Assembly (NCBI RefSeq): GCF_003390865.1
Contig: NZ_QMEJ01000003.1
Coordinates: 186,001-250,000 of the forward strand
Direction of reading: 5' to 3'
DNA: 64,000 bases
DNA from: Tropicimonas sp. IMCC34011
GTDB taxonomy: Bacteria > Pseudomonadota > Alphaproteobacteria > Rhodobacterales > Rhodobacteraceae
Shown: in pieces, positions 1 to 64,000 of the stretch
Numbering within the stretch: the first letter of the stretch is position 1
Layout: each line of letters starts with the position of its first letter
The notes under the pieces: model-generated
Database searches by the model: none
Seen by the model: the letters and a program-made list of their open reading frames with translations, nothing else
Told to the model about the DNA's origin: nothing
Translations under genes and position numbers: made by a program

Positions 1-1602
1 GAGCAGCGGCTCGACCTCGTGGTCGCCGGTACGAAGGATGCGGTGATGATGGTCGAATCGGAGGCCTACGAGCTTTCCGAGGACGAGATGCTGGGCGCCG
101 TGACCTTCGCGCACGAGCAGATCCAGCCGGTCATCGACCTTATCGTGGACCTCGCCGAGGATGCCGCGAAAGAGCCGTTCGACTTCCAGCCGCCCGAATA
201 CGGCGCGCTCTACGAGACCGTCCGGGCCGCTGGCGAAGACAAGATGCGCGCAGCCTACGGGATCACGGACAAGCAGCAACGCGTGGCCGCCGTGTCCGCC
301 GCGCGCGAAGATATCCGTGCGGGTCTCACGGAAGAGCAGCTCGAGGATCCGAACCTCGGCTCCGCCCTGAAGAAGCTCGAATCCGCTGTCCTGCGCGGCG
401 ACGTCGTCCGCAACGGTCGCCGGATCGACGGCCGGGCCCTCGACGAGGTGCGCCCGATCGTCTCCGAGACAGGCTTCCTTCCGCGCACCCATGGCTCCGC
501 CCTCTTCACCCGCGGCGAGACGCAGGCCCTCGTGGTCTCGACCCTCGGCACCGGCGAAGACGAGCAGATCATCGACGCGCTGCACGCCAATTACCGCTCG
601 AACTTCCTGCTGCACTACAACTTCCCCCCCTACTCGGTGGGTGAGGTCGGCCGGTTCGGCCCTCCGGGACGCCGCGAGATCGGCCACGGCAAGCTGGCCT
701 GGCGCGCGCTTCAGGCGGTTCTCCCCGCGGCGACGGATTTCCCCTACACGATCCGTCTCGTCTCCGAGATCACCGAGTCGAACGGCTCCTCCTCGATGGC
801 CTCCGTCTGCGGCGGTTCGCTGTCGATGATGGATGCGGGCGTTCCGCTCAAGGCGCCGGTCGCCGGTGTCGCGATGGGTCTCGTGCTCGAGGATGACGGC
901 GAATACGCGATCCTGACGGACATCCTCGGTGACGAGGATCACCTCGGCGACATGGACTTCAAGGTCGCCGGGACCGAGAGCGGCATCACCTCGCTGCAGA
1001 TGGACATCAAGGTCGCGGGCATCACGCCCGAGATCATGAAGGCCGCCCTTGCCCAGGCGAAGGCCGGTCGCATGCACATCCTCGGCGAGATGGCCAAGGC
1101 CCTGACCGAAGCGCAGGACTTCTCCGTCCACGCGCCGCGCATCGAGACGATGCAGGTCCCGACCGACAAGATCCGTGAAGTGATCGGCTCGGGCGGCAAG
1201 GTCATCCGGGAGATCGTCGAAGTCTCCGGCGCCAAGGTCGACATCAACGATGACGGCATCGTCAAGATCGCGTCCCCGAACGGCGAGGCCATCAAGAAGG
1301 CCTACGACATGATCTATTCGATCGTGGCGGAGCCGGAAGAGGGCAAGGTCTACAAGGGCAAGGTCGTGAAGATCGTCGACTTCGGCGCCTTCGTGAACTT
1401 CTTCGGCAAGCGCGACGGGCTCGTGCATGTCAGCCAGATCGAGAACCGCCGCCTGAACCACCCCTCCGACGTTCTGAAAGAGGGTCAGGAAGTCTGGGTC
1501 AAGCTGCTCGGCTTCGACGATCGCGGCAAGGTCCGCCTGTCGATGAAGATGATCGATCAGGAGACCGGCGAAGAAACGAAGAGCGAGGAGACCGCCGAGT
1601 AA
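1..1602 (+). CDS. pnp: Polynucleotide phosphorylase, C-terminal part (cut by window start)
   Basis: Phosphorolytic 3'-to-5' exoribonuclease that degrades mRNA in the cytoplasm, often within the RNA degradosome. The frame is open from base 1, so the start codon lies before the window; 533 residues are visible of roughly 700 usual for the family. In order: helical linker, second RNase PH domain (from GRRIDGR near fragment residue 139, acidic active-site stretch DILGDEDH near 307), KH domain with the IGSGGK loop near 395, S1 RNA-binding domain about 450-520 (KIVDFGAFV), and an acidic tail. The first RNase PH domain is mostly outside. A strong intrinsic terminator follows, so transcription probably ends here. 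Identification is secure. Confidence 0.97.
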
Positions 1603-1630
1603 GGCGTTCTCTTCCTATCGGATCGAGGAA

Positions 1631-1659
1631 GGCCCCGGCAGAAATGCCGGGGCCTTTTT
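1631..1659 (+). terminator. Rho-independent terminator after pnp
   Basis: A perfect 10-bp stem (GGCCCCGGCA at 1631-1640 pairs with 1645-1654) closes a GAAA tetraloop and runs straight into TTTTT at 1655-1659. It starts 28 bases after the pnp stop codon. Confidence 0.93.
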
Positions 1660-1827
1660 CGTTTGCTGGTCCAAAGAGGACTATCGTTAAAAAACCGTTA
1701 CGATATACAGTAACTTATTGAGTGCATTGGAAAAAGGTCACCCGGTCTTTCCCTCGTTCACGGCAGTGTCACATCGCGGCCCTATCCCGGCGCCGATAAC
1801 AATCGCCGCATATCCGGGGGACTTCCG
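1660..1827 (+). promoter_or_regulatory. AT-rich upstream region of phoA with inverted repeat
   Basis: This gap between the pnp terminator and the phosphatase must hold the phoA promoter. It is clearly AT-richer than its surroundings around 1682-1735. It contains an interrupted palindrome GTTAC-N8-GTAAC at 1697-1714, and TTAA-N7-TTAC at 1687-1701, one base off the CtrA box TTAA-N7-TTAA. A lone TGTCAC near 1766 resembles half a Pho box but has no partner at the usual 11-base spacing. No site is firmly identified. Confidence 0.35.
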
Positions 1828-3402
1828 ATGAAAGCGACACTCACCGCCATGGCTACCGTCCTGGCCGCCACCGCTGCCGGCGCGCAGGACCTGCCGCAGG
1901 CCGACAGCCAGTGGTACACCGATGCCCAAGGCGTCCTGAACGACATGATCGAGCGCCAGCAGAACACGAACCGCGCGCTCAACGTGATCCTCTTCGTCGC
2001 GGACGGCAACGGTGTCGGCACCAACTACGCCACGCGCATCTTCGCCGGCCAGGCAGAAGGCAAGCTCGGCGAGGAGCACGTCCTCCCCTACGAGACCTAC
2101 CCGAACCTCGCCCTCGCCAAGACCTACAACATCAACGCCCAGACGCCCGATTCCGCGCCGACCGCCGGCGCGATGAACACCGGCGTCAAGCAGGTCTTCA
2201 ACACGATCAACCTCAGCGAAGAGGGCATTCACGACCAGTGCGAGTCCGAAGAGGGCAACAAGCTGACGACCTTCGCCGAGCTGGCCTCGGACGCCGGCAA
2301 GTCCGTCGGCATCGTGACCTCGGCGCGCATCACGCACGCGACCCCCGCCGCGGTCTTCGCCAAGACGGCGAACCGCAACTGGGAAGGCGAGGCCCCCGAG
2401 GGCTGCTCCGACATCGCGACGCAGCTCCTCGAATCCATGCAGTCCGGCGTGGTCGACATCGCGCTCGGTGGTGGTGCCCGCGCCTTCGCCCCCGAGGGAA
2501 CGGATCTCGGTGACGGCATGATGGGCAGCCGCGCGGACGACGTCGATCTCGTCGCGATGGCGAAGGAAGCCGGTGCGGCTTTCGCTTACAATCTCGAGAC
2601 GCTTCAGGCGATCAACCTCGAAGAGGGCGCCCCTGTCCTCGGCCTGTTCGGCGCTTCCCACATGTCCTACGAAGTGGACCGCCCCGAAAGCGAGCCGTCC
2701 CTCGTGAACATGGTCGAAACCGCGATCGAGTACCTCTCGAATAATGAAGACGGCTTCTACCTCGAGATCGAATCGGGCCGCGTCGACCATGCCAACCATG
2801 CCGGCAATGCCTATCGCGCGCTGACGGACGGCGTCGAATTCGCGAATGCCGTGGCGCTGGCCGACGAGATGACGGACGACTCCGACACGCTCATCATCGT
2901 CACCGCCGACCACGAGCACTCCATCGCATTCAACGGCTATTGCGGCCGCGGTACGCCGATCCTCGGCCTCTGCATGGACATCGCGGCGGGCCAGGTCGAG
3001 CATTCGGGTGAGCCCGTGCTGGCCGATGACGGCCTGCCCTACACGGTCATCGGCTACCTCAACGGCCCGGGCTCCGTGCTGAAGCCGGAGATGGACGCCG
3101 ATGCCGGCTCCGAGGCCGAGACCGCCGCTGACGTTCAGGCGAGCCAGCCCACCGACGAAGCCGAGGCCGAAGAGCCGCAGGTTCCGGTCTTCTCCGGCTC
3201 CCGCGGTGAGCTGACGCAGGAGGATGCGACGGATATCGACTACCTCCAGCAGGCGCTGATCCCCAAATCCTCCGAGAGCCACTCGGGCGAGGACGTGGCG
3301 ATCTACGCCAAGGGCCCCTGGGCGCACCTGATCGACGGCACCGTGGAGCAGAACTACATCTTCCACGTCATGCATCACGCCGCGATGGGCGCTGACCAGT
3401 AA
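1828..3402 (+). CDS. phoA: Periplasmic alkaline phosphatase, PhoA family
   Basis: Exported metal-dependent phosphomonoesterase that releases phosphate from organic esters. Residues 1-19 form a Sec signal peptide ending AGA. The classical active site is present: metal-ligand Asp59 in VADGNG, nucleophile Ser109 in TPDSAPTAG, Arg183 in TANRN matching the phosphate-binding Arg of E. coli PhoA, ESGRVDH, TADHEHS, and the late His in SSESHSG. Oddities: the first motif reads ADGNG rather than GDGMG, and an acidic low-complexity insertion (Asp/Glu/Ala-rich, about residues 428-460) interrupts the C-terminal third. Monocistronic by spacing. Phosphate control is expected for the family but no convincing Pho box was found. 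Confidence 0.93.
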   Translation: MKATLTAMATVLAATAAGAQDLPQADSQWYTDAQGVLNDMIERQQNTNRALNVILFVADGNGVGTNYATRIFAGQAEGKLGEEHVLPYETYPNLALAKTYNINAQTPDSAPTAGAMNTGVKQVFNTINLSEEGIHDQCESEEGNKLTTFAELASDAGKSVGIVTSARITHATPAAVFAKTANRNWEGEAPEGCSDIATQLLESMQSGVVDIALGGGARAFAPEGTDLGDGMMGSRADDVDLVAMAKEAGAAFAYNLETLQAINLEEGAPVLGLFGASHMSYEVDRPESEPSLVNMVETAIEYLSNNEDGFYLEIESGRVDHANHAGNAYRALTDGVEFANAVALADEMTDDSDTLIIVTADHEHSIAFNGYCGRGTPILGLCMDIAAGQVEHSGEPVLADDGLPYTVIGYLNGPGSVLKPEMDADAGSEAETAADVQASQPTDEAEAEEPQVPVFSGSRGELTQEDATDIDYLQQALIPKSSESHSGEDVAIYAKGPWAHLIDGTVEQNYIFHVMHHAAMGADQ

Positions 3403-3506
3403 CCACGCCGCTTCGGCGTGACGACACCGGGGGAGGGGCGCCGCGCGCGGTCCTCCTCCGCTTCCGTTCCGGGCAGATGCCTCCCGCACCCCAAGAGGAT
3501 CCCGAC

Positions 3507-3926
3507 ATGTATCGCAGAACCCTCCTTGCCAGCGGCATCGCGACCCTCGCCATGCCACGCCTCGCCCGTGCCGCCGAGACCGTGAAGCTGAGGGATCTCT
3601 ACCGAAAGGACGGCAGTTTCACGGATCTCGCCCTGTCCCACGAGGGGAAGCGCGTGACGGTCGAGGGGTTCATGGCCCCGCCCCTCAAGGCCAACTCGCA
3701 GTTCTTCGTCCTGACCAAGCGGCCGATGGCGGTTTGTCCGTTCTGCGAAAGCGAGGCGGAATGGCCGGACGACATTCTCGCCGTCTATACCAAGCGCATC
3801 GTGAACCCGGTCTATTTCACAGTGGACATCGCGGCGACCGGTGTGCTCGAACTCGGCGCGATGACGGATGAGGAGACCGGCTTCGTCAGCCGCGTCCGTC
3901 TTGCAGATGCTGCGTGGAGCGCCTGA
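3507..3926 (+). CDS. Small exported protein with CPFC motif, partner of the ABC transporter
   Basis: Protein of 139 residues with a signal peptide containing twin Arg (MYRRTLLASG, cleavage near residue 22, RAAE). The mature part has one clear motif, CPFC at residues 77-80, able to bind metal or form a disulfide. I chose ATG 3507 over ATG 3477 because AAGAGGA sits at proper distance and the signal peptide then begins normally. It ends 4 bases before the likely start of an ABC ATPase, and the three genes 3507-5918 look like one operon. It loosely resembles DUF3299-type periplasmic proteins, some of which accompany zinc-linked LolD-like transporters; that link is a guess. Function unknown. Confidence 0.72.
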   Translation: MYRRTLLASGIATLAMPRLARAAETVKLRDLYRKDGSFTDLALSHEGKRVTVEGFMAPPLKANSQFFVLTKRPMAVCPFCESEAEWPDDILAVYTKRIVNPVYFTVDIAATGVLELGAMTDEETGFVSRVRLADAAWSA

Positions 3927-3930
3927 TCCC

Positions 3931-4608
3931 GTGCCACTTTCCCTCGAGATCAATGACCTTGTCGTCCGGGGGCGACGCGGCGGTCGCGAACTGGTCCACG
4001 TGCCTCGCCTCGTCATCGCCGCCGGTGAAGCGGTCGGGGTGCGCGGGCCGTCCGGCGCCGGGAAGTCATCGCTTCTGTTCGCGCTCGCCGGGCTTTCACC
4101 GTTCGTCGAGGGGGAGGTGCGCTGGGGCACCGAGAACATCGCCGCGATGAGTTCCGCCCGCACCGCCGCGTTCCGGCGAAGCCATGTCGGCATGATTTTC
4201 CAGGATCACCTTCTCTTCGAGGAGCTGGGGCCGGAGGCGAACGCCTCCATTGCCGGGGCCTTTGCGCGGCGAGCGGAAAGGGCAGGGCGCCGCGAGCGCG
4301 CGGCCGCGGCCCTCCGTCGCCTCGCCGTTCCGGAGGGCGCGCGCAACGTGGAGACGTTCTCGGGCGGCGAGCGTCAGCGCGTGGCCGTGGCCCGCGCCCT
4401 CGCCGGGGCGCCGTCGATCCTGCTTGCGGACGAGCCGACCGCCAGCCTGCCGCGGGAGGCCTCGGTGAAGCTGACCGAAGATCTTCTCCATGCCGCGCGG
4501 GACAGGGGGGCGACTCTGATCGCCGTGTCCCATGATCTCGCTCTTCTCGATGCGATGGACCGTGTGATCACGATCGAGCACGGCCGGATCCTGGAGACGG
4601 CGCAATGA
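3931..4608 (+). CDS. ABC transporter ATP-binding protein, LolD/MacB type
   Basis: Cytoplasmic ATPase subunit of about 225 residues. All motifs are present: Walker A GPSGAGKS (39-46), Q-loop Gln91, signature SGGERQ (144-149), Walker B ILLADE (163-168), H-loop His201. The start is uncertain: GTG 3931 lies 4 bases after the previous stop and gives a normal N terminus, while ATG 3907 would overlap the upstream gene. The end overlaps the permease by ATGA. In this family the ATPase powers extraction or mechanotransmission across the periplasm rather than import. The substrate is unknown; the neighbouring CxxC protein is the best hint. Confidence 0.9.
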   Translation: MPLSLEINDLVVRGRRGGRELVHVPRLVIAAGEAVGVRGPSGAGKSSLLFALAGLSPFVEGEVRWGTENIAAMSSARTAAFRRSHVGMIFQDHLLFEELGPEANASIAGAFARRAERAGRRERAAAALRRLAVPEGARNVETFSGGERQRVAVARALAGAPSILLADEPTASLPREASVKLTEDLLHAARDRGATLIAVSHDLALLDAMDRVITIEHGRILETAQ

Positions 4609-5918
4609 CCGATCTATGGTTTTCCCTTCCTGCCTTTGCGCAGGATCTGTTGATCCTCGTAGCGCTCCTCCTGCCGGCGATTCTCACGGGCGCCGTCCTC
4701 TGCGTCGGCTTCGCCCCCGGTCCCCTTGTGCGGGCGATGATCGGGCGGTTCCGCTGGGTGTCCCTCGCCTTCGTCCTGCTCATCGCGGTCTCGGTCGGGA
4801 TGGGCACCGGCCTGACCTCGCAGGAGCGCAGCCTCCGCACCGGCCTCGCCGCCGCGGCCGACAAGTTCGACATCATCGTCGCGCGCCCCGGCAGCGACAT
4901 CACGGCGCTTCTCGCCGCCGTCTATCTTCAGCCGTCCGATATCGGCCTGATCGGCGGGGAGGCGTATGACCGCGTCGCCAGTCATCCGAGGGCCGAGATC
5001 GCCGCGCCGCTGGCCTTCGGCGACAGTTTCAAGGGCGCGCCCATCGTTGGCACGACGGAGGATTTCGCTCTTTACCTTGCGGACGGCGCGCTGGCCGAGG
5101 GGCGGATGTGGGAAGATGTGCCCGAAGCGCTGGCGGGGGCCCGCTCGGGCTTGGCGATCGGCGATATCATCGTGCCGTCCCACGGCCACGGTGCCGCGGC
5201 CGATTCGGAGGCCCACGCAGCCGTCGAGATCGTCGTGACCGGGCTGCTGCCGCCCTCCGGCTCCCCGTGGGATACCGCGATTCTGGTGCCCGTGGAGCAG
5301 GTCTGGGAGACGCACGGTCTCGTCAACGGACACGCCATCGGGGAAACGCATCTGGGCCCGCCCTTCGACCCCGCGAGCTTTCCCGGAACGCCGGCCATCG
5401 TCGTTCATGCCGCGGACCTGGCCTCCGCCTACGGACTGCGGCAGACCTTCGACAATCAGGACGAGACGATGGCGTTCTTCCCGGGCGCGGTGCTGACCCG
5501 GCTCTATGCGATCATGGGGGACGTGCGGCAGGCGATGTCCCTGATGGCCGTGACGACGCAGGCGCTCGTCGCGGCGTCGATCCTCCTCGGGCTCTTCATC
5601 CTGTCGCGGCTCTTCCGGCGGCAGGTCGCGCTCCTCAGGGCGCTCGGTGCGCCGTCCCGGTTCATCCTCGCGGTGGTCTGGTGCTTCGGTGCAGCGCTCA
5701 TCCTTGCGGGAGCGCTCATAGGGTTGGCCCTGGGCGTCGGTGCGGCGCAGGTGCTCTCCGCCATCGTCGCGGCGCGCACGGATGTCGCGATGGCGGCTGG
5801 GATCGGCTGGCCGGAGCTGCACCTCGTTGCGGGCTTCCTTTCGCTGGTCTCGCTCGTGGCGCTCCTGCCCGCATGGGCGGTGCTGCGCCAGCCCATTGCC
5901 GCATCCCTCAGGGGCTAG
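4605..5918 (+). CDS. FtsX-like (MacB-type) ABC permease
   Basis: Inner-membrane protein of 437 residues with the type VII ABC layout: N-terminal membrane segments (about 14-36 and 50-66), a large periplasmic domain (about 70-300), then three C-terminal membrane helices (about 312-335, 350-378, 398-425). A charged loop after the first of these (LFRRQVALLRALGA) is typical of FtsX/MacB/LolCE permeases and contacts the ATPase. Start ATG overlaps the ATPase stop, implying translational coupling. An extra hydrophobic segment precedes the usual first helix. Its stop shares CTAG with the stop of the convergent hydroxylase gene. Substrate unknown. Confidence 0.88.
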   Translation: MTDLWFSLPAFAQDLLILVALLLPAILTGAVLCVGFAPGPLVRAMIGRFRWVSLAFVLLIAVSVGMGTGLTSQERSLRTGLAAAADKFDIIVARPGSDITALLAAVYLQPSDIGLIGGEAYDRVASHPRAEIAAPLAFGDSFKGAPIVGTTEDFALYLADGALAEGRMWEDVPEALAGARSGLAIGDIIVPSHGHGAAADSEAHAAVEIVVTGLLPPSGSPWDTAILVPVEQVWETHGLVNGHAIGETHLGPPFDPASFPGTPAIVVHAADLASAYGLRQTFDNQDETMAFFPGAVLTRLYAIMGDVRQAMSLMAVTTQALVAASILLGLFILSRLFRRQVALLRALGAPSRFILAVVWCFGAALILAGALIGLALGVGAAQVLSAIVAARTDVAMAAGIGWPELHLVAGFLSLVSLVALLPAWAVLRQPIAASLRG

Positions 5919-7135
5919 GCGGAGAGGCCCTGCATCAGGCGGGGTCGGTCGCCCGAGAGGCCGGCCGCCTCCCGCATCACCGCGCGGCGCAGGCCCGGCA
6001 CCCGCGTGACCGCTTCCATGCCGAGGTCCCGGAACGCGCGCAGGAACGGATCGTCGTTGGAGAACAGGCGCACGAAGGCGTCGGTGGCCGTCGCGAGCGC
6101 CGCCCGGTCGAAGGAGCGCCAGCGGCGGTGCCGTTCCAGCACGTCCGCCGCGCCGATATCCTCGCCGCGCCTGCGCGCCTCCGCGATCACCTCGACCAGC
6201 GTGGCCACGTCCCGCAGGCCCTGGTTCAGGCCCTGTCCGGCAATGGGGTGAACCGATTGCGCGGCTTCCCCGACAAGCGCCAGCCGCGGCTCAACGATCC
6301 GGTTCGCCAGCGACAGCGCCAGCGGGAACGCGGCCCGCGCGCCTTCGATCGAAAGCTCGCCGAGGAACCCGCCGACGCGGGGGCGAAGGGCGGCGAGAAA
6401 ACCCGGGTCGTCCAGCGAGGCGAAATGCTTCGCGATCCCCTCCGCCTCCGACCAGACGATGGCGCTCCGCCGTCCCGTCAGGGGCAGGATCGCGAGCGGC
6501 CCGCCGGGCATGAAGAACTGGTGCGCGATGCCCTCGTGGTCCCTCTCGTGGGAGATGGTGGCGACGAGGGCCATCTGGCGATAGCGCCAGCCGGTGCGGC
6601 TGATCTTCGCGCGCGAGGCGACACCGCTTTTGCCGCCATCGGCGCCGACGAGAAGGGCGGATGAGAGCGTCCGTCCGTCCGCGAGCGTCACTGTGGCGCG
6701 GGAGCCGTCCGTCGACTGGGAGCTGATCTCGACGCCGGTGATGACCTCAATGCCCTCTGCCGCGTCGATGGTCTCCCAGAGCGCCCGGCGCAGGACCGCA
6801 TCCTCCACCATGGCGCCGAAGGGACCCTCCTCCAGCTCTCCCGAATCGAGGATGAGCGCGAGGGGAGAGGCGCCTTCGCCGGCGCGCCCGTCGCTGGCGC
6901 GGACGCCGAGGATGGGCTGCTGGCCGTCGCCGGTGCGGGACCAGACGCCGGTGGCGCGCAGCACGTTCACCGATCCATGCGCGAGCGCGTAGGCACGTGG
7001 GTTCTCCCCGGCCTGCCGGGGGTTCGCCTCCCGGTCGATCAGGGTGACGGTCAGCCCCGCATCGGCGGCGGCGAGGGCGAGGGCGGGACCGTTCAGGCCA
7101 CCGCCGACGATGATGAGATCCGAGTCGGTTTTCAT
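5915..7135 (-). CDS. FAD-dependent ubiquinone-biosynthesis hydroxylase, UbiH/UbiF/Coq6 family
   Basis: Flavoprotein monooxygenase of 406 residues that hydroxylates the ubiquinone precursor ring. The dinucleotide fold GGGLNG is at 11-16, the second FAD/NAD motif GADGGKSG lies near 157, and the third, GEAAQSVHPIAGQGLNQG, near 282, is highly characteristic of UbiH/VisC proteins. Which ring position it attacks cannot be told from sequence; alphaproteobacteria often use broad-specificity UbiL-type enzymes. It is convergent with the FtsX-like gene (4-base overlap) and divergent from the amidase, so it is probably transcribed alone. Confidence 0.88.
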   Translation of the reverse strand: MKTDSDLIIVGGGLNGPALALAAADAGLTVTLIDREANPRQAGENPRAYALAHGSVNVLRATGVWSRTGDGQQPILGVRASDGRAGEGASPLALILDSGELEEGPFGAMVEDAVLRRALWETIDAAEGIEVITGVEISSQSTDGSRATVTLADGRTLSSALLVGADGGKSGVASRAKISRTGWRYRQMALVATISHERDHEGIAHQFFMPGGPLAILPLTGRRSAIVWSEAEGIAKHFASLDDPGFLAALRPRVGGFLGELSIEGARAAFPLALSLANRIVEPRLALVGEAAQSVHPIAGQGLNQGLRDVATLVEVIAEARRRGEDIGAADVLERHRRWRSFDRAALATATDAFVRLFSNDDPFLRAFRDLGMEAVTRVPGLRRAVMREAAGLSGDRPRLMQGLSA

Positions 7136-7231
7136 GGCGGTGATACCTACGCCGGGTGCCGGGATTGTCCATGCACCCGTGCGCCGGTACCGTCAGACCC
7201 TCGTGAACAGAAGCAGGGAGAACACGGGCGC

Positions 7232-8569
7232 ATGGCGGCGAACTGGCAGGACATGACCGCATCAGGGCTCGGACGCGGGATCGAGGCGGGCCAGATCGAT
7301 CCGGTGGAGCTGACGGAGATGTACCTGTCCACCATCGAATCGCATCCCGAAGGGGCGCGCATCTACGCCCGCCTCACGCCGGAGCGCGCCCGCGCCGAAG
7401 CGGAGGCCGCAAGCCTGCGGGCGCGACAGGGGGTCAGGCGGCACTTCCTCGACGGCGTCCCGCTGAGTTGGAAGGACCTGTTCGACAGTGCGGGGACGGC
7501 CACGGAAGGCGGAAGCGCGCTTCTGAAAGGCCGCGTGCCGGAGCGGGATGCGCAAGTTCTGGCCACGGCAACGGCAGGTGGGTCCGTCTGCCTCGGCAAG
7601 ACCCACCAAACCGAACTCGCCTTTTCCGGGCTCGGCGTGAACCCCTCGACGGCGTCCCCGCCGAATGCGCTCGATCCAGGCCGTGTCTCCGGCGGGTCGT
7701 CCTCCGGCGCGGCCGTGTCGGTGGCGCTGGGGCTCGCGCCGGGCGCCATCGGCTCCGATACCGGCGGCTCGGTTCGCGCGCCGGCGGCGTTCAACGGCCT
7801 CGTTGGGCTGAAGACGTCCGTGGGCGCGCTGCCCATGGAGGGCGTCCTGCCCCTCGCGCCCCGGTTCGACAGCATCGGTCCGCTCGCCCGGTCGGTGGAG
7901 GATGCGGCCGCGATCCTGTCGCTTCTCTCCGGCCGCAGGGCGCCGGATCTTTGCGGGGCGAGCCTTTCGGGCATGCGCCTCCTGATCTGCAGAGAGGTGG
8001 CCTTCGACGGGATCGAGGACGGACCGGCGGAGGGATTCGATCATGCGCGGCGCGCCTTCGAGGCCGCCGGAGCCCGGGTCGAGGAGGGAGAGCTGCCCTT
8101 CGTGCGAGACGCTGCCGGACTTTCGCCGAAGCTGTTCGCGCCGGAGGCCTACGGTGTCTGGAAAGACGCGATCGAGGCCGATCCGGAGGCAATGTACCCG
8201 CCGATCCTCGAGCGCTTCCGCGGCGGGCGGGACCTTCCGGCGGCGGAGTACGTGGCCGCCTGGCGGGAGCTGGACCGGATTCGCGCCGAATGGACGGCCG
8301 CGACGGCCGGATACGACGCCGTGATCCTGCCCACCGTTCCGATTCTGCCGCCCCTGCTGAAGGACATGCTCGCCGATGAGGAGGCTTTCGCGGAACGCAA
8401 CCAGCTGAGCCTCAGAAATACCCGGATCGGCAACCTGATGGGATCCTGCAGCCTCACCCTGCCGGCGGGCCCAGCGATGACCGGCGTCTCGCTCCTGATG
8501 CCGCCGGGCAGCGAAGCGCGGCTCCTGAGGCTCGGTGCCGCGGCGGAGCGGGCCATCGGCGCGCGCTGA
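7232..8569 (+). CDS. Amidase, amidase-signature family
   Basis: Hydrolase of 445 residues with the Ser-cisSer-Lys triad: Lys81 in PLSWKDLFD, cis-Ser156 in GGSSSGA, nucleophile Ser180 in DTGGSVR. It belongs with GatA, but GatB and GatC are absent here, and GatA acts only as part of GatCAB, so a free-standing amidase on small amides or a catabolic substrate is likelier. Start ATG 7232 was chosen for AGGGAG upstream and the usual family N terminus. It stands alone between a divergent hydroxylase and a downstream aminotransferase 153 bases away. Substrate cannot be predicted. Confidence 0.87.
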   Translation: MAANWQDMTASGLGRGIEAGQIDPVELTEMYLSTIESHPEGARIYARLTPERARAEAEAASLRARQGVRRHFLDGVPLSWKDLFDSAGTATEGGSALLKGRVPERDAQVLATATAGGSVCLGKTHQTELAFSGLGVNPSTASPPNALDPGRVSGGSSSGAAVSVALGLAPGAIGSDTGGSVRAPAAFNGLVGLKTSVGALPMEGVLPLAPRFDSIGPLARSVEDAAAILSLLSGRRAPDLCGASLSGMRLLICREVAFDGIEDGPAEGFDHARRAFEAAGARVEEGELPFVRDAAGLSPKLFAPEAYGVWKDAIEADPEAMYPPILERFRGGRDLPAAEYVAAWRELDRIRAEWTAATAGYDAVILPTVPILPPLLKDMLADEEAFAERNQLSLRNTRIGNLMGSCSLTLPAGPAMTGVSLLMPPGSEARLLRLGAAAERAIGAR

Positions 8570-8722
8570 TCCGGACCCCGGCCTGTCGGCCCGAAAGCAA
8601 CAATCTTATCGCGGGGGGTGCCACAATTCTGGACCGGCGCCCCGCGCCCGGTTACTTTCCTCACAAAGAGCGGGGCGCAAACGATCCCGCATGAGGCAGA
8701 CAGCAGTGACGCAGTATAGCGC

Positions 8723-9907
8723 ATGACCTTCCCCGGGCGCTTCTCAAGCTTGCCGGATTACGTGTTTCCGCGGTTGCGGAAGCTCCTCGACGGACGTGCG
8801 CCCGGCGCCGAGCCGTTCGACATGACCATCGGCGAGCCGCGCCACGGGATGCCCGATTTCGTCGCGGAGATCATGGCCGAGGAGGTCGGCGGCTTCGCGC
8901 GCTACCCGAAGAACGAAGGCACCGAGGCGCTCCGCGAGGCGATCGCGGGCTGGCTCGGGCGGCGCTACGGCGCGGCCCTCGACCCCGATAGCCAGATCAT
9001 CAGCCTCAATGGCTCCCGCGAAGGCCTTTTCCACGCCGCCCTCGCGCTCTGCCCCGAGGAAAAGGCCGGCCAGCGCCCCGCGATCCTGACGCCCAATCCG
9101 TTCTACGGCGCCTACACGCTCGGTGCGCCGGTGCTCGGCGCGGATCTCCATTTCGTTTCCGCGACCGAGGAGACAGGCTACCTTCCGCGCTTCGATGCGC
9201 TGCCCGAAGAGCTTCTGCAGCGCACGGCGCTCGTCTATGTCGGCTCGCCCTCCAACCCGCATGGCGCGGTGGCGAGCATGGATTACTGGGAGGCGCTTCT
9301 CGGCCTCGCGGAGCGGCATGGCTTCACCGTGCTGGCGGATGAGTGCTATTCCGAGATCTATCGCGATGTGCCGCCCCCCGGCGCGTTCGAGGCGATGCAG
9401 CGGGCCGGGACCGATCCCGAGCGGCTCGTCGTCTTCAATTCGCTGTCCAAGCGGTCGAACCTGCCGGGACTGCGCGCTGGCTTCGCCGCGGGCGGCAAGG
9501 ACGCCATCGCGCGCATGAAGCTCCTGCGCGCCTGGGGCGGTGCGCCCTTGCCCGGCCCGATCCAGGCCGTCGCCGCGCGCGCCTGGTCGGACGAGACGCA
9601 TGTGGAAGGAAACCGGCTTCTCTACAGGCAGAAGTACGACCTTGCGGACGAGATCTTCGGCGAGGTTCCGGGCTACGCGCCGCCGGAGGCCGGCTTCTTC
9701 CTCTGGCTTCCGGTGGACGATGGCGAAGACGCCGCGATCCGGGCGTGGGAAGGCCAGGGACTGCGCATTCTTCCGGGCGCGTATTTCGCGCGGGGCGATG
9801 CGGACGGCGTGCTTCCGGGGACCGGTCGGGTCAGGGTGGCTATGGTCGCCCCGGTCGATGATCTTCGCGGCGCGCTGCACCGGCTGCGCGACGTGCTCTA
9901 CGACTGA
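8723..9907 (+). CDS. dapC: Aminotransferase class I/II, probable succinyldiaminopimelate transaminase
   Basis: PLP-dependent enzyme of 394 residues. The Schiff-base lysine lies in [13 protein letters not shown] near residue 240, with the cofactor-binding SPSNPHG near 175 and LADECYSE near 210. The closest family I recognise is the DapC-type N-succinyl-LL-diaminopimelate aminotransferase of alphaproteobacteria and actinobacteria, in the lysine/peptidoglycan pathway; a general class I aminotransferase is the alternative. Its ATG overlaps the stop of a mini-frame (8691-8726) and no good Shine-Dalgarno sequence precedes it. ftsK follows after 14 bases, so the two may be cotranscribed. Confidence 0.82.
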
Positions 9908-9921
9908 ATCGAGGGACGGGA

Positions 9922-12843
9922 ATGGCTTATCAGGCAAAACACCGCGATCCGCTGTTCGACAGCACGATGCAGGAAGCCATCGAGCGGCGCGGCCGTGAGC
10001 TCGTCGGTCTGGTGCTGATCGGGCTCGCCCTCGCCGGCGCCGCCATGCTCATCAGCTACGCCCCCGACGATCCGTCGTGGATGTCCTCCATCGATGCGCC
10101 GGCGCAGAACTGGCTGGGCCGCGCGGGCGCCTCCGTCTCGGCGGCGCTGATGATCGTGGTGGGGCAGGGCGCCTGGGTCGCCGTCATCGGCGCCTTCGCC
10201 TGGGGCATACGGACGATCCTGCATCGCAGCACGGATCATGCGCTCGGCCGGGCCATCTTCACACCTCTCGCGCTGGCGACGGCATCCGTCTACGCCGCGA
10301 CGTTGACCCCGTCCTGGTCGCATTCCTTCGGCTATGGCGGTCTCTTCGGGGATACGGTCCTCGGCGCGCTGATCACGCTGGTGCCGGACTGGGCCCCGCT
10401 CGTCGTGCGCCTGCTCGCCGTTCCGCTGGGATTGCTTGCGCTTGTCGCGCTGCTCTTCGTCTGCGGCGTGACGCGGGCCGAGGCGCGCCGCTTCTGGCAT
10501 TACGTCACGCTGGGCATCATCCTGATCTACGCCGGGATCGTGAAGCTCCTCGGGCGCGGCGCCGGCAGCGCGGCGGGCGCGGCGCGCGCAGCGGCGCAGC
10601 GCCGGCGCGAGGCGAAGCTGGCGGTTCGCCCCGCCGGGGCTGTCTCCGACGATCTGATCGACAGCGATGACACGGACGACGCGCCGGCGCCGAAGATCGG
10701 CCTGCTGTCTTCCGTCTCGACGCTGGTGCGTCGTCCGGTGGAGCGGACGCCGGAGCCGGAGATCGTCGATCCCGAACTACCCGATTACGATGGCGTCGAA
10801 GCGCCTGAGGAAGACCGTATCAAGGAACGCATCAACGACGCGATCCGCCTCCGCGCACGCGGCGCCCGGCGCGTTCTCGCGCCCGGTGCATCCGAAGGCA
10901 CCGCCCAGGGCGGCCTGACGGGTGGCCGCCGGCATCGCCGCGAGCCGCTCCTCGTCTCCAAGGTGCCGGGCGCTGTGCCGTCGGCGCCGATGGCCGAAGT
11001 CGAAGTGCCGGATCTCGACGCCCCCGGACCGCTCGTCGCGCCGGCCCCGATCGCAGCGCCCCGCTCCGCTCCGCAGCCCGCACCCGAGGCCCGCGCCGAT
11101 GCCGTTGTCGAGCCGGATGAGAGCGACGAGTTCGACCCGCTGGAGGCGGCGCCGGCCTCGGTGCCCTCTCCGGAGGCCGCGCCGCGCCAGACGACCGTCG
11201 TGCCCCGCGCCGCGCCGCCCGAGACCCGCTCCGTGGTTCAGCACCCGGTCCGCAAGCCCGTTCAGGCCTCCACCCGCGCGCGGGCCGAGGCGCAGCCCTC
11301 CCTGTCCTTCGAGGACAAGGTGGACGAGTACGAGGTGCCGCCGCTCTCCCTCCTGACCAACCCCGACACCATCGCCCGGCATCACCTCTCCGAAGAGGCG
11401 CTTCAGGAAAACGCCCGGATGCTGGAGAACGTGCTCGACGATTACGGCGTGAAGGGGGAAATCGTTTCGGTCAGCCCCGGCCCCGTCGTCACCATGTACG
11501 AGCTGGAGCCGGCGCCCGGTCTCAAGGCCTCCCGCGTCATCGGTCTCGCGGACGATATCGCCCGCTCCATGTCCGCCCTCTCCGCGCGGGTCTCGACCGT
11601 GCCCGGCCGCTCCGTCATCGGCATCGAGCTGCCGAACGCCAACCGCGAGAAGGTGGTCCTGCGGGAAATCCTGTCCGCGCGGGATTACGGCGACAGCTCC
11701 CAGAGCCTGCCGCTCGCGCTCGGCAAGGATATCGGCGGCCGCTCCATCGTCGCGAACCTGGCCAAGATGCCTCACCTGCTGATCGCGGGGACGACCGGCT
11801 CGGGCAAGTCCGTGGCCATCAATACCATGATCCTCTCGCTGCTCTACCGGCTGAGCCCCGAAGAGTGCCGCCTGATCATGATCGACCCCAAGATGCTGGA
11901 ACTCAGCGTCTACGACGGCATCCCTCACCTGCTCTCCCCGGTCGTCACCGATCCCAAGAAGGCCGTCGTGGCGCTGAAATGGGTCGTGGCGGAGATGGAG
12001 GACCGCTATCGCAAGATGTCCAAGATGGGCGTGCGGAACATCGAGGGCTACAACAGCCGTGTCCGCGAGGCGCTGTCCAAGGGAGAGCTGTTCTCCCGCA
12101 CCGTGCAGACGGGCTTCGATGACGAGACCGGAGAACCCGTCTTCCAGACCGAGGAATTCCAGCCCGAGACGATCCCCTTCATCGTCGTGGTCGTGGACGA
12201 GATGGCGGACCTGATGATGGTCGCCGGCAAGGAGATCGAAGCCTGCATCCAGCGCCTCGCGCAGATGGCGCGGGCCTCGGGCATCCACCTCATCATGGCG
12301 ACGCAGCGCCCGTCGGTCGACGTGATCACCGGCACGATCAAGGCCAACTTCCCGACCCGGATCTCCTTCCAGGTCACGTCCAAGATCGACAGCCGGACCA
12401 TCCTCGGGGAGATGGGGGCGGAGCAGCTTCTCGGCATGGGTGACATGCTCTACATGGCCGGCGGCAGCCGCATCACCCGCGTGCACGGTCCCTTCGTCTC
12501 GGACGAGGAAGTCGAGGAGATCGTCAACCACCTCAAGAGCTTCGGCCCGCCCTCCTATGTCGGAGGCGTGGTCGAGGGCCCGTCCGACGACAAGGAAAGC
12601 GACATCGACGCGGTGCTCGGGCTCTCCACCGGCGGCAACACCGACGGCGAGGACGCGCTCTACGACCAGGCCGTCGCCATCGTCATCAAGGACCGGAAGT
12701 GCTCCACCTCCTATATCCAGCGCAAGCTGGCCATCGGGTACAACAAGGCCGCGCGTCTCGTTGAGCAGATGGAGGACGAGGGGGTCGTCTCCGCCTCGAA
12801 CCATGTCGGCAAGCGCGAGATTCTCGTCCCCGAGGTGCAGTAA
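9922..12843 (+). CDS. ftsK: DNA translocase FtsK
   Basis: Septal DNA pump of 973 residues that clears and resolves chromosomes at division. The N terminus has four membrane helices (about 25-45, 75-97, 112-135, 155-180), followed by a Pro/Ala-rich linker (about 240-460), the alpha-beta motor with Walker A GTTGSGKS near 622 and Walker [11 protein letters not shown] near 758, and the gamma winged helix (about 912-973, [18 protein letters not shown]) that reads KOPS sites. The linker is shorter than in E. coli FtsK, as is normal for alphaproteobacteria. It lies just upstream of lolA, a common order in this group. Confidence 0.97.
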
Positions 12844-12850
12844 GGAGGCA

Positions 12851-12866
12851 GGCCCCCCGCGGGGCC
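12851..12866 (+). other. GC-rich hairpin between ftsK and lolA
   Basis: A 6-bp perfect stem (GGCCCC at 12851-12856, GGGGCC at 12861-12866) with loop CCGC lies 8 bases after the ftsK stop. No T tract follows, so it may attenuate rather than end transcription. Confidence 0.4.
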
Positions 12867-12959
12867 CCGCCCCCTCCCCTGCCGGACGCGCGCGAAATTG
12901 AGCGGACCGTGAAGAGACGTGGGATGAAACCCGAGAGCCACTTGCGTAGTTTGGGGCTC

Positions 12960-13574
12960 ATGAACAGACGCATGTTGATCACTGCCGCCTTCGCTGCTGC
13001 CGTTGCAGTCGGGTCGGCCGTCCCCGCCGCCGCCAAGGCGTCGCTGGGAGAGCTGTCGAGCTACCTGAACTCGATTCAGAGCGCGACCGGGGAATTCACA
13101 CAGGTCAATCCGGATGGGACGATCTCCACCGGCCAGATCTATATCAAGCGTCCGGGCCGGGTTCGGTTCGAATATGCGCCGCCGACCCCGAGCCTCGTCA
13201 TGGCTGGCGGCGGTCAGGTCGCGGTGTTCGATCCCAAGTCGAACCAGCCGCCCGAACAGTATCCGCTGTCCCAGACGCCGCTGAACCTCATTCTGGCGCA
13301 GAATGTCGATCTCAACCGCGCCAACATGGTCCGCTCGCATACCTCGGATGCAACGACGACCACGGTTCTCGCTCAGGACCCGCAGCGCCCCGAGTACGGC
13401 ACGATCGAGCTGAAGTTCACCGACAGCCCCGTCGAGCTTCGCCAGTGGATCATCACGGACAGCTCCGGCGCCAAGACGACGGTTATTCTCGGCGGTCTGA
13501 AGAAGGTCGGCGATCTGCGCCCGTCGCTCTTCAACATCGTCCAGGAAGCCCAGAAACGCGGCTTCCGCGGCTAA
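12960..13574 (+). CDS. lolA: Outer-membrane lipoprotein carrier protein LolA
   Basis: Periplasmic chaperone that ferries lipoproteins from LolCDE to the outer membrane. About 204 residues: signal peptide MNRRMLITAAFAAA with cleavage near AAAKA, then the LolA fold with the diagnostic stretch TGEFTQVNPDGTISTGQIYIKR... and RPGRVRFEY. ATG 12960 was preferred to ATG 12909 because it gives a normal signal peptide; no strong ribosome site marks either. It lies 116 bases after ftsK in the same direction and is closed by a strong terminator. Alphaproteobacteria usually lack LolB, and none is seen here. Confidence 0.93.
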   Translation: MNRRMLITAAFAAAVAVGSAVPAAAKASLGELSSYLNSIQSATGEFTQVNPDGTISTGQIYIKRPGRVRFEYAPPTPSLVMAGGGQVAVFDPKSNQPPEQYPLSQTPLNLILAQNVDLNRANMVRSHTSDATTTTVLAQDPQRPEYGTIELKFTDSPVELRQWIITDSSGAKTTVILGGLKKVGDLRPSLFNIVQEAQKRGFRG

Positions 13575-13600
13575 GGCGCGCTTCTTTTGAATTGAGGAAG

Positions 13601-13630
13601 GGCTCGCGGCACCGTGCCGCGAGCCTTTTT
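13601..13630 (+). terminator. Rho-independent terminator after lolA
   Basis: GGCTCGCGGCAC at 13601-13612 is perfectly complementary to 13614-13625, leaving a tiny loop, and TTTTT at 13626-13630 follows at once. It ends the ftsK-lolA unit. Confidence 0.92.
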
Positions 13631-13748
13631 CGTGAAAATGGGTGGCGCAAAGATCGGATAAGGCGCCGTCCGGCCCTATCCCGCAATTGCCCGAAAGCGT
13701 TCCCCTCGCCTAGAAAGGGGCAATCGATCCCTGGAGACCGTCCGCCCC

Positions 13749-14771
13749 ATGAAAACCATCCTCGCAGCTGCCGCGTTTCTCGCGCTCCCCGACCTCGCCG
13801 CCGCAGAGGAGTTCACCCTGCGGATCCAGCACTTCGTCTCCAACAGCTCGTCCAATCCGAAGTACTTCCTCATCCCCTGGGCTGAGAAGATCGAGGCGGA
13901 GTCGGGCGGCCGGATCGACGTGGAGATCTACCCCCTCATGCAGCTCGGCGGGAAGGCACAGAGCCAGTACGATCTCATCCGCGACGGAGCCATTGATGCG
14001 GGATGGGTCGTTCCGAGCTATCAGCCGGGCCGCTTCCCGGAAGCCGAAGCGCTGGAGCTGCCCTTTCTCACGCCAAAAAGCGCCGAGGTCGCGAGCCGCG
14101 CGGCCTGGCATTTTGCCGAAGAGCACCTGATGGACGATTTTGCCGACGTGCGCCTGATCGCGGCGCACATGCACGGCCCCGGTATCGTTCACAAAAAAGG
14201 GGGCGCGCTGGAGACCGCGGAGGATTTCGACGGTCTGAAGCTGCGCGGTCCCTCCCGCCCGGCGACGCTCCTGCTCGAGAAACTGGGCGCCGTGCCGATC
14301 GGTATGCCGGTGCCGGCCTTCCCCGAAGCGCTGGCGCGCGGGGTTCTCGACGGGGGCGTGATCACGTGGGAGATGGCGCCCTCCCTCAAGCTCGACGAAT
14401 TGGCGGACAGCCACACCGACGTCGCGGGGGATCGCTCCTTCTACAATCTGTTCTTCATCTGGGCGCTGAACGAGGAATGGTACCAGTCGCTCCCGGAGGA
14501 CCTGAAGGCCGTGATCGATGCCAATTCCGGTCTGATGGCCAGCGAATGGGCCGGGCGGGCCTATGACCAGGGGGATATCGAAGCCCGGGCCATGCTGGAG
14601 GCCGCGGGCAACACTGTCGCCGAACTCGGCGAGGCGGAAACGGAGATCCTGCGCGAGCTTGGCCGCGAGGTGACCGACGCATGGATCGAGGATGCGACCG
14701 GGCGAGGGCTTGATGGGGCCGGTCTCGTCGCCGACGCAAGACGGCTGATGGACGCGTCCGAGGCCGAGTAG
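13749..14771 (+). CDS. TRAP transporter solute-binding protein, DctP family (orphan)
   Basis: Periplasmic receptor of 340 residues for a tripartite ATP-independent transporter. Signal peptide about residues 1-19 (AAAEE). DctP features: IQHFVSNSS at the mature N terminus, MQLGGKAQSQYDLIRDGAIDAGW, and the ligand-binding region LKLRGPSRPAT followed by GVLDGGVITWEM, where the Arg of LRG usually grips a carboxylate. No DctQ or DctM membrane gene lies beside it; the next gene is convergent rsmD. It must therefore serve a transporter encoded elsewhere. The ligand is probably an organic acid but cannot be specified. Confidence 0.88.
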   Translation: MKTILAAAAFLALPDLAAAEEFTLRIQHFVSNSSSNPKYFLIPWAEKIEAESGGRIDVEIYPLMQLGGKAQSQYDLIRDGAIDAGWVVPSYQPGRFPEAEALELPFLTPKSAEVASRAAWHFAEEHLMDDFADVRLIAAHMHGPGIVHKKGGALETAEDFDGLKLRGPSRPATLLLEKLGAVPIGMPVPAFPEALARGVLDGGVITWEMAPSLKLDELADSHTDVAGDRSFYNLFFIWALNEEWYQSLPEDLKAVIDANSGLMASEWAGRAYDQGDIEARAMLEAAGNTVAELGEAETEILRELGREVTDAWIEDATGRGLDGAGLVADARRLMDASEAE

Positions 14772-14783
14772 GGCAAAGCGGGA

Positions 14784-15353
14784 TCACGCCCCGCCCGGCG
14801 CCCTCAGGATCGTGACATGCGTGGTGCCCCAGCTACGGGTGTCGAGCAAGTCCCATCCCGGTGGCGCGTCCATCGCGGCGTCCTCCTCCCATGACACGAG
14901 CGCGCCCCCGGCGATCCAGCCGCCTGCGAGGGCGGCCTGGAGCGCCTTCGCGCCGAGGTCCTTTCCATAGGGCGGATCGAGAAAGACGAGGGAGGCGGCC
15001 GGCCCGGTTCGCTGCCCGAGCTTGAGCGCATCCCGTGCGACGATCTCCGCCTCTTCGCCGAGACGCAGCTTCTCCGCGTTCCGCCGGATCAGGCCGAGCG
15101 CGTCGCGCCCCTTCTCCACGAAGATCGTCCGGGCTGCCCCGCGGGACAGCGCCTCGAACCCCATCGCACCCGTTCCGGCGAAGAGATCGAGCACGGTGCT
15201 GCCTTCCGAAGGCGCGCCGTGGCCTGCGAAGAGCATGGAGAAGAGGGCCTCCCGCACGCGGTCCGGCGTCGGGCGGAGCCGCAGCGCCTCCGCCGCGCCC
15301 TTGCCCGGGCCGGTCAGCGCCGTCCCCCTGAACCGTCCCGCGACGATGCGCAT
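14784..15353 (-). CDS. rsmD: 16S rRNA (guanine(966)-N(2))-methyltransferase RsmD
   Basis: SAM-dependent methyltransferase of 189 residues that modifies G966 in the 30S P-site region. Visible: MRIVAGRFRG N terminus, RPTPDRVREALF, SAM-binding motif VLDLFAGTGAMGFEALSRGA near 52, and the catalytic DPPYGK near 124, all typical of RsmD. It starts 4 bases after the stop of the upstream flavoprotein gene (same strand) and probably shares its mRNA. Length matches the family. Confidence 0.95.
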   Translation of the reverse strand: MRIVAGRFRGTALTGPGKGAAEALRLRPTPDRVREALFSMLFAGHGAPSEGSTVLDLFAGTGAMGFEALSRGAARTIFVEKGRDALGLIRRNAEKLRLGEEAEIVARDALKLGQRTGPAASLVFLDPPYGKDLGAKALQAALAGGWIAGGALVSWEEDAAMDAPPGWDLLDTRSWGTTHVTILRAPGGA

Positions 15354-15357
15354 CCCG

Positions 15358-16581
15358 TCAGGCCATCAGGGTCTTGAGGTCGGTGGATGGGTCCGCCACC
15401 GCATCCGGCGCAGGGCTTCTGCCCGCCTCCAGCAGACGCTTGCCGACCATGTAGGCGCGCGGGTCGTTCATCGCCTCGACCGACAGGAGCGTCTCCCCCG
15501 AGAAGTACCAATGGGACAGGCCCGAACCATTGCGCACGATCACCCGGTCATGCCTGCCGCCGAGGCCGACGATCTGCAGCTTGGTGTCAAACTGGTCGGA
15601 CCAGAACCAAGGCATCGGATCGTAGGGCGCGCCGGCGCCGAGCATGTTGCGCGCCGCGGCCTCCGCCTGGTCGATGGCATTCTGCACGCTTTCGAGCCGG
15701 ATGCGGCGCCCGCGCCACGGGAAGGACGCGCAATCCCCGGCGGACCAGATCGCCGGATCGGACGTCCGGCCCTCCGCGTCCACCGCGATGCCGTTCTCGA
15801 TCTCGAGGCCGGCCGCCTCGGCCAGCGCGGTGCCGGGGGTGATGCCGATGCCGACCACGACGGCGTCCACGGGGATTTCGGTCGCGTCCGCAAGTTCGTT
15901 TCCGCTGACGATCCGCGCCCCCGCAACCCGGCCCGCTTCTTCGTAAAGGCGGTCCAGACCGGCATTCTCCAGGATGTGCACGCCGGCATCCTTGTGCAGA
16001 TTGCGGACGTATTCGGAGGTTTCCTCGCAGGCCACGCGTCCGAGGATCCGCGCGCCGGCCTCGAGAAGCGTCACGTCCATGCCGAGGGTGCGGGCGACCG
16101 CCGCCGCTTCGAGCCCGATATAGCCGCCGCCGACGACGAGAAGATGCCCGCCCGGCCGCACCTCCTGCGCCAGCGCGTCCGCATCGGCGAGGCTGCGCAT
16201 GGTGAACACGCCGGCGATCCGGCCGCCCATCGCCTCAGGCAGGGTCTTCGGTGTCGAACCGGTGGTCAGCGCGAGTGCGTCGTAGGGGAGGCGCTCGCCG
16301 CCTTCGAGCAGGACGTGGCGGGCGTCCCTGTCAATGGCGACGACCCGCGCGCTCATGCGCAGGTCGATGTCCTTGTCGGCGTAATAGCTTTCGGGCCGCA
16401 GGAAGAGCCGCTCCCGGTCGAGCTTGCCGAGCAGGTAGCCCTTGGACAGCGGTGGGCGCTGGTAGGGCGGGGCGGGCTCCTCGCCAACGAGCGTGAGGCG
16501 GCCGTCATACCCTTCCGCGCGGAGCTTCGCCACGAGGGCGGCGCCGGCCTGACCCGCTCCGATGACCACGATGTCCTGCAT
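15358..16581 (-). CDS. Ferredoxin/rubredoxin-reductase-like FAD oxidoreductase
   Basis: Pyridine-nucleotide-disulfide-family flavoprotein of 407 residues. FAD fold VVIGAGQAGAALV at the N terminus, NAD(P)H fold VVGGGYIGLEAAAV near 150, and the second FAD motif IWSAGDCA near 270. The set resembles putidaredoxin, rhodocoxin and ferredoxin reductases that feed P450s or dioxygenases; no cysteine redox pair is visible. No ferredoxin or oxygenase gene is adjacent, so the electron acceptor is unknown. Start ATG 16581 follows AGGGAAGAGG; the frame stays open upstream but without a good start. rsmD follows 4 bases later. Confidence 0.87.
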   Translation of the reverse strand: MQDIVVIGAGQAGAALVAKLRAEGYDGRLTLVGEEPAPPYQRPPLSKGYLLGKLDRERLFLRPESYYADKDIDLRMSARVVAIDRDARHVLLEGGERLPYDALALTTGSTPKTLPEAMGGRIAGVFTMRSLADADALAQEVRPGGHLLVVGGGYIGLEAAAVARTLGMDVTLLEAGARILGRVACEETSEYVRNLHKDAGVHILENAGLDRLYEEAGRVAGARIVSGNELADATEIPVDAVVVGIGITPGTALAEAAGLEIENGIAVDAEGRTSDPAIWSAGDCASFPWRGRRIRLESVQNAIDQAEAAARNMLGAGAPYDPMPWFWSDQFDTKLQIVGLGGRHDRVIVRNGSGLSHWYFSGETLLSVEAMNDPRAYMVGKRLLEAGRSPAPDAVADPSTDLKTLMA

Positions 16582-16661
16582 GACGCCTCTTCCCTGCTGG
16601 CGCGTGAAGAGCAAGATCCTACATGCCCCCCCGTTCGAGAACAACAATGGGACCTTTCGAC

Positions 16662-17150
16662 ATGGCCATCACCACAGGCGACACCCTGCCCGGAGCGGCG
16701 CTCTTGAGGCTCGGCGAGGAGGGACCGGAGACGGTCCGGCTTGAAGAGAAGCTGAAGGGCCGCAAGGTCGCGATCTTCGCGGTGCCGGGCGCGTTTACCG
16801 GCGTCTGCACCACCGCGCACATGCCGAGCTTCATCAGAACCAAGGAGCAGTTCGCCGAGAAGGGCGTCTCCGACGTCCTGTGCATCTGCGTCAACGATCC
16901 CTTCGTGGCGCGGGCCTGGGCGGAGGCGACCGGTGCGACGGAGGCCGGGATCGAAGTTCTGGCGGATCCCGAAGGGGCGTATACGGCGGCGATCGGCATG
17001 GATTTCACCTCTGCTGCGGCGGGCCTCATAGGGCGCTCACGGCGCTACGCGATGCTTGTCGACGACGGCACGGTCACGGCGCTCCATGTCGAGGAGAGCC
17101 CCGGCACCTGCGAGGCGACGGCAGGTGAGGCGCTTCTCGCCGAACTCTGA
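16662..17150 (+). CDS. Peroxiredoxin, Prx5 (AhpE/PMP20-like) subfamily
   Basis: Thiol peroxidase of 162 residues that reduces hydrogen and organic peroxides. The peroxidatic cysteine is Cys49 in PGAFTGVCTTAHMPSF, the Prx5 signature; a second cysteine pair lies near 70-72 (LCICVND) and a further one near the C terminus (GTCEA). The reductant, glutaredoxin/GSH or thioredoxin, is not encoded nearby. ATG 16662 was chosen because MAITTGDTLP is the standard family start; ATG 16623 would add 13 non-conserved residues. Divergent from the flavoprotein gene, convergent with the RsbW-like gene. Confidence 0.92.
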   Translation: MAITTGDTLPGAALLRLGEEGPETVRLEEKLKGRKVAIFAVPGAFTGVCTTAHMPSFIRTKEQFAEKGVSDVLCICVNDPFVARAWAEATGATEAGIEVLADPEGAYTAAIGMDFTSAAAGLIGRSRRYAMLVDDGTVTALHVEESPGTCEATAGEALLAEL

Positions 17151-17157
17151 CGCGAGG

Positions 17158-17189
17158 GCAGACCGCCCGGACCGCCGGGCGGCCTCTGC
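17158..17189. terminator. Possible bidirectional terminator hairpin
   Basis: Between two convergent genes lies GCAGA plus CCGCCCGG (17158-17170), loop ACCG, then CCGGGCGG, a 2-base bulge and TCTGC (to 17189). The stem is strong but has no T tract on either side, so termination is inferred from position only. Confidence 0.5.
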
Positions 17190-17201
17190 GCCCGGCCGGC
17201 G

Positions 17202-17711
17202 TCACTCCACATCCCCCGTCGCGGCGACGGTGAAGAAGAGGCGGTTCCTGTCGCTTCTTCTTTCGTAGCTGAGATCCCGGGTCAGGCTGCGGATGAGAAA
17301 CCATCCGTAGCCCCCCTCCGACAGCTCCTCCAGCGGGCAATCGACGCTCTGCCCGTGGCCGGGGGGCAGAGCGAGGCCCGGCATGGGGGAGCCGCGGTCG
17401 ATCACGCGACATCTCACATCGCAGCCCGCCCTCACGGTCACGTCGATGGGAGCCGCGAAATCTGGCCGGGCGTGTTCCAGGATGTTGTTCAGCACTTCGG
17501 CGAGAACAAGCTCCGTCGAGGTTCTGAGCTCTTCGCAGACCTCCGAGCGATCCATCCACTTCTCGAGGGCGACGAGAAAATCCCGCACGGCGGGGGGATG
17601 ACTGGCAAGACGTGCGCTCAGGAGCCCGCTGCGGAAGACGGCGATCACCGGGGGCAGGCGCGCCTCTCCATCCGTCCGATGCAGAACCGTCGATGCCGGA
17701 CAGGGGGCCAT
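17202..17711 (-). CDS. RsbW-like anti-sigma factor / serine kinase (HATPase)
   Basis: GHKL-type ATPase of 169 residues. N-box ELVLAEVLNNILEHA near 68, G1-like VIDRGSPMP near 103, and a glycine-rich lid GGYGWFLIRSLT near 132 match RsbW/SpoIIAB serine kinases that bind and phosphorylate an STAS antagonist. The STAS gene lies 4 bases upstream on the same strand, forming the classic partner-switch pair. In this family the target is often a sigma factor or an output protein; none is encoded next to it, and neither is an RsbU phosphatase. The N-terminal 20 residues are not conserved-looking, so the start may be later. Confidence 0.82.
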   Translation of the reverse strand: MAPCPASTVLHRTDGEARLPPVIAVFRSGLLSARLASHPPAVRDFLVALEKWMDRSEVCEELRTSTELVLAEVLNNILEHARPDFAAPIDVTVRAGCDVRCRVIDRGSPMPGLALPPGHGQSVDCPLEELSEGGYGWFLIRSLTRDLSYERRSDRNRLFFTVAATGDVE

Positions 17712-17715
17712 CGGC

Positions 17716-18075
17716 TCAAGCCGCGTCCGTCGCGCCGGCCGTGTCGCGCGCGCTGCCTGGGTCGGGGATCGGGGTCACGATTTCGAACACGGTATCCATG
17801 CGCGTCAGCCGGAAGACCTTCTCGACGGCGGGAGTCACCCCCGACAGCATCAACCGGCGGTCCGGCTGGGCGCACTTCAGCACCGCGACGAGCGCGCCGA
17901 GGCCGGAACTGTCGAGAAAGCGGACGGAGGACAGATCCAGAAGAACCTCGCGCGGTGCCGCGGACAGAATCTCCCGCATCCTGTCCTTGAAGCCGATGGC
18001 GACCGGAGCATCGAGGCGCTCGCAGGTGCAGGCGACGGTATAGGGCACCGCGCCTGAATCGATCTGCAGGTCCAT
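17716..18075 (-). CDS. STAS-domain anti-anti-sigma factor, RsbV-like
   Basis: Protein of 119 residues consisting of one STAS domain. The phosphoacceptor motif FLDSSGLGALV holds Ser56/Ser57, where the partner kinase should phosphorylate. It ends 4 bases before the RsbW-like kinase gene, so the two are coupled. Unphosphorylated RsbV proteins free the target of RsbW; phosphorylation reverses this. The C-terminal tail (about 100-119) is Pro/Ala/Asp-rich and not part of the fold. Transcription starts in the 79-base divergent gap shared with msrC. Confidence 0.83.
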   Translation of the reverse strand: MDLQIDSGAVPYTVACTCERLDAPVAIGFKDRMREILSAAPREVLLDLSSVRFLDSSGLGALVAVLKCAQPDRRLMLSGVTPAVEKVFRLTRMDTVFEIVTPIPDPGSARDTAGATDAA

Positions 18076-18154
18076 GTCATTCTCCCGTGCGGTGGACGTC
18101 GCTGAGAGCCTAGGGCAAGAGCCGTGAAGGACCGGTTAGCAGGAGACGGGCAGG

Positions 18155-18625
18155 ATGGACGATCGCTGCGATTATGACGACCTTGGTAAACGCATTGCGG
18201 CCCTGACAGAGGGCGAGACCGACGAGGTCGCGCTGATGGCGACCCTCGCCTGCGAGATCCACCATTCGGACGCGCGCTTCGACTGGACCGGGTTCTACCG
18301 CGTCACCGAACCCGGCCTTCTCAAGATCGGGCCGTACCAGGGCGGCCATGGCTGCCTCGTGATCCCGTTCGAACGCGGCGTCTGCGGCGCTGCCGCGCGC
18401 ACCGGGGAGGTTCAGCTGGTCGAGGACGTGGACGCCTTCCCGGGGCACATCGCCTGCGCGTCCTCCACCCGCTCGGAGATCGTCCTTCCGGTGACGGACG
18501 GGGCAGGGCGGCTGATCGCGGTGCTCGATATCGACAGCGACCGGCCCTCCGCCTTCGACGCGCGGGATGCCGAGGCGCTGTCAGCCATTCTCGGATCGGT
18601 GTTCGGGGGGCGGGCGCTGACCTGA
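18155..18625 (+). CDS. msrC: Free methionine-(R)-sulfoxide reductase (GAF domain)
   Basis: Cytosolic single-GAF enzyme of 156 residues that reduces free Met-R-sulfoxide. It matches E. coli YebR along the whole length: FDWTGFYRV, IGPYQGGHGC, GVCG, HIACAS, SEIVLPV, VLDIDSD. The three redox cysteines correspond to Cys67, Cys77 and Cys101. Thioredoxin is the usual reductant. It is divergent from the RsbV-like gene and convergent with the alpha-glucosidase. Being next to a partner-switch pair and near a peroxiredoxin suggests, but does not prove, a stress-response neighbourhood. Confidence 0.93.
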   Translation: MDDRCDYDDLGKRIAALTEGETDEVALMATLACEIHHSDARFDWTGFYRVTEPGLLKIGPYQGGHGCLVIPFERGVCGAAARTGEVQLVEDVDAFPGHIACASSTRSEIVLPVTDGAGRLIAVLDIDSDRPSAFDARDAEALSAILGSVFGGRALT

Positions 18626-18662
18626 GGACGCCCTCACCCTTCCCGTGTCGCCCTCGCCCGCT

Positions 18663-20255
18663 TCAATCCTCCTCGATCCAGATCGCGCCGGTGCGCGCGG
18701 GCAGGTTGCCGGTGACGGGGCCCGAGGCGATATCCGGGACGCGGTCGATGGGGGTCTCGAACTCGCCGGGGCCGAAGTTGAAGACGCAGAGCATGCTTTC
18801 CTTGACGCCGTCCTTCTCCCCCGAGCGGCGCAGGATCAGGACCTGATCGGTTGCCTTCACCACCGTGCAGCCCGAGCCGCGCAGGGCGGGACGCTTGCGG
18901 AACTCGATCAGTCGCCGGAAGAAGGACAGGGCGGAGACGGGGTCGTCCTCCTGCTGCTGCACCGGGATGCCGGCACGGCGCACCATGGAAAGCCAGGGCG
19001 TTCCCTCGGTGAACCCGTGATGCGTCTTGTCGTCGTCCCAGGGCATCGGGACGCGGGTGCCGTCCCGACCGGGATGGACGGGGTAGAAGAACCGGTCGTA
19101 GAGGTCGATGATCTCGTTCCGGGTCAGGTCCGCCTGCGGCAGACCGAGCTCGTCCCCCTGCCAGAGAATCCACGGTCCCGGCATCGCGGCGGCCACGAGG
19201 CCGAGGAACTTGGCGTCTCCGATGGAGCCATCGCCCTGAGCCGTCACGATCCGGGGGGTATCGTGGCAGCCGAAGCAGAAGGCGTAGGCATTGTCCATCT
19301 GCCGCTCTTTCAGGACCTTCGCGATGTTCTTCGAACTGATCCCGCCGGCGCTGAACTCGACGCCGTAACAGGCGTCCATCTTCTCCTCGCCGGAATGAAG
19401 CTCGCAGAGTTCGACGCCGCGGATCAGGCTGTTCATCTCACCCAGCATGTACATCTCGGGCCCCGCGGCCTTGCGCAGGCGACGGGCGACGTCCTGTCCG
19501 CGCTGGGGAAGCATGTCCCACTCGTGAAGCTGCCAGGCGAAGACATTCTCGAGGCCGACCTGCATGGAGGCGCGTTGCTCTTCCGTGGCGGGCGGGTTGT
19601 CCTTCAGCTCGGGGTCCGTGATGAACGAGCCGAGCGCGTCGAAGCGGAACCCGTCGATGCCGCGGGCGGCCCAGAAGCGGACGATCTCATTCTGCTGCTC
19701 CTTCACCTCGTCATGTTCGAGGTTCAGCGAAGGCTGCGATTCAGCGTATTGGTGCAGGTAGTACTGGCGGCGGTACGGGCTCCACGTCCAGGCGGGACGG
19801 CCGAAGATCGTCACCCAGTTGTTGGGCGCCGTGCCGTCGGGCTTCGGATCGCGCCAGACGAACCAGTCGGCGTACTGGTCCTCCCCCTCGACCGATTTCT
19901 GGAACCAGGGGTGCTCCGAGCTCACATGGTTCAGAACCTGATCGATCATCACCTTCAGGCCCAGGTCGTGAGCCGTCTCCACCATCTCGTCGAAGTCCTC
20001 GAGGGTGCCGAACCGGGGATCGACGGCGAGGTGGTCCGAGATGTCGTAACCGCCGTCCTCCATGGGCGAGCAGTAGAACGGCGCGACCCAGATCGCATCG
20101 ACGCCGAGGGAGGCGACGTAGGGCAGCTTCTCGGTGATCCCCTTCAGATCCCCTTCGCCGGAACCGGTGCTGTCATAAAAGGATCGCGGGTAGATTTCGT
20201 AGATCAGGGGGTTGCTCGGCCACCCGTCCCGCTTCGGTGTGTAACGCTCTGACAT
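18663..20255 (-). CDS. Alpha-glucosidase, GH13 family
   Basis: Cytoplasmic oligosaccharide-cleaving (beta/alpha)8 hydrolase of 530 residues, no signal peptide. Region I is MIDQVLNHVS, region II GIDGFRFDALG (nucleophile Asp near 208), region III MLGEMNS (acid/base Glu near 272). Region IV reads FCFGCHDTPR near 333: the Asn that normally precedes His-Asp is Cys. Sequence style matches AglA-type alpha-glucosidases of rhizobia and roseobacters, which usually sit with an aglEFGK sugar transporter; here no transporter or regulator is adjacent. AGGGG lies before the ATG. Confidence 0.9.
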   Translation of the reverse strand: MSERYTPKRDGWPSNPLIYEIYPRSFYDSTGSGEGDLKGITEKLPYVASLGVDAIWVAPFYCSPMEDGGYDISDHLAVDPRFGTLEDFDEMVETAHDLGLKVMIDQVLNHVSSEHPWFQKSVEGEDQYADWFVWRDPKPDGTAPNNWVTIFGRPAWTWSPYRRQYYLHQYAESQPSLNLEHDEVKEQQNEIVRFWAARGIDGFRFDALGSFITDPELKDNPPATEEQRASMQVGLENVFAWQLHEWDMLPQRGQDVARRLRKAAGPEMYMLGEMNSLIRGVELCELHSGEEKMDACYGVEFSAGGISSKNIAKVLKERQMDNAYAFCFGCHDTPRIVTAQGDGSIGDAKFLGLVAAAMPGPWILWQGDELGLPQADLTRNEIIDLYDRFFYPVHPGRDGTRVPMPWDDDKTHHGFTEGTPWLSMVRRAGIPVQQQEDDPVSALSFFRRLIEFRKRPALRGSGCTVVKATDQVLILRRSGEKDGVKESMLCVFNFGPGEFETPIDRVPDIASGPVTGNLPARTGAIWIEED

Positions 20256-20556
20256 CTTGCCCCTGGTCCTGCACTGCTCGGTTGCCGGATCGGGTCCTCT
20301 GCCCGTCGGCCCGGCTCATCTAGCGCGCGAGACCCGCGCGTCCCGCGACCGATTGACCGGGGGGGCGGCGGCGAGCGCCGGCCCGAAGACGTGAAGCAGC
20401 GAAGCGGCGCGGGACATACGCTTGCACGGACAGCCTCCACGCCCGATACCGGCTGGGCATGGTCCCGGTCCTGTTGGCTCGGCGCACCGCCATTTCGGAG
20501 ATGTGAGACTTGGACAGCAGGGGACGCACCGCCATCCGGCTCGCAGGGCGCCCGGT
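20256..20556. other. 301-base divergent intergenic region
   Basis: Separates the alpha-glucosidase gene (minus) from the pseudouridine synthase gene (plus). It must hold both promoters. I see no palindrome, terminator, small gene with a ribosome site, or RNA in it. Confidence 0.5.
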
Positions 20557-21228
20557 ATGAGGATCGCGCCGCCTGGCGGTGGGGTCTATACGCCGCCCCA
20601 CGGCCCTATCCATATCCTCCACGACGATGCCGCGCTTCTCGCCGTCTCCAAGCCGCCGGGACTGCTCTCCGTGCCGGGGAAGACACCGGACCTCGAGGAC
20701 TGCCTCCTCTCCCGGCTATTTGCCCTGCGCCCCCGCACCCTCATCGTGCACCGCCTCGACCGCGACACCTCGGGCGTCATGGTCTTCGCTCGCACCCCGT
20801 CCGCGCAGCGCGACCTCAGCGCTCAGTTCGAGCGACGGGGCGTGTCGAAAACCTATCTCGCGGTCACTTCGGCGCCGCCCGCCCACCGGTCCGGCATCAT
20901 CGACAGGGCCATGCGGTCCGACTGGCCGAACCGGCCGAAGCAGATGGTGCACCCCGAGGGGCGACGGGCGGTCACGCGGTTCCGGGCCCTCGGCACGGGC
21001 GGAGGCGGAACGCTCCTCGCGCTCAGGCCGGAGACCGGCCGCACCCACCAGCTCCGCGTCCACCTCGCGGCCATCGGCTGCCCCATCGACGGCGACCCGC
21101 TCTATGGCGGAGCCGCCGCCCCGCGCCTGATGCTGCATGCATGGCGACTGAGGCTGACGCATCCGGTGACGAAGGAGCGGTTATGTCTCACGGCGCCCTT
21201 TATGCCCGGGTTCGCCCTGAGGAGGTGA
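20557..21228 (+). CDS. RluA-family RNA pseudouridine synthase
   Basis: Isomerase of about 223 residues converting uridine to pseudouridine in rRNA or tRNA. The catalytic aspartate is Asp68 in HRLDRDTSGVMVFA. Also diagnostic are LLAVSKPPGLLSVPG near 28, ETGRTHQLRVHLAAIGCPI near 155 and DPLYGG. There is no S4 domain, as in RluA itself (23S U746/tRNA U32), but the target cannot be read from sequence. ATG 20557 was chosen because the open frame before it codes for non-conserved Pro/Arg/His-rich residues; GTG starts further up cannot be excluded. Confidence 0.88.
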   Translation: MRIAPPGGGVYTPPHGPIHILHDDAALLAVSKPPGLLSVPGKTPDLEDCLLSRLFALRPRTLIVHRLDRDTSGVMVFARTPSAQRDLSAQFERRGVSKTYLAVTSAPPAHRSGIIDRAMRSDWPNRPKQMVHPEGRRAVTRFRALGTGGGGTLLALRPETGRTHQLRVHLAAIGCPIDGDPLYGGAAAPRLMLHAWRLRLTHPVTKERLCLTAPFMPGFALRR

Positions 21229-21466
21229 TCGGGCGCCCGCTTCGGTCGTCATCGCCATAAAAGAACAGCCTTCCGCCCTGATCGCGGCAGCCGAACGAGC
21301 GTCCTGCCCCGGCGCGACCCCGCGAAACGCACCGCCCCCCGGCCGCCCGCACCCCGCCGCCGCCGTTCCCGCCGAAAGGCATGGCGGGATACCGCGCACC
21401 CTTTCATCCCCGGCGTGCCGGCATATCTTGCCGGGCGAGACATCACACGACGAAGGGCCAAGCATC

Positions 21467-22123
21467 ATGGCATTGCGCATCAACGACACCGTTCCCGACC
21501 TCGCCTTCGAGACGAACGAGGGCCGGATCGAAAGCTTCCACGACTGGATCGGCGACAGCTGGGCGATCCTCTTTTCGCACCCGAAGGACTTCACGCCCGT
21601 CTGCACCACCGAGTTCGGGGCCGTGGCGACCCTGAAGGACGAATGGGAGAAGCGCGGCACAAAGGTGATCGGCGTTTCGGTCGATGGCGTTGACGACCAC
21701 CGCAAGTGGATCGGCGATATCGAGAAGTCGTCCGGCGGATCGGTCTCCTTCCCGATCGTGGCCGATACCGGTCTCGAGGTCTCCAAGGCGTTCGACATGC
21801 TGCCCGCCGAGGCCTACCTGCCCGATGGCCGCACCCCGAACGACAGCGCCACCGTGCGCTCCGTCTTCATTATCGGGCCGGACCGGAAGCTGAAGCTGTC
21901 GATGACCTACCCGATGACCGTCGGCCGCAACTTCGGCGAGATCGTCCGCGCTCTCGACGCCCTCCAGGCCACCGCGAAGCACGGCGTCGCGACGCCGGCA
22001 GACTGGACCGTGGGACAGGACGTGATCATTCCGCCGGCGGTAAACGATGAGGACGCCAAGGCGAAGTTCGGCAGCTTCGATGCCGTCCTGCCCTACCTGC
22101 GCAAGACCAAACTCCCGGCCTGA
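21467..22123 (+). CDS. 1-Cys peroxiredoxin, Prx6 subfamily
   Basis: Peroxidase of 218 residues, the usual Prx6 length. The peroxidatic Cys46 lies in SHPKDFTPVCTTEFGAVA, and the Prx6-specific C-terminal half is present (SMTYPMTVGRNFGEIVRALDA, then WTVGQDVIIPPAV). No resolving cysteine is apparent, so glutathione or another thiol must recycle it. ATG 21467 fits the conserved N terminus MALRINDTVP, with GAAGGGCC upstream. The 238-base gap before it has a small hairpin (21418-21434) and nothing else recognisable. Confidence 0.94.
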   Translation: MALRINDTVPDLAFETNEGRIESFHDWIGDSWAILFSHPKDFTPVCTTEFGAVATLKDEWEKRGTKVIGVSVDGVDDHRKWIGDIEKSSGGSVSFPIVADTGLEVSKAFDMLPAEAYLPDGRTPNDSATVRSVFIIGPDRKLKLSMTYPMTVGRNFGEIVRALDALQATAKHGVATPADWTVGQDVIIPPAVNDEDAKAKFGSFDAVLPYLRKTKLPA

Positions 22124-22149
22124 CCGGCCGCAAGACCAGCTCGACGCGC

Positions 22150-22175
22150 GGCGCGGAGGATCAGTCCTCCGCGCC
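22150..22175. terminator. Hairpin between convergent peroxiredoxin and DedA genes
   Basis: GGCGCGGAGGA (22150-22160) pairs perfectly with TCCTCCGCGCC (22165-22175) around TCAG, whose TCA is the stop codon of the minus-strand gene. No T tract; a terminator role is inferred from the convergent position. Confidence 0.5.
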
Positions 22176-22793
22176 GCCTTCCGTTCGGGAGAGGGGAACC
22201 CGGCGGCGATAGGTGGCCACCCGGTAAAGGTAGATCGCCACGATGATGACGACGACGCCGGTCGAGACGGGGTTCAGCCACGCGGAGACGCGCTCGTACT
22301 GCGATTCCAGCATGTACCCCGCCACTGCGAGGAGCGACGTCCACGCCACGGTGCCGACGGCGGAGTAGGCGAGGAATTTCGACAGCGGCATTCCGGACAC
22401 GCCGGCGGGCACGCTGATGAAGGTCCGCACCGTGGGGATCAGGCGGCCGATCAGGACCGCTTCGCCGCCATGCCGCGCGAACCAGTCATTTGCCTGATCG
22501 AGCTCGTCCGGGCTGATCGTCAGCCAGCGACCGTGCTTCCGGGTCAGTGTCTTCAGCCGGTCCATCCCGATCTTCTGGCCGATCCAGTACCAGAGCCACG
22601 CCCCCGCCAGCGAGCCGAGCGATCCCATGATGATCACGGCGACGATGGACATCTCCCCCCGCGCCGCGTTGAAGCCTGCAAGCGGCATGACGAGCTCGGA
22701 GGGGATCGGCGGAAACACGTTCTCCACGAACATGAGGATCGCGACGCCGAACGAGCCGACCGCGTTGATGATACTTGAAATCCAGTCAAACAC
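22161..22793 (-). CDS. DedA-family membrane protein
   Basis: Inner-membrane protein of 210 residues from the DedA/VTT family, implicated in undecaprenyl-phosphate or phospholipid flipping and membrane homeostasis. Family marks: ENVFPPIPSELVMPLAGF near 23, the conserved GRLIPTVRTFISVPAGVSGM near 115 with its essential Arg residues, several membrane spans (about 10-30, 48-68, 137-158, 172-192), and a basic C-terminal tail. Which DedA subgroup it belongs to is not decided. It is divergent from the rimB-like gene. Confidence 0.92.
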   Translation of the reverse strand: MFDWISSIINAVGSFGVAILMFVENVFPPIPSELVMPLAGFNAARGEMSIVAVIIMGSLGSLAGAWLWYWIGQKIGMDRLKTLTRKHGRWLTISPDELDQANDWFARHGGEAVLIGRLIPTVRTFISVPAGVSGMPLSKFLAYSAVGTVAWTSLLAVAGYMLESQYERVSAWLNPVSTGVVVIIVAIYLYRVATYRRRVPLSRTEGGAED

Positions 22794-22955
22794 GTGCGTC
22801 CCGTCCTGTTCGTGGTGCGGGCGGTGCCGCTGTCTTGCTCGGGCAACCGTTTCCGAAGGCTGTCAGTTCCGGGCAAGCTTGGCGCGCGCTCCCGATACAC
22901 TATCGTTGAGACGCCCCTCGACGAACGGGGGACGTGCGAAAGGACAGACGGCCTC

Positions 22956-23441
22956 ATGCCGACACGACCGACCACCCCGACCGTGATCGGCTGGCGCGAA
23001 CGCGCCGGACTGCCGGATCTCGGCATTCCCGAACTCATCGCCAAGATCGACACCGGCGCCCGGACATCCGCGATCCACGCGACCCGCATCGTTCCCTTCG
23101 AGAGAGACGGTGAAGCCTGGGTGCGCTTCCACGTGCCCCATGCCGGTCTGCCGCGCGCCTTCGATTGCGAAGCGGTTTTGCTGGATCGGCGCGAAATCAC
23201 CAATACGTCGGGAAGTCCCGAGCTGCGCCATGTCATCTCGACAGGGCTCGTCATCGCCGGTCGGCGGTGGAAGATAGAGCTCTCCCTTGCCCATCGCGGC
23301 GGGATGCGGCATCCGATCATTCTCGGTCGAACCGCGATCCGGAAGCGAAACATTCTCGTGGATGCCGGCCGGTCTTTCATGACCCGCCCCCGCCCGACGC
23401 ACAAAGCCAAGTCACCCTCCGACGCGAAGGACGCGATATGA
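22956..23441 (+). CDS. RimB-like retropepsin-fold protease (PF05618, RimK-associated)
   Basis: Protein of 161 residues with the aspartic-protease triplet [12 protein letters not shown] (Asp32-Thr-Gly), [13 protein letters not shown], and [23 protein letters not shown] at the C terminus. This family was called ATP-dependent zinc protease and includes RimB, the partner of RimK in pseudomonads. Its stop overlaps the rimK start by ATGA, so the two are translated together. The likely role is trimming or controlling the poly-glutamate tail on ribosomal protein S6. ATG 22956 was chosen; an upstream GTG at 22794 would add a non-conserved stretch. Confidence 0.87.
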
Positions 23442-24343
23442 AGCTCGCCATGATGGCCGTTAACCCCAAGCTTTACTCCCATACGCGCCTCGTCGAGGCC
23501 GCAGAGGCGCGGGGGCACGAAATCCAGGTGATCAACACGCTGCGCTGTTACATGAACATCGCGTCTCGGCGCCCGGAGGTCTGGTACAACGGGGAGAAGC
23601 TGCCCCGCTTCGATGCGGTGATCCCGCGGATCGGCGCGTCCGTAACGTATTACGGCACGGCTGTCCTGCGGCAGTTCGAGATGCAGGGCGTCTTTCCCCT
23701 GAACGAGAGCGTCGCCATCGGGCGCAGCCGGGACAAGCTGCGCTCCATGCAGCTCCTTGCGCGGGACGGGATCGGCCTTCCGGTCACGCTCTTCGCCCAT
23801 GATCCGAAGCAGACCGAGGAGGTGCTGAAGCTCGCAGGTGGCGCGCCGATGGTCATCAAGCTTCTCGAAGGCACGCAAGGGATCGGCGTGGTCCTCGCCG
23901 ATACCGACCGGTCCGCAAAATCCGTGATCGAGGCGTTCCGCGGCGCCGGCGTGAACATCCTCGTGCAGGAATTCATCAAGGAAGCCGGCGGCACCGACAT
24001 CCGGGCCCTCGTGGTCGGTGGCAAGGTCGTCGCGGCGATGAAGCGGACCGGGGCCGAAGGCGAGTTCCGTTCCAACCTCCACCGCGGCGGCAGCGCGGCG
24101 CAGGTCAAGATCAGCCCGGAGGAGCGCTCGACCGCGATCCGCGCGGCCAAGACGATGGGCCTGAATGTCTGCGGCGTGGACATGCTTCGCTCGAACCACG
24201 GCCCCGTCGTGATGGAGGTGAACTCCTCCCCCGGTCTCGAAGGTGTCGAGAAGGCCACCGGCCTCGATATCGCCGGCAAGATCATCGACTTCATCGAACG
24301 CACCGCGAAGGAGGGCAAGACGCGCACGAAGGGTCGCGGATGA
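23438..24343 (+). CDS. rimK: Ribosomal protein S6-L-glutamate ligase RimK
   Basis: ATP-grasp ligase of 301 residues that adds glutamates to the C terminus of ribosomal protein S6. Seen: [22 protein letters not shown] terminus, the [16 protein letters not shown] motif near 90, ATP-grasp core [11 protein letters not shown] near 140, [27 protein letters not shown] near 180, and [13 protein letters not shown] near 258 with the metal ligands. Length and motifs match E. coli RimK. It is sandwiched between a RimB-like protease and an AstE-like hydrolase with 4-base overlaps on both sides. Confidence 0.95.
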
Positions 24344-25386
24344 TGCCCAAACGCGGCGATTTCGTCATCGCGGGTCACTCCGTCGCCCCTGGAACGCGGG
24401 CGACGGTGGAGTTGCCCGTGGCGGTGATGTCCGACCATACGCCGGTGACGATGTCCGTCCATGTCGTCCATGGGCGCAGGCCCGGCCCGGTGATCTTCGT
24501 CTCCGCCGCGATCCACGGCGACGAGGTGATCGGCGTCGAGATCGTGCGGCGACTGCTGAAGTTGCGTCAACTCGGGTCGATCGCCGGGACGATCCTGGCG
24601 GTGCCCATCGTGAACACGTTCGGTTTCCTCAACCACTCGCGCTACCTTCCCGACCGGCGCGACCTGAACCGCTCTTTTCCCGGCTCCGCCGGCGGTTCGC
24701 TGGCCGCACGGCTCGCGCATCTGTTCCTGACCGAGGTGGTGATGCGGTCCGATATCGGGATCGACCTGCATTCCGCCGCGATCCACCGGATGAACCTGCC
24801 GCAGATCCGCATCGCCGGACAGGACGAGCAACTGATGGAGCTCGCGGAGACCTTCGGCGCGCCGGTGATCCTGACGTCCGGCCTGCGGGACGGCTCCCTC
24901 CGTGCGGAGGCGGCGAAGCGCGGCCGGCCGATCCTGCTCTACGAGGCGGGGGAGGGCCTGCGTTTCGACGAGATGGGCGCGCGCGCCGGCATGCGCGGCA
25001 TCTTGCGGGTGATGCACAAGATCGGAATGGTCGGCAGCCGGGGCGTGTCGAAGCCACGCTCCGCGCCGCTGCGCTGCCGCAAGTCCGAATGGCTGAGGGC
25101 GCCGCGTGGCGGCCTTCTGCGGGCGTTCCGCACCACTGGAGATATTGTCGGGGAGGGGGACGTGATCGCCGCTGTCGCCGACCCGTTCGGCACCGTGGAG
25201 AGCGAGATCCTCGCGCCGCGGAAGGGGATCATCGTCGGTCGGGCCAACATGCCCGTGGTCAACGAGGGGGACGCAATCTTCCACCTTGCCGAGATGCAGT
25301 CCATTGCCCGGGCCGAAAGCGCGATGGAGCAATACTCCGCCCAGCTCGAGGCGGACCCCCTCTTCGACGAGGACGAGATCATCTGA
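24340..25386 (+). CDS. Succinylglutamate desuccinylase/aspartoacylase-family zinc hydrolase
   Basis: M14-like zinc carboxypeptidase-fold hydrolase of 348 residues. Zinc ligands: His59 and Glu62 in AIHGDE, His144 in IDLHSA; the substrate Arg is in DLNRSFPG near 110, and the catalytic Glu is probably in LYEAGEG. A C-terminal beta domain with a biotinyl-like region ([18 protein letters not shown]) follows. The start overlaps the rimK stop (ATGA), making a three-gene coupled set. Members beside rimK are not AstE of arginine catabolism; an acyl-amino-acid or gamma-glutamyl substrate tied to RimK is a reasonable guess. Confidence 0.88.
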
Positions 25387-25509
25387 AACGCTGCGATCGG
25401 ACGACGGTTCGCCCTGTCAAGATCAGTTTCAGGAACTTTGTGGACACTTCGGCATTAACGACTCAAAGAGCTGCCAGACTCTGACATTCGATCTGCCCGG
25501 AGACATGTG

Positions 25510-26076
25510 ATGATCCCCCGCCGACATTTCCTCGCCACCGCGGCCGCTGCCGCGACGACCCTTCCCGCCGCCGCACGCGCCGCCACCTCCCAGGGCTTCA
25601 CCCTGCCGGATGTGTACAAGGCGCAGGTCGTGGAGGTTCTTCCCGAGTTCCGCCCCGGCACGCTGCATGTCGATGTGCGGAACAAGGTGATCTACTGGAT
25701 CACGGGCGAGCGTCAGGCGATCCGGTACGGCGTGGCCGTGGGCGAGCAGGGCCGCAACCTCAGCGGCACCGTCACGGTCGGTCGCAAGGCTGAATGGCCG
25801 AGCTGGACGCCGACGGCGAACATGATCCGCCGCGAGCCGAACAAGTACGCCCAGTTCGCTGGCGGGATGCCGGGTGGTCCCGAGAACCCGCTCGGGGCGC
25901 GTGCGCTCTATCTCTATCGCAACGGCCGCGACACGATGTACCGCGTCCACGGAACGCCGCAGCCGTGGTCCATCGGCCAGTCCGTCAGCTCCGGCTGCGT
26001 CCGTCTGATCAATGCGCATATCGAAGATCTCTACGAGCGGGTGCCTGTCGGAACCCAGGTGACCATTCACTCGTAA
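25510..26076 (+). CDS. L,D-transpeptidase, YkuD domain, Tat-type signal
   Basis: Periplasmic peptidoglycan cross-linking enzyme of 188 residues. The N terminus IPRRHFLATAAAAAT looks like a twin-arginine signal, cleaved near ARAA. The catalytic motif HGTPQPWSIGQSVSSGCVRL gives His147, nucleophile Cys163 and Arg165. The family makes 3-3 cross-links or attaches proteins to peptidoglycan. ATG 25510 was chosen, overlapping a possible GTG at 25507; GGAGA lies 8-9 bases upstream. Single gene, closed by a strong terminator. Confidence 0.92.
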   Translation: MIPRRHFLATAAAAATTLPAAARAATSQGFTLPDVYKAQVVEVLPEFRPGTLHVDVRNKVIYWITGERQAIRYGVAVGEQGRNLSGTVTVGRKAEWPSWTPTANMIRREPNKYAQFAGGMPGGPENPLGARALYLYRNGRDTMYRVHGTPQPWSIGQSVSSGCVRLINAHIEDLYERVPVGTQVTIHS

Positions 26077-26096
26077 GATTTGACAGCTGTCAGATC
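26077..26096. repeat. 20-bp imperfect palindrome after the transpeptidase stop codon
   Basis: TGACAGCTGTCA at 26081-26092 is a perfect 12-bp palindrome; with flanks GATT and GATC it extends to 26077-26096 with one T/G mismatch pair. It begins at the first base after the TAA stop, 4 bases before the terminator hairpin. It could be an operator or an added RNA stem. Confidence 0.55.
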
Positions 26097-26100
26097 GAAG

Positions 26101-26128
26101 AAGGCCGGGGCATCTCCCGGCCTTTTTT
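26101..26128 (+). terminator. Rho-independent terminator after L,D-transpeptidase
   Basis: AAGGCCGGG (26101-26109) pairs with CCCGGCCTT (26116-26124) and runs into TTTTTT. It serves the plus strand; the AA at its start could give a weak U run on the minus strand. Confidence 0.92.
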
Positions 26129-26188
26129 CGTGTCGTCTTTCATGTGGTCAGGTTGCCGGCCATGCGGCCCGGCTTGGCGTCAACCGGA

Positions 26189-26434
26189 TCAGTCGTCGAG
26201 ACGCCGTGCTTCGTCGACCAGCATGATCGGAATGCCGTTGCGAACGGGATAGGCGAGGCCCGCGTTCTTCGAGACGAGCTCCATCGTCTCCGCGTGCCAT
26301 GCAAGCTGCGCCCCCGTCTGGGGGCATACCAGCGCTTCCAGCATCTTGCGGTCGAAGCCGGGGCTGGACACGTCGCCCTCTTCGGGCCCATCGATCACCG
26401 GGCCCGCCTCGGGCCCTCTGATTTCGGTCGTCAT
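26189..26434 (-). CDS. Trm112-family protein (YcaR-like)
   Basis: Small protein of 81 residues. The Trm112 core is clear: [14 protein letters not shown], then [23 protein letters not shown]. In E. coli YcaR and eukaryotic Trm112 a CPxC knuckle binds zinc; here the second cysteine is Thr (CPQT) and no later cysteine pair exists, so zinc is probably not bound, which is common in alphaproteobacteria. Trm112 proteins activate methyltransferases in eukaryotes and archaea; the bacterial role is unsettled. The start overlaps the LON-domain gene by 4 bases, so the two are coupled. Confidence 0.9.
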
Positions 26435-27078
26435 TGCAGCATCTCCTCGCCACCGTCGCCCCGCCGTAGCGCAAATTCCATCAGCGTGACCAGAGTTTCC
26501 CGGCGCGTCGCCAGGGTCGGTGCCTCCAGAAGGGCCTGCTTCTCCTCCACATCGAAGGGGCAGAGCATGGAGAGCGAGTTGATCAGAAGCTCGTCCTCGG
26601 CGTCCTTCAGGCTGTCCCAGTCCGTCGAGAGACCGCGCGCATCGAAGAAGCGATTGAGCTTTGACATGAATTCCGGGCGCGAGAAGCGCGGATCTGTCTC
26701 GGCGTGGCCAAGATCGCGGGCGAATGGCGTCCACTCGACATCGGCCGTGAGATAGGGCGCGAAGCTGTCGTTCTCGGACAGGATGCGGAAGCGCGACACG
26801 CCGGTAAGCGTGATCATGTAGCGCCCGTCCTCCGTTTCCGAGAAGCCGGTCAGGCGCCCGGAGCATCCGATCCGGTGAAGCTTGCGCGCCTCACCGCCGG
26901 GCACCTCGCGAGGCTGGACCATGCCGATGAGACGGTGGGACGTCTTCATCGTATCCTCGAGCATCTGCAGGTAGCGCGGCTCGAAAATATGGAGCGGCAG
27001 CCGGGCGCGCGGCAGCAGCAGCGCGCCCGGAAGCGGGAAGATCGGGATCGTCTTTGGAAGGTCGCTGGCTGATAGCAT
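26431..27078 (-). CDS. LON-substrate-binding-domain protein
   Basis: Stand-alone N-terminal LON domain of 215 residues: [26 protein letters not shown] near the start, [37 protein letters not shown]. It lacks the ATPase and protease parts of Lon, and its function is unknown; substrate recognition or a protein-interaction role is presumed. Length matches the widespread ~215-residue family. The CnoX-like gene ends... rather, it starts upstream on the same strand with 26 bases between, and Trm112 follows with a 4-base overlap, a gene order frequently seen in Rhodobacterales. Confidence 0.92.
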
Positions 27079-27104
27079 GGCTCAGACCTAGCGGGACGAG
27101 GGCG

Positions 27105-28031
27105 TCAGGCAAATATCATCGAAGAGAGCCGCCGACGGCCCTTCTGTACCACGGGATCCGTCGGCTTGAGGCTGTCGAAGATGGTGAAGAGCTGCGTCTT
27201 CGCGGCGCCGTCGTTCCACTCCCGATCGCGCCGGAACAGCTCGAGGAGTTCCTCCACCGCCGCCTCGGTCTCGCCGCCGGCCTGCAACGCCGTCGCCAGG
27301 TCGTAGCGGCCCTGATGGTCATCGGGGTTTGCCTCAACCTTTGCGCGCAGGTCGGCGACGGGGCCGGCATTCTCGGCCTGCCGCGCGAGGGCCACCTGTG
27401 CGCGGGCCGCTTCGAGGGGGGCGGACTTGAAGATCGCGTCGGGCGCGGTGGACAGAACCCCCTCGGCCTTGTCGATATCGCCCATCGCCAGATGCGCGCG
27501 GGCCAGGCCGCCATGGGCCTCGGCGTTCTCCGGCTCCTCGCCGAGCACGGCGGCGAAGGTCTGCGCGGCATCCTCGGCGGCCCCTTCGGCCAGCATCGCC
27601 TCCGCAGCCTCGACGGCCTCGGCCAGACCGCCGCCCTCTTCAGCGCCGCCCGCCATGTCGACGAGCCGCTTCACGAAGGCCTGGATCTCGGATTGCTGCA
27701 CGGCGCCCTGGAAGCCGTCCACGGGTTGCCCCTGGAAGAACGCGTAGACCGTGGGGATCGACTGCACGCGAAGCTGCGCGGCGATCTGCTGGTTCTGGTC
27801 GACGTCCACCTTGGCCATGCGGACCTTGCCGCCGGCGGCGCGCACGGCCTCTTCCAGCATCGGGCCCATCGTCTTGCACGGGCCGCACCAAGGCGCCCAG
27901 AAATCGACGATGACGGGGATGGTCTGGCTCGCCTCGACCACCTCCGCCATGAAGGTTGCTTCGGTGACGTCGCGGATGACGTCGTCCGCCGTGTTGGCCG
28001 CATCCTGCGGCGAATTGCCGAAACCGATCAT
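27105..28031 (-). CDS. cnoX: Thioredoxin-TPR co-chaperone, CnoX/YbbN family
   Basis: Protein of 308 residues with an N-terminal thioredoxin domain (about 20-125, active site WAPWCGPC with Cys49 and Cys52) and C-terminal TPR-like helices (about 140-300). E. coli CnoX has SxxC and is a holdase under chlorine stress; alphaproteobacterial forms keep a full CxxC and also act as thiol reductants. It hands clients to GroEL or DnaK in studied cases. No signal peptide. It is followed by the LON-domain protein and Trm112, suggesting a protein-quality operon. Confidence 0.9.
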   Translation of the reverse strand: MIGFGNSPQDAANTADDVIRDVTEATFMAEVVEASQTIPVIVDFWAPWCGPCKTMGPMLEEAVRAAGGKVRMAKVDVDQNQQIAAQLRVQSIPTVYAFFQGQPVDGFQGAVQQSEIQAFVKRLVDMAGGAEEGGGLAEAVEAAEAMLAEGAAEDAAQTFAAVLGEEPENAEAHGGLARAHLAMGDIDKAEGVLSTAPDAIFKSAPLEAARAQVALARQAENAGPVADLRAKVEANPDDHQGRYDLATALQAGGETEAAVEELLELFRRDREWNDGAAKTQLFTIFDSLKPTDPVVQKGRRRLSSMIFA

Positions 28032-28117
28032 GGGGATCCTCGCGTGGCGTTGAACGCCGCATTAGATGGAGCAGCAACCCCCGTCTTGCAACCCGGCCGC
28101 GTCAGCCCGCGGCCCTG

Positions 28118-28906
28118 TCAGAGATCGAAACTCGCGAAGACGGGCGCATGGTCCGACGGCTGCTCCCAGCCGCGCACGGGGCGCAGGACGCGGCTCGAAT
28201 GCGCGGCGCCGGCGATATCCGCGGTGGCCCAGATGTGATCGAGCCGGCGCCCCTTGTCCGCCGCATCCCAGTTCGGGGAGCGGTAGGACCACCAGGAGTA
28301 GAGCTGACCGTCGGGGATATGTGCCCGCGTGACGTCGACCCAGCCGCCGGCCTCCTGCGCCTGTCTCAGATGCTCCACCTCGATGGGTGTGTGCGAGACG
28401 ACCTTGAGGAGCTGTTTGTGGGACCAGACGTCGTCCTCCCGCGGGGCGATGTTCAGATCGCCGACGAGGATCGCCTTTTCGGGACGTTCGGCGCGGAACC
28501 AGTCCCTCATCTCGGTGAGGTAGTCGAGCTTCTGGCCGAACTTCACGTTGCGCTCCCGGTCCGGCACGTCGCCGCCCGCCGGGACGTAGAAGTTGTGGAT
28601 CGTCACGCCGTTCTCGAGCCGCCCGGCAACGTGCCGCGCATGGCCGAGCGAGGCGAAATCCTTGTCCCCCACATCCTCGATGGGCAGTTTCGAGAGGATG
28701 GCGACGCCGTTGTACCCCTTCTGACCCCGCGCGATCATGTGGGTGTAGCCAAGCGCATGGAACGTCTCCGCCGGGATCTTCTCCACCGGCGACTTGCACT
28801 CCTGCAGGCACAGGATGTCAGGCACTTCCTCCGTCAGCAGCCGCGACACCAGCGCGGCCCGCAGACGGACGGAATTGATGTTCCAGGTGGCGAGGGTGAA
28901 GGACAT
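28118..28906 (-). CDS. xthA: Exodeoxyribonuclease III
   Basis: Base-excision-repair AP endonuclease and 3'-to-5' exonuclease of 262 residues. Exonuclease-endonuclease-phosphatase motifs: ATWNINSVRLR at the N terminus, LCLQECK (metal Glu), GYNGVAILSK, VGDLNIAP near 150, RRLDHIWAT near 220 and the final SDHAPVFASF with catalytic Asp-His. ATG 28906 (MSFTLATWN) is the family start; an earlier GTG-type start would add 7 residues. CnoX starts 86 bases downstream on the same strand. Confidence 0.95.
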   Translation of the reverse strand: MSFTLATWNINSVRLRAALVSRLLTEEVPDILCLQECKSPVEKIPAETFHALGYTHMIARGQKGYNGVAILSKLPIEDVGDKDFASLGHARHVAGRLENGVTIHNFYVPAGGDVPDRERNVKFGQKLDYLTEMRDWFRAERPEKAILVGDLNIAPREDDVWSHKQLLKVVSHTPIEVEHLRQAQEAGGWVDVTRAHIPDGQLYSWWSYRSPNWDAADKGRRLDHIWATADIAGAAHSSRVLRPVRGWEQPSDHAPVFASFDL

Positions 28907-29115
28907 CGGCGCGCGCTCCTCTGGCAAGGCGGGAGGCGCTACGTATCCCCGTCCGGGCGGGAAGGTCTAGCCGGGAGGGTCGGCTCGGGGGCGTCCACCG
29001 GTCTGGCCCGCGCAGGAGATGCGGAGCGGCGGCCGGTGAGGGGGCGGCCGCCGCCCTGGAGGGAACCGCGCCGCCCTCTCCGGGCGACGCGCGTGGTCTC
29101 TGGCCTCGATCTGCC

Positions 29116-29802
29116 TCAGGCGACCAGGCGGTATCCGCCGCTTTCGGTCACGAGGAGGCGGGCGTTGGACGGGTCCGGTTCGATCTTCTGGCGGAGGCGG
29201 TAGATGTGGGTCTCGAGCGTATGGGTCGTGACCCCCGCATTGTAGCCCCAGACCTCGTGCAGGAGGACATCCCGCGGGACCACCCCCTCGGGGGAGCGGT
29301 AGAGGAACTTCAGGATGTTCGTCTCTTTCTCCGTCAGGCGGATCTTGCGGTCGTTCTCGTCGGTCAGGACCTTCATCGAGGGACGGAAGGAATAGGGCCC
29401 GAGCTGGAAGATCGCGTCTTCGGACTGCTCGTGCTGCCGAAGCTGGGCCCGGATGCGCGCCAGAAGCACCGGGAACTTGAAGGGCTTGGTCACGTAGTCG
29501 TTCGCGCCGGCGTCGAGGCCGAGGATCGTGTCAGCGTCGCTGTCCTGCCCGGTGAGCATCAGGATCGGGCACTTCACCCCCTGCTTGCGCATCCGGCGGC
29601 ACAGTTCGCGGCCGTCGGTGTCCGGCAGGCCGACATCAAGGATCACGAGATCGTAGAGCCCCTCCTTCGCCTTCTCCATCGCCTGGGCGCCGTCTGCGGC
29701 CTCGAACACGTCGAAATCCTCGGTCGACACGAGCTGCTCGCTCAGCGCCTCGCGCAGGTCCTCGTCGTCGTCGACGAGCAGGATCTTCTTGAGCTGTGCC
29801 AT
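29116..29802 (-). CDS. cenR: OmpR-family response regulator, CenR-like
   Basis: DNA-binding response regulator of 228 residues. Receiver domain 1-120 with acidic pocket Asp11-13, phosphoacceptor Asp56 in VILDVGLP, Thr in LMLTGQD and Lys in TKPFKF. Winged helix about 130-228 (GVTTHTLETHIYRLRQKIE). The wording of the receiver, especially LREALSEQL..EDFDV, resembles CenR, the essential envelope regulator of alphaproteobacteria, but I assign that by likeness only. No histidine kinase gene is adjacent, as is usual for cenR. Divergent from ribA across 173 bases. Confidence 0.75.
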   Translation of the reverse strand: MAQLKKILLVDDDEDLREALSEQLVSTEDFDVFEAADGAQAMEKAKEGLYDLVILDVGLPDTDGRELCRRMRKQGVKCPILMLTGQDSDADTILGLDAGANDYVTKPFKFPVLLARIRAQLRQHEQSEDAIFQLGPYSFRPSMKVLTDENDRKIRLTEKETNILKFLYRSPEGVVPRDVLLHEVWGYNAGVTTHTLETHIYRLRQKIEPDPSNARLLVTESGGYRLVA

Positions 29803-29975
29803 TACTGCTGCCTCGCATTTTTCCTGTTGTGATCGTGATGTCGGCGTGAAGCGCGGACCCGGCAAGAAATGCTGCAACCATCTCACACCGATGTGTCGCA
29901 GAGGTGGATAATGTTTCAAATTGTGTCGGATCGGCATAGGACAGCGACGCAAGACCCCCTGAACGAGCTGTCGCC
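29803..29975. promoter_or_regulatory. Divergent promoter region, response regulator / ribA
   Basis: The 173 bases between the two start codons must carry two promoters. The stretch 29905-29930 is relatively AT-rich. I found no FMN riboswitch and no clear operator. Confidence 0.35.
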
Positions 29976-31049
29976 ATGAGCCTTAATCCCACCCCGCTGG
30001 AACTCAGAGCCCGCGCTCGCGCCGACCTGCGCCTCGGCCTCGCCGTCGCCCTGCGCTCGAGGGGAGAGACCGCGCTCGTCGCGGCGGTGGAGACGGTCAC
30101 GGAGACGCGCTTCGAGGGGATGCGGGAGGCCGGCGGCGCGACGCTCGCGATCACGGCCCGGCGGGCGGAGACGCTGAAGGCCCGGGCCTATGACGGCGAT
30201 CTCGCGCGTCTCGCGTTCCCGCGGACGGCCGGCGTTGCCTGGGCGCGCGCCGTGGCCGACCCGTCCGGGGATCTCGAAACGCCGATGAAGGGCCCGTTCA
30301 CGTCCGAGCGGGGCGGCGAAGCGACGCTCCACCGGGCCGCCATCGCTCTCGCGAAGGAAGCGCGCCTCCTGCCTGCCGCCCTCGTCCTGCCGCTAGAGGG
30401 GGCGGCCCCGGAGGATGTCACGCTGCTCGATCTCGACGTCGCGCCGGCCCGCCATGGCCCGCCGGACTTCGACCGTGTCGTGTCTGCGCGCCTTCCGATG
30501 GCCCTCGCCGGGGCAGGGCGCCTCCATGTCTTCCGGCCGACCGATGGCAGCGAGGAGCACTACGCCATCGCTGTCGGAAAACCGGACCCCGCACGGCCCG
30601 TGCTCACGCGTCTGCACTCCGCCTGCTTCACCGGCGATCTCCTCGGCTCCCTCAAGTGCGATTGCGGTCCCCAGCTCCGCGGCGCGCTGGCCGCGATGGG
30701 AGAGGAGGGGGCTGGCATCCTGCTCTATCTCAACCAGGAAGGCCGCGGCATCGGACTGGCCAACAAGATGAGGGCCTACGCCCTTCAGGATCAGGGCTTC
30801 GATACCGTGGAGGCGAACCACCGCCTCGGCTTCGAGGACGACGAGCGGGACTTCCGCATCGGCGCGGCGCTCCTCGATCGCCTCGGGATCCCGGCAGTGC
30901 GGCTGATGACGAACAACCCCGCCAAGGTGCGGATGATGGAGGATTGCGGCGTGACGGTGACCGAACGCGTCCCCCTGATCCGCGGCGCGACGGCGGAAAA
31001 CGCAGCCTATCTCGCGACGAAGGCTGCCAAGTCGGGGCACCTCTTGTGA
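29976..31049 (+). CDS. ribA: GTP cyclohydrolase II with extra N-terminal domain
   Basis: First enzyme of riboflavin synthesis, opening GTP to a diaminopyrimidine. The C-terminal ~200 residues are canonical RibA: RLHSACFTGDLLGSLKCDCG (three zinc cysteines), LYLNQEGRGIGL, the nucleotide-binding TNNPAKVRMMEDCGV. The first ~150 residues resemble a degenerate dihydroxybutanone-phosphate synthase domain, but its acidic DxExREnEgD loop is missing, so it should not be a bifunctional RibBA. The stop overlaps the next gene by GTGA. Confidence 0.92.
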   Translation: MSLNPTPLELRARARADLRLGLAVALRSRGETALVAAVETVTETRFEGMREAGGATLAITARRAETLKARAYDGDLARLAFPRTAGVAWARAVADPSGDLETPMKGPFTSERGGEATLHRAAIALAKEARLLPAALVLPLEGAAPEDVTLLDLDVAPARHGPPDFDRVVSARLPMALAGAGRLHVFRPTDGSEEHYAIAVGKPDPARPVLTRLHSACFTGDLLGSLKCDCGPQLRGALAAMGEEGAGILLYLNQEGRGIGLANKMRAYALQDQGFDTVEANHRLGFEDDERDFRIGAALLDRLGIPAVRLMTNNPAKVRMMEDCGVTVTERVPLIRGATAENAAYLATKAAKSGHLL

Positions 31050-31540
31050 GCCCCCGCGACCTCGTCCTGACGCCCCGGGGCTTGCGGTTCGCCGGACGCC
31101 TCTGGCCCTGCAGCATCGGCAGGGGCGGCGTCACGGGACAGAAACGCGAGGGAGACGGCGCAACGCCCCGCGGCACGCACCGCGTCGTCGGCATGGCCTA
31201 TCGCCCGGACCGCATCCCGCGCCCGGCGCACTGGGCGAGACCGATCGGTGCCCGCGACCTCTGGTGCGACGATCCGGGGCACCCGGCCTATAACCGCCCG
31301 GTGCGCGCGCCCTTCGATGCTTCACATGAAACACTGCGCCGGGCGGACCCGCTCTACGATCTCGTCCTGATCGTGGATTGGAACCTGACCGCGCCTGTCC
31401 CTGGCGGCGGCTCCGCGATCTTCATCCACCAATGGAGACGTCCGGGCTATCCGACGGAGGGCTGCATCGCGCTGGAGCGGACAGATCTTCACGAGATCGC
31501 CGGCCGCATCCGTCCCGGCGCACGGCTGATCGTCCCTTAG
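31046..31540 (+). CDS. Short L,D-transpeptidase-domain protein (YkuD)
   Basis: Protein of 164 residues made of little more than a YkuD catalytic domain. Active site: GGSAIFIHQWRRPGYPTEGCIAL, with His near 131 and Cys near 144. No signal peptide or membrane segment is visible from the GTG start at 31046, which is unexpected for a periplasmic enzyme; the catalytic domain may leave the cell by another route, or act on soluble peptides. The start overlaps the ribA stop (GTGA), and it is convergent with the next gene by 4 bases. Confidence 0.87.
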   Translation: MSPRDLVLTPRGLRFAGRLWPCSIGRGGVTGQKREGDGATPRGTHRVVGMAYRPDRIPRPAHWARPIGARDLWCDDPGHPAYNRPVRAPFDASHETLRRADPLYDLVLIVDWNLTAPVPGGGSAIFIHQWRRPGYPTEGCIALERTDLHEIAGRIRPGARLIVP

Positions 31541-32070
31541 GCGCCCATGGTCGGCGGCCATGGCCGGGCGGCATCCGCGTCGCCCCACGCCACGACCCAA
31601 GGGGGCAGCTCCGGCGAGGCGCCGAGACCGAGCTCGCTCGCCACCTCCGTCGCCGCCTTCATCCGCCCGCCTGCGAGGATGGCGACCCGCAGGAGCGCGT
31701 GGCTTGCGCAGTCGCCCCGGCTCCACGCGCCCTGCTCGACATAGAGGAACCGCGCGTCCCAGCCGATCACGCGGGAGCGCAGTTCGAACCGCTGGAACAT
31801 GGTCAGCCGCTTGCGATACCGCACGCTCGCGCCGGCAATCGCAGCCCCCCAGCCATGCTCCCGCATCCGCTTCACGGCGCCCGACCGGGTGAACAGCCCG
31901 ATCCGTCCGAGATCATAGAGCGTCAGCGTCCGCCCGTTGTTCAGTTCCTTCCAGGGATCGATGTCCCACGGCAGCACGACGTGGTGGGAGACATGCATAC
32001 CGTCCATGCCGAGCGGCGGCATGCGGCGGGCGCGCAGAACTTCTCTGGCAAGGCGGACAAGGGGATACAT
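31537..32070 (-). CDS. Hotdog-fold acyl-CoA thioesterase-like protein
   Basis: Protein of about 177 residues resembling the THEM6/4HBT-like group: HHVVLPWDIDPWKELNNGRTLTLYDLGR carries the Asp/Asn/Gly pattern of hotdog thioesterases, followed by SVRYRKRLTMFQRFELRSRVIGWD. Catalysis on a specific acyl-CoA is not established for this subgroup. ATG 32070 was chosen (MYPLVRLAREVLRARRMPPL); an alternative start at 32106 would add 12 residues. Possible weak membrane association by the N-terminal amphipathic helix. Confidence 0.78.
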   Translation of the reverse strand: MYPLVRLAREVLRARRMPPLGMDGMHVSHHVVLPWDIDPWKELNNGRTLTLYDLGRIGLFTRSGAVKRMREHGWGAAIAGASVRYRKRLTMFQRFELRSRVIGWDARFLYVEQGAWSRGDCASHALLRVAILAGGRMKAATEVASELGLGASPELPPWVVAWGDADAARPWPPTMGA

Positions 32071-32212
32071 GTCACCGACCTGTCCTGCGCCCCGGCGAGC
32101 GGTCAAGCGTGACGACGCGTCGAATTGCGCAGGTCCCGCTGTTGCGCGGCCGGGCCCGCGGGCTTACCTACGACCGGCCCGAACATGCCATGCCCGAGGA
32201 GCCGTCCTGCCC

Positions 32213-32500
32213 ATGTACGCGATCTACGAGATTCTCCAGCTCATCCTCGGCGCGATCTACTTCATCATGATCGTCCACATCATCATGAGCTGGCTGCTCA
32301 ATTTCGACGTGCTGAACTATCGCCAGCCCCTCGTCGGCTCGATCTGGACGGGTCTGAACAAGCTTCTCGAGCCGGTCTATACGCCGATCCGCCGTGTTCT
32401 CCCGGATACCAGCCCGCTGGACCTCGCGCCCCTCGTGGCCTTCCTGATCGTGATCGCGCTTCGCACGATCATCCTGCCTGCTGCCTTCGGCCTGCGCTGA
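32213..32500 (+). CDS. YggT-family membrane protein
   Basis: Small inner-membrane protein of 95 residues with two hydrophobic segments (about 5-30 and 65-90) separated by the family signature LLEPVYTPIRRVLPDTSPLDLAPLVAFL. YggT/Ycf19 proteins are linked to osmotic tolerance, cell shape or thylakoid biogenesis; the exact role is unknown. ATG 32213 follows GAGGAGCC. It is followed after 122 bases by recQ, in the order commonly seen in this group. Confidence 0.93.
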   Translation: MYAIYEILQLILGAIYFIMIVHIIMSWLLNFDVLNYRQPLVGSIWTGLNKLLEPVYTPIRRVLPDTSPLDLAPLVAFLIVIALRTIILPAAFGLR

Positions 32501-32622
32501 CGTCATCCTCCGCGGAATACTCCGGGGGGAAGCTGCCGCGCCGCAGACGGGGGCGCTCTTGCCCCTTCCGCGCCCGCGTGTGACAGAAGGCCCGCCCCTC
32601 CCAGACCCCGGCTCCCCATAGC

Positions 32623-34677
32623 ATGACCGGCACAGCAGACCTTCTTCGTTCCGTCTTCGGATTCGACGATTTCCGCCCCGGTCAGGGGGAGATCGTGACC
32701 GCCGTGGCGGAGGGGGAGAACGTCCTCGCCATCATGCCGACGGGTGGCGGGAAATCCCTCTGCTACCAGCTTCCCGCGCTCGTCCGGGATGGTCTCACGG
32801 TCGTCGTCTCCCCCCTCATCGCGCTCATGCGAGATCAGGTCCGCGCACTGAAGGCCGCCGGCGTCGAGGCCGGTGCGATCACGTCGGCCAGCACGGAGGA
32901 GGAGCGGGACGAGATCTGGCGCGGCCTGGAGGAGGGCACGCTCAAGCTCCTCTACCTCGCGCCCGAACGGCTGGGGTCGGCCGGGACGGAGCGAATGCTC
33001 CGGCGCGCGGGCGTCTCCCTCATCGCGGTGGACGAGGCGCATTGCGTCAGCCAGTGGGGCCACGATTTCCGCCCCGATTACCTCCGCATCGGCGCCTTGC
33101 GCGAAAGCCTCGGCGTGCCGCTGGCCGCCTTCACGGCGACCGCCGATGCCGAGACAAGGGCGGAGATCGTCACCCGCCTCTTCGCCGGGATCGAGCCCGT
33201 CACGTTCCTGCGGGGCTTCGACCGGCCGAACATCCACCTCGCCTTTGCCGCCAAGAACAGCCCCCGTCGCCAGATCCTCGATTTCGCCGCCGCCCGTCCG
33301 GGACGTGCCGGCATCGTCTATTGCGGCACCCGTGCGAAGACGGAATCCCTGTCGCAGGCCCTGCGGGAGGCCGGCCACGAGGCCTGCTGCTACCATGGAG
33401 GGATGGACGCGGAGCCCAGGCGCCACGTGGAGGAGCGGTTCCAGACGGAGGACGGCCTGATCGTCGTCGCCACGGTCGCCTTCGGAATGGGCGTGGACAA
33501 GCCGGACATCCGCTGGGTCGCCCACGCCGACCTGCCGAAGAGCATCGAAGCGTATTACCAGGAGATCGGCCGCGCCGGGCGGGACGGTGCGCCGGCCGAA
33601 ACCCTGACGCTGTTCGGCGCCGATGACATCCGCCTCCGCCGCAGCCAGATCGACGAGGGCCTCGCTCCGCCCGAGCGCAAGGAAGCCGATCACGGGCGGC
33701 TGAATGCCCTGCTCGGACTGGCCGAAGCCCTCGAATGCCGCCGCCGCACGCTCCTCGGCTATTTCGGGGAGGAGGTGGATGCGCCCTGCGGCAATTGCGA
33801 TCTGTGCGACAAGCCTCCGGCGACGTTCGACGGCACCGACGCCGTCCGCAAGGCGCTCTCGGCGATCCTGCGCACCGGCGAGAGTTTCGGCGCGGGACAC
33901 CTGATCGACATCCTCACCGGCAACGAGACCGACAAGATCCGCCAGCGGCAGCATGACGCGCTCCCGACCTTCGGCGTCGGCCGTGACCTCGGCAAACCGC
34001 AATGGACCGCCGTCTTTCGCCAGATGATGGGCCGGGACCTTGTCCGCCCCGATCCGACGCGCCACGGCGCGCTGCGGATGACCGAGGCCGCGCGGCCCGT
34101 GCTGCGCGGCGAGGCGCCCGTCACGCTCCGCCGGGACGCCATGGAACGCAAATCCTCCGGCCCCGTCGTGCGTGCGCTGGTCGCCGATGAGGATGCGCCG
34201 CTCCTGTCCGCCCTCAAGGCCAAGCGTCGTGCGCTGGCGGAGGCGCAGCGCGTCCCGGCCTATGTCGTCTTCAACGACCGGACCCTGATCGAGATGGCGC
34301 AGACCCGGCCCGAGAGCCTCGACGCGATGGCCCGGATCGGCGGTGTGGGGGAGAAGAAACTCGAGCGCTACGGTGCCGAGTTCTTGTCCGTCATCGCCGG
34401 CGAACGGGCGCCCGATGCGCTCCACCCCCAGCGCATGCGCCTGGCCGGCCGCCCCGAGGGGGAGCTCTTCGACCGCCTCCAGGACGTTCAACTCCGCCTT
34501 GCCCGTGGGGAGGACGGCTCCGGCAAGTACCTGACCCTCTCTCCCGCAATCCTGCGCCGTATCGCCGAGCGCCGGCCCGCGAGCCTCGATGATCTGGAGC
34601 GCGTGCCGGGAATGGATGCCGCCAAGACCGAGCGCTTCGGAGCCGCTCTCCTGTCCGAGATCGACGCCGGGGCCTGA
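32623..34677 (+). CDS. recQ: ATP-dependent DNA helicase RecQ
   Basis: 3'-to-5' repair helicase of 684 residues. Walker A IMPTGGGKSLCYQ (38-50), DEAH box IAVDEAHCVSQWGHDFRPDY near 132, arginine-finger motif QEIGRAGRDG near 312, zinc-binding CGNCDLCD near 388, winged helix, then two HRDC domains: about 530-595 (LAEAQRVPAYVVFNDRTL) and 610-684 (LDDLERVPGMDAAKTERFG). E. coli RecQ has one HRDC; double HRDC tails are seen in several bacteria. Transcribed alone or with the next aminotransferase 77 bases on. Confidence 0.96.
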   Translation: MTGTADLLRSVFGFDDFRPGQGEIVTAVAEGENVLAIMPTGGGKSLCYQLPALVRDGLTVVVSPLIALMRDQVRALKAAGVEAGAITSASTEEERDEIWRGLEEGTLKLLYLAPERLGSAGTERMLRRAGVSLIAVDEAHCVSQWGHDFRPDYLRIGALRESLGVPLAAFTATADAETRAEIVTRLFAGIEPVTFLRGFDRPNIHLAFAAKNSPRRQILDFAAARPGRAGIVYCGTRAKTESLSQALREAGHEACCYHGGMDAEPRRHVEERFQTEDGLIVVATVAFGMGVDKPDIRWVAHADLPKSIEAYYQEIGRAGRDGAPAETLTLFGADDIRLRRSQIDEGLAPPERKEADHGRLNALLGLAEALECRRRTLLGYFGEEVDAPCGNCDLCDKPPATFDGTDAVRKALSAILRTGESFGAGHLIDILTGNETDKIRQRQHDALPTFGVGRDLGKPQWTAVFRQMMGRDLVRPDPTRHGALRMTEAARPVLRGEAPVTLRRDAMERKSSGPVVRALVADEDAPLLSALKAKRRALAEAQRVPAYVVFNDRTLIEMAQTRPESLDAMARIGGVGEKKLERYGAEFLSVIAGERAPDALHPQRMRLAGRPEGELFDRLQDVQLRLARGEDGSGKYLTLSPAILRRIAERRPASLDDLERVPGMDAAKTERFGAALLSEIDAGA

Positions 34678-34754
34678 GCGGCGCTCCCTTGTGCCGGGCG
34701 CCCCGTCCGCTAGGGTCCGGCGACAACGACAGCACGAGCAGACGGAGACCTCTC

Positions 34755-35924
34755 ATGTCCTTCGACGATCCCATCGAGCGGCGCGGCACCCATTCGGCGA
34801 AGTGGGACATGATGGAGAAGGTCTACGGCGTCTCCCCGACGGACGGCATCCCGATGTGGGTCGCGGACATGGATTTCCGCCCGCCCGACTGCGTGCGCCG
34901 GGCGGTCGCCGACATGGCCGATCACGGGGTCTTCGGCTATTACGGCGATGACGCGTCCTACCGCGATGCGATCACTTGGTGGATGGGCGAGCGCCACGGC
35001 TGGACCGTCGATCCCGCGCACATCCTGACCACGCACGGCCTCGTCAACGGCACCGGCATCTGCGTCCAGAGCTTCACCGCTCCGGGGGATGCCGTCGTCC
35101 TGATGACGCCCGTGTATCACGCCTTCGCCCGCGTCATCGAAGCCGCGGGGCGCAGCGTCACCGAATGCGACATGACGCTGACGGATGGTCGCTACACCTT
35201 CGATACGGATCAGTGGGAGGCGACGCTGACCGGGCGGGAGACGATGTTCGTCCTCTGCTCCCCCCACAATCCCGGTGGCCGTGTCTGGACGGCGGAGGAA
35301 CTGGAGGCCATCGCGGAGTTCTGCCGCAAGCATGACCTCATCCTGATCAGCGACGAGATCCACCACGACCTCGTCTTCCCCGGCCGGACGCACATCCCGA
35401 TGGCCACGCTGCCGGGCATCGAGGACCGGCTGGTGACCATGACGGCGACCACCAAGACGTTCAACATCGCCGGCAGTCATACCGGCAACCTGATCGTCGC
35501 GGATGAGGCCCTGCGCGCCAAGCTCTCGGGCACGCTCGCCGGCCTCGGCCTCTCTCCCAACTCCTTCGGCCTGCACATGGCGGAAGCGGCCTACTCTCCG
35601 GAGGGCGCGGCCTGGGTCGACGAGCTGATCGCGTATCTCGACGGCAACCGGAAGATCTTCGACGCCGCCATCGCGGACATTCCCGGCCTCGCCTCGATGC
35701 CGCTCGAGGCAACCTATCTCGCCTGGGTGGATTTCGGCGGGGCTGGAATGAGCGCCGAAGAGGCCGCGTCCCGCGTCGAGGGTCAGGCCCGCATCGCGGC
35801 GAATCACGGACCGACCTTCGGCTCCGGCGGCGGCAGCTTCCTGCGGTTCAACTTCGCCACGCGCCGCGCCCTCGTCGAAGAGGCGGCGGAGCGGCTGAAG
35901 AGCGCGTTCTCGGACCTTCAGTAA
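34755..35924 (+). CDS. PatB/MalY-type PLP-dependent C-S lyase
   Basis: Fold type I PLP enzyme of 389 residues. The family N terminus is clear (SAKWDMMEKVYGVSPTDGIPMWVADMDF); PLP contacts are CSPHNPGGR near 178, ISDEIHHDLVF near 205, and the lysine in MTATTKTFNIAGSHTGN near 237. PatB and MalY are cystathionine beta-lyases or aminotransferases acting on sulfur amino acids; which substrate applies here is open. ATG 34755 has GGAGACC upstream. It ends 3 bases before the convergent gene's stop. Confidence 0.9.
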   Translation: MSFDDPIERRGTHSAKWDMMEKVYGVSPTDGIPMWVADMDFRPPDCVRRAVADMADHGVFGYYGDDASYRDAITWWMGERHGWTVDPAHILTTHGLVNGTGICVQSFTAPGDAVVLMTPVYHAFARVIEAAGRSVTECDMTLTDGRYTFDTDQWEATLTGRETMFVLCSPHNPGGRVWTAEELEAIAEFCRKHDLILISDEIHHDLVFPGRTHIPMATLPGIEDRLVTMTATTKTFNIAGSHTGNLIVADEALRAKLSGTLAGLGLSPNSFGLHMAEAAYSPEGAAWVDELIAYLDGNRKIFDAAIADIPGLASMPLEATYLAWVDFGGAGMSAEEAASRVEGQARIAANHGPTFGSGGGSFLRFNFATRRALVEEAAERLKSAFSDLQ

Positions 35925-35927
35925 GCC

Positions 35928-36278
35928 TTAGTAGCCAGGCAGAAGCCCCGCTGGCGGCTCCGGCGCATCGGCGAAATCGGCCGGCGGCGCGGTCATGGCG
36001 GTGGTGGAGGACTTGATCTCGAAGATGCGCTCTCCGTCCGCTTCGGCGCTGCTCATCACGAGCGCGCGCAAGACGTGGGCCTGTCCGTCATAGAGGTCGA
36101 CATGGCCGCGCAGGCCGGGTGCCTCCGTCGCATCGAGGGAGAACCCGCCATCCCAATGGCGCAGGATCCTGAAGGTGCGGTCGCCTGCCTTCACCCGCAT
36201 CCGGGAAGATTTGAGTGACCGCGCGCGCCGCGCCTCGTCGAGCCCGCGCAGGACTGCATCTGGAAGAATATCGTTCAT
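35928..36278 (-). CDS. Conserved hypothetical protein, 116 residues
   Basis: No family recognised. The protein is soluble, rich in charged residues in the first half (GLDEARRARSLKSSRMRVKAGDRTFRI) with alternating beta-like segments after it and a Pro/Ala-rich tail ending LLPGY. ATG 36278 is preceded by GGGGAGG at good spacing, which supports the start over the longer frame. On its 5' side TTGACT (36356-36351) could be a -35 box, but the matching -10 (ATTTTC after 17 bases) is poor. Confidence 0.7.
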   Translation of the reverse strand: MNDILPDAVLRGLDEARRARSLKSSRMRVKAGDRTFRILRHWDGGFSLDATEAPGLRGHVDLYDGQAHVLRALVMSSAEADGERIFEIKSSTTAMTAPPADFADAPEPPAGLLPGY

Positions 36279-36421
36279 GGCGTGACCTCCCCCCGAATTC
36301 GCGGCCCGCTCCGCCGCTACTCCCTTTGAAAATGCGCGCCATGATTTTTGAGTCAAGCTTCCACCTTCAAGTTTCATGGAAGGTTCACACGAGGGCGTAA
36401 ACGTCGGGTAAATGATCGCGG

Positions 36422-37930
36422 TCAGCCGTCCAGGCCGCGGCCCATCGCGATCACCGCTGCGGCGGCCATCGCGGCCCCGCCCCGCCTGCCTCGCAGCGTG
36501 ATGAAGTCGCAGCCCCTCGGCCGGGCCGCGAGCTCCGCCTTGCTTTCCGCGGCTCCGACGAACCCGGCCGGAAAGGCCAGGATGACGGCGGGCCGCGGCG
36601 CCCCTGAATCCAGCGCTTCGAGCAGCTTGAAGAGCGCCACCGGATCACTGCCGATGGCGACCACGGCGCCGCCGAGTTGGTCCGGCACTATGCCGGTTCG
36701 GGTCTGGGCCGTCGGAAGGCCGGCGCGGATCCCGGCCGCCACCATCTCGCAATCGCAGAAGACAGGCGCTTGGTCCGTCATCGCCGCTCTGCCCTGGGTC
36801 GCCGCACCGCCCGAGAAGGCGAGCCGGTCAGCCACTTCCGCCATGCCGCAAGCCTCGATCAGACGCACGACCACGGCCTGCATGTCGGCTCCGAAGTGTT
36901 CCAGGCGCGCCTCCGACCGTATCGCGGAAAAGCTCTTCGCCCGGATCGTCGCCGGATCGGTATCGTAGCGCCCGGCCACGCCCTCGGCGGGCCCCGGAAT
37001 GGGCGCCGGCCGGTCGATGGCGGTCTGCAGGGCCGTCTCATGGCCCAGACCGAGGATGCTCGCCTCCTCCCGAAGGGCCTTCCGCGGTAGCTCGGCGCGC
37101 TCTTCCAGCATGCGCGCCAGCCGCCCTTCGAGATCCAGCCGCGCGAATCCGCGCGAGAGAGCGGCGACCTGCGCCGCATCGAGGGGCCTGCCCGTCAGCG
37201 CAGGCACCTTCACCATGGATGGGTAGATTTCCACGAAAACAGGAGCGAGATCCTCGCCCGCGCCGTTCGTCTTTCCCGAAATACCCCCGCCGGAGGCTCC
37301 CGCGGCCTCGGATAGCTCCCCCGCCAGCACCTCCTCGAACGGCCAGACGAGGGCGCCCATCTCCAGCCGGATACGCTCGAGCGCGGCGATTCCCGTCAGG
37401 GTCTGCCCGCCGACGGAGCCGATACCGTTCAGCTTCCAGACCTCCTGAGACCCGGTCGCGCGCGCCTCGGCGTGACGCAGGCGCGGCAACGGCCCGGCTT
37501 TCGGGCGTGTTCGCGGCAGCCCGTCCACATCGCGCTTGAGCCCGTTGCCCCAGAACGGCCCGTCTCCCTCGAATGCGCCGTTCAGACGCGCGGCGAAATC
37601 GAAGCGGTCGTTCGCGTTCGCGGGGCCGTCGGTCAGGCCTGCGGCGATGGCGGACCAGACGCCGCGCCAGTCCCCGCCGAACGGGGCCGCGAACCCTTCG
37701 GGGTAGCCGAGCGCGAAATCGAATCCCGCGAGGACGCGTCGGCCAGCGCGCCGTTCCTCCGCGATCATGGCGAGGATCCGGTCCGTCGCCTCCGCCCGCG
37801 TTGCGGGGTTCTCCAGCTCCGGCCGGACCTCGCCCGCTCTCAGGCGGGCGATCCAGATGCTGTCAGGCCCGGTACGAGGCTGCGCGGCAGCGGACCAGTC
37901 GACCATGAGGTAGGCGCCGAAGACCTGCAC
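36422..37930 (-). CDS. RNase H-like (DUF429-type) domain fused to a divergent CobH-like domain
   Basis: A 502-residue two-domain protein. Residues 1-320 resemble DUF429-type RNase H folds: VDWSA with Asp11, GFDFALGYP with Asp71, VWPFE near 196, VEIYPS with Glu234. Residues 321-502 follow precorrin-8X methylmutase CobH/CbiC (DPATIRAKSFSAIR, CDCEMV, VVAIGSDPVALF, GFVGAAESK, RGRRGG). The catalytic His43 of CobH (context RMVHACG) is Glu359 here (RLIEACGM), and about 25 residues before VVAIG are missing, so mutase activity is doubtful. GTG 37930 was chosen for GGGAGAG 7 bases upstream; TTG 37960 would overlap the preceding stop. No other cobalamin gene is in the window. Confidence 0.82.
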   Translation of the reverse strand: MQVFGAYLMVDWSAAAQPRTGPDSIWIARLRAGEVRPELENPATRAEATDRILAMIAEERRAGRRVLAGFDFALGYPEGFAAPFGGDWRGVWSAIAAGLTDGPANANDRFDFAARLNGAFEGDGPFWGNGLKRDVDGLPRTRPKAGPLPRLRHAEARATGSQEVWKLNGIGSVGGQTLTGIAALERIRLEMGALVWPFEEVLAGELSEAAGASGGGISGKTNGAGEDLAPVFVEIYPSMVKVPALTGRPLDAAQVAALSRGFARLDLEGRLARMLEERAELPRKALREEASILGLGHETALQTAIDRPAPIPGPAEGVAGRYDTDPATIRAKSFSAIRSEARLEHFGADMQAVVVRLIEACGMAEVADRLAFSGGAATQGRAAMTDQAPVFCDCEMVAAGIRAGLPTAQTRTGIVPDQLGGAVVAIGSDPVALFKLLEALDSGAPRPAVILAFPAGFVGAAESKAELAARPRGCDFITLRGRRGGAAMAAAAVIAMGRGLDG

Positions 37931-37956
37931 CGTGCCGGCTCTCCCGCCGGTCCGGC

Positions 37957-38187
37957 TCAAGCGCCCCGGTTGTCGGCGGTCTCCCTGGCTTCCTCGGCCT
38001 CCTCGGCGCGCCGCGCCTTCACTTCCCGCCAGACACCCCAGGCGAAGAGCGCGATCGCGATCCCGATGGCCGCGCCAGCGATCCAGTGGTCATGCCCGGC
38101 GGACGTTTCGGCGATATGCCCCGGATGGGCCCCGGCGGCGGTCGGCAGAAGGAGGGCGGCGGGAAGTGCGAGTGTCGTGCGAATCAT
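37957..38187 (-). CDS. Small His-rich membrane protein, possibly DUF6732
   Basis: Protein of 76 residues: signal-like segment to about residue 19, then HPGH and HDH motifs in the short exposed part, one membrane helix (about 36-53, IAGAAIGIAIALFAWGVW) and a Glu/Arg-rich cytoplasmic tail. AHPGH after a signal peptide recalls nickel/cobalt HupE-type proteins, but only one helix is present. It resembles the small Rhodobacterales family DUF6732 as I remember it. It lies 26 bases upstream of the CobH-like fusion on the same strand, which hints at a shared metal or corrinoid theme. Function unknown. Confidence 0.68.
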   Translation of the reverse strand: MIRTTLALPAALLLPTAAGAHPGHIAETSAGHDHWIAGAAIGIAIALFAWGVWREVKARRAEEAEEARETADNRGA

Positions 38188-38483
38188 GGCATCCTCTTGG
38201 AGCGAAGCCGCGGCGACGGGGGAGGTGTCACGCGTGCGCGCGGCGGGCCCGCCGATCTAACGACAAGTCCGTCGCGGTCGCAAACGGCTTCGTCCCCGTT
38301 CGGGCAGGCCTGCATGGATTAACTACCGTCATCGGCGCACTTGCCCAGACATTGCCCGATTGCGAGCATCAAAAGGTCCGGGGTGACGTAGAGACAGGGG
38401 GCGTAGCTGCTAAGGCTTCCCTCGGTGCCGCGTCGTTATAGCCCCCACCCAGTGCGCGGCGCCGAGGACTTCCCTCCGGGACG
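38188..38483 (-). other. 296-base intergenic region with hairpin
   Basis: Lies upstream of the small His-rich gene and downstream of hspQ (both minus). A long hairpin frame GGGGGC (38397-38402) / GCCCCC (38441-38446) encloses 38 bases. On the minus strand the interior and beyond reads AGGGAAGCC, GCAGCTACGCCCCCTGT, which vaguely echoes cobalamin-riboswitch core words, but the B12 box GCCACTG is absent. No small gene with a ribosome site was seen. Confidence 0.4.
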
Positions 38484-38810
38484 TCAGTTCAGCTGGAAGT
38501 GCAGCGGATAGATCCCGTCCTCGAGGTCCCCGAAGAGCTCGGGCAGGTCGGGATGGTCGACGGGTTCGCCGGAATTGTCCGGCTCCAGATTCTGCTCCGA
38601 GACATAGGCCACGTAGTAGCTCTGATCGTTCTCAGCGAGCAGGTGGTAGAAGGGCTGTTCCTTCTTCGGACGGTTGTCCTCGGGAATCGAGTCGTACCAG
38701 TCCTCGGTGTTCGAGAATTCGGGGTCCACGTCGAAGACCACACCGCGGAAAGGATGCTTGCGATGCCGGACGATCTGCCCGAGATGATATTTCGCGCGGC
38801 TGTGTTCCAT
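38484..38810 (-). CDS. hspQ: Heat shock protein HspQ
   Basis: Small protein of 108 residues that modulates Lon/DnaA degradation in E. coli. The family text is unmistakable: AKYHLGQIVRHRKHPFRGVVFDVDPEFSNTEDWYDSIP, QPFYHLLAEN, YVAYVSEQNL, HFQLN end. ATG 38810 (MEHSRAKYH) with AGAAGGG upstream is the start; the frame is open further but not conserved. A 20-bp AT-rich inverted repeat sits 32-51 bases before the start and probably controls it. HspQ is heat-induced in E. coli; no clear RpoH promoter was found here. Confidence 0.95.
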   Translation of the reverse strand: MEHSRAKYHLGQIVRHRKHPFRGVVFDVDPEFSNTEDWYDSIPEDNRPKKEQPFYHLLAENDQSYYVAYVSEQNLEPDNSGEPVDHPDLPELFGDLEDGIYPLHFQLN

Positions 38811-38841
38811 CGTGCCCTTCTGCACCGGTTGCTGTTGATGT

Positions 38842-38861
38842 TTATTAAACCGGTTCAATAA
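38842..38861. promoter_or_regulatory. 20-bp inverted repeat upstream of hspQ, probable operator
   Basis: TTATTAAACCGGTTCAATAA reads the same on both strands except for one A/C pair (38847/38856). Its centre is AACCGGTT. It stands out as AT-rich in a GC-rich genome and lies 32-51 bases before the hspQ start codon, where a repressor or the promoter itself would be expected. The regulator is unknown. Confidence 0.7.
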
Positions 38862-39030
38862 TTCGACCACGTTTGGCGGCCGAAAACAATGTGCTTGCGC
38901 GGTTCGACGCGCGACCGTCAAAATCGTGAGCGAGCAGGGCGTTCCAAAGTGCGATGTTTGGCGCTAAGCTCACCGGCAATCACAAACGGACGATGCCCGT
39001 CCAACGAGGCGGGCCAACGAGCGGGCAGAC

Positions 39031-39615
39031 ATGAAACTTCTTCCGATGCTGACGATACTCGCAGCGCTCGTCCTGACGGGCTGCGCTGGCGACAAGACAC
39101 CACCGAGCCGGCTGGACAACGCCTGTGCAATCGTCGCCGAGCGCCCCGCCTACCTGAGGGCCATGCGTGCGACGCAGCGCAAATGGGGCGTTCCGGTCTA
39201 TGTCCAGATGGCCGTGATCCACCAGGAAAGCAAGTTCGACGGCGATGCCCGGACGCCCTACCAGTGGGCGCTCGGCGTGATCCCGATGGGACGGCAAAGC
39301 TCGGCCTACGGCTACAGCCAGGCGCTGGACGGAACGTGGGACGAGTACCGCGAAGAGGAGCGGCGGCGTCGGGCCAAGCGCGACAAGATCCAGGACGCGA
39401 CGGACTTCATGGGCTGGTACATGAACAAGACCGTGCAGCGGAACGGCATCCCCCTGACCGACGCGCGCAACCAGTATCTCGCCTACCACGAGGGCCATTC
39501 GGGCTTCCGCCGCGGGACCTACAACAGCAAGGGCTGGCTCGTGGGCGTAGCGGACAAGGTCCAGTCCCGCGCCTACATGTATCGCGGTCAGCTCGCCTCC
39601 TGCGGCAAGCTCTGA
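39031..39615 (+). CDS. Lytic transglycosylase lipoprotein (SLT domain)
   Basis: Lipoprotein of 194 residues; the lipobox LTGC places the lipidated Cys at position 18. The SLT fold follows: AVIHQESKFDGDA with catalytic Glu66, the AYGYSQALDGTWDEY stretch near 100, and NQYLAYHEGHSGFRRG near 155. It cleaves peptidoglycan to anhydro-muropeptides, anchored in the membrane facing the periplasm. A basic insert (EEERRRRAKRDKIQD, near 112) lies in the middle of the domain. Related to small SLT lipoproteins of Rhodobacterales and MltE-like enzymes. Single gene, facing map. Confidence 0.9.
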   Translation: MKLLPMLTILAALVLTGCAGDKTPPSRLDNACAIVAERPAYLRAMRATQRKWGVPVYVQMAVIHQESKFDGDARTPYQWALGVIPMGRQSSAYGYSQALDGTWDEYREEERRRRAKRDKIQDATDFMGWYMNKTVQRNGIPLTDARNQYLAYHEGHSGFRRGTYNSKGWLVGVADKVQSRAYMYRGQLASCGKL

Positions 39616-39629
39616 TCCGGTGAATGCAC

Positions 39630-39651
39630 GCGGCTGCCCTTGGGCGGCCGC
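39630..39651. terminator. Hairpin between convergent SLT lipoprotein and map genes
   Basis: GCGGCTGCCC (39630-39639) pairs with GGGCGGCCGC (39642-39651) with one G-T wobble and a 2-base spacer. No T tract. Terminator role is inferred from its place 15 bases after the stop codon. Confidence 0.45.
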
Positions 39652-39693
39652 ATCGCTCTTCGGCTCGTCCCGGCGCGGGGGCCGGAGGCCGCG

Positions 39694-40506
39694 TCAGGCG
39701 GGCCGGGTCGGATGAAAGAGGCCGCCGGGCGAGAGGGTGAAGATCTCCGCGCCGTCCGACGTAATCCCGATGGAATGCTCGAACTGCGCCGACAGGGACT
39801 TGTCCCGCGTCACCGCGGTCCAGTCGTCCGCCAGAACCTTGGTTTCCGGGCGGCCGAGGTTCACCATCGGCTCGATCGTGAAGAACATGCCTTCCTCGAG
39901 CACGGGACCGACGCCGGCTCGCCCGTAATGCAGCACGTTCGGCGGGGCGTGGAACACGCGGCCGAGGCCGTGGCCGCAGAAGTCGCGAACCACGGACATG
40001 CGATGCCCCTCGACGAAGGTCTGGATCGCGTGACCGATATCGCCGAAGGTATTGCCTGGCCGTGCCGCTTCGATCCCGATCATCAGCGCATCATGGGTGA
40101 TCTGGATCAGCCGCTCCGCCTTCCGGGACAGCTTGCCCGCGACGTACATCCGGCTCGTGTCGCCATACCAGCCGTCCACGATCACGGTCACGTCGACGTT
40201 CAGGATATCCCCGTCCTTCAGCTTTTTGTCGCCCGGAATGCCGTGACAGACGACATGGTTGAGCGAAATGCAGGAGGCGTGCTGATAGCCCTTGTAGCCG
40301 ATCGTGGCCGAGGTCGCTCCGGCGTCCTCGATCATGCCGCGGATCGCGTCGTCGATGGCACCGGTGGTCTGGCCCGGTTCGATCATCGGGGCGATGCGGT
40401 CGAGGATGTCGGCGGCAAGGCGACCGGCCGCATGCATCCCGGCGAAATCCTCTGGCGCGTAAAGGCGGATGCCGTCCTTCGTCAGTGTCGTGCGGAGATC
40501 GTCCAC
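39694..40506 (-). CDS. map: Methionine aminopeptidase, type I
   Basis: Removes the N-terminal Met from nascent proteins; 270 residues. Metal-ligand set and motifs: CISLNHVVCHGIP near 92, DILNVDVTVIVDGWYGDTSRMY near 111 (two Asp), DFCGHGLGRVFHAPPNV near 178 (His), EEGMFFTIEPMVN near 212 (Glu), and SAQFEHSIGIT near 248 (Glu). Complete and canonical for the bacterial type. It lies 78 bases downstream of sfsA on the same strand, and the two may share a promoter. Confidence 0.96.
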   Translation of the reverse strand: MDDLRTTLTKDGIRLYAPEDFAGMHAAGRLAADILDRIAPMIEPGQTTGAIDDAIRGMIEDAGATSATIGYKGYQHASCISLNHVVCHGIPGDKKLKDGDILNVDVTVIVDGWYGDTSRMYVAGKLSRKAERLIQITHDALMIGIEAARPGNTFGDIGHAIQTFVEGHRMSVVRDFCGHGLGRVFHAPPNVLHYGRAGVGPVLEEGMFFTIEPMVNLGRPETKVLADDWTAVTRDKSLSAQFEHSIGITSDGAEIFTLSPGGLFHPTRPA

Positions 40507-40584
40507 GCCGGGCCTCGTCGGTGCTGATTGGTCGGTGGCAAGATAAGGCCGCGGTCCGCAGATTGCCAGCCGACAGCGCAGGCC

Positions 40585-41292
40585 TCAGCGCTCGACGGGG
40601 AGGGCGGGGCCGAACTCGACCCCTTCGGGGGTGATCGCCGTGCCATGGCAGAGCATCTCCACCCCCGCATCGCGCGCCCGGTCGAACGCGGCGCCGTAGC
40701 CGGGATCTATGTCCCGGGCGAGGGCCATGGCGTCGCAATCCGTTCGCTGCACGATGTAGAGCATCACGGCGCGGGCGCCCGCCCTGGCAAGGGCCGCAAG
40801 CTCGTCCAGATGCCGGGCGCCCCGCGCCGTGACGCAGTCTGGAAACTCCGCCAGCGTTCCGTCCCGCGAGAGGTGCACGTTCTTCACCTCCACCCACGCG
40901 TCCGGCAGGCCCGGCTCGGACAGCAGGAAGTCGATCCGGCTCTTCTCCCCGGTCCGGACTTCGGGCCGCACCCCCGTATAGGCGGCAAGCGCTGGAACGG
41001 CTCCGGCCATCAGGGCTTCCTTCGCCACACGGTTCGGCACGGCGGTGTCGATCCCGGCCCAGTGCCCGCCTGGAAGCTCGACGAGGCGCCAGCCGTGGGA
41101 CAGTTTCGCCGCGGGGTTTCGGTTCGGCTCCAGCCAGACGCGCATCCCTTCGCCCGCAAGCCCGGTCATCGCGCCCGGATTGGGACAGTGGGCTGTGATC
41201 ACCTCCCCCGTCTCCTCGAGGCGCACGTCCGCGAGGAAGCGCTTGTAGCGGCGGATCAGGCGGGCGGGGACGAGGGGGCTTTGAAAGCGCAT
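40585..41292 (-). CDS. sfsA: DNA/RNA nuclease SfsA
   Basis: Protein of 235 residues from the SfsA family, named for sugar fermentation stimulation in E. coli and later described as a nuclease-like protein. Typical text: N-terminal KRFLADVRLEETGEVITAHCPNPGAM, WAGIDTAVPNRVA, the nuclease-like core ARTGEK/RIDFLL and WVEVKNVHLSRDGTLAEFPD, then TARGARHLDELAAL. ATG 41292 (MRFQSPLVPARL) is the family start. Divergent from the CinA-N gene, upstream of map. Confidence 0.94.
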   Translation of the reverse strand: MRFQSPLVPARLIRRYKRFLADVRLEETGEVITAHCPNPGAMTGLAGEGMRVWLEPNRNPAAKLSHGWRLVELPGGHWAGIDTAVPNRVAKEALMAGAVPALAAYTGVRPEVRTGEKSRIDFLLSEPGLPDAWVEVKNVHLSRDGTLAEFPDCVTARGARHLDELAALARAGARAVMLYIVQRTDCDAMALARDIDPGYGAAFDRARDAGVEMLCHGTAITPEGVEFGPALPVER

Positions 41293-41360
41293 GATGCGCG
41301 CCCTATACCTCTGCGGGGCCGACACGCCAATCGGCGCCAGACCAAGAGGGAGCTTTCGTC

Positions 41361-42092
41361 ATGGCCAATCCGCGCGCTGCAATGCTGGTCATCGGGGACG
41401 AAATCCTCTCCGGCCGGACCCGCGATTCGAACATGCACCATCTCGCAGGGGAGTTGACCGCCCGCGGGATCGATCTTGTCGAGGCACGCACGGTGCCTGA
41501 CGTGCACGACACGATCCGCGACTCCGTCCGCGCGCTGTCGGACGCCCATGACATCGTCTTCACCTCGGGCGGCATCGGTCCGACCCATGACGACATCACC
41601 GCCGATGCCGTGGCCGATGCGTTCGGCGCGGCGATCGACGTGCGCGAGGATGCCCGTGCGATCCTCGCGGCCCATTACGACGCGCGGGGGACCGAGCTGA
41701 ACGAGGCGCGTCTGCGGATGGCCCGCATCCCGGACGGCGCCGCGCTGATCGAGAACCCCGTCTCCGCCGCGCCCGGCTTCATCCTGCGCAATGTTCACGT
41801 GATGGCCGGCGTCCCTGCCATCTTCCAGGCGATGCTCGCCTCGGTCCTGCCCGGCCTGACGGGCGGTGCGCCGCTGATGTCCCAGTCCCTGCGGATCTAT
41901 CGCGGCGAGGGGGATATCGCCGGGCCCTTGCGGAAGATGGCGACGGAACATCCGGATCTCTCCTTCGGCTCGTATCCCTTTCAGAAGGACGGCGTGCACG
42001 GCGCGCAGGTCGTCGTGCGCGGAACCGATGCGGGACAGATCGCCGATGCGATGACGTGGCTGTCCGATACGTTCGGCGGCGACACCGAATGA
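41361..42092 (+). CDS. CinA N-terminal (molybdopterin-binding) domain protein
   Basis: Protein of 243 residues with the MoaB/Mog-like fold of competence/damage-inducible protein CinA: AMLVIGDEILSGRTRDSNM, VPDVHDTIRDSVRALSD, FTSGGIGPTHDDITADAVADAFG, and VMAGVPAIFQAML. The C-terminal nicotinamide-nucleotide deamidase domain of full CinA is absent, as in many alphaproteobacteria; a COG1058 pyrophosphatase role (ADP-ribose, FAD or CoA) has been shown for some relatives. AGGGAG precedes the ATG. Its stop overlaps the acetyltransferase start (ATGA). Confidence 0.92.
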   Translation: MANPRAAMLVIGDEILSGRTRDSNMHHLAGELTARGIDLVEARTVPDVHDTIRDSVRALSDAHDIVFTSGGIGPTHDDITADAVADAFGAAIDVREDARAILAAHYDARGTELNEARLRMARIPDGAALIENPVSAAPGFILRNVHVMAGVPAIFQAMLASVLPGLTGGAPLMSQSLRIYRGEGDIAGPLRKMATEHPDLSFGSYPFQKDGVHGAQVVVRGTDAGQIADAMTWLSDTFGGDTE

Positions 42093-42808
42093 ACACGGGT
42101 GCCCTCTGGCGCGCGGCGGCGGCGACCTGGCCTCCCGCCCGGGTGCTGGAGGTCGAGGGCTGGCAGGTGGCGGACGGGCAGGGCGGCGGCAAGCGGGTCT
42201 CTTCGGCGCGGCCCCTCGCCCCCGGTGCCGTGCCGGAGCTTGCCGCGATGGAGCGTGCACAGGGCGCGCTCGGACAGAGGCCCCTCGTGCAGGTGAGGGA
42301 CGGAGAGGATGCGCTCGATGCCGTGCTGGAGGCTGCCGGTTACTCGGTCGTGGACCCGACGCGCCTTCTCGTTGCCGATGTCGCGGCGCTGCCGACGGAC
42401 GGCGAGCCGGACGGGCGTTACATCATCGAAGATGCGCCGCTGCCGCGCCAGCGCGAGATCTGGGCCGACGGCGGGATAGGAGCGGCGCGCCTTGCCGTCA
42501 TGGCCCGCGCCGCCTCTCCCCGTGCCAGCCTGATGGGGCGGGTGGAGGACGACGTGGCCGGCACAGCCCACATCGCCGCCGCCGAGGGCATCGCCGTGGT
42601 TCATGCACTGGAAGTCGCTCACGAGTATCGCCGTCGCGGTGTCGCCGCACAGATCATGGAAGCCGCCGCGATCTGGGCCGAGGAGCAGGGGGCCGAACGG
42701 CTCGCCGTCCTCGTCACCTGTGCCAACGGCCCGGCGAATGCGCTCTACGAGGGGCTCGGGATGACCGAAGCGGGGCATTATCACTACCGGATCAAGCCAG
42801 CGGCCTGA
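42089..42808 (+). CDS. GNAT-family N-acetyltransferase
   Basis: Protein of 239 residues. The acetyl-CoA loop is in ALEVAHEYRRRGVAAQIMEAAAIWA near 183, followed by ANALYEGLGMTEAGHYHYR, both standard GNAT signatures. The N-terminal half (about 1-130) is not clearly GNAT and may be a degenerate second copy or a substrate domain. Coupled to the CinA-N gene by a 4-base overlap. The substrate is unknown. A possible microprotein frame with its own ribosome site begins 29 bases after its stop. Confidence 0.87.
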   Translation: MNTGALWRAAAATWPPARVLEVEGWQVADGQGGGKRVSSARPLAPGAVPELAAMERAQGALGQRPLVQVRDGEDALDAVLEAAGYSVVDPTRLLVADVAALPTDGEPDGRYIIEDAPLPRQREIWADGGIGAARLAVMARAASPRASLMGRVEDDVAGTAHIAAAEGIAVVHALEVAHEYRRRGVAAQIMEAAAIWAEEQGAERLAVLVTCANGPANALYEGLGMTEAGHYHYRIKPAA

Positions 42809-42837
42809 CCCCGGCCAGCTGCTTGGGGGAGGAGCTC

Positions 42838-42888
42838 ATGACCCACATCGCCGCGCTGCTCCGCGCCGCTCTCCGGACGGACGTCTAG
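42838..42888 (+). CDS. Possible 16-residue microprotein
   Basis: A short frame encoding MTHIAALLRAALRTDV is preceded by GGGGGAGGAGCTC, one of the best Shine-Dalgarno sequences in the window, 5 bases from the ATG. Its TAG stop shares the palindrome CTAG with the stop of convergent pcaB, the same arrangement seen at two firm gene pairs here (5915 and 52337). The peptide would form a short amphipathic helix. It follows the acetyltransferase in the same direction. It may also be chance; no homologue is known to me. Confidence 0.35.
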   Translation: MTHIAALLRAALRTDV

Positions 42889-43928
42889 GCGGGCGTCGCG
42901 CCCTCCGCGAGCCGGGTGGCGACTGCGAGGGCCCGCGCGCTCGCCTGTGCGAGGCCGGGTAGCACCATCCATTCGAGCGCCCAGGCGCTTCCGGAGCGCT
43001 CCTGCTCGTGACGAAGCGCGTGATGAAGTGCGGGAAGCTGCGTCGCGGCGTAGCCCGCCAGGGTGATCAGGAGTTCCGCATCCACCGGGTTTCGCTTGTG
43101 CGGCATGCCGGAGGAGGCTCCGCCGCCGGGCAGCGCGATGTCCGAGATTCCCTGCTGCGCCATCAGGCAGATATCCGTGCCGATCTTGCCGCAGCTTCCC
43201 GCGATCATGGACAGAAGCCCGCCATACTCGGCGATCCCGTCCCGCTCGGTATGCCAGCAGGGCCCGCCCGCGAGGCCGAGGGCGTCCGCGACATGCCGGG
43301 CCATCGTCTCCGCATCCGGTTCCAGCTCCTGACGATCGCCGACGACGCCGCCGACCTGGACGATCTCGACCCTCGGGCGAAGATCCGCAAGCCGCGCGCG
43401 ATGGCGGGCAAACGGCTGGGCCCAGGCCGCGATCCGGTGCCCCGCCCGGATCGGGATCGCCGCCTGCATCCGTGTCCGTCCCATGATTTCGGCCTCACCG
43501 AACCGGTCCGCGAGGCCTGAAAGGGCGGCGTCCAGCTCGCAAAGGCGCTGGTCCAGCAAAACCGACATGTCCTTCAGCGTGAGGGCGAGGGCGCTGTCCA
43601 TCACGTCCTGCGAGGTCGCGCCCCGATGCACGCCATCCTCCGCGGAGCCGGCAGCCTCCCTCAAAGCGCGGGTAAGGGCAGGCACGGGCACGCCGTCCAG
43701 CGCGACGCCCTCGCGGATCGCCGCGACATCCGGCGTCCAGCTCTCCACCGCCGCCGCCGCACGCTCCGCCACATCGGGGGACACGCGTCCGCAGGCGCCG
43801 AGCGCACGGGACCAGGCGGCCTCGAAGGCCAGCATGTGCGACATCTGCCGCTCGCCGGACCAGATCTCCGCCGACGCCGCATCGCCGAAGAAGCTGCCGA
43901 GCCAAGGATGGCCGAAGATCTCGCTCAC
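42885..43928 (-). CDS. pcaB: 3-carboxy-cis,cis-muconate cycloisomerase
   Basis: Protocatechuate-branch enzyme of about 347 residues, in the fumarase/aspartase superfamily. Domain marks: GVHRGATSQDVMDSA near 100, MGRTRMQAAIPIRAGHR near 150, and the loop signature SSGMPHKRNPVDAE near 265 with the catalytic Ser. It is shorter than the ~450-residue PcaB of pseudomonads but like those of roseobacters. The GTG start at 43928 overlaps the pcaD stop; the frame is open upstream within pcaD but those residues are not conserved. Last gene of the coupled pca operon. Confidence 0.92.
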   Translation of the reverse strand: MSEIFGHPWLGSFFGDAASAEIWSGERQMSHMLAFEAAWSRALGACGRVSPDVAERAAAAVESWTPDVAAIREGVALDGVPVPALTRALREAAGSAEDGVHRGATSQDVMDSALALTLKDMSVLLDQRLCELDAALSGLADRFGEAEIMGRTRMQAAIPIRAGHRIAAWAQPFARHRARLADLRPRVEIVQVGGVVGDRQELEPDAETMARHVADALGLAGGPCWHTERDGIAEYGGLLSMIAGSCGKIGTDICLMAQQGISDIALPGGGASSGMPHKRNPVDAELLITLAGYAATQLPALHHALRHEQERSGSAWALEWMVLPGLAQASARALAVATRLAEGATPA

Positions 43929-44704
43929 GCCAGTCGCCCGTAGGTCCGCTGCACGAGATCCGCCACGCGCTCCGGGCTCTCGATGGAGGGCAGGTGGCCA
44001 ACCCCGTCCAGCTCTTCGTACGTCGCGCCGGGGATCGCATCTGCCAGCGCACGCACGAGGGCGGGGGGCGTCGCAATGTCCGCGCCACCGGCGATGCAGA
44101 GCGTCGGCACGGCGATCTCTGCCGCCCGGCCGGACAGGTCGGTGTCCCGTATCGCCTCGCAGGCGGCGGCGTAGCCGGCCTTCGGCGTGCGGGTCAGCAT
44201 GGCACGATACCCCTCCACCTCGTCGGGATTGGACGTCCGGAACCCGTCCGAGAACCATCGAGACAGGACGCCGTCTGCCATCCCCTCCAACCCGCTCGTT
44301 TCGAGAGCGTCGAGCCGGGCGGTCCAGCTTTCCGGGTCGCCGATACGCAGACCGGTATTCGACAGGACGAGTCCGCCCACGAGGTCCGGGCGCCGAAGCG
44401 CCAGCGTCTGCGCGATCAGCCCGCCGATGGACACGCCGCAGACCAGCGCGTCCGCCATGGCGCAGCGATCCATGAGGGCGGCGACATCCTCGGCAAACGT
44501 CTCCATCGTCGCCGGCGCGGTCTCGCTCAGGCCATGTCCGCGCTTGTCGAGAAAGAGGAGAGGGATGTCCTTCGGCAGACGACCCGCGGCGCTCTCCCAG
44601 ATCCGATGATCGGTGCCGAGCGAGTTGAGGAAGACCACGCCTCGCCCTGTCCCCTCGCGATGGAGGTAGTGAAGGACCGCTCCGTTCACCCGCGCGAAGC
44701 TCAT
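43925..44704 (-). CDS. pcaD: 3-oxoadipate enol-lactonase
   Basis: Alpha/beta hydrolase of 259 residues that opens beta-ketoadipate enol-lactone. Nucleophile Ser92 in GVSIGGLIAQ, oxyanion region FLNSLGTDHRIW near 25, catalytic Asp in GGADIATP and His in GVGHLPSIESPE. The sequence FLDKRGHGLSE near 51 is typical of PcaD. Start ATG overlaps the preceding BKACE stop, and its stop overlaps pcaB (GTGA), so the order pcaC, BKACE, pcaD, pcaB is fully translationally coupled. Confidence 0.93.
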   Translation of the reverse strand: MSFARVNGAVLHYLHREGTGRGVVFLNSLGTDHRIWESAAGRLPKDIPLLFLDKRGHGLSETAPATMETFAEDVAALMDRCAMADALVCGVSIGGLIAQTLALRRPDLVGGLVLSNTGLRIGDPESWTARLDALETSGLEGMADGVLSRWFSDGFRTSNPDEVEGYRAMLTRTPKAGYAAACEAIRDTDLSGRAAEIAVPTLCIAGGADIATPPALVRALADAIPGATYEELDGVGHLPSIESPERVADLVQRTYGRLA

Positions 44705-45540
44705 CGGGCCAGTCCCAGAATCGCGCGCGCTTCGGCAGGGGTGGCGACGCTGCGTCCCGCCTCGGCCACGATCCCCGCGGCGCGCGCCACGAGGGCGGCG
44801 TTCGACGGGGCGAGGGTCTCCCTGTCCATCCGGATGTTGTCCTCCAGCCCGGTTCTGAGATGCCCGCCCGCTTCGGCGGCCCAGCGGTTCAGCTCGGCCT
44901 GATGCCGCCCGATCCCGGCGGCGCACCACGGAGCGTCCCCGAAGAGTTCCCTCACCGTGTCCACGTAGAAGTCGAAGACGCGGCGGTCGGCCGGCATCGC
45001 GTTCTGCACGCCCATGACGAACTGGACATAAGGGGTGCCCTCGATCTCCCCCCGGTCGGCCATCGCCCGGGCCTGGTAGATGTGGCTGAGGTCGAAGGCT
45101 TCGATTTCGGGCTTCACGCCGTAGGTGCGCATCTCGCCGGCGAGCCACTCCACGAGGTCGGGCGGGTTCTCGTAGACGCGGGTCGGAAAGTTGTTCGACC
45201 CGACGGAGAGGGAGGCCATGTCCGGTTTCAGGGGCAGCATTCCGCCCCTAGCCCGCCCCGCGCCGGAGCGGCCTCCTGTGGACAGCTGGACGATCATGCC
45301 GGGGCAATGCGTCTCGATCCCCTCCTTCAGGCGGGCGAAGCGCTCGGGGTCCGAGGTCGGCTTTCCGTCGTCGTCCCTGACATGGCAGTGCGCGATGGTG
45401 GCCCCGGCCTCGAACGCCGCGTGGGTGCTCTCGATCTGCTCGGGAACGGTGATCGGCACGGCCGGATTGTCGGCCTTCGTGGGCAGGGACCCGGTGATCG
45501 CGACGCAGATGATGGCGGGGTGTGCGGAGCCCTCTGTCAC
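44701..45540 (-). CDS. Beta-keto acid cleavage enzyme (BKACE, DUF849 family)
   Basis: Zinc enzyme of 279 residues from the 3-keto-5-aminohexanoate cleavage family, which condenses a beta-keto acid with acetyl-CoA to give acetoacetate plus a new CoA ester. Zinc ligands include His51 and His53 in AHCHVRD and a later Glu in IEAFDLSH; QLSTGGRSG and AGIGRHQAELN are also characteristic. Placed inside a pca operon, its likely substrate is beta-ketoadipate, giving succinyl-CoA and acetoacetate and by-passing PcaIJ/PcaF; this is inference from context. GTG start overlaps the pcaC stop. Confidence 0.9.
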   Translation of the reverse strand: MTEGSAHPAIICVAITGSLPTKADNPAVPITVPEQIESTHAAFEAGATIAHCHVRDDDGKPTSDPERFARLKEGIETHCPGMIVQLSTGGRSGAGRARGGMLPLKPDMASLSVGSNNFPTRVYENPPDLVEWLAGEMRTYGVKPEIEAFDLSHIYQARAMADRGEIEGTPYVQFVMGVQNAMPADRRVFDFYVDTVRELFGDAPWCAAGIGRHQAELNRWAAEAGGHLRTGLEDNIRMDRETLAPSNAALVARAAGIVAEAGRSVATPAEARAILGLAR

Positions 45541-45917
45541 AGATCCACTCCCATGTCCTTGTACGTGTCCTTGGCGATCTTCAGCGCGTGGTTGGCCCGC
45601 GGCACGCCCGCGTAGACCGCGACGTGCTGCAGGGCCTCGCGGATGTCTTCCGGGCTCGCTCCGGTGCGTGCGGTCGCGCGGACATGCATGGCGACCTCGT
45701 CGAAGTTTCCGAGCGCCGCGAGGAGCGCGATCGTCAGCATCGAGCGCTCCCGTCGGCTGATCCCGTCCGACGCCCAGACGGTGCCCCAGGCGCCTTCGGT
45801 GATCATGTCCTGAAAGGGCGCGTCGAACGGCGTCTTCGCCGCTTCCGCGCGGTCCACATGGGCGTCGCCCAGAACCTCGCGCCGGACCTTCATCCCGCTA
45901 TCCCGTCGCTCGCTCAC
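45537..45917 (-). CDS. pcaC: 4-carboxymuconolactone decarboxylase
   Basis: AhpD-fold decarboxylase of 126 residues. The N terminus GMKVRREVLGDAHVDRAEA is the PcaC signature, and GAWGTVWASDGISRRERSMLTIALLAAL and ARTGASPEDIREALQHVAVYAGVPRAN follow. GTG 45917 was chosen because family members begin about nine residues before GMKVRR; the frame is open further upstream but not conserved. It is the first gene of the operon, so the promoter should lie in 45918-46101. PcaQ usually activates such operons; no pcaQ gene is nearby. Confidence 0.93.
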   Translation of the reverse strand: MSERRDSGMKVRREVLGDAHVDRAEAAKTPFDAPFQDMITEGAWGTVWASDGISRRERSMLTIALLAALGNFDEVAMHVRATARTGASPEDIREALQHVAVYAGVPRANHALKIAKDTYKDMGVDL

Positions 45918-46101
45918 GGCGTCGCTCCCCTCGTCTGACAGGCCTTGGCTAAGCGTGGAGAACGACCGAGGCAAGCTCGGCGGCCAATTCGCGCCGACCC
46001 TTTCACCCATGCCGTGAGCGGCGACAATTCGGCTCGCTCTGGCCGTTCGCCCGACCTCGTTGGGGGCGTCCTTCCGGCGGGAACGAGGGGGGACGCTCCT
46101 T
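45918..46101 (-). promoter_or_regulatory. Upstream region of the pca operon
   Basis: 184 bases between pcaC and the 3' end of ispE. It should carry the operon promoter and a LysR-type (PcaQ) site, but I could not single out a T-N11-A box. No terminator-like T run after ispE is visible either. Confidence 0.3.
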
Positions 46102-46947
46102 TCAGCTGAGGCGGCCGGCTCGGCACCACCATTCGGGATGCGCCGCGCCGAGGGAGGTGGCGGCGGCGTCGGCGTCCTCTTGCCCGGCGAACAGTCCGAA
46201 GCAGGTCGCGCCGGAGCCGGACATGCGCGCCAGAAGGCAGCCGGGCCGGACCGTCAGCGCTGCGAGCACCTCCCTGATCTCGGGCGCGAGCGACAGGGCG
46301 GGGGCTTCGAGATCGTTGCGTCCGTCCGACAGCCAGTCCGCGAGCTCCGCGGCCGAAGTCCAGGCGGGCAGCGCGTCCATCGCCGCATTGTCCCGATTCT
46401 CGAGCGCTCCGAAGACCTCGGGCGTCGAGACGGCGCAGCCGGGATTGACGAGGACGGCGTGAACTTCGGGTAACGGGGGCAGCGTCTCGATCTCCTCCCC
46501 GATGCCGCGCATCCGGAGCGCGCGGGCTTCGAGGCAGGCCGGAACGTCGGCGCCGAGCGTGAGGATCTCGTCCGGGCCCGGCAGCGGAACGGACCAGAGG
46601 GCCGACAGCGCAGACAGCGTTGCCGCCGCATCTGAGGATCCGCCGCCGATGCCCGAGGCGGGGGGCAGGTCCTTCGTGAGGGTGATCGCGGCGCCGGCCG
46701 TCGGCGCTCGCGCCGCCATCAGGTCTGCCGCGCGCAGCACGAGATTGTCCCCACCCGAAGGGACGGAGTCCGCAAACGCACCTCTGACGGCGAAGGACAG
46801 GCCCGGCGCGTCCGCGACCTCTACCCTGTCCCCCACCGTAGAGAAGGCGACAAGCGAATCGAGAAGGTGGTAGCCGTCATCCCGGCGGCCGGTGACGTGC
46901 AGCGTCAGGTTGATCTTGGCCGGGGCGCGGCGCTCAATCCTCGCCAT
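46102..46947 (-). CDS. ispE: 4-diphosphocytidyl-2-C-methyl-D-erythritol kinase
   Basis: GHMP kinase of 281 residues in the non-mevalonate isoprenoid pathway. The catalytic N-terminal [23 protein letters not shown] and the ATP-binding glycine loop [17 protein letters not shown] near 93 are diagnostic, with [14 protein letters not shown] near the end. The start ATG lies 14 bases inside the preceding TPR gene, so the two are probably coupled. Length is normal for the family. Confidence 0.95.
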
Positions 46948-48646
46948 CGGCCATGTCGAGCGGGTCCGCGCCTTCTTCCTCCAGCACCTCGTCGAGGCCG
47001 ACCTCGAGCTTGCGGCGGATGCGCTCCGCCTCATCGGGGTCGGGATCGAAGGACAGGGCGCGATGCCACTGGAACTGCGCCTCGATCTCCCGCCCGACGG
47101 CCCAGTACACGTCCCCGAGGTGGTCGTTGATGATCGGATCCACCGGGGTCAGGGCGGCGGCGCGCTCCATGTGGCCGACGGCCTCGTCATACCGGCCGAG
47201 GCGGAAGAGGCCCCAGCCGAGGCTGTCGGTGATGTAGCCGTCCTCCGGCCGCGCGGCGACGGCCTCCTCGATCATGTCCATCGCCTCGTCGAGGTTCTCG
47301 TTCTTCTCGATGTAGGAATATCCGAGATAGTTGAGGACCTGCGGCTGACCGGGGTTCAGCTCCAGCGCCATGCGGAAATCGGGCTCCGCGGAGGCGAAAT
47401 CGTCGATCCGCTCGTAGGAAATGGCGCGCGCGTAATAGACGATCCAGTGGGCGGGCTCCGGCTCGCCGAACAGCTCGATCGCGCGGTCGTAGGCCTCGAC
47501 CGCCTCCGCGTAGCGCTCCTCGCTGCGAAGCGAGTCCCCCAGCGTCACCCAGACGGGGGGCTGGTCGCCGCGGGCTTCGGACAGCTGCTCCAGCACCTCG
47601 ATGGCCGCATCTGTCTTGCCTTGCGCCGACAGCGCGGCCGCGCGCCCGATTTCGGCAGCGTGAAAGGCCGGATCGTCGCGCGGGACGCGGTCATATGCTG
47701 CGGTGGCCAGCGCGTGGCGGTCCTGCGCTTCGAGGAGGGCGGCGCTGAGCAGGATCGCGTCGACGTGATCGGGGCGGAGGAATTCCGCAATGCGGGTGTA
47801 GAGCAGGGTGTAACTGTCCGTCGCCTCGCCGTTGAGCGCGCCGGCAACGGTATAGAAGACCTCGGCCAGTCCGTCCTTCGCATCCCCGATAAGGGTGAAC
47901 GGCACCGTATCGCCGCTGTCGAGCCTCGACCGGAGCTCTGCCAGGCCGGGGTCGAGATCGTCGCCGAAACCGCTGTCGATCAGTTCGATCGCGTCCGCGT
48001 TCCGTCCGAGCTGGCTCAGGATCTGAGCCTGTGCCATCGCGCCGCGGCGGGTCAGGCGCAGCGGGCTGCCCGACTCGCCGGACAGGATGGTCTGCGCCGC
48101 TTCGAAGTCGCCGATCACGGCAAGGGCGAGCGCCTTGTGGTAGAGGCCGAAGGATTGCAGTCCGGTGGTCGATGCCGCCTCGTCGAAGGCCGGGAGTGCC
48201 GCGTCCGTGTCACCGGTCCCGATGTCCGCCCACGCGGTGACGAGCCCGTCCACGAGCGGCCCGACCGTCGCGCCGTCCGCGATCGCTGCGAGGGCGCCCT
48301 CGTAATCCTCGTCGCCGAGCTGTTCGGTCAGCAGGATCATGCTGGAGATCTGGCTGTCGGTGCCGCTGTCCTGAAGTTTGCGCGCGAGCGGCACGGCCCG
48401 GTCCACCTGCCCCAGGCCGACATAGGCGAGCATCGCGTTCTCGATCAGCTCGGCATTGCCGGGATCGCGGGTCAGGGCGCGGGTGTAATAGGTGGCCGCG
48501 GCCTCGAAATCGCTGAAGGCGCTGGCATGGCGCGCGGCGAGATAGGCGCCGGCAAGGCCTCGATCCTCCTGTGCGGAGATCGGCAGTGCGGAAAGACCGA
48601 GCGCGGCGGCGACGAGCACGGAGCGAAGGCGAGACGCGGAAGACAT
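46934..48646 (-). CDS. Exported tetratricopeptide-repeat protein
   Basis: Protein of 570 residues: signal peptide ([20 protein letters not shown], cleavage near 24), then continuous TPR helices. Recognisable repeats include [21 protein letters not shown] near 45, [15 protein letters not shown] near 385 and [39 protein letters not shown] near 420. TPR arrays are protein-protein scaffolds; the periplasmic partner is unknown. Homologues sit before ispE in many Rhodobacterales. The 3' end overlaps ispE by 14 bases. Two tandem hairpins lie in the upstream gap. Confidence 0.9.
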
Positions 48647-48679
48647 TGGCACGGAATACCGGTCCTTTGACGAACAAAT

Positions 48680-48723
48680 CGGGGCTGAGCGTAGCCCCGC
48701 ACCCGTTGCGAGACAACAACGGG
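48680..48723 (-). terminator. Two tandem hairpins between ETF-QO and the TPR gene
   Basis: Reading the minus strand, CCCGTTG/CAACGGG (48723-48702) is followed by CGGGGCT/AGCCCCG (48699-48680), each a perfect 7-bp stem with a 6-8 base loop, then ATTTGTT. They could end the ETF-QO transcript or structure the leader of the TPR gene. A third, weaker GC hairpin lies at 48800-48833. Confidence 0.5.
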
Positions 48724-48839
48724 CCGGTCCGGGCGGTTCGGTTCGCACGAAATGGTGACGATGGGCGGGGGCGTTTCAAGCACAAGCGCGTCTCGGAAAG
48801 CCGCCCCCCGGGCAAAAGGGCCGGGCGGGCGGCGCCGGG

Positions 48840-50492
48840 TCACATCCCCGAGTAGTTCGGCCCGTCGCCGCCCTGGGGCACGGTCCAGACGATGTTCTGC
48901 CGCGGATCCTTGATGTCGCAGGTCTTGCAGTGGATGCAGTTCTGGAAGTTGATGACGAAGCGGGGATCCGCGCCGTCCTCCTCCACGAACTCGTAGACGC
49001 CTGCGGGACAATACCGTGCCGAGGGGCCGGCATAGACCGGGAGGTTCACCTTCACCGGGAGCGCGGGATCCTTCAGCTTGAGATGGCAGGGCTGGCTTTC
49101 CTCGTGGTTCGTCGCGGTGAAGCTGACGGAGGTGAGCCGGTCGAAGGAGAGCTTGCCATCGGGTCTGGGATACTCGATCGGCGCGAAGTCCTTCGCCTCG
49201 CCCGTGCATTCGGCATCGGACTTGCCGTGCTTCAGCGTGCCGAAGATGCCGCCGCCGAAGATGTTGTTCAGCCACATGTCGACGCCGCCGAGCGCGAGGC
49301 CGCCCGCGAGACCGTAGCGGGACCACAGCGGCTTCACGTTGCGCACGCGGCGGAGATCCTTGCCGACGGGGCCGTCCCGAAGCTCAGTGTCGTACGCCGT
49401 CAGTTCGTCGCCCTCGCGACCTTCCTTCAGCGCGGCATGGGCCGCCTCGGCCGCCGCCTTGCCCGAGAGCATGGCGTTGTGGTTGCCCTTGATCCGCGGG
49501 ACGTTCACGAGACCGACGCCGCATCCGAGGATCGCCCCGCCCGGGAAGACCGCCTTCGGCATGGACTGGAACCCGCCTTCCGAGATCGCGCGTCCGCCGT
49601 AGGAGATGCGCTTGCCGCCTTCCAGGAGCTCGGCCACCATCGGGTGATGCTTGAAGCGCTGGAACTCCATGTAGGGATAGAGATGGGGGTTGGCGTAATT
49701 CAGGTGGACGACGAAGCCGATCAGGATCTTGTTGCCCGGCGCGTGGTAGATGAATGAGCCGCCGCCGGCGTTCTTCCCGAGCGGCCAGCCCATCGTGTGG
49801 ACGACGCGGCCCTCGTGGTGCTTCTCGGGGGGGATCTCCCAGATCTCCTTCATCCCGAGGCCGAACTTCTGGGGGTCGCGGCCGTCCTGAAGGCCGAACT
49901 TTGCCATGGCCTCCTTCGTGAGGGACCCGCGCACGCCCTCGGCCAGCATGACGTACTTGCCGTTGAGGACCATGCCGGGCTCGTAGCCCTCGCCGGGCGT
50001 GCCGTCCGGGTTGCGGCCGAACTCGCCGGCGACGACGCCGGTGACCCGACCGTCCTCGCCGTAGACCAGCTCCGAGCACGACATGCCCGGGAAGACCTCG
50101 ACCTCCAGCGCCTCGGCCTGCTCCGCCATCCAGGCGCAGACCTCGCCCATGGAGACGATGTAGTTGCCGTGGTTGCTCATCAGAGGGGGCATCGCGATGT
50201 TCGGGACGCGCAGCTTGCCCCCCTCACCGAGGACGTAGAAGTGATCCTGCGTCACCTCCGTCTTGATCGGCGCGCCCTTCTCCCGCCAGTCGGGGATCAG
50301 TGCATCGAGGCCCGAGGGGTCCAGGACGGCGCCGGACAGGATATGGGCGCCGACTTCCGAGCCTTTTTCCAGCACCACGACGGACAGCTCGGGGTCCAGC
50401 TGTTTCAGGCGGATCGCGGCGGATAGACCGGCTGGTCCCGCTCCCACGATCACCACGTCGTAGTCCATGGACTCGCGTTCGATGTCGGCCAT
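48840..50492 (-). CDS. Electron transfer flavoprotein-ubiquinone oxidoreductase
   Basis: Membrane-bound Fe-S flavoprotein of 550 residues that passes electrons from ETF (fed by acyl-CoA and other dehydrogenases) into the ubiquinone pool. FAD fold YDVVIVGAGPAGLSAAIRL (11-29), GWPLGKNAGGGSF near 270, GCGVGLVNVPRIKG near 345, and the C-terminal 4Fe-4S region with CPAGVY near 490 and NCIHCKTCDIKDP near 522. ATG 50492 has CTGGAGGAACGA upstream, a strong ribosome site. It serves the pathway to which the acyl-CoA dehydrogenase at 57066 belongs, though they are 7 kb apart. Confidence 0.96.
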   Translation of the reverse strand: MADIERESMDYDVVIVGAGPAGLSAAIRLKQLDPELSVVVLEKGSEVGAHILSGAVLDPSGLDALIPDWREKGAPIKTEVTQDHFYVLGEGGKLRVPNIAMPPLMSNHGNYIVSMGEVCAWMAEQAEALEVEVFPGMSCSELVYGEDGRVTGVVAGEFGRNPDGTPGEGYEPGMVLNGKYVMLAEGVRGSLTKEAMAKFGLQDGRDPQKFGLGMKEIWEIPPEKHHEGRVVHTMGWPLGKNAGGGSFIYHAPGNKILIGFVVHLNYANPHLYPYMEFQRFKHHPMVAELLEGGKRISYGGRAISEGGFQSMPKAVFPGGAILGCGVGLVNVPRIKGNHNAMLSGKAAAEAAHAALKEGREGDELTAYDTELRDGPVGKDLRRVRNVKPLWSRYGLAGGLALGGVDMWLNNIFGGGIFGTLKHGKSDAECTGEAKDFAPIEYPRPDGKLSFDRLTSVSFTATNHEESQPCHLKLKDPALPVKVNLPVYAGPSARYCPAGVYEFVEEDGADPRFVINFQNCIHCKTCDIKDPRQNIVWTVPQGGDGPNYSGM

Positions 50493-50696
50493 TCGTTCCT
50501 CCAGCTTGCGTTGCCCGCATTCTTTTCTGTTAACCCGCGCAATGGCAAACGGGTTCGCACGAGACGTTGCGCTCCGGGCGATGGGTCCCCTGCTTGACTT
50601 TGCGCCTCTGCCGCACTTGATGGACGAAAGCTGCCCACGCTCCGGGCCGGACGATCCGGCCCGCGGCGTCCCGCAACCGAACGATGAAGGGGCATG

Positions 50697-51167
50697 ATGG
50701 AAAAGATACCGATGACGCGCGGGGGCTACAGCAGCCTCGACGCCGAACTGAAGCACCTGAAGCAGACCGAGCGTCCGGCCATCATCCGAGCGATCGCGGA
50801 AGCGCGCGAGCATGGCGATCTGTCCGAGAACGCCGAGTACCACTCCGCCCGCGAGAAGCAGTCATTCATCGAGGGCCGCATCAAAGAGCTGGAGGGCACG
50901 CTGTCCGCCGCTGAGGTGATCGACCCGACGAAGCTCTCGGGCTCCATCAAGTTCGGTGCGACCGTCACCATCGTCGACGAAGACACCGATGAGGAGAAGA
51001 CCTACCAGATCGTCGGCGAGCCCGAAGCGGATCTGGAGCGGGGCCTTCTGAACGTCCGCTCCCCCATCGCCCGTGCCCTGATCGGCAAGGAGGAGGGCGA
51101 CAGCGTCGACGTCGCCACGCCTGGCGGCGGGAAGAGCTACGAAGTCCTCACGATCAAGTACATCTAA
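50697..51167 (+). CDS. greA: Transcription elongation factor GreA
   Basis: Rescues backtracked RNA polymerase by stimulating transcript cleavage; 156 residues. The N-terminal coiled coil holds [18 protein letters not shown] near 42 with the catalytic Asp-Leu-Ser-Glu-Asn tip, followed by FKBP-like C-terminal domain ending [16 protein letters not shown]. Two ATGs lie in tandem (50694, 50697); [11 protein letters not shown] is the conserved start. Divergent from ETF-QO across 204 bases. The membrane protein downstream starts 51 bases on. Confidence 0.96.
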
Positions 51168-51218
51168 GCCTCCGGACGTCGGAGGCAGAGCGCAGCCGGG
51201 TGCGGCGCGGAGGGCGAC

Positions 51219-52340
51219 ATGGCAGCCAGCAACGCGAGTTCCGAACGCGGCAGCGCCAACCCTGCGCGGCCCCAGGCTGCATCGCATCGGTCAGCGCCGG
51301 CGCACTGGATTGCACGGCTCGATCGGGCGGACTGGATCGCGTGCGGCGTCTCGGCCGTGTGGATCGTGGTGTCGCTGATCGCGCTCGTTCTGATGCCGCG
51401 CGATGCCGCCGCGGGAGCGGCCGGCGCTGTCATGACGGTGCTGGCGATCGCGATGCCCGTCGCGTTGATCTGGGTTCTGGCGATCTCGGCGCGCAATGCC
51501 CGGATCGTACGTGCCGAGGCGCGGCGGTTGGCGGCCGGCGTGGATGCACTCCATCGTGCCTACCTGAAGCAGTCCCCGGCCCGAAGCGGCGAGGACCCCC
51601 AGATCGCGGATACCGGGATTGCCGAGCGACTGGAGGCTCTGGCCGAGGGCCAGGAGAAGCTGGCGGAGGCGCTGGAGGCCATCCGCCGCGCGCCACCGCC
51701 ATCTGCGCCAGTCGAGGCGCCGAAGCCGGCTGCGACGGCGTCCGTAAGGGCACAGCCGCCCGCCGCGTCCCAGCCGCCCCGTCATCGAGGGCCGGCGCGC
51801 GGCGTCTCTCCCGTCCGGGAACCGCAGCAGACCGCGCTCGCGCTCGGAACACCGCCCGCGCCTTCGGAGCCGATCTCCGCCGCCGACTTCGTTCTTGCGC
51901 TGAATTTCCCCGAAGATGCCGAGGATACCGAAGGGTTTCGCGCCCTCCGCCGCGCCCTGCGGGATCGTGACAGTTCCGGCCTCGTGCGCGCCGCGCAGGA
52001 CGTGCTGACGCTCCTGTCCGAGGACGGGATCTACATGGACGATCTGTCGCCCGACCGTGCCCGGCCCGAGATCTGGCGCCGGTTCGCGGAGGGCGAGCGC
52101 GGACGCGCGATCGCAGCGCTCGGCGGGATCCGGGACCGGGAGGCACTTGCGCAGGCGGCCGGTCGCGCCCGTCAGGACCCGATCTTTCGCGATGCGACCC
52201 ACCACTTCCTGCGCAAGTTCGACCACACCGTGTCGGCTTGGACTAAAGAGGCGAGCGACGAGGAGATCGCGGCGCTGGCCGAGACCCGGTCCGCCCGCGC
52301 CTTCATGCTGCTCGGCCGGATCTCCGGCACGTTCGACTAG
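51219..52340 (+). CDS. Conserved membrane protein of unknown function, 373 residues
   Basis: No family recognised. Layout: Ser/Ala-rich cytoplasmic N terminus (1-35), two membrane helices (about 38-58 and 65-88), a short coiled-coil-like segment (about 130-156, RLEALAEGQEKLAEALEAIRR), a Pro/Ala linker (157-210) and a compact helical C-terminal domain (about 215-373, ADFVLALNFPEDAEDTEGFRALR, LTLLSEDGIYMDDLSPDRARPE). The C-terminal part looks conserved, with an Asp-rich patch near 270. It follows greA in the same direction. Its TAG shares CTAG with the convergent acetyltransferase stop. Confidence 0.8.
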   Translation: MAASNASSERGSANPARPQAASHRSAPAHWIARLDRADWIACGVSAVWIVVSLIALVLMPRDAAAGAAGAVMTVLAIAMPVALIWVLAISARNARIVRAEARRLAAGVDALHRAYLKQSPARSGEDPQIADTGIAERLEALAEGQEKLAEALEAIRRAPPPSAPVEAPKPAATASVRAQPPAASQPPRHRGPARGVSPVREPQQTALALGTPPAPSEPISAADFVLALNFPEDAEDTEGFRALRRALRDRDSSGLVRAAQDVLTLLSEDGIYMDDLSPDRARPEIWRRFAEGERGRAIAALGGIRDREALAQAAGRARQDPIFRDATHHFLRKFDHTVSAWTKEASDEEIAALAETRSARAFMLLGRISGTFD

Positions 52341-52918
52341 AGGTCCCGCGTCATCCGCAGAAACGCGGGCACGCCGAGAACGGGGCCGAGAAGGCCGGCC
52401 GATTTGCGCCCGCGATCGATGAAACCTTCGCGCCGGTAGAGATCCCGCGCCCGGACGTTCCACTCCGCCACGTCGAGCCCGACGCGGGACAGGTTCCGCG
52501 CCCGCGCCTCTTTCATCGTGGCTGCGATCAGCTCGGTCCCCGCTCCACGGCCGCGCATGGACGGGCGCACGAAGAGGCCGTCGATCAAGAGCTCGCCCGG
52601 CGCGGCCGGACGGTCCGTCATGTCGAGAAGCGGCCCACGCCAAAGCGCGCCGAAGCGTCCGTAATGCCGTGCGAGATCGAGCGCGGTGGCCGACAGAAGC
52701 CCGCCCCTGGTATCCTTCAGCCCCGCGATCCCGATGAGCGCGCCGCCGGGCGCCTCCCGCGCGGAGAGGGCGAAGCGGGGATCGAGCGCGCTTGCGATGA
52801 AGGGCAGGGCATTCGCTTTCGGAGACAGGAGGCGATCGAGCTTCCGGCCGAACGCATCCCAGAACATCGCGGCGACCTCGGCCCGCTCGCTGCCCGCAAA
52901 GCCCGGCTCGACGATCAC
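52337..52918 (-). CDS. GNAT-family N-acetyltransferase
   Basis: Single GNAT domain, 193 residues. Acetyl-CoA site in LLIDGLFVRPSMRGRGAGTELIAATMKEA near 108-135, then VGLDVAEWNVRARDLYRREGF near 147. The substrate is unknown. Its ATG overlaps the mobA stop on the same strand (4 bases), so they are coupled. N-terminal segment FWDAFGRKLDRLL (18-30) looks like that of small-molecule acetylators. Confidence 0.87.
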   Translation of the reverse strand: MIVEPGFAGSERAEVAAMFWDAFGRKLDRLLSPKANALPFIASALDPRFALSAREAPGGALIGIAGLKDTRGGLLSATALDLARHYGRFGALWRGPLLDMTDRPAAPGELLIDGLFVRPSMRGRGAGTELIAATMKEARARNLSRVGLDVAEWNVRARDLYRREGFIDRGRKSAGLLGPVLGVPAFLRMTRDL

Positions 52919-53502
52919 GAGGCGCTCCCCTCGGCCAGCATCTTCTCGGCGCGGGCGAGATCCTCGGGGCGATTGATGTTGAGAAACGCGTCCTCATCCG
53001 GAAACGCGCAGATCGCGGCGCCCTCTGCCAGCGCCCATGCCCCGAGCCTGCGCTCGCCTGCGATCAGGGCGTCCCTCAGGGCGCCGGCCAGCGAGACGGG
53101 CCAGAGCGCGCAGGCGGGATGATGACGGAGGGGCGCGCCGGCGGCGGCGATGGCGAAGGGGCCGGACGCCGCGAGCCGCGCGCCGAGATCCGGGGGAAAG
53201 AAGGGGGTGTCGACCGCGACCGTCAGCACCGACGTCCTGCCTTGCCGCGCCGCCTCTTCCAGTCCCGCGAGCACCCCGGCGAGGGGGCCGAGACCGCCCG
53301 GGAGGGGGTCGGGCAGAACGCCCAGGCCGCCGAACCGTGCAGGATCGCCCCCCGCGGACACGGCCAGCGCGCCCGTCTGCGGTGCGAGGCGCGTCGCCGC
53401 GTGGGCGAGCAGTGTCCGCCCGCCCAGTTGGAGAAGCGCCTTGTCCGCGCCGCCCATCCGGCGGCCGCCGCCACCTGCGAGGATCAGTCCGAGCCGCGTC
53501 AC
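52915..53502 (-). CDS. mobA: Molybdenum cofactor guanylyltransferase
   Basis: Adds GMP to molybdopterin to form the bis-MGD cofactor; about 195 residues. GTP-binding N terminus LGLILAGGGGRRMGGADKALLQLGG, TVAVDTPFFPPDL near 94 (metal Asp), and FLNINRPEDLARAE at the C terminus match MobA. GTG 53502 is chosen with GGGA upstream; a TTG at 53520 is the alternative. mobB and moe genes are not adjacent. Divergent from azlC. Confidence 0.92.
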   Translation of the reverse strand: MTRLGLILAGGGGRRMGGADKALLQLGGRTLLAHAATRLAPQTGALAVSAGGDPARFGGLGVLPDPLPGGLGPLAGVLAGLEEAARQGRTSVLTVAVDTPFFPPDLGARLAASGPFAIAAAGAPLRHHPACALWPVSLAGALRDALIAGERRLGAWALAEGAAICAFPDEDAFLNINRPEDLARAEKMLAEGSAS

Positions 53503-53550
53503 ATCCGTCCCATGTTGCAAGCCCCCCGCAGCTGGCCTAAGCGCGTTTGC

Positions 53551-54270
53551 ATGAGCCTGTCAAAGCCCCAGCGTTCCGCGTTCGTCGACGGCCTCAGGGC
53601 CGGCGCCCCGCATCTTCTGGTCATCGCGCCCTTCGGCATCCTCTTCGGCGTCGTGGCGACGGAGACCGGATTGCCTCTGGCACAGGTCATGGGGTTCACG
53701 GTCTTCATCGTTGCCGGCGCCGCGCAGTTCACCGCGCTTCAGCTCCTGAACGACGGCGCGCCGCTCCTGATCATCATCGCGACGGCCCTGGCGGTAAACC
53801 TGCGCATGGCGATGTATTCCGCCGGGCTCGTGCCGCACTTCGGATCGCTTCCGCTGAGGACGCGGGCGGTGGCGGCGTATCTGTGCATCGATCAGAGCTT
53901 CGCGGCCTCCGCCTACCAGTACGAGCAGCATCCCGAGATGACCGCGAGGGAGAAGGCGGCGTTCTTCTTCGGCGTCGCGCTCTGTCTCGTGCCGGTCTGG
54001 TACGGCTCGACCTTGGCGGGCGCGCTTGCCGGGCAGGGCATTCCGGACAGCTTCGCGCTCGATTTCGCCCTGCCGATCACCTTCATCGCCCTGATCGCAC
54101 CCGCGCTGCGGACCCGGCCGCACGTCGCTGCGGCGGTGTCAGCCATCGTGCTGTCGCTGCTCCTCAGGGGCCTGCCTTACAATACCGGGCTCCTCGTCGC
54201 CGGCATCGCCGCGATGATGGTTGGGGCGGAAACGGAGCGGCGACTGGCCCCCGCGGAGAGAGCGTCGTGA
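53551..54270 (+). CDS. azlC: AzlC-family branched-chain amino acid exporter subunit
   Basis: Inner-membrane protein of 239 residues with about seven hydrophobic helices. AzlC text: GLRAGAPHLLVIAPFGILFGVVATETGL, then VFIVAGAAQFTALQLL, the ALAVNLRMAMYSAGLVPHFG region near 77 and ITFIALIAPALRTRPHVAAA. AzlC and AzlD form the two-subunit LIV-E/BrnFE type exporter of branched-chain amino acids and analogues. ATG 53551 begins MSLSKPQRSAF. It ends with a GTGA overlap into azlD. Confidence 0.93.
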   Translation: MSLSKPQRSAFVDGLRAGAPHLLVIAPFGILFGVVATETGLPLAQVMGFTVFIVAGAAQFTALQLLNDGAPLLIIIATALAVNLRMAMYSAGLVPHFGSLPLRTRAVAAYLCIDQSFAASAYQYEQHPEMTAREKAAFFFGVALCLVPVWYGSTLAGALAGQGIPDSFALDFALPITFIALIAPALRTRPHVAAAVSAIVLSLLLRGLPYNTGLLVAGIAAMMVGAETERRLAPAERAS

Positions 54271-54614
54271 GCGGGCTCGAGGGCACGATGCCGGCGGATG
54301 CGCCGGTCTGGACCGTGATCCTCGTGGTCGGCTTAGGAACGTGGCTGCTGCGATTCTCGTTCACGGGTCTCATCGGGGACCGCCCGCTGCCCGGCTGGAT
54401 CCTGAGGCACCTGCGCTACACGGCCGTCGCCGTGATCCCGGCCCTGATCGCGCCACTGGTGTTCTTCCCGGCCGCCGGCGGCGGCGCACCGGAGCCCGCG
54501 CGTCTCATAGCCGCCATCGCCGCCACGGCAGTGGGCATCGCCCTGCGCAGCGTGCTCGGCTCCATCCTCGCGGGGTTCGCCGTTCTCTACGCGATGCTCT
54601 GGCTTCTGGGGTAG
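54267..54614 (+). CDS. azlD: AzlD-family branched-chain amino acid exporter subunit
   Basis: Small membrane partner of AzlC, 115 residues with four hydrophobic segments. Family text: VWTVILVVGLGTWLLRFSF near 15, RHLRYTAVAVIPALIAPLVF near 48, and ARLIAAIAATAVGIALRSVLGSILAG near 78. The GTG start at 54267 overlaps the azlC stop, which fixes it well. No Lrp-type regulator is adjacent. Confidence 0.92.
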   Translation: MSGLEGTMPADAPVWTVILVVGLGTWLLRFSFTGLIGDRPLPGWILRHLRYTAVAVIPALIAPLVFFPAAGGGAPEPARLIAAIAATAVGIALRSVLGSILAGFAVLYAMLWLLG

Positions 54615-54640
54615 AGGGACGGCGGTCCCTCCGGCCGTGA

Positions 54641-55267
54641 TCAGCCGGGGACGTATCTGAGCGCGCCGCGATTGTCCTCGCTGTCGTCGTAGATCCGCGT
54701 CGTGACGACGCCCGGAACATCGGCGAATTGCCTCATCAGGTTCCTCGGGAAGAACGTCGAGTTGATGCTCTCGAAGCCGGGGATCTGTTTGAGGATGCCG
54801 GAGGTCGCGGAGGCGCAATAGGCCTTGGGCGCGGCGCCGTTCTCCTCGATCAGGCGCAATGCGATGGCGGCCTGCTCGGGCGTGACCTGCACCTCCTGCT
54901 TGACGACATGGTGCGTCTGCCGGGCGTGGTAGTCGATGTAGATCTCTTCCGCCCGCGGGGTCATGCCGTAATGCACATCGTTGCGCTCGGGCAGCGCGGG
55001 GGACTTGAAGGTGCCCGCCGGGTCGAAGATCGCGCGCTGGTCCGCACTCACCATGAAACCGGTATGCGCGCCCTCGTTGGAGCGGTTGTTGATGACGGTG
55101 AAGAGCGTCAGCGTCTTGGGGCCGGGATGCGTGTAGGCCGCGCGCTGCACCTCGGGCGCGGGCGCCCAGACCGGTTCCGCGCCGCAAGCGGCGAGGGCGA
55201 GCGGAAGAAGCAGCGCAGCGAGGAGGCGGCGGGCGGCGGGGGCGAGCCTCGCCATGCAGGGCGCCAT
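54641..55267 (-). CDS. Conserved lipoprotein of unknown function
   Basis: About 208 residues. Hydrophobic signal with lipobox LAAC (AALLLPLALAACGAE) predicts lipidation. The mature part has LTLFTVINNRSNEGAHTGFMV, ERNDVHYGM, IDYHARQTHHVV, YCASATSGIL and FESINSTFFPRNLMRQF; the Asn-His and Cys residues resemble papain-like or DUF4105-type envelope proteins, which is only a suggestion. The start is ambiguous: ATG at 55270, 55267 or 55255; the first two overlap the stop of the oxidase subunit gene, so coupling is likely. Seen widely in Rhodobacterales. Confidence 0.78.
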   Translation of the reverse strand: MAPCMARLAPAARRLLAALLLPLALAACGAEPVWAPAPEVQRAAYTHPGPKTLTLFTVINNRSNEGAHTGFMVSADQRAIFDPAGTFKSPALPERNDVHYGMTPRAEEIYIDYHARQTHHVVKQEVQVTPEQAAIALRLIEENGAAPKAYCASATSGILKQIPGFESINSTFFPRNLMRQFADVPGVVTTRIYDDSEDNRGALRYVPG

Positions 55268-55407
55268 CATCCGTTCAGCAGATAGAGCAGGATGAGAAGG
55301 ACGACGATGACCGTGGCGGCATAGCTCACGATCCGGACGAAGCCTTCGAAGGTCCTCTCCTGATCGGTGATGTCCATGGTTCCCGGTTCGTGCTTGTGTT
55401 CCGCCAT
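55267..55407 (-). CDS. aa3-type cytochrome c oxidase subunit IV
   Basis: Protein of 46 residues. It begins MAEHKHEPGTMDITDQERTF, followed by one membrane helix (about 26-44, SYAATVIVVLLILLYLLN) and ends at Gly-stop. This matches the small subunit IV of alphaproteobacterial aa3 oxidases (PF07835), a single helix bound to the core of subunits I-III. None of the other oxidase genes are adjacent, which is normal for this gene. Its TGA overlaps the start of the lipoprotein gene. Confidence 0.88.
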   Translation of the reverse strand: MAEHKHEPGTMDITDQERTFEGFVRIVSYAATVIVVLLILLYLLNG

Positions 55408-55532
55408 GCCCAGTCCTCGGCCCGCAAGTGTTCAATCAGGGTCGCTGATAGCCCAACGAGGGCGGGCTGCAAAGGCCGGACTTGGCCTAGGCTCAGGGCA
55501 TGTGGTCACATGAGGCGGCGGGGCGGCACGCC

Positions 55533-56027
55533 TCAGGCTGGTCCGTCCTCTTCGGCTGCATCCGTCGCGGCGTCCCCGTCCAGCGTCCCCGTCAGGCGGA
55601 AGCCGATGCGCTTCGGCGGGGCGTCCGGCCTGGCCTTCGGAATCGCGCGCAGCATGACGCCGAGCTGGGAGACGTGCTGGATGAGCTGGGCGCGGATGCC
55701 GCGCGGGTCCATGCCGTAGAAGGTGACGATATCGGGATCGAAGTACCCGATCCCCCTGATGCGCATGAGGTCGCCGCCGCTGCCGGTGATCGCGATGGCC
55801 GCCTCGTGGTCCTCGTCCAGGCCCTCCTCGAACTTGCGGATGTAGAGGGCCAGCCGTTCGTAGGCCCAGCGGGCCGGGCTCTTGCGCTCGGGCGGGGTGG
55901 CGGACATGGCAGCGGGAAGCGGCTCGTCCTCGATCCCCGGATCGCCGTCCTCTGTGCGGATGGCAACGGCGCGGGGGAGGGCGGCGGCCTCTTCGGCTTC
56001 GGCGGCGGTTTTGATGTCGTCTGTCAT
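55533..56027 (-). CDS. DUF6173-family protein
   Basis: Cytoplasmic protein of 164 residues with an acidic, disordered N terminus (1-50) and the conserved core SPARWAYERLALYIRKFEEGLDEDHEAAI, GIGYFDPDIVTFYGMDP and LIQHVSQLGVMLRAIPK. I recognise this as the DUF6173 family of Rhodobacterales, without known function. It shares a 4-base overlap with the MBL hydrolase gene upstream on the same strand, suggesting a functional pair. Confidence 0.85.
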   Translation of the reverse strand: MTDDIKTAAEAEEAAALPRAVAIRTEDGDPGIEDEPLPAAMSATPPERKSPARWAYERLALYIRKFEEGLDEDHEAAIAITGSGGDLMRIRGIGYFDPDIVTFYGMDPRGIRAQLIQHVSQLGVMLRAIPKARPDAPPKRIGFRLTGTLDGDAATDAAEEDGPA

Positions 56028-57076
56028 GATCGGGAAAAGAGATAGGCCCCGTCCGCGCGACGTCGACGCACCGCGCGGCCCGATTGATGCAGGCAGTTGA
56101 GATGCGCCATCGCCTCCGAGATCGCGAGACCGTATTCCGCCGGCCCGATCGTGCGCTTGAAGAGCGGCGCGAAGCATTCATGGGCGGTCCGCGGTTCGGA
56201 GAGGTGCGCCTCCAGCCGCTCGAGAGCGCCCTCGTGGTTGGCGATGAGCGCCGCGATGCGGGCGGGCAGGCCGGTGAACGGCAGCTTGTGCCCGGGAAGG
56301 ACAAGCTGTTCGGGCGTCGCATGGGGGGCGAGGCGATGGCAGGAGGCGAGGAACTCCGCGACGGGATTCGCCTCCGGCTCCGTCGGGTGGACGCCGAGAT
56401 TGGGGGAGATCGTCGGCAGGAGCTGGTCCCCGCCGATCACGACCTCGCCCGCCTCGTCGAACAGGCAGGCATGCTCGGGCGCATGTCCGTCCCCGCAGCG
56501 CACGATCCAGCTCCGTCCCCCGAGGTCGATGCGATCCCCTTCGGCGATTCGCCGGAATCCCAGCGGGATCGGAGCGACGGCATCGGCAAAGTTGAAGGGC
56601 CGGCTTGCCTGACGCTCGGCAAGGGTGTCCGCGTCCATGCCGACGGAGCGCCAGAACCGGACGGTCTCGGGCGGCGGCGTTTCCTGCTCGTCCAGCCGGA
56701 GCATCCGCGCATAGAGATAGGCGGTTCGCGTCGTGACGATCTCGGCGCCGTCCTCGGCGAGGCGGCCGGCAAGGCCGACATGGTCGGGGTGGTGATGCGT
56801 GAGGAGGACGCGTCTGATCGGCCGGCCGGCCAGCGGGCCATCGCGAAACGCGTCCAGCGCGGCGCGGCAGGGCGCCGTGTTCACCCCGGTATCAACCAGC
56901 GTCCATCCGTCCGTCTCTTCCAGCGCGTAGATGTTGACGTGATCGAGCGCCATGGGCAGCGGCAGTCGCGCCCAAAGGATGCCGGACGCGACCTCAACGG
57001 CCTCCCCCGGTCCCGGCGGTTCGGAGAACGGGTAGCGCAGCGGGTCCGGCGGACGGGAGGCGTGTTCAGGCCGCAA
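56024..57076 (-). CDS. MBL-fold metallo-hydrolase (lactamase-B-like)
   Basis: Metallo-beta-lactamase-fold hydrolase of about 350 residues. Metal motif THHHPDHVG (94-99), then DGHAPEHACLFD near 210, GGDQLLPTISPN near 227 and LPGHKLPF near 268. A C-terminal helical domain follows (about 280-350, with a Cys-rich FAPLFKRTIGP region), as in the glyoxalase II/LACTB2-like group. The start is not marked by ATG: TTG 57076, inside the end of the acyl-CoA dehydrogenase gene, is the best fit. Coupling on both sides suggests it hydrolyses a thioester linked to the dehydrogenase pathway; inference only. Confidence 0.85.
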   Translation of the reverse strand: MRPEHASRPPDPLRYPFSEPPGPGEAVEVASGILWARLPLPMALDHVNIYALEETDGWTLVDTGVNTAPCRAALDAFRDGPLAGRPIRRVLLTHHHPDHVGLAGRLAEDGAEIVTTRTAYLYARMLRLDEQETPPPETVRFWRSVGMDADTLAERQASRPFNFADAVAPIPLGFRRIAEGDRIDLGGRSWIVRCGDGHAPEHACLFDEAGEVVIGGDQLLPTISPNLGVHPTEPEANPVAEFLASCHRLAPHATPEQLVLPGHKLPFTGLPARIAALIANHEGALERLEAHLSEPRTAHECFAPLFKRTIGPAEYGLAISEAMAHLNCLHQSGRAVRRRRADGAYLFSRS

Positions 57077-58763
57077 GATCGTCCAGACTGAGCGCGTAGA
57101 GCGTCCCGGCACCTTCCTTTGCTTCGGCAAGGAGCGACTCGTGTTCGGGCAGGAGCCGGGAGACGAAGACCTGGGCCAGCGCCGCATGTGCGCCGCCCGC
57201 CCGCGCGGCGCGCAGGTGGCAGTGACCGCCCAGCACGCGCGCGAAGGCGCGCAGGAACGGCGTCGCGCCGGCGAGACGGTCCTTCCCCTCGAGGGCAACC
57301 ATCGCCTCGACCCCTTCGCGCAGGTTCTCGGCGGCGTGCCAGACGGGTTCGGCAAGCTCCGGCATCTCGGCCCGCGCCGCTTCGGCCTCTGCGGAGATCT
57401 CGTCGATCAGGGCCAAGGCTGCCTCGCCGTTGTCGGCCATCTTGCGGCCGACGAGGTCCATGGCCTGAATGCCGTTGGTGCCTTCGTAGATCGCGGTGAC
57501 CCGCACGTCCCGGAAGAACTGGGACGCGCCCGTTTCCTCGACATAGCCCATGCCGCCATGGACCTGGATGCCGAGGTCCGAGACGGCGATGCCGGTATCG
57601 GTGCCGTAGGCCTTGGTGATCGGGATCAGGAGCTCGGCGCGCGCGCGCCAGCCGCCGTCCCCAGTGGCGCGGGCCATGTCGAGCGCGACGGCGTTCATCA
57701 GCGCGATGGACCGGGCCGCCCGGATCTCCGCCTTCATCAGGGACAGCATTCGGCGCACGTCGGGATGCTCGGCGATGGTGCCGGTGCCCTCCGCGCGACC
57801 CTGCTTGCGGTCCATCCCGTAGCTCAGCGCCTGCTGCCACGCCGCTTCGGCCACGCCGATGCCCTGTGCCCCCACGCCGAGGCGTGCGTTGTTCATCATG
57901 GTGAACATCGCCGCCATGCCGCCCTGTTCGGGGCCGACGAGCCAGCCCTTGGCGTCCTCGTACTGCATGACGCAGGTGGGAGAGCCGTGCAGACCGAGTT
58001 TCTCCTCGAGGCTGACCACGGAGACGCCGTTCGCGACACCGGCATTACCGGCCTCGTCCGGCAGGCGCTTCGGCACGAGAAAGAGGCTGATCCCCCGTGT
58101 GCCCTTCGGCGCGTCGGGCAGCCGGGCGAGGACGAGGTGGCAGACATTTTCGGCGAAGTCGGTGTCGCCCCATGTGATGTAGATCTTCTGACCGCTGATC
58201 CTGTAGGCGCCGTCGCCGTCCGGAACCGCCTTCGTCGTCAGCGCGCCGACGTCGCTGCCCGCCTGAGGCTCGGTCAGGTTCATCGTTCCGGTCCATTCGC
58301 CGGAAATGAGCTTCGGCAGGTAGAGCGCCTTGATCTCGTCCGAGGCATGGGCAGCGATCGCCTCGATCTGGCCTTGGGTCAGGAGCGGGTTGAGCTGAAG
58401 CGACAGGCACGCGCCGCTCATCATGTCGTTGACGGCTGTCTGGATGGCGATGGGCAGGCCCATGCCGCCGTATTCGGGATCTGCGCTGAGGGAGACCCAG
58501 CCGCCGTCGGCAATCGCGCGGAAGCCGTCCCCGTAGCCGGGGCTCGTCCGGACGACGCCGTTCTCGAGCCGTGCGGGATGCGTGTCGCCGGGGCGCTGGA
58601 GCGGGGCGAGGATTTCGGTGCAGACCTTGCCGGCCTCCTCGAGAATGGCCTCGGTCACATCCGGGCCGGCGTCCTCGTAATGCCCGGTCTCCCGGACCCG
58701 GTCGAAACCGGCAACCTGTTCCAAAAGGAAACGGATATCGTGCGTCGGGGCGCGATAGGGCAT
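57066..58763 (-). CDS. Acyl-CoA dehydrogenase, long FadE/DmdC-like type
   Basis: Flavoenzyme of 565 residues that makes a 2,3-double bond in an acyl-CoA and gives electrons to ETF. Signatures: MNLTEPQAGSDVGAL near 155, YITWGDTDFAEN near 194, HGGMGYVEETGASQFFRDVRV near 405 and the catalytic Glu in YEGTNGIQAMDLVGRK near 430. It is longer than standard (~380) dehydrogenases because of a C-terminal helical domain (about 455-565). This build is shared by DmdC, the 3-methylmercaptopropionyl-CoA dehydrogenase of DMSP breakdown, and related enzymes; DmdC versus a paralogue is not resolved. Confidence 0.9.
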   Translation of the reverse strand: MPYRAPTHDIRFLLEQVAGFDRVRETGHYEDAGPDVTEAILEEAGKVCTEILAPLQRPGDTHPARLENGVVRTSPGYGDGFRAIADGGWVSLSADPEYGGMGLPIAIQTAVNDMMSGACLSLQLNPLLTQGQIEAIAAHASDEIKALYLPKLISGEWTGTMNLTEPQAGSDVGALTTKAVPDGDGAYRISGQKIYITWGDTDFAENVCHLVLARLPDAPKGTRGISLFLVPKRLPDEAGNAGVANGVSVVSLEEKLGLHGSPTCVMQYEDAKGWLVGPEQGGMAAMFTMMNNARLGVGAQGIGVAEAAWQQALSYGMDRKQGRAEGTGTIAEHPDVRRMLSLMKAEIRAARSIALMNAVALDMARATGDGGWRARAELLIPITKAYGTDTGIAVSDLGIQVHGGMGYVEETGASQFFRDVRVTAIYEGTNGIQAMDLVGRKMADNGEAALALIDEISAEAEAARAEMPELAEPVWHAAENLREGVEAMVALEGKDRLAGATPFLRAFARVLGGHCHLRAARAGGAHAALAQVFVSRLLPEHESLLAEAKEGAGTLYALSLDDLAA

Positions 58764-58921
58764 GGGCTGGTCACTCCTCCTTCGTCATCCGTTCCCCAGC
58801 GGCGGTCCCTCCCGGCTTGGCGCCGGAGACCCAGTGGCTTAAGAGCGGATGATCCGAACCCTAGCACCCGTCCCCGGCCTCGCTAGGGCAAACGCAGCGT
58901 CACGACCGCGAGGCACCGACG

Positions 58922-59866
58922 ATGGACCGGAAGACCGCGCTCCTTGCGTCCGATGCCTCCGGGATCACCCGCGCGGCAGAGCTTCTGCGGCAGGGCGGGC
59001 TCGTCGCGCTGCCCACCGAGACGGTCTATGGCCTCGGCGGCGATGCGACGAACGGTGAGGCCGTCGCCGGCATCTTCGCGGCCAAGGGACGGCCCAGCTT
59101 CAACCCGCTCATCGTGCATCTGCCGGACGCGTCCGAGGCAGGTCGCTACGCCGTCTTGTCCCCCGAGGCGGAGGCGCTGGCGGAGCGGTTCTGGCCGGGC
59201 CCGCTGACCCTGGTCCTGCCGATGCGGGCGGACACGGAGCTTTCGCCCCTCGTCTCCGCCGGCCTGCCGAATGTCGCGCTCCGGGTGCCGGCGCTGGAGC
59301 TGGCCCGTGGGCTGCTGCGCGAAACCGGGCGGCCGGTGGCCGCGCCCTCCGCGAACCGCTCGGGGCGTGTGAGCCCTACCCGGGCGGCGCATGTGATGGA
59401 CGGGCTCTCGGGCCGCATCGATGCTGTGCTCGACGGCGGCCCGGCGGATGTGGGTGTGGAATCGACCATCGTCGGGCTCTGGGACGTGCCTCGCCTCCTG
59501 CGGCCCGGTGGGCTCCCGGCCGAGGAGATCGAGGAGGCGCTCGGCCGCCCTCTGGCCGGGCCGCCGGACGGAGGGGCGCCCGCCGCGCCCGGCATGCTCG
59601 CCTCGCATTACGCGCCCGGCGCATCGGTGCGTCTCGGAGCCACGGGGATCGAGGTGGGCGAGGTTCTGCTCGGGTTCGGGGACGCGCCCGGGGCAGCACT
59701 GAACCTCTCGCCCGCGGGAGATCTGCGGGAGGCGGCGGCGAACCTTTTCGGTTATCTTCGTGATCTCGACGGAATGGCCCCGGTCATCGCCGTGTCGCCC
59801 ATTCCGGAGACGGGCCTCGGGCGCGCGATCAACGACCGCCTCCGCCGGGCCGCCGCGCCGCGGTGA
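58922..59866 (+). CDS. tsaC: L-threonylcarbamoyladenylate synthase, SUA5 type
   Basis: Makes threonylcarbamoyl-AMP for the t6A37 tRNA modification. 314 residues: YrdC domain with LVALPTETVYGLGGDA near 31, FAAKGRPSFNPLIVHL near 53, LRVPALELARGLLRETGRPVAAPSANRSGRVSPT near 120, VESTIVGL near 180; then linker and a C-terminal SUA5 domain (about 215-310, SHYAPGASVRLG). The two-domain form is SUA5-like rather than the short TsaC of E. coli. Divergent from the acyl-CoA dehydrogenase, convergent with yqgE. Confidence 0.95.
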   Translation: MDRKTALLASDASGITRAAELLRQGGLVALPTETVYGLGGDATNGEAVAGIFAAKGRPSFNPLIVHLPDASEAGRYAVLSPEAEALAERFWPGPLTLVLPMRADTELSPLVSAGLPNVALRVPALELARGLLRETGRPVAAPSANRSGRVSPTRAAHVMDGLSGRIDAVLDGGPADVGVESTIVGLWDVPRLLRPGGLPAEEIEEALGRPLAGPPDGGAPAAPGMLASHYAPGASVRLGATGIEVGEVLLGFGDAPGAALNLSPAGDLREAAANLFGYLRDLDGMAPVIAVSPIPETGLGRAINDRLRRAAAPR

Positions 59867-59892
59867 GCGCGGCACGGATCGCGCTCAGAGGA

Positions 59893-60459
59893 TCAGGCGT
59901 GGCCCGCCATCGACGACAGCATCCGCGGGTCGACGCCCATGGTCTCCACCGCCAGCTTCCACTTCGCCTCGCTGTCCTCGGCGAAGACAAGGTCCGGCGT
60001 CGCGTCGCAGGTCAGCCATCCGTTCGAGGCGATCTCATGCTCGAGCTGACCCGGCCCCCACCCGGCATAGCCGAGCGCGAGGAGCGCGCGCCCCGGTCCG
60101 TTGCCGCGGGCGATGTCCTCGAGAATGTCGAGCGTCGCGGTCATGCCGTAGCCGTCGCCGACCGGCATGGTCGACTCGCTCTCGACGTAATCGCCCGAAT
60201 GGAGGACGAAGCCGCGACCGTGCTCCACCGGACCGCCGACATGGATGCGGATGTCCCGCTCGGGCGGCGTGGGGGAGAGGTCGAGCTGCTCCAGCAGGTC
60301 GACGAAGTCCAGCTCGTCCGCCGGCTGGTTGACGACAAGTCCCATCGCGCCCTCGTCCGAATGGGCGCAGACGAAGATCACGGTCTTGTCGAAGCGGGTA
60401 TCGCCCATGCCCGGCATGGCGATGAGGAGTTTGGCGGTCAGGTCGGTCATTTCGGTCAT
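59893..60459 (-). CDS. YqgE/AlgH-family protein
   Basis: Protein of about 188 residues: [71 protein letters not shown] near 122. Biochemical function is unresolved; a link to alginate regulation in Pseudomonas (AlgH) and possible nucleotide binding have been proposed. ATG 60459 is used; the ATG at 60450 is an alternative. Divergent from the DsbD-alpha-like gene across 116 bases. Confidence 0.92.
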
Positions 60460-60575
60460 GGTGACAAGGATGGGCCTCGGAACGTGTCGCGGCAAGGGCA
60501 CCCCGGCGAAAGGTGTCAGCCCCGTAGCCGATTTGTGAGTTTCCCGTGCGGGGGCGGGCCGCTAGCTTCGCGCCC

Positions 60576-61382
60576 ATGATCAAGCCCCGCCTCCTTCGTT
60601 CGGCCCGTGCCGCACTGGCCGCCGCCTGTCTGTCCCTTGCCGCACTGCCCGGCCACGCGAACGGTCCCGAGGAGGGGCTTCGTGCCGCGCGCATCCTGCC
60701 GGGGTGGGTGGAGGCGGACGGGCGCCGGATCGTCGCCCTCGAACTGGATCTCGCGGAAGGGTGGAAGACCTATTGGCGCAGCCCCGGCGAAATGGGCCTG
60801 CCGCCGCGCTTCGACTGGACAGGATCGGGCAACCTCGTGCGCGCCGAGCCGCTCTGGCCGGAACCCACGATCTTTCCGAGCAGGCTCGGGGATGTGATCG
60901 GCTACAAGGGCGAGGTGATTCTCCCCATTGCCCTTCAGCCGGCGGAGCCCGGCGCCCCGATCGAGCTCGACGCGCTGGTGGAAATCGGCGTCTGCGCCGA
61001 GGTCTGCGTTCCGGTGTCGATGCATCTGGCCGCGCGGCTGGACGGGCACGGCGCTTCCGATCCCCGCATTCGGGCCGCTCTCGCCGACCGTCCGGCGCGG
61101 ATAGCGGCCGATGCGCGCTGCAGGATCGATGCCGCGGGGCGCGATCTCGCGCTGACGGCCGCCATAGCGGCGCCCGATCTCGGCGGGGAAGAGACGGCGA
61201 TCGTGGAGACGGGCGATCCGCACCTCTACGCGATCGGCACGGAATCGGAGCGCCGGGGCGGGACACTCCACGTCCGCTCGACGCTGGCCGGAGGCACCGC
61301 CGGGGTCAACCGGGGCGCGCTGCGCTTCACGCTGGTGGGCGCGGGCGGCGCGGTCGAGATCCTGGGCTGCACCGCGAACTGA
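60576..61382 (+). CDS. Exported DsbD-alpha-like protein with Cys-x3-Cys
   Basis: Periplasmic protein of 268 residues with a signal peptide (1-28, GHANG). It corresponds to the soluble alpha domain of DsbD/ScsB-type reductases: GWKTYWRSPGEMGLPPRFDW near 62, IGYKGEVILPIAL near 108 and the redox pair VCAEVCVP (Cys140, Cys144). The transmembrane beta domain and thioredoxin-like gamma domain of DsbD are absent, so it needs a membrane partner such as CcdA or ScsB-like protein encoded elsewhere. Followed at 4 bases by the convergent efflux permease. Confidence 0.87.
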   Translation: MIKPRLLRSARAALAAACLSLAALPGHANGPEEGLRAARILPGWVEADGRRIVALELDLAEGWKTYWRSPGEMGLPPRFDWTGSGNLVRAEPLWPEPTIFPSRLGDVIGYKGEVILPIALQPAEPGAPIELDALVEIGVCAEVCVPVSMHLAARLDGHGASDPRIRAALADRPARIAADARCRIDAAGRDLALTAAIAAPDLGGEETAIVETGDPHLYAIGTESERRGGTLHVRSTLAGGTAGVNRGALRFTLVGAGGAVEILGCTAN

Positions 61383-61385
61383 GGC

Positions 61386-64000
61386 TCATGCGGCGAGCCG
61401 GCGCCGCCCCGCGATGGCGATGGCTGCCATCGCGATCAGGTAGACCGCAGCCACGATCCCGAACGTGCCCGCGATGAAGAGGCCGAGCGCCGCGCCGGAT
61501 CCTGCGCCCTCCATCCCGGTGGCTGTCGCGAGCGGCGGCCAGATCACGCCCCGTACGAGCGCGTGCCCGAGCGTCGCGGCGAACAGCGCGAGCGTGCCAA
61601 AGCCCGCGAGCGCGACCGCCGCAGTGACGCTCCGCCCCCGGCCCGGCCGGCCGACGGCGCGCCTGAGCGCCACTTGCTGCCGGCGCAGGTCATGCTGCAC
61701 CGCCAGCATCGCCGGCACCGCGATCAGGACGAGAATGACGCCGAAGCCGAGGCCGTAGACCAGCGTGACGACCGTCGGTTTCAGGAACTGCGCCTGGCTC
61801 GACGGCTCGTAGAGGAGGGGCATCAGGCCGAAGACGGTTGTCAGCGTCGTCAGCATCACCGGGCGGAGCCGATCCACCGCGCCGTCCACGATGGCGGGAC
61901 GGAGGCCGCGCTCGGCGGAATATTCGTCCACCGTTGTCACGAGCACGATGGAGTCGTTGATGATGATGCCGGACATTCCGATCAGGCCGACCACGGTGAA
62001 CATCGACATCGGGATGTCCCACGCCGCATGCCCGTAGATGGCGCCGATCAGACCGAAGGGGATGACGGCCATGATCAGGAGCGGCCTCGTCCAGGAGGAG
62101 AAGACCCAGGCGAGGGTGAGGAAGATCCCGAGGAGGCAGAGCCCGAAGCCGAAGGCCGCATCCGCGAGGAAGCTGCGCTCCTGCTCCGCGAGGCCGGACA
62201 GGTTCCAGCCCACGCCGAACTCCGATTCGATGCGGGGCAGGATGTCCTCCTCCAGCGCGCGCGTGACCTCGGCGGCGGCGGCCGGGTCGTCATCGGCGAT
62301 CTCGCCGAAGACCGAAACGACGCGCAGACCGTTCTCACGCCGGATGGAGGAAAAGCCGCTTTGCCGCTCGACGTTGACGATGTCGGCGAGGGGAACGTAG
62401 GCGCCCTCCGGCGTCCTCAGAAGCGTCCGGTCGAGGAAGTCGGCGGTCAGCTCGTCCTCCGGCAGCTCGACCCGGATCGTCGCGCTGCGATTGCCGTCCG
62501 GGTAGGTCGCGGCCTCGATCCCGTTCAGGCGATTGCGCAGGACGAGGCCCAGCCCGTCGATGGTAAAGCCAAGAGCGGCGCCTTGCGGCGTCAGATCGAG
62601 GATCTGCTCCTCCTTGTCGTAGGAGAGCGTATCCTCGAGGCCGGAGACCTCCGGGAAGGCGCCCGCCTCTTCCTTGAGCCGCTCCGCCGCGGCCTTCAGG
62701 GTCGCCGTTTCCGCGCCGTAGAACTGCACGTCGAGGGAATCTCCGCCGGGGCCGCCGTAATTGCCGCGGAAGCTGATCGTCTCCAGCATCGGGTGGCGCT
62801 CCACCGCGTCCTGAAGGCGGCCGACGAACTCGAAGCTGGAATAGGGGCGGGCGTCGGCATCGATCAGCTCCACGGCGATCGAGCCGAGCTGATAGCTTTC
62901 CTTGGTCTCGGTGGAGGCAAGGCCGCGGCCGGTATTCCCGCCGATCTGCGCGATGGCGTAGTCCACCGGGTTGGTGCCGAACTCCTCCTCGTAGCCTGCA
63001 CCGACCGCCTCGACTGCGGCCTGGATCGCGCGCATCTGGTCCAGCGATTCCTCCCGCGTCGCGCCCGGCGCCATGGCGAAGTTCCCGTCCACGGAGCCTT
63101 CCTCCGGCGCCGAGAAGAACCGCCACTGCACGGATCCCGCCACGAGTTGCGACATCTGGAGCGCCAGGAGGACGACGAGCGCCGCGAGGACCGGGTACCG
63201 CGCCCAGAGGACGAAGCGCATCACCGGGCGGAACGCGCGCTCCTTCACCCAGTCGAACCCGCGGTTCACCTGGCGCGACGGCCAGTCGTACCAGCGGTCC
63301 GGCCCGCCGACGGAATGGGCCATGTGGTTGGGCAGGATCACGAAGCACTCGACGAGCGAGGCCACCAGAACGACGATCACGGTATAGGGGATGTCCGCGA
63401 TCATCTCTCCGAAGCGCCCGCCGATGGCGGTGAGGCCCATGAAGGCGATGATGGTGGTGATGGTGGCGGAGAAGACCGGCCCCGCCATGCGGGAGGCGGC
63501 GGTGGCGGCGGCGACGTCCGGTGGTTCCCCGAGCGTCCGGGCGCGGAAATCGGCGTGCTCGCCGACGACGATGGCGTCGTCCACCACGATGCCGAGGGTC
63601 AGGATCAGCGCGAAGAGCGAGATCATGTTGAGCGTGAGACCGGCGGTATACATCAGGAAGATCGCGGCGCACATGGCGACGGGGATGCCGGCCGCCACCC
63701 AGATCGCGGTGCGCGCATTCAGGAACAAAAACAGCAGTCCGACGACGAGGGCGAGACCCGTCAGGCCGTTCTCCAGCAGGATGTCGAGGCGGCTGGAAAT
63801 CTGCTCCGACCGTGTGCGGATGAGGTCGATGGTAACGCCGCGGGGCAGCGTGGTCTCGAGTTCCGCCGCAACCTCCTCGACGGTGCGCTGGATGCCGATC
63901 GCATCTCCCGTGGCGGAGCGGGCAACGCTGACGGAAAGCGCCGGATTGTCCCCGACGAAGTAGCCGATGTCGCGGGCGGCGCCCTCCACGGTGATCTCCG
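61386..64000 (-). CDS. RND efflux permease, C-terminal part (cut by window end)
   Basis: Inner-membrane proton-driven pump of the AcrB/MexB-like group. The gene runs out of the window at its 5' side: about 871 residues are seen of roughly 1050. The frame continues unbroken to base 64000. The second-helix proton relay LGIVVDDAIVVGEHADF lies near 130 of the fragment, with VGLIGMSGIIINDSIVLV near 660 in the second repeat. Two porter-domain sections and about 10-11 membrane helices are visible; the last helices (after about 780) carry a Gly/Ala-rich extension ending GRRRLAA. The membrane-fusion partner would be upstream, outside the window. Confidence 0.92.
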   Translation of the reverse strand, partial: EITVEGAARDIGYFVGDNPALSVSVARSATGDAIGIQRTVEEVAAELETTLPRGVTIDLIRTRSEQISSRLDILLENGLTGLALVVGLLFLFLNARTAIWVAAGIPVAMCAAIFLMYTAGLTLNMISLFALILTLGIVVDDAIVVGEHADFRARTLGEPPDVAAATAASRMAGPVFSATITTIIAFMGLTAIGGRFGEMIADIPYTVIVVLVASLVECFVILPNHMAHSVGGPDRWYDWPSRQVNRGFDWVKERAFRPVMRFVLWARYPVLAALVVLLALQMSQLVAGSVQWRFFSAPEEGSVDGNFAMAPGATREESLDQMRAIQAAVEAVGAGYEEEFGTNPVDYAIAQIGGNTGRGLASTETKESYQLGSIAVELIDADARPYSSFEFVGRLQDAVERHPMLETISFRGNYGGPGGDSLDVQFYGAETATLKAAAERLKEEAGAFPEVSGLEDTLSYDKEEQILDLTPQGAALGFTIDGLGLVLRNRLNGIEAATYPDGNRSATIRVELPEDELTADFLDRTLLRTPEGAYVPLADIVNVERQSGFSSIRRENGLRVVSVFGEIADDDPAAAAEVTRALEEDILPRIESEFGVGWNLSGLAEQERSFLADAAFGFGLCLLGIFLTLAWVFSSWTRPLLIMAVIPFGLIGAIYGHAAWDIPMSMFTVVGLIGMSGIIINDSIVLVTTVDEYSAERGLRPAIVDGAVDRLRPVMLTTLTTVFGLMPLLYEPSSQAQFLKPTVVTLVYGLGFGVILVLIAVPAMLAVQHDLRRQQVALRRAVGRPGRGRSVTAAVALAGFGTLALFAATLGHALVRGVIWPPLATATGMEGAGSGAALGLFIAGTFGIVAAVYLIAMAAIAIAGRRRLAA

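Follow-up and report, generated by a model that had tools for sequence, protein, structure and literature searches.

What is a CobH-like domain without its catalytic histidine doing behind an RNase H-like domain, in a bacterium whose genome seems to lack the rest of the B12 pathway? The question is raised by a fusion gene at positions 36422..37930 on the minus strand of the window, the whole stretch of 64,000 nucleotides that was analysed. The gene starts with GTG and encodes 502 amino acids followed by a stop. Its coding part covers positions 36425-37930 of the minus strand with the stop at 36422, and the plus-strand frame is interrupted by stops. An N-terminal RNase H-like domain, for which the shorthand RNH is used here (residues 1-300; 37031..37930, minus strand), is joined to a degenerate CobH/CbiC-like domain (residues 321-502; 36425..36970, minus strand), which is the sole CbiC match of the genome.

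The degenerate CobH half

The fusion protein scored 144.6 bits with the Pfam CbiC model (PF02570), above the gathering score of 22.5, and the match fell into two stretches, broken between model positions 78 and 116. With the NCBIfam equivalog PRK08285.1 the CobH half reached 183.5 bits, below the cut-off of 276. Over residues 322-500 the domain is the same as that of CobH/CbiC (PDB 3e7d, 1f2v and 4au1), and its predicted fold matched CobH structures with Z scores of 20.7-22.4. It differs from CobH/CbiC in the absence of the pathway, in the loss of 17 out of 66 invariant columns, in the missing part of a loop and in the residue at the catalytic position. At the latter, codon GAG (36854..36856, minus strand) places Glu359 opposite the CobH histidine in alignments with PDB entries and reference CobH domains. 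This histidine is invariant in 17 of the 17 reference domains and corresponds to the catalytic His43 of CobH. The middle loop is incomplete: compared with the fusion of genome G035, 25 alignment columns are absent between the MV motif and VVAIG. Profile gap and alignments together place this deletion, which is in frame and about 25 residues long, near residues 401-411 (36698..36730, minus strand). The motifs GFVGAAESK and RGRRGG were retained.

A sequencing or frame artefact was ruled out by the 502 open codons, the two base changes that separate His from Glu and the 17 conserved columns that differ. The preliminary description of this locus had reported a CobH-like domain with a GAG-encoded Glu359 for His and a region about 25 residues too short between the MV motif and VVAIG, and had proposed a CbiC profile search. 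Both observations were borne out by the alignments and reference domains, and the profile did recognize the CobH half. Judged from these sequence features, the CobH half is presumably catalytically dead.

Cob genes in the window genome and in its relatives

The window genome (G000) is 99.99% complete. It contains two TP_methylase matches, against six to nine per genome in 15 relatives with a histidine-bearing CobH (the genomes compared other than G000, G295 and G181); the two are presumably a CysG-like and an RsmI-like protein. No match in the genome was found for CobI, CobJ, CobL, CobM, CobN, CobB or CobQ, and GATase_3 gave one match of 33 bits against two of 105-208 bits each in G035, G107 and G057. 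In 14 control genomes, CbiC was found in 7, TP_methylase in 14, CobN in 5, the B12-binding domain in 12 and GATase_3 in 14. Two B12-binding domains of the window genome scored above the cut-off, one of them in a frame which we take to be a methylmalonyl-CoA mutase, and therefore the bacterium probably uses imported B12 without making it. The preliminary description had proposed to look for a separate canonical cobH; this possibility was rejected, as the fusion carries the only CbiC gene of the genome. The same description had seen no other cob or cbi gene in the window, and it was right in this: a tblastn search with 12 G035-region genes as queries (E up to 0.01) detected no cob genes or remnants there, its sole hits being one of 28.9 bits for CobM at 26325-26438 and one of 40 bits for CobC, which fell on the patB aminotransferase.

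Twelve other fusions of RNH to CobH were read, 11 from the 30 best-matching loci (L006-L035) and one, L003, from Pseudoroseicyclus aestuarii (genome G295). The catalytic histidine is kept in 11 of the 12, the exception being L003 with glutamine. Fusions with His at this position were named in the preliminary description as evidence that would speak against its reading, and they turn out to be the rule. The fusion is followed by cobL, cobJ and cobM in all ten compared regions that keep the histidine (G035, G007, G107, G194, G206, G260, G057, G192, G001 and G276), with a TP_methylase between cobL and cobJ in the nine other than G035. In G035 the fusion is followed by cobL, cobI, a cbiG/cobJ fusion and cobM, of which cobI, cobJ and cobM scored above their NCBIfam cut-offs; cobL was scanned with NCBIfam in the genome of L003. 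G118, which lies outside the regional comparison, has four TP_methylases within 5 kb after its fusion.

In the genome of L003 (G295), cobL (L048:9282-10478) lies next to the CobH with glutamine. It has lost one of 120 cobL invariants and both its halves scored above the NCBIfam cut-offs. Three other TP_methylases are present, presumably two CysG-like proteins and one RsmI-like protein, the latter by score and length only. No CobN-type match was found in this genome, the GATase_3 matches were weak (31 and 25 bits) and no B12-binding domain was above the cut-off. Simple pathway decay does not explain an intact cobL beside a CobH with glutamine.

The gene order in G035, G202 and G260 is smc, transglycosylase, cbiB, cobC-like, response regulator, an unnamed gene, sirohydrochlorin-chelatase-like (scoring below its cut-off), RNH, cobH, cobL, cobI, cobJ, cobM, small hypothetical, patB and def, where the identities of smc, the transglycosylase, the response regulator and def are presumed. 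Across 13 cob-cluster regions, which were compared up to about 19 kb or to the contig ends, the small hypothetical gene and patB follow cobM in four (G035, G107, G202, G260), the small gene without patB in three (G057, G192, G003) and neither of them in six (G007, G194, G206, G001, G276, G063). In the window, the small hypothetical gene (35928..36377, minus strand; recognized by tblastn synteny) comes directly after the fusion, and next to it lies a patB-type C-S lyase gene (34755..35924, plus strand, taking the first ATG in frame as the start; NCBIfam TIGR04350, 379 bits over 34779-35921). As RNH::cobH, the small gene and patB are adjacent, cobL to cobM, which intervene in the relatives, are therefore gone. 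In G181, a genome of 86% completeness, RNH is present without a CbiC match: this genome lacks both the CobH half and the cob genes, and its remaining order is the same.

Two further observations concern this region. The small hypothetical gene, for whose G035 homologue NCBIfam gave no hit, is retained in both the window and G181, neither of which has these cob genes. At locus L014 (G202:C1), RNH and cobH are adjacent genes in different frames inside a cob cluster, which may be a split of the fusion or the state before it.

The RNase H-like domain and its partners

Asp11, Asp71, Glu234 and Asp251 are invariant in an alignment of 24 sequences of the N-terminal domain, from which the RNH loci L011, L017, L028 and L033 were left out; L011 (G276) is without Asp11 and Asp71. 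With this one exception, the four acids are conserved in the RNH references, each in at least 24 of 25. Their places, on strands 1 and 4 and close to the C-terminus, are those expected of an RNase H-like domain. Two AlphaFold2 models, whose confidence is low overall (mean pLDDT 59.3 and 54.8), have the strand-helix order of the RNase H type. The structure matches listed for the N-terminal half include terminase nucleases (TerL), RuvX, RuvC, Tex, Spt6, IS110-type transposases and actin-like ATPases, with best Z scores of 8.3 and 7.8 in the two model searches, a size which is not proof. For the model with a mean pLDDT of 54.8 (best Z 7.8), most of the 50 matches listed were of the RNase H-like or the related actin-like ATPase fold when classified by eye. 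An earlier Foldseek search had returned RNase HI at an E value of 0.42 only. With the RNase H-like group of RuvC, YqgF, Tex and Spt6, the modelled domain would share the strand-helix order and an Asp at the end of the first and of the fourth strand, and its Z scores to RNase H-like chains reached 7.8.

The N-terminal half had no Pfam hit, neither in the window (E up to 1) nor at L003 and L004 (E up to 10). When 24 RNH domains were searched as a profile against the PDB, the hits, ribosomal protein L5 and a prostaglandin synthase, had E values of 0.11 or worse and were not credible, and no RNH relatives were found in viral contigs. The NCBIfam model PRK14495 (NF011066), named 'MobB / unknown domain fusion protein', matched the half with 134.6 bits, the best stretch being residues 4-201. 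Its unknown domain matches the RNH domain described here; it differs in that the partner in the window is CobH, with no MobB match and a score far below the cut-off of 596 bits.

DUF429 (PF04250) was considered as a name for the N-terminal half. The RNH consensus resembles it by eye (Asp, D-x-P-x-G, E-x-x-P), and a published classification places DUF429 among the RNase H-like proteins (PMC3985635). The name was rejected because there was no Pfam match and hhalign gave a probability of 0.4 against three DUF429 sequences. A DUF429 profile search over 41 genomes matched three, and the window genome was not among them. Of the DUF429/RNase H fold proposed in the preliminary description, the RNase H-like part is suggested by the low-confidence models and the DUF429 part found no profile match; the residues Asp11, Asp71 and Glu234 which it pointed out are indeed invariant in the 24-sequence alignment, together with Asp251. 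The models suggest that the RNH fold is RNase H-like, and the most probable function of RNH is that of a metal-dependent hydrolase (RuvC/YqgF/Tex type) which would work independently of CobH.

RNH was found in 173 of 295 genomes of the same family, sampled with one genome per genus, nearly always as one match each (two are listed for three genomes). Among the best 30 loci, it is fused in one frame to CobH in 12, the window included and L033 being cut by a contig end, to MoeA in eight and to MobB in one (L026). In one (L014) it lies next to cobH as a separate gene. It has no in-frame partner in four (L009 of G181, L025 near a contig end, L030 and L035), and CobH occurs without RNH in another four. 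The order mobB-RNH-moeA, a molybdenum-cofactor cluster, is present at all nine MoeA/MobB loci (L021, L024, L026, L027, L028, L029, L031, L032 and L034), the identity of MoeA and MobB being based on Pfam for L021, L024 and L026 and on tblastn for the remaining ones.

An RNH domain 46-50% identical to that of the window was also seen at L004:1727-2590, on a 4.5-kb contig of a metagenome-assembled genome labelled Gammaproteobacteria, which would be either a transfer or a binning error.

No paper on an RNH-type domain fused to MobB, MoeA or precorrin-8X methylmutase was found in the open-licence literature. Within one bacterial family, an uncharacterised domain with a testable role is joined to three proteins of cofactor biosynthesis, MoeA, MobB and CobH. 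This RNH module is a more interesting question than the probable CobH relic.

Unequal conservation and the fate of the CobH half

The two halves of the window protein are conserved to different degrees. Out of the 66 columns invariant in 17 CobH domains, 17 are lost in the window and nine in L003. When the references were left out in turn, 16 of the 17 had lost 0-4 and one, L005 (a standalone CobH of another lineage), had lost 10. In RNH, 38 columns show conservation of 95% or more across 25 references; the window keeps 36 of them and has lost one of 22 strictly invariant columns (Leu187 to Ile), and L003 has also lost one of these 22. Terminal branches were compared on a fixed tree of 13 RNH/CobH pairs, those of G202 being separate genes and G118 being left out because it is cut by a contig end. 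The CobH/RNH ratio was 1.78 for the window, 1.31 for L003, 1.20 for G001 and 0.22-0.82 for the other ten, and 0.58 for the 11 intact pairs pooled. Measured against RNH, the CobH half of the window has changed at about three times the rate seen in intact pairs. G001 keeps the histidine and the pathway, yet has its ratio of 1.20. The genera of G000 and G181 were represented by one genome each, which left no close relative for dN/dS.

The mirror case was found in G276 (L011, G276:C7:24022-25221). Here RNH has lost six of 28 invariants, including Asp11 and Asp71, and CobH one of 67 when left out in turn, with the cob genes following. Since the window and G276 decay in opposite halves, RNH and CobH seem not to need each other, and as read from the sequences the two halves decay independently in different genomes.

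The losses in the CobH half of the window are not random. This half has no stop or frameshift, 49 of the 66 invariants are kept and its third-position GC equals that of the RNH half (0.845 and 0.844); pure neutral decay would therefore have to be recent. Losses in the window concern 11 of 24 polar and 6 of 42 non-polar invariants (p 0.008), those in L003 6 of 24 and 3 of 42 (p 0.06), and of the nine columns lost in L003 the window has lost six too (p 0.007), where all p values treat the columns as independent. In the RpoB tree, the neighbour of the L003 genome is G107, whose CobH is intact and which has seven TP_methylases; the placement of G000 is weakly resolved. The pattern of losses suggests partial maintenance of the CobH fold, though not of its chemistry, or else a recent loss.

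Taken together, we consider it likely that the CobH half is a non-catalytic relic, left behind by loss of the cob operon and carried along by a conserved RNH module. In the ancestral state, RNH would have been fused to an intact CobH inside a cob cluster, as it is in the relatives. The remaining cob genes would have been deleted in the lineage of the window, and the CobH half would therefore have lost its substrate and begun to decay, with the histidine changing to glutamate, other conserved polar residues being lost and 25 residues of the middle loop being deleted. The RNH half would have stayed under selection, thereby preserving the open reading frame. The RNH::CobH fusion itself is not special; the genome without the pathway is.

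The dead CobH half could also be a folded, probably dimer-forming tail which RNH needs for its stability or pairing. The intact frame, the deletion in frame, the preserved GFVGAAESK and RGRRGG, the loss of polar rather than core residues and the maintained third-position GC would all fit such a scaffold. It is nevertheless an unlikely reading, as RNH also exists fused to other proteins or lacks any in-frame partner (L009 of G181, L030, L035) and the CobH half has changed about threefold faster relative to RNH than it does in intact pairs.

Control of RNH by a corrinoid or another tetrapyrrole bound to the dead CobH half appears quite improbable. Its precedent is CoaR of Synechocystis, in which a CobH-like tetrapyrrole-binding domain is joined to a MerR domain (PMC7689651) that it is thought to control. 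CoaR structures (PDB 8x33, 9ika, 9ikt and 9ipl) match the CobH half in the structure search, and the window genome, with its two B12-binding domains, seems to use B12 without making it. However, the 25 loop residues are gone together with conserved polar residues that presumably line the corrin pocket, the halves decay independently, RNH occurs elsewhere without CobH, and the genome of L003, whose CobH carries Gln at the His position, has no B12-binding domain above the cut-off. A more specific form, in which the CobH half has become a sensor that binds a corrinoid taken up from outside and gates the RNase H-like enzyme fused to it, is slightly more doubtful again. Tetrapyrrole sensing by the CobH half is possible but not indicated, and nothing favours it over decay. 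A methylmutase still active through Glu359 or another residue replacing His is hardly credible: the fold model does match CobH structures (Z 22.4 to 3e7d_B), but there is no enzyme to make the substrate, CobI, CobJ, CobL and CobM being absent among the TP_methylases.

The preliminary description is thus supported where it saw the fusion of a retired CobH domain with an RNase H-like one. Its further idea, recruitment of the retired domain for tetrapyrrole binding and for control of its neighbour, is not supported, because 11 of the 12 other fusions keep the histidine, decay accompanies the absence of the pathway, the halves decay independently and RNH occurs with other partners or none.

As a probable relic of operon loss, the locus seems to be a clear example of a fusion that survived the pathway to which one of its halves belonged. 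The relatives show different states: intact, with His changed to Gln, with His changed to Glu and a deletion, with the tail gone, and a mirror case with the other half decayed. It is also a warning for annotation, as a CbiC match by itself does not mean B12 synthesis.

Among known systems, CoaR, a MerR-type cobalt regulator, has in common with the window protein a CobH-like domain fused to an unrelated domain. By this analogy, tetrapyrrole sensing by a CobH-like domain would be a known kind of thing, and if the sensor reading were true, the fusion would represent a second, independent sensor use of the CobH fold, arising from a fusion with a redundant enzyme half. The two differ in the partner, which is RNase H-like here and not MerR: Pfam finds CbiC only in the fusion protein and no MerR DNA-binding domain. 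They also differ in that relatives of the window protein carry an intact CobH in the same fusion, its decay being secondary.
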